Assembly (NCBI GenBank): GCA_947631055.1 | Contig: CANRJZ010000003.1 | Span: forward strand, 1 to 35,315 | DNA length: 35,315 nt | Reading direction: 5' to 3' | Source of the DNA: an uncultured Clostridia bacterium | GTDB taxonomy: Bacteria; Bacillota; Clostridia; Oscillospirales; Ruminococcaceae | Part shown: positions 1-35,315 of the stretch, one piece after another | Numbering within the stretch: position 1 is the first letter of the stretch | Layout of the letters: each line of letters opens with the position of its first letter | Position numbers and translations under genes: made by a program | Notes under the pieces: model-generated | The model's input: the letters and a program-made list of their open reading frames with translations, nothing else | Told to the model about the DNA's origin: nothing | The model's database searches: none

Positions 1-339
1 AGGGGCAAGGATCAGAGCTACTGCGTTCTGATAGCCGGCACTCTTACCGAAGAATCCCGCCGCCGGCTCGAAATAATGACAAAGACGTCGGACGGATTTG
101 AGATATCCGAATATGATCTCAGAATGAGAGGTGCGGGCGATTTCTTCGGGAGCCGTCAGCATGGACTTCCCGACCTGAAGATAGCCGATATCGCAGCGGA
201 CAGGGAACTTCTTGCCGATTGCCGTAGAGCCGCCGGAGAGCTGCTGACAAGGAGTCCTGATCTGTCGGCGTATCCGGAACTGAAAAAAGAGACCGAGGAG
301 CTTTTTTCACGCAGCAACAATGCCGCAGACGCTTTATGA
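1..339 (+). CDS. recG: ATP-dependent DNA helicase RecG, C-terminal fragment (5' truncated by window edge)
   Basis: Frame 1 open from base 1; SDGFEISEYDLRMRGAGDFFGSRQHGLPDLKIADI is the typical RecG C-terminal motif. Confidence 0.93.
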   Translation, partial: RGKDQSYCVLIAGTLTEESRRRLEIMTKTSDGFEISEYDLRMRGAGDFFGSRQHGLPDLKIADIAADRELLADCRRAAGELLTRSPDLSAYPELKKETEELFSRSNNAADAL

Positions 340-521
340 CCTCACTTGGGATCTAGGGCGCTCCTGCCTTTGGTGCGTTCATAAAAAATTAACAATAAAA
401 TTTTTATAGGAATGAAAAATTTATGCCTTTTCAGTTGTATTTATTACAGAAGATCATTTTTGTACCGGACAGCAAGACGTAATTTCTGCGCGGGCATTAC
501 TGCGCTCTTGGGGGAAATAAG

Positions 522-1055
522 ATGTATTCCGAGAATATTGCCGATCACGGCACCGATGGTTATATCCAGTACATTCTGGACACTTATTCCCAGACCATAA
601 TAAGGCTTTGCTATACTTATGTGCGGAATATCTTCGATGCCGAGGATATAGCGCAGGACGTTTTCGTATCTCTGCTTAAACGAGGGAAAGGCTTTGAAAG
701 TCCCGAACACGAAAAAGCATGGCTTCTGAGAACGGCTATAAACAAAAGTAAGAATCACCTTAGATCTGGCTGGATCACCAGAACGGTAAAACTGGATGAC
801 GCCGAACGATCCGAAACGGACGGCGGAGAAAATGAAAAAAGTGAGGTAATGGAAGCGGTCCTTTCACTTCCCGAAAAGTACCGCACCGTGATCCACCTGT
901 TTTATTACGACGGTTATTCAATAAAGGAAATATCCGCCATAGTCGGCAAAAAACCCGCTACAGTGGGTACGCTGCTGGCAAGAGGAAGGGCGCTTCTCAA
1001 AGAAATGATGATAGGAGGTTTTGATGAAGATGAGCAGGTCGATAAGGGATTATAA
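522..1055 (+). CDS. RNA polymerase sigma factor, sigma-70 family, ECF-type
   Basis: Region 2 (YVRNIFDAEDIAQDVFVSLL) and region 4 (LPEKYRTVIHLFYYDGYSIKEISAIVGKKPATVGTLLARGRALLKE). Confidence 0.92.
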   Translation: MYSENIADHGTDGYIQYILDTYSQTIIRLCYTYVRNIFDAEDIAQDVFVSLLKRGKGFESPEHEKAWLLRTAINKSKNHLRSGWITRTVKLDDAERSETDGGENEKSEVMEAVLSLPEKYRTVIHLFYYDGYSIKEISAIVGKKPATVGTLLARGRALLKEMMIGGFDEDEQVDKGL

Positions 1056-1995
1056 AGACGCTATGGACAGCGTTAAAATTTCAGACAGTTTCTATAAAAG
1101 GACCGAAAATCTTCTTAACGATCTTTCCGAAGATGAGATCGAAAAGAAACCTTTCAGCATCAGCAGAAACGTCACTGCCGGAATAATGGCGGCGGCAGCC
1201 TGCATAGTATGCGTTATAGGCATAAGGATAGTTATGGACGTCAGGGAAGACAATATAGGATCGGCTGCGGAAACGAGCCTTACAAAAATAACTACAGAGA
1301 TAACTACCGAAATATCAAGCGTGCCGGAACTTATAGATATACCGGAAGGTATTGACGACGCGTTCGTAGAAGCCGTGGCTGGAGATATGCCTACCCGGAC
1401 CGATGAAGATGCTGCTGAAGATTGTGCTGCTCCGGAGCTCAATATTCCGGGGAGAGATACTTCACAGCCGGACGCAGGCGCTTATATTTCAGGCAGCGGA
1501 ACACGTATCGAGATACCTTCGTCCGACGAGGAAAGTGAAAAGGCGGGTTATCCGGACATTTCGGTAAAAGGTACGGCAGATATCCCTCAGATCAAGGATA
1601 TCGGTCCGGAACAGGTGTATATTGACATAACGCCTTATTTCAATATGGACAGCATAGTCTCCGGCGAAGGGACAATAAGGAAAAACGGTCCGGATACGGA
1701 AGATATTATCGGATATCTGAAGGATATCGCGGCAAATGCCTCAGTGTCGGATAATTCGGGATTTACTTCGGTTTTTATGATACAGATAATTGACAATGAT
1801 TCGCGAGACGTCTTTTACAGCGTTTATGTCACAGACGACGGCAGAGCCGTTGTGACAAAACATTCCTCGCCTCAGGAAAGGACCACTTACAAGCTTGATG
1901 CGGATAAGTATGAGGCATTGGAAAAAGTTCTTTTCCTTCAATTCGGAGAAGATGATGATTATGAATTCTTCAAGAGCCTTGTAGGAGGCAAATGA
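1024..1995 (+). CDS. Single-pass membrane protein, probable anti-sigma factor partner of the ECF sigma
   Basis: Starts inside the 3' end of the sigma gene (AGGAGG then ATG at 1024); short basic N-terminus, one TM (GIMAAAACIVCVIGIRIVM), long acidic extracellular region. Confidence 0.65.
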   Translation: MKMSRSIRDYKDAMDSVKISDSFYKRTENLLNDLSEDEIEKKPFSISRNVTAGIMAAAACIVCVIGIRIVMDVREDNIGSAAETSLTKITTEITTEISSVPELIDIPEGIDDAFVEAVAGDMPTRTDEDAAEDCAAPELNIPGRDTSQPDAGAYISGSGTRIEIPSSDEESEKAGYPDISVKGTADIPQIKDIGPEQVYIDITPYFNMDSIVSGEGTIRKNGPDTEDIIGYLKDIAANASVSDNSGFTSVFMIQIIDNDSRDVFYSVYVTDDGRAVVTKHSSPQERTTYKLDADKYEALEKVLFLQFGEDDDYEFFKSLVGGK

Positions 1996-2017
1996 CAGCA
2001 GACATAATTATATGCAG

Positions 2018-2084
2018 CCGGATCGGTAAGCCGTGCCCCCAAGCGGTTTATCCGGTTGAAATAGATCTCAGGTAAAGCTCCTGA
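2018..2084 (+). ncRNA. Possible structured RNA / 3'UTR element upstream of terminator
   Basis: CCGGAT/ATCCGG and AAGCCG/CGGTTT nested stem (2018-2055), then TCAGG-TAAAGCT-CCTGA hairpin (2068-2084), then strong terminator. Confidence 0.3.
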
Positions 2085-2085
2085 C

Positions 2086-2124
2086 AAAAAACGTTCCTGT
2101 GCGTGCCGTGCGGGAACGTTTTTT
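2086..2124. terminator. Rho-independent terminator (bidirectional)
   Basis: AAAAAACGTTCC ... GGAACGTTTTTT, 12-bp perfect stem with A and T tracts. Confidence 0.88.
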
Positions 2125-2229
2125 CTCAGACGGCCGCGGCGCCGCAAAATATTGATTTTTTGTGCATTATTTTATAATTATAATGTATATTTTTTTGCAA
2201 AAATTTGTATAATACCATTTGTAAACCGG

Positions 2230-2428
2230 TTTTCAACACCCCCGATCCCCCTAAATACCCTATGCTTTAAACTTTTTCCACCGCGTTTTCAACATTTTTT
2301 ACTAATAAACAGGCTTTGCACAGCGTTTTCCACATTTTTATAATTACATATGGTATAGAATACCCTTAAAATGGCTATAATACTGACAGCAAGGTTTGTT
2401 CCCGAACTGTGGAAAATATGGTTGAAAA
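2230..2428. promoter_or_regulatory. Cluster of DnaA-box-like 9-mers (TTTTC[CA]ACA)
   Basis: TTTTCAACA 2230-2238; TTTTCCACC 2274-2282; TTTTCAACA 2286-2294; TTTTCCACA 2326-2334; TGTGGAAAA 2409-2417 (reverse); GGTTGAAAA 2420-2428 (reverse). Confidence 0.5.
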
Positions 2429-2512
2429 CAGGCTCGGATCTTGTAAAAAGGCAGGTTTTGGGCAGTTTTACGGTCGGCGGGATATTATCTTGGCGGAAAA
2501 TGAAAGGAGAAA

Positions 2513-2544
2513 TACAGGATATGGAAATTATACCATATCCTGTA
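2513..2544. repeat. Perfect 12-bp inverted repeat, 8-nt loop
   Basis: TACAGGATATGG-AAATTATA-CCATATCCTGTA. Confidence 0.85.
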
Positions 2545-2554
2545 ATGTGCCGAT

Positions 2555-2812
2555 ATGATAAAAGGAATAAACAGAAGAGTTGTAGAGATCACCAGCACCG
2601 ACAATGATTATTTTGAAAAAGCAGTGCTTTATGTCAAGTCGGATAAAGGAGATGTTTCTACGGCAAGACTCGAAGAGGAGGCAAGAGAATACATGGGCAG
2701 ACTTGCTCCGCGGAATTACCGCAGGCAGATACCTCTTGCCCTGAAGATCGGAGCGGCTGCCGCTTCAGCCGCCGCCCTTACGCTGCTTATCTACCTGCTG
2801 ATATGTCTTTAA
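2555..2812 (+). CDS. Small uncharacterised protein with C-terminal transmembrane helix
   Basis: MIKGINRRVVEITSTDNDYFEKAVLYVKSD... and C-terminal TM (ALTLLIYLLICL). Confidence 0.7.
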   Translation: MIKGINRRVVEITSTDNDYFEKAVLYVKSDKGDVSTARLEEEAREYMGRLAPRNYRRQIPLALKIGAAAASAAALTLLIYLLICL

Positions 2813-2888
2813 AATTTCCGGATAAGGACCAAAATGGTCTTTGTCCGGAAAAATTTTTAAAAATTTACATAAAAATTTTGCAAAAACA

Positions 2889-2917
2889 TTGTGTTTTCAA
2901 GTAAAATATGATATAAT
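2889..2917 (+). promoter_or_regulatory. Sigma-A-type promoter for rlmB
   Basis: TTGTGT-N17-TATAAT. Confidence 0.55.
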
Positions 2918-2952
2918 CATAATAAGTATGTATATGTCATATGGAGGTCATT

Positions 2953-3780
2953 ATGCCATATCCGGAGAAAAAATATCGCAGGAATGATCCCGAAAGCCGT
3001 ATCCGCCGTTCAGATCAGCAAAACGGCGTTAAGGAAGAAAACGGCGGGGCTTCGCTCATAATCGGACGAAATCCGGTGATAGAGGCTCTCAAAGCGGGAA
3101 AAAGCATAAATACGGTCTATGTCAGCGGAGAAGGCGGGAGCCTCGGTCTTATCTGCCGTATGGCAAGAGAAAAAGGCATAGTCGTCAAACAAACCACCGA
3201 TGCAAAGCTTTCCGAAATGTGCGGGGGAGCTTCCCATCAGGGGGCGGCAGCAAGCGGCGCGTGCGCCGAATATATTACGGTGGAAGAACTTCTTGAGATA
3301 TCGGAAAAAAAAGGCACAAAGCCTTTTATCATAATATGTGACGAAATTGAAGATCCTCATAATCTGGGTGCGGTCATCAGAACTGCCGAGGCGGCGGGAG
3401 CCGACGGGATAATTATTCCTAAACGGAGAAGCGCAGCCCTTACGGAAACGGTTTTCAAAACTTCCGCAGGAGCGGCAAGCTGGCTGCCGGTGGCAAGAAC
3501 GGCAAATATACCCGCAGCGATCGATCTTCTCAAAAAACATGGACTGTGGATATACGGAACGGATGCGTCCGGAGATGATTACACATCTTCGGATATGACG
3601 GGGAGCCTTGGACTTGTAATAGGTTCGGAAGGCTTCGGAATGGGAAGGCTCGTCAGAGAAAAATGTGATTTTCTGCTTAAACTTCCCATGTACGGAAAAA
3701 TAACTTCCCTGAACGCTTCGGTAGCGGCGGGAATATTTATGTATGAAGTCGTAAGACAGCGCGCAGCGCAAATAAAATAA
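2953..3780 (+). CDS. rlmB: 23S rRNA (guanosine-2'-O-)-methyltransferase, TrmH/SpoU family
   Basis: IIGRNPVIEALKAGKSINTVYV; LGAVIRTAEAAGADGIIIPKRRS; LGLVIGSEGFGMGRLVREKCDFLLKLPMYGKITSLNASVAAGI. GGAGG at 2942-2946 favours ATG 2953 over 2941. Confidence 0.92.
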   Translation: MPYPEKKYRRNDPESRIRRSDQQNGVKEENGGASLIIGRNPVIEALKAGKSINTVYVSGEGGSLGLICRMAREKGIVVKQTTDAKLSEMCGGASHQGAAASGACAEYITVEELLEISEKKGTKPFIIICDEIEDPHNLGAVIRTAEAAGADGIIIPKRRSAALTETVFKTSAGAASWLPVARTANIPAAIDLLKKHGLWIYGTDASGDDYTSSDMTGSLGLVIGSEGFGMGRLVREKCDFLLKLPMYGKITSLNASVAAGIFMYEVVRQRAAQIK

Positions 3781-3794
3781 GGGAGGAACCGGAT

Positions 3795-6677
3795 TTGGCT
3801 GACGGTAAATACTCGCTTGATGATATTCTTAACGAATATTCTTCCGGAAGAAGTGTAGGATCGGGTAATAATATCGATGTTGACGACATTCTTGGCAGCT
3901 ATGAGAAAAAAAGTGCAGGGAATTCTCCGGAGTCCGTACCTGAAACTCATGCGGATAAGGAAAAGATCTCGCTTCACAATACGGATATCTTCAACAGTGT
4001 AAATTCCAGATATGACGAAACGGGGATAACTTATCAGCAGGAAGACGCCGGACCCGCTGAGATCCCCGCTGCGGAAAAAGAAGAAAAGCTTTCCTCCGGA
4101 CAGGTCCGCCCGATAAAAACAGTCAGGGCAGCCAAGTCTTCGGACGACGCTTTTGAAAAAAAGTATGAACGCCTTTCTGAGGCAATAACGGCAGTAAAGG
4201 ACAGAACACCGTCGGATGCGTATGTTCCGCAGCCAAAGCCGGACAGATCTTTTTCGGAAAAGTTCGAGCAGACAGATCTTTACGGCGATGAGGAAGAAGA
4301 ACGCGATACCGGCGAGATAAGGGAAGATATCAGACAGGGGATACGTTCGCTTTTCGGCAAAAAGGAAAACAAAAGACATGAGACCCCGCAGACTCCCGCT
4401 GCTCCGGAACCGCCTATACAAAGCGCGGGAGCGGGAAATAATACGCCTTTGGAAGATCCTTTTGAAAAATATTCCTCTATAGCGGAAAAGGATCTTGACG
4501 ATATATTGAACGAATATTCCGAAACGGAAAAGAAAAACAATAAAAAAGAAAGTTCGCAGATGACCCTTCATAAGGGCATAACAGATCTTTTTACAAGACT
4601 TATCCCTAAATCAGACGGATCTGAAGTATCGGGAAATACCGAGTTGCTTGACGGAATGATGAAGGCAAAGAAGGAACGTATTTCCCGCACACAGCATGTT
4701 GCTCCGATAGAACGCAGGAGCATATCCGATATAGATCTTAATCTTGAGGATAAAATAATGTCCGATACCGGAAATATTCCGGCGGACGGTGAGCAGAGCG
4801 AGATCGAAAAGATAAATGCTCTTAAAGAACGCCGCAGCAAAAAGATAAAGGATTTTGTCCTTGTGGGCGAAGAGGAGGACGTTTCCGGCGAAGAGACGGA
4901 GGAAGAAGAACAGGCAAGAGTCATAGATGATTTTGAAAGCTTTGAGGACGCGCCGTCCATAGCCCATGATATTGCCCAGCTTAAAGGAAGCCTGCTGTTA
5001 AGGCTTATAGTGCTGGTGATATGCTTTGCGGTAAGTATGTACATAGCGCTGGCAAATGATAATCAGGGACTTCCGATAATGGAAATGCTGAATAAGCGCA
5101 GTCAGACGAATACATATCTTTTTGTAAACGCCATAATAGGATTGTTTGCGGCATTTTCAAGCTATACGGTCATATCCTGCGGACTTTCAAAGATAGTTTC
5201 GCTGAAAGCGGACTGCGACAGCCTTTGCGCGGTGTCTATAGTTACGTCGATAGCTTCGGCTATGATAATGTTTGCAAACACCAATCTTATCAGAGGAAGT
5301 TTTGCGCATGTCTATATACCTGTAGCAATAGCCTCGCTGGTGTTCAATACGGTCGGTAAGCTTCTGATAGTCGGAAGGACGCAGAAGAGCTTCCGGTTCG
5401 TTTCGGAAAGCGGTGACAAGTATGCACTGTTCCGCGTTGAAGACGAGGAAACGGCACAGAATTTCACAAGAGGCGCGCTGAACGATTTTCCTAAACTGGC
5501 GTCAATGAGAAAGACCGAGTTCCTGTCGGAATTCTTAAAGACATCATATGCCAGCGACAGTATGGACAGGTTCTGCCGGATATTCACGCCTGCCGTGATG
5601 ATAGCGGCTGCCATAATAGGCGTGGTAGCCGGTATACTCGGAAAAACTGAGCACGGTCCTTCGTCGGTCTATATAGGCATATCGGTATTTGTGGGAATAA
5701 TAACCATATGCACCGGTTTTTCAACGATGCTGACGGTCAATCTTCCTATGTACAGAGCGTCTAAGAAGAATGCCGAAACGCAGGGAGTTATCCTTGGCTT
5801 TGACTGCATAGATGAATTTTCTGAGACGAACAGCGTACTTATAGATGCGGAACAGCTTTTCCCGCAGGGAAGCGTAAAGCTTTCTGCGATAAAGGTATTT
5901 TCCGATACGAGGATAGACGAGGCGATAGTTGAAGCGGCAAGCCTTACCACTCAGGCGGGAAGCATACTAAAGAATATGTTCTATGATATAATCGGCGGCA
6001 AGACAGAACTTCTTGATCCCGTTGAAAGTTATATTTTTGAAGATTCTATGGGACTTTGCGGCTGGATAAACAACAAGAGGGTGCTTTTGGGCAACAGGGA
6101 ACTTATGGTGAACCACAGCATAGACGGTATGCCTCCTCTTTCAAAGGAAAAGGAATACACCAGTTCGGGAAGATATGCCGTTTATCTTTCCATATCGGGC
6201 GAATTGTCGGCGATGTTCCTTGTGGAAATGACTCCGACAATGGAAGTAATGCGGTCGCTTCAGGAACTCCAGAAAAACAATGTTTATGTTATGATACGTT
6301 CTGTAGATTCGCTGGTGTCCATAAGCCGTCTTTCGGAATTTTTTGATGTTTCTCCCGAATATCTGAAGCTTGTGCCGTTCCGCGTACATGAGCAGTTCAG
6401 GGAGATAACGGAATATCAGGTAGAGCAGAAAGCAACGCTTGCATGTTCGGGAAAATTCTCTGCGGCGGCGTCATTGATACTTAGCTGTATACATATGCGC
6501 GGCACTATAGCTATGGGGATAGGCTTGCAGGCGGTATCTATGCTTCTCGGAGTGCTGATATGCCTTGTTATGGTGGTGCTCAATAGTTTTCAGGAACTTT
6601 CTGCGAGCATGATAATGACTTACAATATAATTTTTACAATGGTGCTGGTGATATTCCAGTTTATCAGAAAGAATTGA
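3795..6677 (+). CDS. Degenerate P-type-ATPase-like membrane protein (pseudo-ATPase) with long low-complexity N-terminal region
   Basis: TTG start with GGGAGG 8 nt upstream; C-terminal half follows P-type ATPase order (TM, P-domain position VLIDAEQLF, N-domain-like GLCGWINNKRVLLGNRELMV, VYLSISGELSAMFLVEMTPTMEVMRSLQEL, TM pair) but catalytic motifs are not conserved. Confidence 0.75.
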   Translation: MADGKYSLDDILNEYSSGRSVGSGNNIDVDDILGSYEKKSAGNSPESVPETHADKEKISLHNTDIFNSVNSRYDETGITYQQEDAGPAEIPAAEKEEKLSSGQVRPIKTVRAAKSSDDAFEKKYERLSEAITAVKDRTPSDAYVPQPKPDRSFSEKFEQTDLYGDEEEERDTGEIREDIRQGIRSLFGKKENKRHETPQTPAAPEPPIQSAGAGNNTPLEDPFEKYSSIAEKDLDDILNEYSETEKKNNKKESSQMTLHKGITDLFTRLIPKSDGSEVSGNTELLDGMMKAKKERISRTQHVAPIERRSISDIDLNLEDKIMSDTGNIPADGEQSEIEKINALKERRSKKIKDFVLVGEEEDVSGEETEEEEQARVIDDFESFEDAPSIAHDIAQLKGSLLLRLIVLVICFAVSMYIALANDNQGLPIMEMLNKRSQTNTYLFVNAIIGLFAAFSSYTVISCGLSKIVSLKADCDSLCAVSIVTSIASAMIMFANTNLIRGSFAHVYIPVAIASLVFNTVGKLLIVGRTQKSFRFVSESGDKYALFRVEDEETAQNFTRGALNDFPKLASMRKTEFLSEFLKTSYASDSMDRFCRIFTPAVMIAAAIIGVVAGILGKTEHGPSSVYIGISVFVGIITICTGFSTMLTVNLPMYRASKKNAETQGVILGFDCIDEFSETNSVLIDAEQLFPQGSVKLSAIKVFSDTRIDEAIVEAASLTTQAGSILKNMFYDIIGGKTELLDPVESYIFEDSMGLCGWINNKRVLLGNRELMVNHSIDGMPPLSKEKEYTSSGRYAVYLSISGELSAMFLVEMTPTMEVMRSLQELQKNNVYVMIRSVDSLVSISRLSEFFDVSPEYLKLVPFRVHEQFREITEYQVEQKATLACSGKFSAAASLILSCIHMRGTIAMGIGLQAVSMLLGVLICLVMVVLNSFQELSASMIMTYNIIFTMVLVIFQFIRKN

Positions 6678-6753
6678 TATGATAGGCGGTTTTTGCGGAG
6701 CGATGTGGGTATATGTATCCGCAGATCGGTGTATAAAATAGTATTATAAAAGC

Positions 6754-6785
6754 AGCAGACCGAACCGGATCCGGTTCGGTCTGCT
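6754..6785. terminator. Bidirectional terminator between convergent genes
   Basis: AGCAGACCGAACCGGATCCGGTTCGGTCTGCT, 32-nt perfect palindrome followed by TTTTA and preceded by ATAAA. Confidence 0.85.
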
Positions 6786-6794
6786 TTTATGCTG

Positions 6795-7154
6795 TTATTT
6801 TTCCTTCGATCTGAATATGAGCGCAACAGCAAGTCCGAAAAGTATTGCCGCAGTGATACCGCCTGCCGCTCCGGTAAGTCCTCCGGTCAGGACGCCTATA
6901 AAACCTCTTTCGTCTACGGCTTGCTGAACTCCTTCTACAAGAATATTGCCAAAACCCGTCAGCGGAACACTTGCCCCTGCTCCCGCAAGATCAACGAGAG
7001 GTCTGTACAAGCCGAATGCTCCGAGTATCACTCCGGCTACAACATACGAAACAAGTATCCTTGCCGGCGTCAGTTTAGTGTAGTCGATAAGCGTTTGTCC
7101 TATGGCGCAAAGCACTCCGCCGATAACAAACGCCCATAAATAATTCATAAACAT
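6795..7154 (-). CDS. spoVAE: Stage V sporulation protein AE
   Basis: FMNYLWAFVIGGVLCAIGQTLIDYTKLTPARILVSYVVAGVILGAFGLYRPLVDLAGAGASVPLTGFG. Confidence 0.92.
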   Translation of the reverse strand: MFMNYLWAFVIGGVLCAIGQTLIDYTKLTPARILVSYVVAGVILGAFGLYRPLVDLAGAGASVPLTGFGNILVEGVQQAVDERGFIGVLTGGLTGAAGGITAAILFGLAVALIFRSKEK

Positions 7155-7173
7155 TTGCATTCCTCCATAAAAA

Positions 7174-8205
7174 TTATTTTTTTCCGCCGGAACTGCTTTC
7201 GGCAGAAATAAATACGGCATGCGATATTGACGGTATGCTTTCCCCCTGCTGAGAAGCGGTGGGTGACATAAGCGCTCCCGTCGCACAAAAAAGTATATTT
7301 TTCATCTCGCCGGTGCGTATCTTAGGAAGGAAATATCCGCACAGCACAGATGCCGAACAGCCGCACCCCGATCCTCCGGCATGAACGTCCTGCGCTTCAA
7401 GATCGAACATCATCATTCCGCAGTCACGGTGCTGCGACGATATGTCGATCCCTTCGCTGAGCAGAAGTTCCAGAAGAAGGCTGCTCCCGATCTTTCCAAG
7501 ATCGCCGGTTATGACAGCGTCAAGATCCGACGGTTCCATAGCAGTGTCATGCAGAAACGTCTTTATTACATAAGCCGCTGCGGGCGCCATAGCTGCTCCC
7601 ATATTGTTTGCGTCGGTAACTCCCATATCGACTATCTTGCCTATCGTAACAGCTCGTATGAAAGGGGAGGTAGTCTTGGGGGACACGATAACGGCTCCCG
7701 ATGCGGTGCATGTCCATTGTGCTGTGGGAGTCCTGACCGAACCGTATGACAGGGGAAAGCGAAACTGCCTTTCAGCCGTACAGAAATGCGATGAAGTTAC
7801 TGCCGCCACATTCCCTCCAAGACCGCTGTCTGTCATAAGCGCGGAAAGTACCAGTCCTTCCGACATAGTTGAACAGGCTCCGTACAGACCGAAAAGCGGG
7901 ATATCAAGATCTCTGAGCCCGTAAGTAGAACTGATGCACTGATTTAACAGATCGCCTGCAAACATATAGTCTACTTCGCTGTTGGATATCCCGGCTTTTG
8001 AAACGGCTCTTGTAACAGTGCGCTTCATCAGCTCGCTTTCCGCCTGTTCCCACGTTTTCTGACCGAAATAGGGATCTGGTTCTATGTCGTCAAAATATTC
8101 TGCCAGCGGTCCTTCGCCTTCTTTTTTTCCTACGGTCGATGAAAAACTCTTTATTGTCGGAGGAGTGTCCATAATAAACGTGTTCCTTGAAATTTTTTTT
8201 GCCAT
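7174..8205 (-). CDS. spoVAD: Stage V sporulation protein AD (thiolase-like fold)
   Basis: NTFIMDTPPTIKSFSSTVGKKEGEGPLAEYFD; AGDLLNQCISSTYGLRDLDIPLFGLYGACSTMSEGLVLS; AAGGAG SD upstream of start at 8205. Confidence 0.93.
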   Translation of the reverse strand: MAKKISRNTFIMDTPPTIKSFSSTVGKKEGEGPLAEYFDDIEPDPYFGQKTWEQAESELMKRTVTRAVSKAGISNSEVDYMFAGDLLNQCISSTYGLRDLDIPLFGLYGACSTMSEGLVLSALMTDSGLGGNVAAVTSSHFCTAERQFRFPLSYGSVRTPTAQWTCTASGAVIVSPKTTSPFIRAVTIGKIVDMGVTDANNMGAAMAPAAAYVIKTFLHDTAMEPSDLDAVITGDLGKIGSSLLLELLLSEGIDISSQHRDCGMMMFDLEAQDVHAGGSGCGCSASVLCGYFLPKIRTGEMKNILFCATGALMSPTASQQGESIPSISHAVFISAESSSGGKK

Positions 8206-8314
8206 AATAAGGCTCCTTTTTTGATCGTTTCTTTTAGTTTTCCTGAAAAATGCGCAGTTATTCAGACAGCGTGAGATCTTTTGCACAGTCTGCTGCCTGC
8301 GGTATGTGATAAAA

Positions 8315-8351
8315 CAGCCGCGGCTCGTCCATTATGAACGAGCCGCAGCTG
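8315..8351 (-). terminator. Strong hairpin; terminator-like on the minus strand, in the upstream region of spoVAD
   Basis: CAGC(C/T)GCGGCTCGT stem of about 14 bp with one wobble; minus strand reads into TTTT. Confidence 0.5.
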
Positions 8352-8625
8352 CAGAACACAAGTATTGAAAAAGAAGTAAAGAGGTAGTGAAGAGTAATAT
8401 CTTCATCTTTAATTATGATACCACGAACATAATGAAAAATATGTCGATATCAGAAATTAATAATTTTTTTACAATTTGCCTCCGGTAGCCCTGCGGACGG
8501 CGTTACTGTCAAAATGCAAAAAAATATCGGTAAAAATTCTGCATTAAATATGTTTAAATATGGTGTACAAATCAAAAGTAATATGTTATAATTGTATGTG
8601 TGAAATGTTGAAAGGAGGCGGCAGT

Positions 8626-9480
8626 ATGGGATTTACAGAAAAATTCGGCGGCCTTATTGCAAAGGATAAGTTTGAGTCCGAATTCAGGAACGTACTGAAA
8701 CGTCAGGATATTTCCGTAACGGCTAAGGAAAGCGACACGATATATGAGATATCCAACGGCTCGGCTTCATTGAAGATAGATGTTGGAAAAGTAAAACGCA
8801 AATTTGAAAAGACAGGCTCTTTAAAAGAATTGGAGGACCTCGCAAGAAGTGCGGGTCTTGATCTGCGGGCCAAGGAACGTCTGGTATCATTTACCAACGG
8901 GCAGGAGCTGTTAAGGCTTATGCTCATGCGCAGCAGAGATGTAACATCGGATATGATAAGCGCTGATTTTGTCGGCGATCTTAAAAAAACAGTCGTTTAT
9001 ACTCCCGATGAGGAGAATGTTCATACGCTCGATGCAGGTATGCTCAAACGTTGGGACGTTCCTCCGGAAGTGGTTTTTTCGGCTGCCGACAGGAATATGT
9101 GCCGTATGCTTTCCCGCGCGGAGATCAATGAAGAGGTCATCGGCGGAAATATACATGTTTTGGATATAAAGATCAATTCACCTATATTCTGCAGTTCGCT
9201 CATACTCTGCAACGAGTTCCGGACATTGGTAGGAAGCAAGTTCGGTGAACGCTTTTTTGTAGTTGCTCCGTCAAGGGAAAGTCTCCTTGTGCTTAAAAAT
9301 ATAACCGGAGATATACTTGAAGGTCTTGGCACGGTAACACTCAGCGATTACCGGAAAGCAAAAGCTCCTCTTACCACTGACGTGCTGCTTTTCACTTCGC
9401 AGGGGATACAGACGGCAGGACGGTTTTCAATAGGCAGAGATAAATTCAAAGGAGATAATTCAGATGGCAAAAAACAATAG
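8626..9480 (+). CDS. DUF1444-like (YtpQ-like) protein of unknown function
   Basis: AAAGGAGG upstream of ATG 8626; overall pattern (VHTLDAGMLKRWDVPPEVVFSAADRNM) resembles DUF1444; family call tentative. Confidence 0.55.
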   Translation: MGFTEKFGGLIAKDKFESEFRNVLKRQDISVTAKESDTIYEISNGSASLKIDVGKVKRKFEKTGSLKELEDLARSAGLDLRAKERLVSFTNGQELLRLMLMRSRDVTSDMISADFVGDLKKTVVYTPDEENVHTLDAGMLKRWDVPPEVVFSAADRNMCRMLSRAEINEEVIGGNIHVLDIKINSPIFCSSLILCNEFRTLVGSKFGERFFVVAPSRESLLVLKNITGDILEGLGTVTLSDYRKAKAPLTTDVLLFTSQGIQTAGRFSIGRDKFKGDNSDGKKQ

Positions 9481-10648
9481 ATCTTCAAATAGATCTTCCG
9501 GAAGAAAAAAGACTGCGGGTATCAGGATAGTTATAGTTATATTAGCTGTGCTTCTCGCTCTGGGAATAGTTATAATACCTATACGTTCCGGTCTTATGGC
9601 GAGCGCTGAAGAAAACAACAGCGAGAATATCACCGTAAGCTCCTTTGAGACAGGAAAACTTTCGGAAGCCCTGAGCGAAGCCGCTGACGGAACGGATCAC
9701 AATTTCATCAAAAATATAGCCGTTCTTTCCGGTACGCTGGATCAGGACGATTTTGCCGCGCTTACTGCCATACCAAACCTTGAGATACTTGAACTGGCGG
9801 GCACGGAGGTAAAGGACGGCGTCATACCCGAAAATGCTCTTACGTCGAGAAACCAGCTTTCTTTTATCTCACTTCCGAAAAATACCGTTGAGATAGGCAG
9901 CGAAGCTTTTTCTTCAAACAGAAAACTTGTAAAGATAGTAATGCCCGATTCGGTAAAGAGAATAGAAGATCATGCGTTTGCTTCCTGCGAGTCGCTTGAA
10001 AATTTTCCTATTTCCGAAAAGGTGGAATATATAGGCGCGGGCGCTTTTCAGGACTGCAAGGCGATAACGGAATTTGTAATTCCCTATGGGATAACTGAAA
10101 TTTATTCCGATACGTTCAGCAAGTGCGGATTTGAGAGCATTTCTATCGGTCCGAACGTTAAAAAAATAGATTCGGGAGTTTTTGCGGACTGCAACGCGCT
10201 CAAACAGATATATGCATATGCGGAAGAAGCTCCCGTCCTTGAAGGCGACGTGTTCCGCAACGTAAGCGCGGATATACATTGTTATCCCGATTCGGAGGAC
10301 AGCTATCAGAGCTGGAAATTACAGAATATGACCGTTTCCGGCGACCTTGCCGGAGAATATACGGTACCGGAAGAAGATACCGAAGAGACTGAGTCTGCGG
10401 AAACGGAAACTGAAACTGATACCGAGACCGCCGAAGAGGACGAAGACGTCACTGAGACGGATATTACTGAAACAGCGCCGGCGGAAACCGGGGCTGCAAG
10501 TGAAGAAGCTGCTCCTGCAAGCGCTGATGTCAGTGAAAGCAGCGGCGGCATAAGCGTCGGCATAGTTATAGTTATTGTTGTTATGGCTATGATAATCGCC
10601 GTTCTTGCAACGATACTTGTTATGAATTCAAGAAAAAACAAGCAGTGA
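9464..10648 (+). CDS. BspA-type leucine-rich repeat protein with N- and C-terminal TM helices
   Basis: LRR_5 repeats (IGSEAFSSNRKLVKIVMPDSVKRIEDHAFASCESLENFPISEKVEYIGAGAFQDCKAITEFVIP); E/T-rich linker; C-terminal TM. Confidence 0.85.
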   Translation: MAKNNRSSNRSSGRKKTAGIRIVIVILAVLLALGIVIIPIRSGLMASAEENNSENITVSSFETGKLSEALSEAADGTDHNFIKNIAVLSGTLDQDDFAALTAIPNLEILELAGTEVKDGVIPENALTSRNQLSFISLPKNTVEIGSEAFSSNRKLVKIVMPDSVKRIEDHAFASCESLENFPISEKVEYIGAGAFQDCKAITEFVIPYGITEIYSDTFSKCGFESISIGPNVKKIDSGVFADCNALKQIYAYAEEAPVLEGDVFRNVSADIHCYPDSEDSYQSWKLQNMTVSGDLAGEYTVPEEDTEETESAETETETDTETAEEDEDVTETDITETAPAETGAASEEAAPASADVSESSGGISVGIVIVIVVMAMIIAVLATILVMNSRKNKQ

Positions 10649-10672
10649 TCTTTGCCGTAAGAGGGTGTTCCT

Positions 10673-12961
10673 ATGGACGACATTATAAAAAACATATACG
10701 GACGTATTTCCGGTTTTTCTTTTCCGGAAAAAACAGAATCGTACATAAAAAGATACGGGGGGATTATTTTCCCCTTTTTGCTTTGTATAATTATGATGTC
10801 GGCGGGACTCTATATATATACGGAAAAATTTTTTGATATATATGCGGTGCTTGCGGCAGCCGCATGTATCGGAGTTTTTGCCCTGTGTTCATATCTGCGG
10901 AAGAAAAAGTTCGGCGGACTTTTTTATACAATGGCAGTCATACTTCTTTCTTTTATCCCCGGACTTATGCTGCCCGGCTGGGAGAACAAAGCCGGCTTTG
11001 TGAGATGGTTCTTTTCCGGAGCGCAGGCAGTTGCCACAAGACCCGTATTTGTTTTTATATTCATTATTTTTTTCGGATTTTTCTTCTGCTCGGTGGTATA
11101 TTATTTTACGCAGATAGTTTACCGGTCGGCAGCGGTGGTGCTGATATCAATGATACCGTTTGCTCTTGCGATCAAGGCTGCCGCCAGACTTCCGGCAGGC
11201 TATGCCGTGACCGCTGCGGCGCTGGATCTTATAATTTTTATATACTACAGCAGGAAAAACCTTGTGGGAAAAAGTATTGCGGGAAGAAGCAGTTCCACGC
11301 TGATAGTTTATACCGACTTTGCGGTAGCTGCCGTAATACTGGCGCTTATCGTTCCTAAACCTTCCGAAACGCCTTATTATGAAAAATTTGAAGGCTTTCT
11401 GAACCTGTTCCAGTTCGGAGGCAGCGGGGAGGCGGTAATGAACGGCGAATACAACCGCTATTCGGGAAATGCCGATGATCTGCTTATGCAGGAAAGCCGC
11501 CTGCTTTATATAATCGCATCTCCCAAGCCGACGTATATGAAAACGCAGGTGTTCGATACTTACGACGCCGAAAACAATCGCTGGGAAGCCGATATGCAGC
11601 TCAACGGGAGCAAAGACTGGCAGAACAAGGCCGCTCTTATGAACTTTGAAAAGCTTAGTTCCGCGCTGGAAAAAGCGGCGCAGTATGACGAGAATTTTTA
11701 TGAACGTTATCCTTTTGCGGAATATCTTGATGACGTCCATGAGAGCGAAACGTACAGCCTTGTATATTCAAGACAATATCCCGCGGCGTATGTTATTGCT
11801 CCGTTACGGTCTTTTGCCGTAAATCTTTCTACTACGGGCGCGTCATACAGCGCGCGTTCGGCAGCGGGAGAAATATTTACCGACCTCGGACAGCTTCCTG
11901 CTACGGCGGATTATGCGGTAAGATATTACGATGAGAATATTTTTTACGGCGGTATGCTTGAAAGCGGCGCCTGCGATACCACAGCGGAAAATTACCGTGA
12001 TATGCTGGAATATGCAGGTTCGGTGCTGTATGAGAACGAGGGCGGAAGCGATGAACTTGACGCGGTATATGCTTTTCTTGATGAATATGCCTATGCCGAT
12101 GAATATGCGAAAAAAACAAAAACGGAAGTTTCTCCTGAGATACAGGCTCTTGCGGATAAACTTACCGGCGGACTGGAATACGATCATCAGAAAGCAAAGG
12201 CTATAGAACAGTATTTTTATAATAACGGATTTGTTTACAGCCTTGCTTTTGAAGCTCCGGAAAATTCCGATACGGCGGAATATTTTATTTTCACGAGCAA
12301 AACTGGTACCTGTTCGGATTTTGCGTCGGCGTTCACGCTGCTTGCAAGAGCTGCGGGACTTACGGTGCGTTATGCGGAAGGTTTTGTGCCGACGGCGGGA
12401 GATGAGCCTTCCGAAGGAACGTTCTATATTTATTCCGAAAATGCTCACGCATATCCGGAGGTGTTTATTCCCGGAGCAGGCTGGGTAAGATATGAACCTA
12501 CCATTGCAGATGATTCCAACGGATCCGGAGGTGCGGGAACAGCCCGTGCCGATGATATGCTGACGGCTTTATTTACGGCTGTTATAGCGATCATATGTAT
12601 AGGCGTTTTCCTTCTGCTGATGATCCTGAGACCGAAGATAGAAGAAGCTGCGTTCCGTTTCAAACTGAAGTTCAAGGGCAATTCGCCGGCGGTGAAAATG
12701 CTTTACAGCCGGCATTCCGAAAAGGCGGGGATAAAGTACGGCGCCGTTTCCCGTGCGATGACCGCAGAGGAACTGTCCGACCTTACGGTAAAACATACGG
12801 GGATAGATCTGAGCCCCTTGTCGGAAATATTTACCGAGAACTGTTACGGCGGCATACCTGTCACAGGCGAAAAGCGAAAAGCCGCTTATGAATGTTATAA
12901 GGCGCAGTATAAGGAAATGTCGCGCAAAAAAAAGAAAAGTGAAAGGAAAGATGAAAAATGA
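10673..12961 (+). CDS. TgpA-like multi-pass membrane protein with extracellular transglutaminase-like domain
   Basis: SKTGTCSDFASAFTLLARAAGLTVRYAEGFVP and NAHAYPEVFIPGAGWVRYEPT; N-terminal TM bundle; C-terminal TM and cytoplasmic tail. Confidence 0.88.
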   Translation: MDDIIKNIYGRISGFSFPEKTESYIKRYGGIIFPFLLCIIMMSAGLYIYTEKFFDIYAVLAAAACIGVFALCSYLRKKKFGGLFYTMAVILLSFIPGLMLPGWENKAGFVRWFFSGAQAVATRPVFVFIFIIFFGFFFCSVVYYFTQIVYRSAAVVLISMIPFALAIKAAARLPAGYAVTAAALDLIIFIYYSRKNLVGKSIAGRSSSTLIVYTDFAVAAVILALIVPKPSETPYYEKFEGFLNLFQFGGSGEAVMNGEYNRYSGNADDLLMQESRLLYIIASPKPTYMKTQVFDTYDAENNRWEADMQLNGSKDWQNKAALMNFEKLSSALEKAAQYDENFYERYPFAEYLDDVHESETYSLVYSRQYPAAYVIAPLRSFAVNLSTTGASYSARSAAGEIFTDLGQLPATADYAVRYYDENIFYGGMLESGACDTTAENYRDMLEYAGSVLYENEGGSDELDAVYAFLDEYAYADEYAKKTKTEVSPEIQALADKLTGGLEYDHQKAKAIEQYFYNNGFVYSLAFEAPENSDTAEYFIFTSKTGTCSDFASAFTLLARAAGLTVRYAEGFVPTAGDEPSEGTFYIYSENAHAYPEVFIPGAGWVRYEPTIADDSNGSGGAGTARADDMLTALFTAVIAIICIGVFLLLMILRPKIEEAAFRFKLKFKGNSPAVKMLYSRHSEKAGIKYGAVSRAMTAEELSDLTVKHTGIDLSPLSEIFTENCYGGIPVTGEKRKAAYECYKAQYKEMSRKKKKSERKDEK

Positions 12962-13719
12962 CGGCTCTTATTACCGGAGCAAGTTCGGGCATCGGACGTG
13001 AGATGGCACGCTGTCTGGGACGTTTTGGCATACGTCTTGTGATCTCTGGCCGGAACAGGGAAAATCTTGAAGAACTCAGGCAGGAGATCGGTGAAAAACA
13101 GGTGAAGATCATTACCGCCGACATTGCGTCAAAAGACGAGTGTATTCGTCTTTATCGGGAAGCGTCGAAGTACAGTATAGACATTCTTATCAACAATGCC
13201 GGATTCGGGCTCTTCGGTAAATTTGCCGAGACGGATCTTGACCGTGAACTTGAAATGATAGACGTGAACATAAAAGCGGTGCATATTCTCACAAAACTGT
13301 TCCTGAAAGATATGGTAAAACGGAACAGGGGATATATCCTGAATGTTGCGTCCTCTGCGGGATTTCTTCCCGGGCCGCTTATGTCAACATATTACGCCAC
13401 AAAAAATTATGTTGTTCGTCTGACGGAAGCCGTTCACGAGGAACTGAGGAGCATGGGAAGCCGCGTTTACATCGGAGCGTTCTGTCCCGGACCTGTGGAT
13501 ACGAATTTCAACAAAACGGCGGGAGTGAAGTTTGCCGTTAAAGGTATCTCCGCCGGATATGCCGCAGTTTATGCCATTACGAAAATGATGGACAGGGAAA
13601 TGATAATCGTTCCCACCGCCGTAATGAAAACAGGTCTGACGGCTGCAAGATTTGTGCCCGACGCCGCCCTTGTGCGCGTGACACGGTTCATACAGACAAA
13701 AAGACGCGGTAATGCCTGA
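12958..13719 (+). CDS. SDR family NAD(P)-dependent oxidoreductase
   Basis: TGASSGIGREMA, NNAGFG, YYATKNYV; overlaps previous gene by ATGA. Confidence 0.92.
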   Translation: MTALITGASSGIGREMARCLGRFGIRLVISGRNRENLEELRQEIGEKQVKIITADIASKDECIRLYREASKYSIDILINNAGFGLFGKFAETDLDRELEMIDVNIKAVHILTKLFLKDMVKRNRGYILNVASSAGFLPGPLMSTYYATKNYVVRLTEAVHEELRSMGSRVYIGAFCPGPVDTNFNKTAGVKFAVKGISAGYAAVYAITKMMDREMIIVPTAVMKTGLTAARFVPDAALVRVTRFIQTKRRGNA

Positions 13720-13815
13720 TATTTGAACCTTTTCTGAAAAAATATTTCAAATTTTTTCGTCAAAATTGAATTTTCGGCAAATTTTTGCGATTTTTGGATT
13801 TTTTTTAAAAAACTC

Positions 13816-13844
13816 TTGCAAAAATTATCCGCATAGTGTATAAT
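13816..13844 (+). promoter_or_regulatory. Sigma-A-type promoter for gdhA
   Basis: TTGCAA-N17-TATAAT. Confidence 0.75.
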
Positions 13845-13901
13845 TATATTGTACGCGGCTCTGTGCGCCGCAAAAATCAAAATTAAATAGGGAGGATTTA
13901 A

Positions 13902-15257
<1,356 letters not shown>

Positions 15258-15284
15258 TCCTTACACCGGCAGATAAAATGAACA

Positions 15285-15315
15285 AAAGCCCGCAGGAAAT
15301 TTTCCTGCGGGCTTT
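15285..15315. terminator. Bidirectional terminator
   Basis: AAAGCCCGCAGGAAA-T-TTTCCTGCGGGCTTT. Confidence 0.88.
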
Positions 15316-15327
15316 AAATTTTGATCT

Positions 15328-17673
15328 TTACTGCCGGCGTATGATCGGCTGCTTCTTTTTCTTTTCGTCATAAAGAACATTGTCCGCCTGCGAGAGTATT
15401 TTTGAAAGTTCAATGTTCGTTCCGCACTTGAAAGCATATACGCCGACGCTCATTCTTACTATGTAAGGCTTGTCATGGCTGTTGTTGAATTCTTCGGTAG
15501 CCGCTTTTATCCTTGAACGGACAATATTGGTTATCTCTTCTTTGCTTCCGTTTTCTACCATAGCAAGTACCGAGAACTCGTCTCCGCCTATACGTCCGAT
15601 TATGTCGGAGCTGCGGAATGAATCACACAGTATGCGTGCAGCATTCTTTATAGCAAAATCTCCGTCCTCATGGCTGAACGTATCATTTATGGTTTTAAGG
15701 CTGTCCAGATCGGCAAATATTATGAGCGCGTCCTTGCCCATATTCATGGGCGAATATATCATACTGCCTGCCTGATTGAAGAAACCTCTTCGGTTATATA
15801 CGCCGGTAAGTTCGTCGATCTTGGACATAGCGTCAAGCTGAAGATTTTTCTCCTGTATCTGTATAAGATTGTTTTCCAGTTTCTGACGGATATCTTCATT
15901 ATCCTGGATAAGGCGGAGTATCTTCATTGCCGCACAAAGCTGCGATGAAAGAACATTTACATAATAGAAATAGTCATGTTCAACTTCGCAGAGAAACAGT
16001 CCGTAATGGTCCTCATTAAGGAATATCGTAGAAAGTACCATTGTTACACGGCGGTCATCGGGTATATATTTGTTGTTGAAAAGATGTTTTATGGAAATTT
16101 CCTGCTCATCCGGAGGGAGGACCTTCATAGTGCTGCCGTTATGGTAGGATTTGAGCAGTACCTTTGAAGGGGGAGTCCATTTATCATCTTTTTTCAGCGT
16201 GATAGTATCGGTGAAAACATATATATAACTGCTTCCGATGTTCATACGCATAAATTTATCGCTTACCGTACCGTAGCTTTCATCATCATAGCTGTCAAAA
16301 AGCAGCATATCTTTGGTGATGGAATTTGACTGCCATGTAAGGAATTCGATATCGCTTACGTGCTGTTCACTGTAATTCAGGGCAGCTCTCATTATTATCT
16401 TATAAAGATTTGCAAATACGGTAGAAAGCTTTTTCCTGTCCTCATCGTTGTCAATGCCCGCATAGAACCTCTGACTGAGATAATCGCTTATGCGGAATAT
16501 CTTGTCATGGTCTATGTATTTCATAGTCTCAAAGGTCAGGATATCCTCAAATGCGGAAGGAATATATTCGGCAGCTTCTTCCGTAAATGTGATGCCGCCT
16601 TTGTTATCTGATTTAAGGAGTTTGAAAACGCTGTTGAAATAGTCCGTAAATTGGGCTTTTATTTCGGTAATGGCGCTGCTCGTTTTGTAATTGTCAAAAA
16701 GGTACTGGAGCATAGCCGTTATAGTCTGGTTGTCGGAACGGCACCAGCAGTGATTGAAAACGAAAACATCGTCGTATGTTTCATCCGCCTGACTGTCTGC
16801 ACGGCATCCGCAGGAACGCCTTTTTACCATTGACGAACGGACAAGCTTGTTCTTTACGGGAGAATCAAGGGTTATCGACGCACATTCTATGACCGCGTCG
16901 TATCCCAGTTCGGAAGCGTCTGCTCCTACGGTGGTAAGCGGCGGCATAAGCGATGAAGCTACCGGCGAATCGTCAAAACCGGTCACGAAGATGTCCTTGC
17001 CCGGTTCAATGCCTCTTTCGGCAAACACCTCGTAAGCGCCCGTTACCATAGCGTCGTTTGCAAAAGCTATAGCGTCAAGGTCGGGGCAGCGGTCAAGGAG
17101 CAGATTTACTTCTTCATGGCTGTAAGGGGAAAATCTTCCGTAAACGACGCGGTTTTCGTCATAAGCTATATTATTGCTTTCAAGGACTTCTTTGTAGGCG
17201 GAAAGCCTTTCATTGGCTTCGTCGTTGGTCTGGGGACCGCTTACAAATCCGATCTTCTTGCAGCCGTGTTCATTTATAAGGTGATCGATGCATTCCTTCA
17301 GACCGCTTTTGTTGTCAAAGCATACGGAGGAATAGCCTTCTATCGCGCAGGACAGGGTTATTATCGGTATATTGCCGAGATTTTTCAGAAATTCTTTTTT
17401 TCTTTCGTAAGATATCGAATTAAGGATAGTTCCGGCAAGTACGAGGATAACGTCTATATCCTCAGGGAAAGCATAGGAAAACAGGGTGTTGTACTGGTAT
17501 TCATATTCGGTGCGCTTTTTATCCGCATAGACACCTTCGATATATCTGCCCGGAAAAATAAAAAGGTTTGCATCTATTTCCTTGGCGCCGATGATAGCTC
17601 CGCGGCAGACAGCGCTTGCAAAGTCATCTTCGAGGTGACTTATCATAAGACCGATATTGAGACGTTTTTTCAT
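15328..17673 (-). CDS. Cytosolic diguanylate cyclase: LacI-type periplasmic-binding-like sensor, middle region, GGDEF
   Basis: N-terminus MKKRLNIGLMISHLEDDFASAVCRGAIIGAKEID ... DAIAFANDAMVTGAYEVFAERGIEPGKDIFVTGFDDSPVASSLMPPLTTV; RRSCGC; GGDEF with RSSD I-site upstream; no signal peptide or TM. Confidence 0.93.
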   Translation of the reverse strand: MKKRLNIGLMISHLEDDFASAVCRGAIIGAKEIDANLFIFPGRYIEGVYADKKRTEYEYQYNTLFSYAFPEDIDVILVLAGTILNSISYERKKEFLKNLGNIPIITLSCAIEGYSSVCFDNKSGLKECIDHLINEHGCKKIGFVSGPQTNDEANERLSAYKEVLESNNIAYDENRVVYGRFSPYSHEEVNLLLDRCPDLDAIAFANDAMVTGAYEVFAERGIEPGKDIFVTGFDDSPVASSLMPPLTTVGADASELGYDAVIECASITLDSPVKNKLVRSSMVKRRSCGCRADSQADETYDDVFVFNHCWCRSDNQTITAMLQYLFDNYKTSSAITEIKAQFTDYFNSVFKLLKSDNKGGITFTEEAAEYIPSAFEDILTFETMKYIDHDKIFRISDYLSQRFYAGIDNDEDRKKLSTVFANLYKIIMRAALNYSEQHVSDIEFLTWQSNSITKDMLLFDSYDDESYGTVSDKFMRMNIGSSYIYVFTDTITLKKDDKWTPPSKVLLKSYHNGSTMKVLPPDEQEISIKHLFNNKYIPDDRRVTMVLSTIFLNEDHYGLFLCEVEHDYFYYVNVLSSQLCAAMKILRLIQDNEDIRQKLENNLIQIQEKNLQLDAMSKIDELTGVYNRRGFFNQAGSMIYSPMNMGKDALIIFADLDSLKTINDTFSHEDGDFAIKNAARILCDSFRSSDIIGRIGGDEFSVLAMVENGSKEEITNIVRSRIKAATEEFNNSHDKPYIVRMSVGVYAFKCGTNIELSKILSQADNVLYDEKKKKQPIIRRQ

Positions 17674-17977
17674 ACCGGGACTCCTCTTTTCGCATTAATT
17701 AAGCGGCAATGTCAAGCTTGCACAATTAGTTACAATGATTATAACATAAATTTATAAAATTTAACACCACAAATTATTTCCCATACATTAACAAATTATT
17801 ACTAAAGGCGCACAATAATACATTATTTTTACAAATAACGACCTTATAATAAATAAAAAAGAAATTTCTGTCTCTGATCCTGTAATTATATGTGTATGCA
17901 GACCGGAATTTTCGCTGCCGCAGAATAACATATCTTAATGACCGGACGCGGCAGAATATAAATTTTTGGCAAAGCCC

Positions 17978-18006
17978 TTGCTTTTTTCAGCCATATCGGT
18001 TATAAT
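17978..18006 (+). promoter_or_regulatory. Sigma-A-type promoter for fba
   Basis: TTGCTT-N17-TATAAT. Confidence 0.8.
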
Positions 18007-18068
18007 TAAAGAGTAATATTAAAAATATTTTTGGGATAGATCCTATCCCGCGAAAGGAATGTTATACT

Positions 18069-18938
18069 ATGTCAAAACTTGTTTCCGCAAAAGAAATGCT
18101 GAACAAGGCCCGTGACGGCAAATATGCCGTAGGTCAGTTCAACATCAACAACCTTGAATGGACAAAGTCTATACTTCTTACTGCCGAAGAACTCAGATCT
18201 CCGGTCATTCTCGGAGTTTCCGAAGGCGCAGGAAAGTATATGACCGGTTACAAGACCGTTGTAGGTATGGTAAACGGTATGATGGAGGAACTCGGAATAA
18301 CCGTTCCCGTTGCGCTCCACCTTGACCATGGCACGTTTGAAGGTGCTAAGGCTTGTATCAACGCAGGCTTTTCCTCTATAATGTTTGACGGTTCTCACTA
18401 TCCTATCGAGGAGAATATTGCCAAGACTACCGCTCTGGTGCATACCTGCGATATCCTCGGCATTTCTCTTGAAGCGGAAGTCGGTTCTATCGGCGGCGAA
18501 GAAGACGGCGTAGTAGGTATGGGAGAATGTGCAGATCCCAACGAATGCAAGCAGATCGCTGATCTCGGCGTTACAATGCTTGCAGCAGGAATAGGAAATA
18601 TACATGGCAAATATCCCGAAAACTGGCCCGGACTTTCTTTTGAGACCCTTGCAGCCGTAAAGGAAAAGGTAGGAGATATGCCGCTGGTACTTCACGGCGG
18701 AACAGGTATCCCCGAAGATATGATAAAGAAGGCAATATCTCTCGGCGTTGCAAAGATCAACGTAAATACCGAGTGCCAGCTGTCTTTTGCTGCCGCAACA
18801 AGAGCTTATATCGAAGCCGGCAAGGATCAGCAGGGTAAGGGATTTGATCCGAGAAAGCTTCTTGCTCCCGGATTTGAAGCTATCAAGGCTACAGTCAAAG
18901 AAAAGATGGAATTGTTCGGTTCTGTCGGCAAGGCTTGA
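18069..18938 (+). CDS. fba: Class II fructose-bisphosphate aldolase
   Basis: YAVGQFNINNLEWTKSILLTAEELRSPVILGVSEGA; LHLDHGTFEGAKACINAGFSSIMFDGSHYPIEEN; INVNTECQLSFAAATR. Confidence 0.96.
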   Translation: MSKLVSAKEMLNKARDGKYAVGQFNINNLEWTKSILLTAEELRSPVILGVSEGAGKYMTGYKTVVGMVNGMMEELGITVPVALHLDHGTFEGAKACINAGFSSIMFDGSHYPIEENIAKTTALVHTCDILGISLEAEVGSIGGEEDGVVGMGECADPNECKQIADLGVTMLAAGIGNIHGKYPENWPGLSFETLAAVKEKVGDMPLVLHGGTGIPEDMIKKAISLGVAKINVNTECQLSFAAATRAYIEAGKDQQGKGFDPRKLLAPGFEAIKATVKEKMELFGSVGKA

Positions 18939-18969
18939 TCCTTGTAATTACAGGATATATAAAAATAAT

Positions 18970-19001
18970 AAAAGGACGGCATTTCAATATGCCGTCCTTT
19001 T
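18970..19001. terminator. Bidirectional terminator between convergent genes
   Basis: AAAAGGACGGCAT-TTCAAT-ATGCCGTCCTTTT. Confidence 0.88.
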
Positions 19002-19004
19002 GGT

Positions 19005-20357
19005 TTAGCTCCGGTCTTTGCCGGCGGTTTCCGCCGTGACGTGCTTTTCTCCGGTATGCTGCTGAACGGACGCTGCCGGAGGATCGCTTATGTCAAAATC
19101 AAAATAATCTTTCGTGCGGTGGGAAAGCTTTTTCTTTTTCAGCAGATATGCAACGGATTCGCTGAACAAAGCGTATATTACCGCAAATATCGGGACTCCC
19201 AATAACATTCCTGCAAATCCGAACAATCCTCCGCCTACAAAGATCGCAAACATTACCCAGAACGGAGTAAGTCCCGTTGAATCGCCCAGTATTTTCGGAC
19301 CAAGGATATTTCCGTCGAACTGCTGTAAAATTATTATGAATATGATGAACGGTATTACCTGCTTAGGCGCTGCCATAAGCAGGAGCAGGGCGCTCGGTAT
19401 GGCTCCGAAAAACGGTCCGAAGAAAGGTATGATATTCGTTATGCCTATTATAACGCTTATAAGTGCGGCAAAATCCATCTGCATTATTGTCATTACTATA
19501 AAGCAGATAACGCCTATTATAAATGAATCGACCAGCTTTCCGGAAAGAAATCCCGAAAGCGTCTTGTTTGCCTTTGAACTTACAAGCAGGATATTCTTGC
19601 TCAGGTTTTTGGGGAAAAAGGCGTAAACTATCTTTTTCGCCTGCGCTATGAATGTTTCCTTGCTTAAAAGAAGGTATATAGCCACTATAAATCCGATAAC
19701 GCAGTCTTTTATTGTCATAATGACTACTATTGCGCTGTCTTTCAGCTTTATCGATATATCCCCGATCTTAGGGATCATATTGTTTGCGTAATCGATGAGT
19801 TTTGGGTATATGGTATCGAGTTGGGATTCAATCGCCGAAACTATCTTGGGGTAATCACCGAGGAACTTGGTTATAAGGGTCTCTATCTGACGGCGGTATG
19901 CCGGTATGCTTGAAAATATCTCCACTACGCTGGAAGTTATCTGATCTACTACAACGGCGATAAGAGCGGTTATAACGGCGATAAGTATTATTATGCTTAT
20001 GCTGACGCTCAGGGCTCTTGTCAGCTTTGGATGAGCTTTTTTCCTGTCTGTGATTTTCTGTATTATTTTCTCGATATATTTCATTATGGGGTTGCAAAGA
20101 TATGCTATCACTATGCCCCATGTTACGGGAGCCACCACGCGGAAAAATTCCTTTACTGCTCCGGAAACTGCCGAGAACTTTACAAAGATTATCACAAGCA
20201 GCAGGCAGACTGCAAAAGTAAGTACGCAGTACACGGCTATGGTATCATATTTTTTGTTGAAATCGACTTTCAATTTACCTCGTCCCTTCGCAGCAAACCG
20301 GTCGGCATGATCTTGTGTTTTTTCAAGAAGAGCCGTATTGACATCAGATGTGTTCAT
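19005..20357 (-). CDS. AI-2E family transporter (PerM/YtvI-like permease)
   Basis: VAPVTWGIVIAYLCNPIMKYIEK; GPFFGAIPSALLLLMAAPKQVIPFIIFIIILQQFDGNILGPKILGDSTGLTPFWVMFAIFVGGGLFGFAGMLLGVPIFAV. Confidence 0.93.
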   Translation of the reverse strand: MNTSDVNTALLEKTQDHADRFAAKGRGKLKVDFNKKYDTIAVYCVLTFAVCLLLVIIFVKFSAVSGAVKEFFRVVAPVTWGIVIAYLCNPIMKYIEKIIQKITDRKKAHPKLTRALSVSISIIILIAVITALIAVVVDQITSSVVEIFSSIPAYRRQIETLITKFLGDYPKIVSAIESQLDTIYPKLIDYANNMIPKIGDISIKLKDSAIVVIMTIKDCVIGFIVAIYLLLSKETFIAQAKKIVYAFFPKNLSKNILLVSSKANKTLSGFLSGKLVDSFIIGVICFIVMTIMQMDFAALISVIIGITNIIPFFGPFFGAIPSALLLLMAAPKQVIPFIIFIIILQQFDGNILGPKILGDSTGLTPFWVMFAIFVGGGLFGFAGMLLGVPIFAVIYALFSESVAYLLKKKKLSHRTKDYFDFDISDPPAASVQQHTGEKHVTAETAGKDRS

Positions 20358-20615
20358 AAATATTATACACCATTTCTTTCATCAAGTAAAGGATTTTTTT
20401 ATAATTTTAACAAATTTTTGTTCTTCAGGGATCTTTTAGAAATTATTGGCATACAGACGGAAAACTATTCGCCGGAAAAAGGAAAATATTTCTAAAGCAG
20501 CGGGCTTGCTTTGCCCTTTGTAAAATAAACAGGTTCATATAACAATGAGAAGCTGATCTTGCAAATTCTGCCTGAAAATAAAAATACTTTGAGCATTTTG
20601 CGGAAATTATGGCTC

Positions 20616-20629
20616 CGAAAACGTTTAAA
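20616..20629. promoter_or_regulatory. cre-like / LacI-family operator candidate
   Basis: CGAAAACGTTTAAA; about 12/14 to the CcpA cre consensus, with AAACGTTT core palindrome. Confidence 0.45.
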
Positions 20630-20654
20630 ATTTGTGAATTTTTTTGATAACCTC

Positions 20655-20683
20655 TTGCAATATCAAATAAATAATGCTAAAAT
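20655..20683 (+). promoter_or_regulatory. Sigma-A-type promoter for GH94 gene
   Basis: TTGCAA-N17-TAAAAT. Confidence 0.7.
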
Positions 20684-20743
20684 GTTATTATCAGATGTTG
20701 TGCCGGTCAGCGCCGGCTTTTTATGAAAGAAGGAGTGTGTTCA

Positions 20744-23152
20744 ATGAATTACGGACATTTTGATCTTGAAAAGAAGGAATATGTCATCACTAAACCGGAT
20801 ACCCCCGCTCCATGGGCAAATTATCTCGGTTCGCCGGAATACGGCGCTATGATCTCAAATAACGCCGAGGGTTACAGCTTTGTTAAATCAGGTGCTAACG
20901 GACGTATACTCCGTTACCGTTTCAATACCAATCTTTCTCTCCCGGGAAGATTTATCTATATCCGCGACAACGATACTGCGGATTATTGGTCTGCTTCATG
21001 GCAGCCGGTAGGAAAGCCTCTTGACCAGTATAAGAGCGAATGCCGCCATGGTACGGCATATACTGTCATTTCCGCCGAATATGCTCAGGTAAGATCGGAA
21101 GTTACATATTACGTTCCTCAGGGAAAGACCTATGAGGTATGGAGAGCTGTTATAACAAATTGCTCCGATAAGCCAAGGAAGCTTTCCGTTTACGGTTTCT
21201 GCGAATTCACAAACGACAATAACTACGAGCAGGATCAGGTAAACCTTCAGTATACGCAGTTCATCACAAGAACTACTTTTGAGGAAAACAGGATTATCCA
21301 GCATATCAACGAAAACAGCGGCAAGGACGAAACAGGTTCAAACCACCGCGAACGTTTCTTTGGTATGGTGGGCGCTGATGTCTGCGGATATAACGGCGAT
21401 CTTAATCATTTTATAGGTTCTTACCGCACTATGGCTAACCCTATTGCCGTTGAAAGCGGACGCTGCGATAATGTCCTCAACTACAACGCCAACGCCTGCG
21501 GTGCGCTCCAGACAGCCGTTACTCTCGGCGCCGGCGGAACTATTGAACTTATTTATATAGTAGGTCAGCGCAACAGCGCGGAAGCTGCCGAAATACTCAA
21601 TGAATACAAAACTGCCGGCAAGGTAGACGCTGAGATCAAGGAACTGAAAAACTACTGGCACGGCAAACTTGCAAACTTCCAGATAGATACTCCGAGCAGC
21701 GAATTCAACAATATGATAAACGTATGGAACGCTTATCAGTGCTTTATTACGTTTATATGGTCAAGAGCGGCTTCGTTCATCTACTGCGGTCTTAGAAACG
21801 GTTACGGCTACCGCGACACCGTTCAGGATATTCAGGGAATTATCCACCTTGATCCGGAAATGGCGGGTGACAAGATCAGGTTCATGCTTTCCGCTCAGGT
21901 CGATAACGGCGCAGGACTTCCGCTTGTAAAATTCGATCATAATGCGGGTCATGAAAACGCTCCCGAAGAGGATAACCCCAATTCCGATTACGCAAAGGAA
22001 ACAGGCCACCCGTCGTACCGTGCGGACGACGCACTCTGGCTGTTCCCGACTATCTTCAAGTACATAGGCGAAAGCGGCAACACCGCATTCCTGGACGAAG
22101 TTATCCCTTATTCCAACGGCGGAGAGGGAACGGTCTACGATCACCTCAAGAGAGCAATAGACTTCTCAATGAAGCATCTCGGCGATCACGATATGCCTGC
22201 CGGACTCCATGCCGACTGGAACGACTGCCTCAGAATGGGCAAGAAGGGCGAATCTACCTTTGTTGCATTCCAGCTTTACTATGCGATGACCGTTATAAAA
22301 GGTTATGCCGAAAAGAAAAACGATACCGAATATGTTAAATATATCGAAGATGTTCAGGGCAAGCTCGGCGCGTCGCTTGCAAAATGCTGGGACGAGGACC
22401 GCTGGATCAGAGGTATCCGCGAGGACGGAGTTATCGTCGGCGCAAAGAAAGATCCGGAAGCAAATATGTGGCTCAATCCTCAGAGCTGGGGCGTTATATC
22501 CGGATTTGCCTCCAAGGAGCAGGGCGACAAGTCCATGGACTCCGTTCATGAGATACTCAACACTCCTTACGGCGTAAAGCTTCTTGAACCTCCTTATGTT
22601 GACCACTTCTTTGACGGTGCGCTCATGCACATATTCAATCCCGATACAAAGGAAAACGGCGGTATTTTCTCTCAGTCACAGGGTTGGGCGATACTGGCGG
22701 AATCCCTTCTCGGTCACGGCAACAGGGCGTTTGAATACTTTATGGAATCTTCTCCTGCGGCAATGAACGACAAGGCTGAGATACGCGTTATCGAGCCTTA
22801 CGCTCATGGACAGTTCACTGAGTCCACACGTTCGCCTTTTGAGGGACGTTCACATGTACACTGGCTGACAGGAACGGCTTCTACGGTAATGGTAGGCTGC
22901 GTTGAAGGTATTCTTGGAATGAGACCCAATGCCGACGGTCTGGTAGTTGATCCTGCTATCCCTTCGGAATGGGCAAGCTACACCGTAAAGAAAACATTCA
23001 GGGGCAAACATCTCGATATGACCTTCAACAATCCTGCTCATAAGGAAAGCGGCGTTGCGTCAATAGTTCTCAACGGTGAAAAGCTCAGCGGAAATCTTAT
23101 TCCGGCAGACAAGCTGAAAGATGAAAATGAAGTTATCGTAACACTTGGCTGA
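20744..23152 (+). CDS. Cellobiose phosphorylase (GH94, glycosyltransferase 36 family)
   Basis: MNYGHFDLEKKEYVITKPDTPAPWANYLGSPEYGAMISNNAEGYSFVKSG; GYGYRDTVQDIQGIIHLDPE; HADWNDCLRMG. Confidence 0.95.
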   Translation: MNYGHFDLEKKEYVITKPDTPAPWANYLGSPEYGAMISNNAEGYSFVKSGANGRILRYRFNTNLSLPGRFIYIRDNDTADYWSASWQPVGKPLDQYKSECRHGTAYTVISAEYAQVRSEVTYYVPQGKTYEVWRAVITNCSDKPRKLSVYGFCEFTNDNNYEQDQVNLQYTQFITRTTFEENRIIQHINENSGKDETGSNHRERFFGMVGADVCGYNGDLNHFIGSYRTMANPIAVESGRCDNVLNYNANACGALQTAVTLGAGGTIELIYIVGQRNSAEAAEILNEYKTAGKVDAEIKELKNYWHGKLANFQIDTPSSEFNNMINVWNAYQCFITFIWSRAASFIYCGLRNGYGYRDTVQDIQGIIHLDPEMAGDKIRFMLSAQVDNGAGLPLVKFDHNAGHENAPEEDNPNSDYAKETGHPSYRADDALWLFPTIFKYIGESGNTAFLDEVIPYSNGGEGTVYDHLKRAIDFSMKHLGDHDMPAGLHADWNDCLRMGKKGESTFVAFQLYYAMTVIKGYAEKKNDTEYVKYIEDVQGKLGASLAKCWDEDRWIRGIREDGVIVGAKKDPEANMWLNPQSWGVISGFASKEQGDKSMDSVHEILNTPYGVKLLEPPYVDHFFDGALMHIFNPDTKENGGIFSQSQGWAILAESLLGHGNRAFEYFMESSPAAMNDKAEIRVIEPYAHGQFTESTRSPFEGRSHVHWLTGTASTVMVGCVEGILGMRPNADGLVVDPAIPSEWASYTVKKTFRGKHLDMTFNNPAHKESGVASIVLNGEKLSGNLIPADKLKDENEVIVTLG

Positions 23153-23163
23153 CAGTAAAAAAC

Positions 23164-23201
23164 GCGGCGCAGTATTTGTAATGCTGCGCCGCTGCCGTTT
23201 T
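23164..23201 (+). terminator. Terminator-like hairpin downstream of GH94 gene
   Basis: GCGGCGCAG ... CTGCGCCGC then TGCCGTTTTT. Confidence 0.55.
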
Positions 23202-23215
23202 TGGGAGGAACTTTT

Positions 23216-23845
23216 ATGCCGGAAAATATTTCACCGGATCTGCGGTACGAAAGAAAAATGCTCAATGCGGGAACTATCCTCGCGCCGCTCCCTGCCGTAA
23301 TGGTCTCGTGCGGAACAAAGGAAAAAGCAAATGTTTTCACGGCTGCGTGGACAGGGATACTTTGCACCCGCCCGGCGGTGACATATATTTCCGTGCGCCC
23401 GTCAAGATATTCTTACGGCATTATTAAGGAAACGGGAGAGTTCGCTATAAATCTTACCACGTCAAAAATGGTTCGTGAAACCGACTTTTGCGGAATGAAA
23501 AGCGGAAGGGATATGGATAAGATCAAAAAATGCGGTCTGCACACCGCTCCTTCATTCAGGATAAATGCTCCGATAATTTCTGAAAGCCCGCTTTCGCTGG
23601 AATGTAAGGTGAAAGATATAATCCCTCTCGGTTCGCATGATATGTTCATAGCGGATATAATCGCCGTAAATGCTGACGGAAGATATATTGACAGCAAAGG
23701 AAAGATAAATCTACAGCAGGCCGGACTTATGGCATATTCTCACGGCGAATATTTTTCACTTGGCAGAAAACTGGGCTCATTTGGGTATTCCGCGGCAAAA
23801 AGATCTGCCCGCAAAAGGCGGAACGTTACCGGACGGCGGCAGTGA
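23216..23845 (+). CDS. Flavin reductase-like, FMN-binding family protein
   Basis: PLPAVMVSCGTKEKANVFTAAWTGILCTRPAVTYISVRPSRYSYGIIKETGEFAINL; GGGAGG before ATG 23216. Confidence 0.88.
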   Translation: MPENISPDLRYERKMLNAGTILAPLPAVMVSCGTKEKANVFTAAWTGILCTRPAVTYISVRPSRYSYGIIKETGEFAINLTTSKMVRETDFCGMKSGRDMDKIKKCGLHTAPSFRINAPIISESPLSLECKVKDIIPLGSHDMFIADIIAVNADGRYIDSKGKINLQQAGLMAYSHGEYFSLGRKLGSFGYSAAKRSARKRRNVTGRRQ

Positions 23846-23902
23846 TATCCTTTTATAATGCCGGTCGGATACTTGCCTCGGTAAAAAAATTCAAAAAAAC
23901 AC

Positions 23903-23931
23903 TTGCAATTTGAAAAAAGATGTGATATACT
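23903..23931 (+). promoter_or_regulatory. Sigma-A-type promoter for secG
   Basis: TTGCAA-N17-TATACT. Confidence 0.75.
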
Positions 23932-23968
23932 ATACTGGATGTCGTATCTTTATGTGGAGGTGTAAAAT

Positions 23969-24244
23969 ATGGAATTCGGTGTGATACAGATAGTCGGCGG
24001 CATAATTATGATCATAAGCTGTATCCTGCTTATAATAATAACTATGATGCAGGAACAGAAGCAGCAGGATATGAGTTCGGCGCTTTCGGGTCAGAGCGAT
24101 AACTTCTTCGGAAAGGGAAATGTAAGCAGCTCCAGAGAACAGGCGCTTGCAAGACTTACGAAACTTCTCGTTGTTGTTTTCTTTGTGGTCACGATCGCTG
24201 TAAATATCATTCCGGCTATAATAAGCAGGATAAACGCAAGCTGA
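23969..24244 (+). CDS. secG: Preprotein translocase subunit SecG
   Basis: Two TM helices; LLIIITMMQEQKQQDMSSALSGQSDNFFGKG; adjacent to rnr. Confidence 0.9.
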   Translation: MEFGVIQIVGGIIMIISCILLIIITMMQEQKQQDMSSALSGQSDNFFGKGNVSSSREQALARLTKLLVVVFFVVTIAVNIIPAIISRINAS

Positions 24245-24255
24245 ATAAAACCGCA

Positions 24256-24288
24256 AAGCCCTGTGTTTTAGCGAACACGGGGTTTTTT
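24256..24288 (+). terminator. Rho-independent terminator after secG
   Basis: AAGCCCTGTGTT-TTAGCG-AACACGGGGTTTTTT. Confidence 0.8.
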
Positions 24289-24379
24289 CATATATCTTTC
24301 TCCGGAACGTATAAGGCTCTTTGCCGATCGGAGACGGATAAAAACTAAGATCCGATGTCTGTAATTACGGAGGGAAAAT

Positions 24380-26506
24380 ATGGCTGATATCAAGGATATA
24401 TACAAAAACAGAATAAAAGCACAGCTTCGTCCGATGTCCGGAGGCAAAGGTCTTACCTACAAAAGACTGTATTCGCTATGCAAAGGGAAGAGATCCGATG
24501 CCGCAGCTTTTGCGTCGGCTGTTGCCGAACTGAAACGGGACGGTATTATTTTTGAAAATAAAAATATGATAGTTTTCTGCGATAATGCGGGACTTTTCCG
24601 CGCGAGAGTGGTAAGGATAAACAAAACCTTCGGCTTCATCGGAGACGAAAGCGGAAAGGAATACTTTGTTCCCGGCAAATTCCTTATGGGCGCTATGCCC
24701 GGAGATAAAGTAATGGCTAAACTCCTGCCGGAAAGCGGCAAAGAGACTCCTGAGTGTCAGGTGGTCTCGATAACCGAAACAGGCTTTTCGGAATTTTCGG
24801 GAGTGGTCAGAAAGATCGGCGGACGATTTTGTGTGATACCCGACGATATATCAAATGAGCCTATAGAGATCTCCGCTCTGGAAGTTCCTGTCAGAGCAGG
24901 AGATAAGGTGCTTGCGGAAATATGTTTCAGAGGAGAAAGACATTCCGCTCACAGGGCTAAGGTCACCGGTCTGTTCGGAAGCAGCGGCAAGGCTTCAAGC
25001 AGCGCGGAGGCAATATTGTATATGAGCGGGATAGAAACGGAATTCCCGTCTGAGGTGCTCGATGAAGCAAGACAGGCTGAGCACAGGGGCGTGCCGGACG
25101 CAGAAGCGTCAAGACGTCTCGATCTCAGGGACAGTGTAATATTCACTATTGACGGTGCCGATACCAAGGACATAGACGACGCTGTGTCGCTTTCGAGGAC
25201 TCCGGACGGATGGGCGCTGGGAGTCCATATTGCCGATGTTTCGTATTATGTCAAGGCAGGATCGGCTCTTGACCGTGACGCCATGCTCAGGGGTACTTCG
25301 GTATACTATGCGGACAAGGTCGTTCCCATGCTTCCGAAAGAACTTTCAAACGGTATATGTTCGCTCAACCCGAATGAAGACCGTCTGGCTTTTTCCTGCC
25401 TGATGAAGATAGACGCGGAAGGCAGACTGGTCTCATATAAATTCAGCAAATCGGTCATACGTTCAAGGGTAAAAGGCGTTTACAGCGAAATAAACACAGT
25501 TATCGAATGTTTAAAAAACGGCAGTGAAGTTCCCGAAGAACTTGCTTTGAAGTACGGCGGTATTACGGAGACCATAATGCTCATGGATGAACTGGCGGAA
25601 ATACTTACGGCAAACAAGCTCCGCAGGGGAGCGCCGCAGATAGATTCCCCCGAATGTAAACTTATAGTTGATGATAACGGCGTATGCGTTGACGTCAAAA
25701 AACGGGAAAGAGGCAGGAGCGAGCTTATCATTGAGGAATTTATGCTTATGGCAAATACCTCAGCGGCACGGCTTGCAAGGGAGCAGGGGATACCGTTTGT
25801 TTATCGAGTCCATGAAGATCCGGCACCGGAAAAAGTTCAGGAACTTGTAGAGACGGTCTCTCAGATGGGTATCGAAGTGCCTCATTTTTCCGAGGCAAAG
25901 CCCGCACATCTTGCGGCTATACTTGAAAAAACGGCGGATCTGCCGTTGTCGCCCATGATAAACAATATGGTACTGCGTTCCATGGCAAAGGCAAAATATT
26001 CCGACGAGCCGCTGGGACATTTCGGACTGGTGCTTGCAGATTATTCCCATTTTACGTCTCCCATAAGGCGCTATCCGGATCTTGCCATACACCGCATATT
26101 GACAGATCTTTGCTATAATAAGCAAAGTATACAGTATATGCAAAAGCGTTATAAGGCTTTTGCCGCCGAAGCGGCGCGGATATCATCGGAGCGCGAGCTT
26201 ACCGCTATGCGTGCCGAACGTGAATGTGAGGACCGCTATATTGCCGAATATATGTCCGCTCATATAGGGGAAAGCTTTGAGGGAACTGTATCTTCCGTGC
26301 AGGAATACGGATTTTTCGTAGAGCTGCCCAATACGGTAGAAGGACTTGTACGCATTGATTCCTTAAAGGACGGACCGTATGATTTTGACGGCAAATTTAC
26401 GCTGATGAGAGCCGGCAAGCCGGCATACAGGATAGGCGATAGGGTAAGGGTCATCTGTTCGGCGGCGGATATTTCCTCCGGACAGGTGGATATGGTAATA
26501 GAATGA
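24380..26506 (+). CDS. rnr: Ribonuclease R
   Basis: FTIDGADTKDIDDAVSLSRTPDGWALGVHIADVSYYVKAGSALDRDAMLRGTSVYYADKVVPMLPKELSNGICSLNPNEDRLAFS; C-terminal S1 domain. Confidence 0.95.
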   Translation: MADIKDIYKNRIKAQLRPMSGGKGLTYKRLYSLCKGKRSDAAAFASAVAELKRDGIIFENKNMIVFCDNAGLFRARVVRINKTFGFIGDESGKEYFVPGKFLMGAMPGDKVMAKLLPESGKETPECQVVSITETGFSEFSGVVRKIGGRFCVIPDDISNEPIEISALEVPVRAGDKVLAEICFRGERHSAHRAKVTGLFGSSGKASSSAEAILYMSGIETEFPSEVLDEARQAEHRGVPDAEASRRLDLRDSVIFTIDGADTKDIDDAVSLSRTPDGWALGVHIADVSYYVKAGSALDRDAMLRGTSVYYADKVVPMLPKELSNGICSLNPNEDRLAFSCLMKIDAEGRLVSYKFSKSVIRSRVKGVYSEINTVIECLKNGSEVPEELALKYGGITETIMLMDELAEILTANKLRRGAPQIDSPECKLIVDDNGVCVDVKKRERGRSELIIEEFMLMANTSAARLAREQGIPFVYRVHEDPAPEKVQELVETVSQMGIEVPHFSEAKPAHLAAILEKTADLPLSPMINNMVLRSMAKAKYSDEPLGHFGLVLADYSHFTSPIRRYPDLAIHRILTDLCYNKQSIQYMQKRYKAFAAEAARISSERELTAMRAERECEDRYIAEYMSAHIGESFEGTVSSVQEYGFFVELPNTVEGLVRIDSLKDGPYDFDGKFTLMRAGKPAYRIGDRVRVICSAADISSGQVDMVIE

Positions 26507-26517
26507 CCTCCTTAAAG

Positions 26518-26546
26518 TTGACAAGATTTTTCTGTAATGATATAAT
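26518..26546 (+). promoter_or_regulatory. Perfect-consensus sigma-A promoter
   Basis: TTGACA-N17-TATAAT. Confidence 0.88.
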
Positions 26547-26576
26547 TTAATAAGCATGATCCAAAGGAGAATTTCT

Positions 26577-27380
26577 ATGGAATATCTGAAACAAGGCAAG
26601 GATATCCTTCTTAAAGTTTCCGATCTTGATCTTGACGAAACACTTGACTGCGGTCAGGCGTTCCGTTGGGAAAGAACGGGTATCGGTCCGGACTGCGCTT
26701 ACCGCGGGTATATGCTGAATACTCCGCTGCATGTTGCTGCCGAAAAGGATCATTTCAGGTTCTATGATACCGATGAGGAAACATTTATAAATGTATGGGT
26801 GCCGTATTTTGACCTTGAGACCGATTATTCGGAGATAAAGAAGATCCTTTCGGAGGACGCTCCGCTTTCAAAAGCCTGCGCATATGCCGGCGGGATACGC
26901 ATACTCCGTCAGGACAGCTGGGAGGCGCTTTGCTCTTTTATTATCTCGCAGAACAACAATATACCAAGAATAAAGGGGATAATAGGCAGGCTTTGCGAAA
27001 TGTATAACGGTTTTCCGGACTTTACCGGAATGAAAGGCGTAACTCCGGACGATCTTGCGCCGTTAAGGGCGGGATTTCGTGCAAAGTACATAGCAGACTG
27101 CGTAAGCAAGCTGAACTCAGGGGAGATAGTCCTTGAAAATATAAAGGAACTTCCCACTGAAGAGATAAGAAAGATACTTATGACGATAAAAGGCGTCGGT
27201 CCAAAAGTAGCGGATTGCGCGATGCTGTACGGAATGTACCGCATCGACTGCGTTCCGATGGACGTATGGATGAAACGGGTAATGGAGCAGTTCTATCCGG
27301 AGGGCTTTCCGGAATTTGTGCTGCCTTATGCGGGTATCGCACAGCAGTATCTTTTCCATTATATGAGGACCGGAACATGA
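26577..27380 (+). CDS. 8-oxoguanine DNA glycosylase (OGG-like, HhH-GPD superfamily)
   Basis: LDCGQAFRWER; ALCSFIISQNNNIPRIKGIIGRLC; TIKGVGPKVADCAMLYGMYRIDCVPMDVWMKRVM; AAAGGAG before ATG 26577. Confidence 0.92.
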   Translation: MEYLKQGKDILLKVSDLDLDETLDCGQAFRWERTGIGPDCAYRGYMLNTPLHVAAEKDHFRFYDTDEETFINVWVPYFDLETDYSEIKKILSEDAPLSKACAYAGGIRILRQDSWEALCSFIISQNNNIPRIKGIIGRLCEMYNGFPDFTGMKGVTPDDLAPLRAGFRAKYIADCVSKLNSGEIVLENIKELPTEEIRKILMTIKGVGPKVADCAMLYGMYRIDCVPMDVWMKRVMEQFYPEGFPEFVLPYAGIAQQYLFHYMRTGT

Positions 27381-27393
27381 AAGGAAGTCAGTT

Positions 27394-28077
27394 ATGCGAG
27401 AAAGTATTTTGACCATACCGATAAGCGAAGTGCTTGAACCGAAGGAAGGCTGTCCTATATGCCGTATGAGGGATATGCTCGAACAGCGCACGGTGGAATA
27501 TATAATGGGCGCAGCAATGATGGAACCCGATGTCCGCATTGAAACGAACCGTGCAGGTTTCTGCCATACTCATTTTCAGCAGATGCTGAAGCAGAAGAAC
27601 CGTCTTTCTCTTGCGCTTATGTTACAGACTCATCTTGAAGAAGTGGACAAACAGCTTTTTTCACGCAAGAAGCTTTTTGAAGCAAAAAATGCCAAAAAAG
27701 CCAAACTTTCGGAGATAAACAGCAGCTGTTTTGTGTGCGAAAAAGTTGACTGGGGAATGGAACGTCTTATGCGGACGTTTTTTGAAATGTATTCTCAGAA
27801 GGATTTCCGTGAACTTCTTGCACAGCAGGAATATATTTGTCTGCCGCATTATGATCTTTTGCAGTCTCTTGCTCCCGTATATCTGAAAAAAGACGATCTG
27901 GAAAGCTTCAATAAACTGGCGGGAGAACTGACGGAAAGGCATATAGCGCTGCTGTATAAAGATGTTTCTCATTACTGCAAGATGTATGATTACCGGAATT
28001 CCGGCAAAGATGCCGACTGGGGCAATTCCCGTGACAGCATTGAACGGGCGATAAAGTTTCTTGTTTCCAGAAACTGA
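27394..28077 (+). CDS. DUF6062-like protein with two C-x2-C ... C-x2-H modules
   Basis: CPIC...FCHTHF and CFVC...CLPHY. Confidence 0.75.
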   Translation: MRESILTIPISEVLEPKEGCPICRMRDMLEQRTVEYIMGAAMMEPDVRIETNRAGFCHTHFQQMLKQKNRLSLALMLQTHLEEVDKQLFSRKKLFEAKNAKKAKLSEINSSCFVCEKVDWGMERLMRTFFEMYSQKDFRELLAQQEYICLPHYDLLQSLAPVYLKKDDLESFNKLAGELTERHIALLYKDVSHYCKMYDYRNSGKDADWGNSRDSIERAIKFLVSRN

Positions 28078-28082
28078 TAAAT

Positions 28083-28113
28083 TTTGCAGGCTGAGCCTGC
28101 CTCAGCCTGCAAA
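28083..28113. repeat. Intercistronic inverted repeat, 13-bp stem
   Basis: TTTGCAGGCTGAG-CCTGC-CTCAGCCTGCAAA. Confidence 0.8.
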
Positions 28114-28137
28114 TTAAAATAGTTAGGAGAACAAACT

Positions 28138-28956
28138 ATGTACATTGATTTTCATACGCACGCTTTTACGGAAACTATTGCAGAAAAGGCCATGAGCAAC
28201 CTTACACGGACTATGATGGAGTCCGATTTCCGCGAAAAAGCCATGCCGGTGACTAACGGAACGGTCAAGGAACTTCTGGAAAAAATGAACGAATGGGGCG
28301 TTGATAAGTCGGTAATACTGCCTATCGCTACAAAACCGTCCCAGCAGCATACTATAAATAATTGGGCTGAAAGCGTTCAGAAGGAATTTTCAGAACGTCT
28401 GATATGCTTCGGTACAGTCCACCCTGACGCAGACGATGCCCTTCAGGAGCTTGAAAGAATAAAAGAGATAGGGCTCCGCGGAGTAAAGCTCCATCCGGAT
28501 TATCAGGGATTTCTTGCGGACGACGAAAAAGCTTTCCCGATCTATGAGAAATGCTCCGAACTGGGACTTCCGCTTATTTTTCATGCGGGATTTGACGTCG
28601 TTTCTCCGGATCTGATACACTGCACTCCGGAAATGGGCGCAAAGATCATTGACCGATTTCCCAAACTGAAACTGATAATGGCTCACCTCGGCGGCTGCGA
28701 CTGTTGGGACGATACGGAAAAATATCTCGTCGGAAAGAACGTTTACCTTGATACCGCTTTTATAGACGGTCTTATACCCGATGAACAGGCTCTGAGGATA
28801 TTCCGCCGCCATGGCACCGATAAGATTTTGTTCGCCTCCGATTGCCCGTGGCATCCGCCTACAAGGGAAATGTCGCTTCTTGACAGGCTCCCGCTGACGC
28901 AGGAAGAAAAAGAGGATATTTCTTACAGAAATGCAGAAAAACTTCTGGGGATCTGA
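28138..28956 (+). CDS. Amidohydrolase family metal-dependent hydrolase
   Basis: YIDFHTHAF; GVKLHPDYQGF; LIFHAGFD; LIMAHLGG; ILFASDCPWHPP. Confidence 0.92.
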   Translation: MYIDFHTHAFTETIAEKAMSNLTRTMMESDFREKAMPVTNGTVKELLEKMNEWGVDKSVILPIATKPSQQHTINNWAESVQKEFSERLICFGTVHPDADDALQELERIKEIGLRGVKLHPDYQGFLADDEKAFPIYEKCSELGLPLIFHAGFDVVSPDLIHCTPEMGAKIIDRFPKLKLIMAHLGGCDCWDDTEKYLVGKNVYLDTAFIDGLIPDEQALRIFRRHGTDKILFASDCPWHPPTREMSLLDRLPLTQEEKEDISYRNAEKLLGI

Positions 28957-29082
28957 TCCGTTAAAGATAAATTTTAAATTTTTTCTTGCTTTTTATTTGA
29001 TTTTATTAACAAAAGAGCAGGTTGCATATTTTATATGTTAAAATGTACAAATATTTGTTCAGGATTTATTTGAATTAACATA

Positions 29083-29111
29083 TTGCTAATTTTCTAATAA
29101 AATGTTATAAT
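29083..29111 (+). promoter_or_regulatory. Sigma-A-type promoter for the pilus cluster
   Basis: TTGCTA-N17-TATAAT. Confidence 0.75.
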
Positions 29112-29178
29112 ATTTACAGTATCGTGGGCAGACTATGCCTGCTGATAATTTTATCCATATCGGAGGTGTCAAATATTT

Positions 29179-30372
29179 ATGAAGACGTTTATCTATACGG
29201 CTACAGACGTTCAGGGCAATACCGTCAAAAATGCCAGAATGTCCGCCGAAGATGTTAATGATTTTCTTGACAAGATCCATGAAAAGGGTCTGTTCTGCTC
29301 CAGCTATAAGGAAGCAAGCGACAAGAAATCAGGTACTCTTCATAAGTTCAAAACAAAAGAGCTGTCCTATAACTGCCGTCAGCTCAGCGCAATGCTTACG
29401 TCCGGTCTGACACTTATCAGGGCGCTTGATATCCTGTATAAGGAACAAGAAAAGGATGCCGCAAAACAGGTGTTCAGAGAGGTATATGAAGAAGTTCAGA
29501 AGGGTTCTTCTTTCTCGGACGCCCTCAAGATGCAGCAGGGCGCTTTTCCGGACTTTATGGTGTCAATGATACAGGCAGGTGAATCTTCCGGTTCACTGGA
29601 CGTTATCGTTCGCCGTCTTGAAGATTATTATGACAAACAGAACAAGCTTAACAGCAAGATCAGAAGCGCAATGATGTATCCTATAATCCTTGCGGTGCTT
29701 TGTGTTGCTATAGTTGTTGCGCTGTTCACATTCATCATGCCTACGTTCAAGGATCTGCTTACCGAAAGAGATATGAAGGGTCTGACAGGTGCTCTGTTCG
29801 CCTTCTCGGACAGCATAAGAGGTTATTGGTACATATATGTCGGAGTTGTTCTGGTAGTTGTATTCCTTGTGTACTATGGCCTTAAGATCCCCGATGTGCG
29901 ATATAAATTTGATAAACTGATATGTAAGATGCCGAAAGTCGGCAAACTTATCGTAAAGGTATATACGGGACGTTTTGCAAGAACTCTTTCATCTCTGTAT
30001 TCTTCCGGTATCCCTATGGTAGAAGCTCTTGAGCGTTCATCTTCCGTTCTCGGAAACAGCTTCATTGAAAAAGCTTTCGTTACGGTAATAGATGAGGTAA
30101 AACAGGGCGAACAGCTTTCCGTTTCGATACAGAGAACAGGTATTTTCGAGTCGATGTTCTGTTCTATCATCTACGTCGGCGAGGAATCCGGTGCGCTCGA
30201 TAGTATCCTTGAGAAATCCGCTACATTCTATGAAGATGAATCCGATGAAGCTATCCAGCGTCTGGTAGGTATGATCGAACCTATCATGATCATCTTTATG
30301 GGTGTTGCCATCGGTTTCGTTATCGCAGGTATCCTTCCTGCTATCTACAACTCCATGGAGAATATCGAATAA
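29179..30372 (+). CDS. pilC: Type IV pilus / type II secretion inner-membrane platform protein (PilC/GspF)
   Basis: QLSAMLTSGLTLIRALDIL; MIQAGESSGSLDVIVRRLEDYYDKQNKLNSKIRSAMMYPIIL; second GspF repeat GEESGALDSILEKSATFYEDESDEAIQRLVGMIEPIMIIFMGVAIGFVI. Confidence 0.95.
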   Translation: MKTFIYTATDVQGNTVKNARMSAEDVNDFLDKIHEKGLFCSSYKEASDKKSGTLHKFKTKELSYNCRQLSAMLTSGLTLIRALDILYKEQEKDAAKQVFREVYEEVQKGSSFSDALKMQQGAFPDFMVSMIQAGESSGSLDVIVRRLEDYYDKQNKLNSKIRSAMMYPIILAVLCVAIVVALFTFIMPTFKDLLTERDMKGLTGALFAFSDSIRGYWYIYVGVVLVVVFLVYYGLKIPDVRYKFDKLICKMPKVGKLIVKVYTGRFARTLSSLYSSGIPMVEALERSSSVLGNSFIEKAFVTVIDEVKQGEQLSVSIQRTGIFESMFCSIIYVGEESGALDSILEKSATFYEDESDEAIQRLVGMIEPIMIIFMGVAIGFVIAGILPAIYNSMENIE

Positions 30373-30478
30373 TTTTCAGACGCAGCAAAAAAAGCGGCAC
30401 TATATAAATATCCAAGGTCATTATACCGCAGGTGCGGTCCAAAATATTATTTTATAAAAATTTAGTGAGGTGACGAGT

Positions 30479-32032
30479 ATGCTTTCATTTGATATTACAG
30501 ACAGACACGTCCGCATTATCCGCGGTACAGAAAATCACGGAAAAATAAAGGTTTCCGACGCTTCCACCATAGACGTTGCGGATGGTCTGATTGTTAATGG
30601 TCACATAAAAGATATTCCTAAAATGGCAACGCTCATAAATGATGAGCTGAAGAAAAACAGAATGGCAGATAAGGAAGCCGTTATCAGCGTTTCTTCAAAC
30701 CTTATCATATTCAAGGAACTGCATATCCCGAAAGCAAAGGGCAATCAGCTCCTTACAATGGTACAGAACCAGATGCAGCATACAATGGGTATTGCAGAAG
30801 ATTATTCAATATCCTATACTATTGCAGGCGAAGTAGAAGAAGAAGGCGTTCAGGCACTTAAAGTCCTTGCTACGGCTTGTCCTTTTGAAGTAGTTGACTG
30901 CTTCAGAAAGGTATTCTCCATGCTGGGCATAAGCCTCCGCTCCGTTGTTGTTTCCTGCAACAGCATTTCAAGGATCATTCTCAATGACCCGAAATCAAGA
31001 TCAAAAATGCCGATGCTCCTCGTTCAGATCGATCCTAACTTCGTAAGTCTGAACCTTTATGAGAACAATCAGCTCACATTCTCCAGATTTGCTTCTATAG
31101 ATCCGGAAGACTACGACAATTCCGAGGACTACATCTTTGAAGCTGTCAACGAGAACATTTTCAGAATGTTCCAGTTCCAGAGATCGAGAAACGGAGACAA
31201 TCCTATACAGAACGTTGTGTTCTACGGCGATACAACAGAATATATCCGTCTTACCAACGCTCTTGAGCAGATGGATATAAAGACCAGTCTGCTGGGCGTT
31301 CCGAACAATATCGGCGGATATGAGAACTTTGAATTCCAGGCATATGCGAACGCTATCGGCGCTATGTTCCGTATAAATAAGGACATAGAGCGTATCAACC
31401 TGATCGAAGTTGACGCTTCTTCCGGACGTGTAAGCGCCGGTGCCTCCTTCGCATTGAGCATTCTCGGTGCTGCTGTAGTATCCTGTGCAGTAGTCGGAGC
31501 TGTATGGCTCTTCGGAAATATACAGGTGAACAACTTCAACAAGCAGACTGCCGATATCCAGACTTACCTTGATTCTCCGGAGGTAGCAGCTCAGATAATG
31601 GCTGTAGACACCGCAGAGACCAAGCTGAACAATATCAATGCAGTCAAGGACGCTGTTACACTTGCAAACAAGAACTTCAGATCAAAGCCGAAGCTTACTA
31701 CCGACGTTATAGACGCGATAGAAGATACTTTTGAAGGCACAAGCGTTTATTGGAAGCAGCTTTCATACGGAGACGGACATTTCGATATCGAATGTGTTGC
31801 CGATGACGTTGACGAGCCTGCTACCGTAGTAGGAAACTTCTTTAACGCTGAAGATAAGATGTTCAAAAACATTACATACACCGGCTTTACCGAAAACGAC
31901 GTGCAGACATCAAACGGTGTTTTGGGCGGAAATACAACAGACGGCTACACATTCCATGTTATATTTGATATGATCGAGCCGGAGCTTGAAGAAGAAGCCG
32001 CTCCTGCGGAAACCGCCGCAGATGCAAGCTGA
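30479..32032 (+). CDS. PilM-PilN-like fusion protein (actin-like domain, INLIE motif, TM, periplasmic-type domain)
   Basis: N-terminal actin-like PilM pattern (MLSFDITDRHVRIIRG...HIPKAKGNQLLTMVQNQMQ); RINLIEVD followed by TM ASFALSILGAAVVSCAVVGAVWLFG and PilN-like C-terminal part. Confidence 0.8.
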   Translation: MLSFDITDRHVRIIRGTENHGKIKVSDASTIDVADGLIVNGHIKDIPKMATLINDELKKNRMADKEAVISVSSNLIIFKELHIPKAKGNQLLTMVQNQMQHTMGIAEDYSISYTIAGEVEEEGVQALKVLATACPFEVVDCFRKVFSMLGISLRSVVVSCNSISRIILNDPKSRSKMPMLLVQIDPNFVSLNLYENNQLTFSRFASIDPEDYDNSEDYIFEAVNENIFRMFQFQRSRNGDNPIQNVVFYGDTTEYIRLTNALEQMDIKTSLLGVPNNIGGYENFEFQAYANAIGAMFRINKDIERINLIEVDASSGRVSAGASFALSILGAAVVSCAVVGAVWLFGNIQVNNFNKQTADIQTYLDSPEVAAQIMAVDTAETKLNNINAVKDAVTLANKNFRSKPKLTTDVIDAIEDTFEGTSVYWKQLSYGDGHFDIECVADDVDEPATVVGNFFNAEDKMFKNITYTGFTENDVQTSNGVLGGNTTDGYTFHVIFDMIEPELEEEAAPAETAADAS

Positions 32033-32052
32033 GAAAGGTCAGGTGATGTAAA

Positions 32053-32829
32053 ATGAATATGAAACTTTCCTACAGAGATAAAGTAATATTTATTGTTGTA
32101 ATAGTTATTGTTATCCTTATAGCCGGATTTTTCCTTCTCATAAGACCGAAATTTCAGGATGTTGACGCTGCAAGGGCAGCTTATGAGGCAAAACAGCAGG
32201 AAAAAACGGATATAGATACCAAGATAAGCACTCTCCCGCAGCTGATCGAAGATATGAAGACGTCAGCTCAGGAAGTAGGCGAACAGCAGGAACTTTTCCT
32301 TACTGAGCAGGATCCTTACCTGAATGAAACTTATGTAAAAGAAGCTCTTGAAAGCCTTAATCTCAGATATGCCAGCATTACGACCGAATATGCAGAAGCA
32401 AATCCGATAACAAGATATACCGTAGCACCTCCCGAGACTTTGCTGGCATATGATAATAAGATGAATGCCGACCTGTATCACGAACTTCCTCAGGAAATAT
32501 ATGACAAGTATCTTGGTACAGCAGCTGCCGGATATCCGGAATCTATCGTAGGCGAAACAAAAATGACGGTAGTATTTTACGGCGATATGCAGCTTGACGA
32601 TGTTTATAACGTTATCGACAGACTTTCGGAAGATGACAAGGCTGTAATACTCAACTCGGTCGCTTCCGGTGATATTACGGAGGAAAATACTGACGGCGAT
32701 GTTACATTCACTTGCGAGATAACCGTTTACAACATCTTCCCGCTCAATGTTGACAAGGTAATGGAAGAAAATGACGATTGGCAGCAGTACCTCGGTCAGA
32801 CTCCGGCAGCTGCTGAAGAAACAGCGTAA
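32053..32829 (+). CDS. PilO-like type IV pilus assembly protein
   Basis: Short cytosolic N-terminus, TM (VIFIVVIVIVILIAGFFLLI), coiled coil, PilO-like C-terminal fold; position after PilMN. Confidence 0.75.
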   Translation: MNMKLSYRDKVIFIVVIVIVILIAGFFLLIRPKFQDVDAARAAYEAKQQEKTDIDTKISTLPQLIEDMKTSAQEVGEQQELFLTEQDPYLNETYVKEALESLNLRYASITTEYAEANPITRYTVAPPETLLAYDNKMNADLYHELPQEIYDKYLGTAAAGYPESIVGETKMTVVFYGDMQLDDVYNVIDRLSEDDKAVILNSVASGDITEENTDGDVTFTCEITVYNIFPLNVDKVMEENDDWQQYLGQTPAAAEETA

Positions 32830-32972
32830 TAAAATTTTTCGGACAATTCCGGCGAGCAAAAGACGGTCTTGTCCGAGCGGGCTTAACCGATAGGCAAAAA
32901 TTGCTTATCGGTTGCTCCTGCAATTGGAATATTTTAAGAGAATGACGATTTTTGAGAGAAAGGGTGAATAAG

Positions 32973-34985
32973 ATGAAAGAACAAAAACGGCGTCATAGTC
33001 TGAGCGGTGCGGTTCTGATCATGGTGCTGACCGTAATGGTAGTTCTTTTGATCATGTTGATGGCAACGCTGACTGTTGTTACTACGGCAAATCAGCGCAT
33101 CTATACTAAGTTTGAAGAAAATCAGGCTTATTATACTGCTCGTTCCGCACTTGATGTTTTCACTAAGAGCATGCTCGTCGACAAAAATTATTATTCAGAC
33201 AAGGCAAATGCTGATAATTCCTCATTGGTAAAGAGCAATTTTGAAGCATATCTTAACGGCAATAATGATAAAACCCACGAAATGACTCAAGGTCTTGCAC
33301 TGCAGCTGGATATGTATTCACTGTACTGCGTTGGCGGTGAAAACGTCGATCAGGACGACCTTAAATCATATGCGATGAGCTCCGGCATAACCGGTACGGA
33401 CGACGCCAAAGATGAGTATATCAATTACTTTGGAACACAGATCAAGTCCAACGGCGACCCCGAAGGAAGCACACAGCTCGTTTATGAAGTATGGCTCCCT
33501 CAGGTAGCCGGTACGTCCGGAGATTACGGAAAGCTTTCCGACGGCGGATTTGAAGCAACTCCTACAGGCGTAACAGCAGGCGGCGGTAAAGCTACCATTA
33601 CTGTTGAAGTTGTAGACAGAAGATATGACCTTGGCACATATACCGACGGCGGAGCAACAAAGACTGTTGAGGAATCCAACAGAGAAAATTTCTTTGATCC
33701 GGCAAACTATATGACCAACAAGGATAAGATAGCAGAAGCTATATTCAACGGCAACCGTAAAAAAGACGTTATGCGCGTTAAGATAACGGCTACATCTGAA
33801 TTTGAAGGCACTAAAGGAACGGCTGTTATTTACTACGATACAAGAGAAAAACAGGCTACGAACACATCAAAGGCTATCACGCTGTTCAGCGGTGCCGTAG
33901 GTGATAACTTCAGCATCGTCGGCGGAGGTTCAATGGTAGGCAGCGTAAACTGGTCTAACGATGGTGTTATATGGGGCAACTTCTTCGTTGAAGATAATTT
34001 CACTTGCGCTCCTAATGGTCCGAGAATTTACCTGACAAAAGGTGAATCCGCATATGTAGGCGGAGACTTTACCGATCAGAACGACCATTTCGGCGTAAAC
34101 TCATATGGACTCGGTGCGTCTCCTTCAAAGGACGACAGACCAATACTGTTCATTGAAGGAACATATTCCGCCAGAAATACAAAGCCCGGCAACGTTACAG
34201 GCACGGACCTGATAGTAAGAAACGGTATTAATACCGATACAAACGAATTTGCATGGGACGGTGACATTTACTGTGTCGGAAATTTCGATCTCCGCAACGG
34301 TACACAAGTCTCTATCAACGGCGATGTATATGTTGAAGGCGATATTATCGTAAGCGGCGGCAGAGGCGGTTTCCAGGTAAACGGCAGCACAATTGATTTT
34401 TCCGGCGTTACCGGAAAAGTTTATTGCAGCGGAACTGTAAGAAACGATCCTAACCCTTCACTTGATACACTGAATTTTGATGCAAATCTTGCTACCGGCG
34501 GTATAGGGGAAGTTGATCCGTCAAACCCCAAATATGACGGAACTACATATGACGGCAGAGAAGGTCCGGTCAACGGATTTATAAGCAAAAATCTTCCTGC
34601 AAAGTCTACTATAATAGACCCGAATGCAGGTACTACCGATATCGAATTTAGACTTCCTGACGGCACTGTGGCTACAGGCGTTAACAAGAAAATGCCTACT
34701 CACGTCAGAAACTTCAATGAGTATTATGAAGTAGACGCTTTAGGAAATCTTATAATCGATCCTACCACAAGCAGACCTATTCCTATTGATTCCGTAACGG
34801 AATCGGGAGTACCGTTCAATGATCCGAGCTTTATCAGCGGTGCAGCCGAACTGCCCAATTCAAATATAAATACCGCTGCAACGGAAAGATATCATCTTTC
34901 AAGCGGAAGCCGCAACATAACGATATCCGGAGGCGGTACTGTTGAAATAGTTCTTGACGGTACATCATACGGGGCATTAAATATA
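32973..34985 (+). CDS. PilX-like pilus/prepilin-type protein with glycine-rich repetitive beta region (3' end replaced by accD sequence)
   Basis: N-terminus [60 protein letters not shown]; later [42 protein letters not shown]. Frame 0 open to the window end, absent from ORF track (no stop). End coordinate approximate. Confidence 0.7.
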
Positions 34986-35315
34986 ACGGTTGATGACGGC
35001 ACCTTCGAGGAAATGGACGCAGATTTAACCTCAAGAAATATCCTCAACTTTCCGGATTATTCAAATAAGCTGCAGAAAGCAAAATCGACGAGCGGTGAAA
35101 ACGAGTCTGTCATCTGCGGTACCGCAGAGATAAACAGCTCAAGGACCGTTATTTGTGTTATGGATTCATCGTTTATGATGGGCTCTATGGGCACTGTGAC
35201 GGGCGAAAAAATCACGCGCGCTTTTGAATATGCCACCGAAAACAGCCTGCCGGTTATTGTATTTGCGGTTTCAGGCGGCGCTCGTATGCAGGAGGGCATT
35301 CTCTCGCTTATGCAG
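34983..35315 (+). CDS. accD: Acetyl-CoA carboxylase carboxyltransferase subunit beta, internal fragment joined in frame to the pilus ORF
   Basis: [111 protein letters not shown]; lacks the N-terminal zinc ribbon. Confidence 0.9.

Follow-up and report, generated by a model that had tools for sequence, protein, structure and literature searches.

The locus and its neighborhood

The window, i.e., the whole stretch of 35,315 nucleotides that was analyzed, carries on its forward strand a gene for a 960-aa protein related to the P1B-type ATPases, hereafter the pseudo-ATPase. The gene, its parts and its upstream neighbors are as follows:

2555–2812, + strand: membrane protein of 85 aa, MIKGINRRVVEI..., kept ahead of rlmB at 20 loci (same cluster)
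2941–3780, + strand: RlmB (23S rRNA G2251 2'-O-methyltransferase; TIGR00186, E 3e-69), directly upstream of the pseudo-ATPase gene
3795–6677, + strand: whole pseudo-P1B-ATPase gene, 960 aa, TTG start, TGA stop
3795–4916, + strand: cytosolic, charged, low-complexity N-tail (residues 1–374)
3810–3839, + strand: N-tail motif copy 1, YSLDDILNEY
3873–3902, + strand: N-tail motif copy 2, weaker, IDVDDILGSY, seen at genus level
4491–4517, + strand: N-tail motif copy 3, DLDDILNEY, retained within the genus
4917–6674, + strand: P1B-like membrane/P/N core (residues 375–960), eight predicted helices (MA, MB, M1–M6)
5406–5546, + strand: what is left of the actuator (A) domain, about 47 aa, lacking TGE (AlphaFold2 model and alignment)
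5706–5723, + strand: position of the CPC metal site in M4, reading ICTGFS (alignment)
5844–5858, + strand: position of DKTGT, reading DAEQL (alignment)
6048–6107, + strand: N-domain strip MGLCGWINNKRVLLGNRELM, the best-kept part
6297–6311, + strand: position of TGD, reading RSVDS, with the Asp codon at 6306–6308
6441–6476, + strand: place of GDGxND, reading ACSGKFSAAASL

The preliminary description had placed the start of this gene at 5040, which is wrong: the true start is the TTG at 3795, a position shared by the orthologs compared, and the interval from 5040 covers the C-terminal 57% of the protein, leaving out the 374-aa charged N-tail and the P1B-specific helices MA and MB. The strings that it quoted are all in frame, namely ICTGFS (5706–5723), VLIDAEQLF (with its Asp codon at 5844–5846), MIRSVDSL (approximately 6291–6314), ACSGKFSAAASL (6441–6476) and WINNKRVLLGNRELMV (6060–6107).

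Across the order, rlmB precedes the pseudo-ATPase gene in the same orientation at each of 20 loci, which represent roughly as many families, with a gap of -62 to 109 bp, the exception being one genome in which a stop splits the gene. Within the family of the window, rlmB is in turn often preceded by the gene for the 85-aa membrane protein, to which a Pfam search assigned no family. At eight of the 20 loci (L136, L141 and L146–L151), a gene encoding an EF-G-like GTPase follows downstream. No envelope-gene neighborhood was seen at these loci, rlmB being the only order-wide neighbor. In the window, the spoVAE and spoVAD genes lie on the opposite strand, beyond a strong palindrome with a T-run at approximately 6755–6790 (within 6750–6795) that separates the 3' end of the pseudo-ATPase gene from spoVAE and is probably a terminator serving both strands.

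The constancy of rlmB leaves room for a translation-linked role, in which the protein would act as a membrane factor, either on ribosomes bound to the membrane or during maturation of the 50S subunit, and the usually short gap (<110 bp) and the recurrent EF-G-like gene point the same way. However, RlmB is a housekeeping enzyme, operon partners are often functionally unrelated, and the N-tail motif of the pseudo-ATPase is common to a sortase and to LspA (see below), which are not ribosome factors. We therefore regard a ribosome-linked function as unlikely.

Homology to P1B-ATPases and the fate of the catalytic motifs

By sequence and fold, the 3795–6677 protein is a true P1B-ATPase homolog. NCBIfam matched it to CopA (E 4e-13), as it did all 37 members of alignment A3; a Pfam search returned no family for the 960-aa protein. 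A profile of 18 homologs found LpCopA in the PDB (3rfu, E 3e-30), and all 19 PDB matches of this profile were P-type ATPases or isolated ATP-binding domains, nearly all of them P1B. An AlphaFold2 model of residues 375–960, built from 37 natural sequences, reached a pLDDT of 91 and a pTM of 0.85. Its best Foldseek match was again LpCopA (4bbj, E 4e-20), with ATP7B and a zinc P1B-ATPase next in rank, and the top matches were all P1B, which bears out the earlier reading of this region as a P-type ATPase fold. The TM-scores of about 0.5 and rmsd of about 12 Å, which mean that the exact conformation is not readable from the model, probably reflect a differing placement of the domains. As we read the predicted helix list, the helices are arranged as in P1B pumps, and the additional MA/MB pair is present, MB being interrupted mid-helix.

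The fate of the pump motifs was followed in one alignment of 110 homologs and 21 canonical P1B pumps, in which rows that are fragments give rise to smaller denominators. Against these 21 pumps, the strings quoted above align with the phosphorylation site, with TGD and, judged by position and length, with the lost GDGxND region. TGE and GDGxND are absent from all 110 homologs, and CPC in M4 from all 101 that could be scored; at DKTGT, neither the Lys nor the Gly is found in any of 101. Pump motifs are likewise absent from seven more divergent homologs. Thus, no ortholog has DKTGT, TGE or GDGxND in place, and the losses first noticed in a single gene are conserved. The one DKTGT string encountered, in the ortholog at locus L130, sits in the N-tail linker rather than at the catalytic site and was set aside as a chance occurrence.

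Segment lengths changed together with the motifs. Between the NMD motif and the phosphorylation site lie 206 aa, compared to 269 aa in canonical pumps; this is the truncated A domain, shortened by some 60 residues. From TGD to the C-terminus there are 123 aa instead of 160, the GDGxND region being about 37 aa shorter, and the distance from the phosphorylation site to TGD, at 153, is the same as in pumps.

The Asp of the phosphorylation site, described earlier as kept, is indeed present in the window gene and throughout its genus; across homologs it is found in 67 of 101 and is then never followed by KTG. An active transporter that uses this residual Asp in some unconventional chemistry would be compatible with its persistence, but the residue is Ser, Arg, Thr or Asn in the remaining homologs, no homolog has KTG, TGE or GDGxND, and the A domain is cut short, all of which makes residual transport highly improbable.

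The claim that every catalytic motif is lost holds in the functional sense but not to the letter, as the Asp of TGD is retained in 92 of 93 homologs. Similarly, the N domain keeps the equivalents of the ATP7B glycines G1101 (93 of 94 homologs) and G1149 (94 of 94). The survival of this Asp and these glycines would be compatible with nucleotide binding, and with a nucleotide-dependent activity in place of a pure scaffold function. The protein could accordingly be a sensor of nucleotide or metal, whose degenerate N and P domains would bind without hydrolysis and whose membrane part or N-tail would signal occupancy. A precedent for the binding step is the degenerate human P-type-like protein TMEM94/ERMA, which has P-type architecture without TGES and binds AMPPCP while showing no ATPase activity (PMC12134183); its function is disputed, and it has also been argued to be a Mg2+ pump (PMC13322241). 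Against a sensor, the homologs have other residues at the adenine-site positions of ATP7B E1064 and H1069, and the loss of CPC makes metal binding of the P1B type unlikely. This leaves sensing as a possible function, although one that we would not expect.

Distribution and selection

Within the order, which the names of its members (Ruminococcus-like and Oscillospiraceae MAGs and the isolate Merdimmobilis hominis) suggest to be GTDB Oscillospirales, exactly one match at E <1e-35 was found in 187 of 199 genomes. Among the other 12, seven have a divergent, motif-less copy, two have canonical pumps only and three have none; taking the single-copy strong matches and the divergent copies together, the gene is present in at least 194 of the 199. 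In samples of 240 genomes from the class and 199 from the phylum, no match of comparable strength came from outside the order, and the sequences examined there are canonical pumps. In a tree, all 43 pseudo-ATPase sequences fall into one clade that excludes the 27 canonical pumps (SH-aLRT 100), a result that, with the root not known and the branches long, speaks to this single split only and is consistent with one origin. Our reading is that the gene was inherited vertically, in single copy, within one bacterial order. Searches for bacterial pseudo-P-type ATPases in the literature library covered found no paper on this family.

Pairwise comparisons within the genus gave dN/dS values of 0.03–0.08 for the core and 0.06–0.17 for the N-tail; some of the dS values are close to saturation, and the pair L002/L003, with a dS of 0.26, gives a dN/dS of 0.026. 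The core is hence under strong purifying selection, as expected of a gene that is maintained rather than decaying, which is how the preliminary description had seen it. In favor of a decaying pseudogene or an assembly error stands one ortholog, in genome G282 (L123/L136), whose in-frame TGA may be a sequencing error, a true break or a case of recoding; but as almost every genome of the order has an open frame, and with such dN/dS values, this explanation can practically be dismissed. Collectively, the conserved fold, the loss of catalytic residues in all orthologs and the purifying selection make the status of the protein as a pseudoenzyme well supported.

The N-tail motif and a possible scaffold function

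The N-tail is long, charged, disordered and poorly alignable. Within its first 70 residues, however, a motif of the form [S/T][ILV][DE][DES]ILxE[YFI], sought by a regular expression slightly looser than this consensus, occurs in 64 of 79 homologs, compared to a mean of 0.8 and a maximum of 5 in 500 shuffles and to one of 79 in residues 101–170 of the same proteins. The 79 rows include near relatives, such that these counts are not independent, although the motif recurs in many families. About one fifth of the homologs have no clear N-tail motif, in some cases owing to mis-called starts.

DNA patterns for the motif were used to search for it. Most matches fell within the pseudo-ATPase gene. Outside it, in the window's own genome and its genus, sortases with a long cytosolic N-tail carry the motif at about position 10 (MSDDKKFTLDDILAEYDD; loci L036, L172, L176, L177, L185–L188 and L192–L194). 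In the related family f14, nine LspA (signal peptidase II) proteins from nine genera have a long, low-complexity C-tail with the motif at its extreme C-terminus, called here by reading the sequences, the tails ending in YSLEDILAEFRDI, YNLDDILAEFRDL, FSLEDILAEFGEH and similar strings (L282–L288, L293 and L311). The motif is thus conserved in the pseudo-ATPase and common to other membrane proteins. In the literature library covered, a search for its letter strings found no paper.

Some further matches were discarded. An ABC-2 permease (L252) carries the motif N-terminally in a single genome, its relatives being devoid of the tail, and was not counted as support; motif matches in EF-Ts, HAAS-like and Fe-S proteins (named from reading their sequences) and in short ORFs of the same genome are internal or due to chance.

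The presence of a well-preserved dead pump in nearly every sampled genome of the order suggests an ancient change of use, from pump to non-pumping membrane scaffold with a short docking tag. The function that we propose, and to which we give roughly even credence, is that of a non-pumping membrane scaffold or adaptor for cell-envelope assembly, recruited through its motif and possibly modulated by nucleotide. The pseudo-ATPase would insert into the membrane as a copper pump does, with eight helices including a P1B-type MA/MB pair and a kinked MB, but lacks the parts required for phosphorylation, dephosphorylation and coupling to metal transport. Its retained P and N domains, together with the membrane part, would offer a folded platform, and the short, amphipathic, acidic motif of the N-tail may dock on a candidate cytosolic partner, the same one that sortase and signal peptidase II would use. 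Weak nucleotide binding may still modulate such a scaffold. Counting against this proposal are the lack of an envelope-gene neighborhood, the fifth or so of homologs with no clear motif, and the retained Asp and glycines, which could point to a nucleotide-dependent activity. Of the two roles first suggested, scaffold and sensor, it is the conserved N-tail motif that leads us to favor a scaffold or adaptor. More tentatively, and short of even credence, we suggest that a copper pump became a core, non-catalytic membrane hub throughout the order, and that the terminal motif gathers this hub, sortase and signal peptidase II at one cytosolic partner.

If this holds, the terminal docking motif would be a new one and would represent a common recruitment system for envelope proteins. 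The pseudo-ATPase, having no complete catalytic motif yet being a single core gene in nearly all sampled genomes of an order of gut bacteria, would stand as a clear example of an ion pump put to a non-pumping use. As the motif is common to sortase and signal peptidase II, it could serve as a ten-residue bait to find the partner directly.

Several known systems resemble parts of this picture. TMEM94 shares the degenerate P-type architecture; unlike the pseudo-ATPase, it resides in the human ER, has ten TM helices and is structurally nearest to SPCA rather than to P1B pumps. Bacterial pseudokinases and other pseudoenzymes have likewise lost catalytic residues while their fold remained under selection (PMC12599244), but their folds are different and none is known to be a P-type ATPase. 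With the P1B pumps themselves (CopA; LpCopA 3rfu/4bbj), the pseudo-ATPase shares the sequence and fold of the TM, P and N domains, the MA/MB helices, the Asp of an NMD-like motif, the second Gly of the N-domain GxG and the Gly of GN. Unlike these pumps, it lacks CPC, DKTGT, TGE, HP and GDGxND, its A domain is truncated, and its N-tail is disordered and motif-bearing, with no recognized heavy-metal-binding domain. As for docking, GpsB recruits several membrane enzymes to one hub by means of a short motif on their cytosolic tails, and its motifs are basic (SRxxR type). The docking proposed here would be analogous in placing a short motif on the cytosolic tails of several membrane proteins, although the motif of the pseudo-ATPase is acidic and hydrophobic instead.
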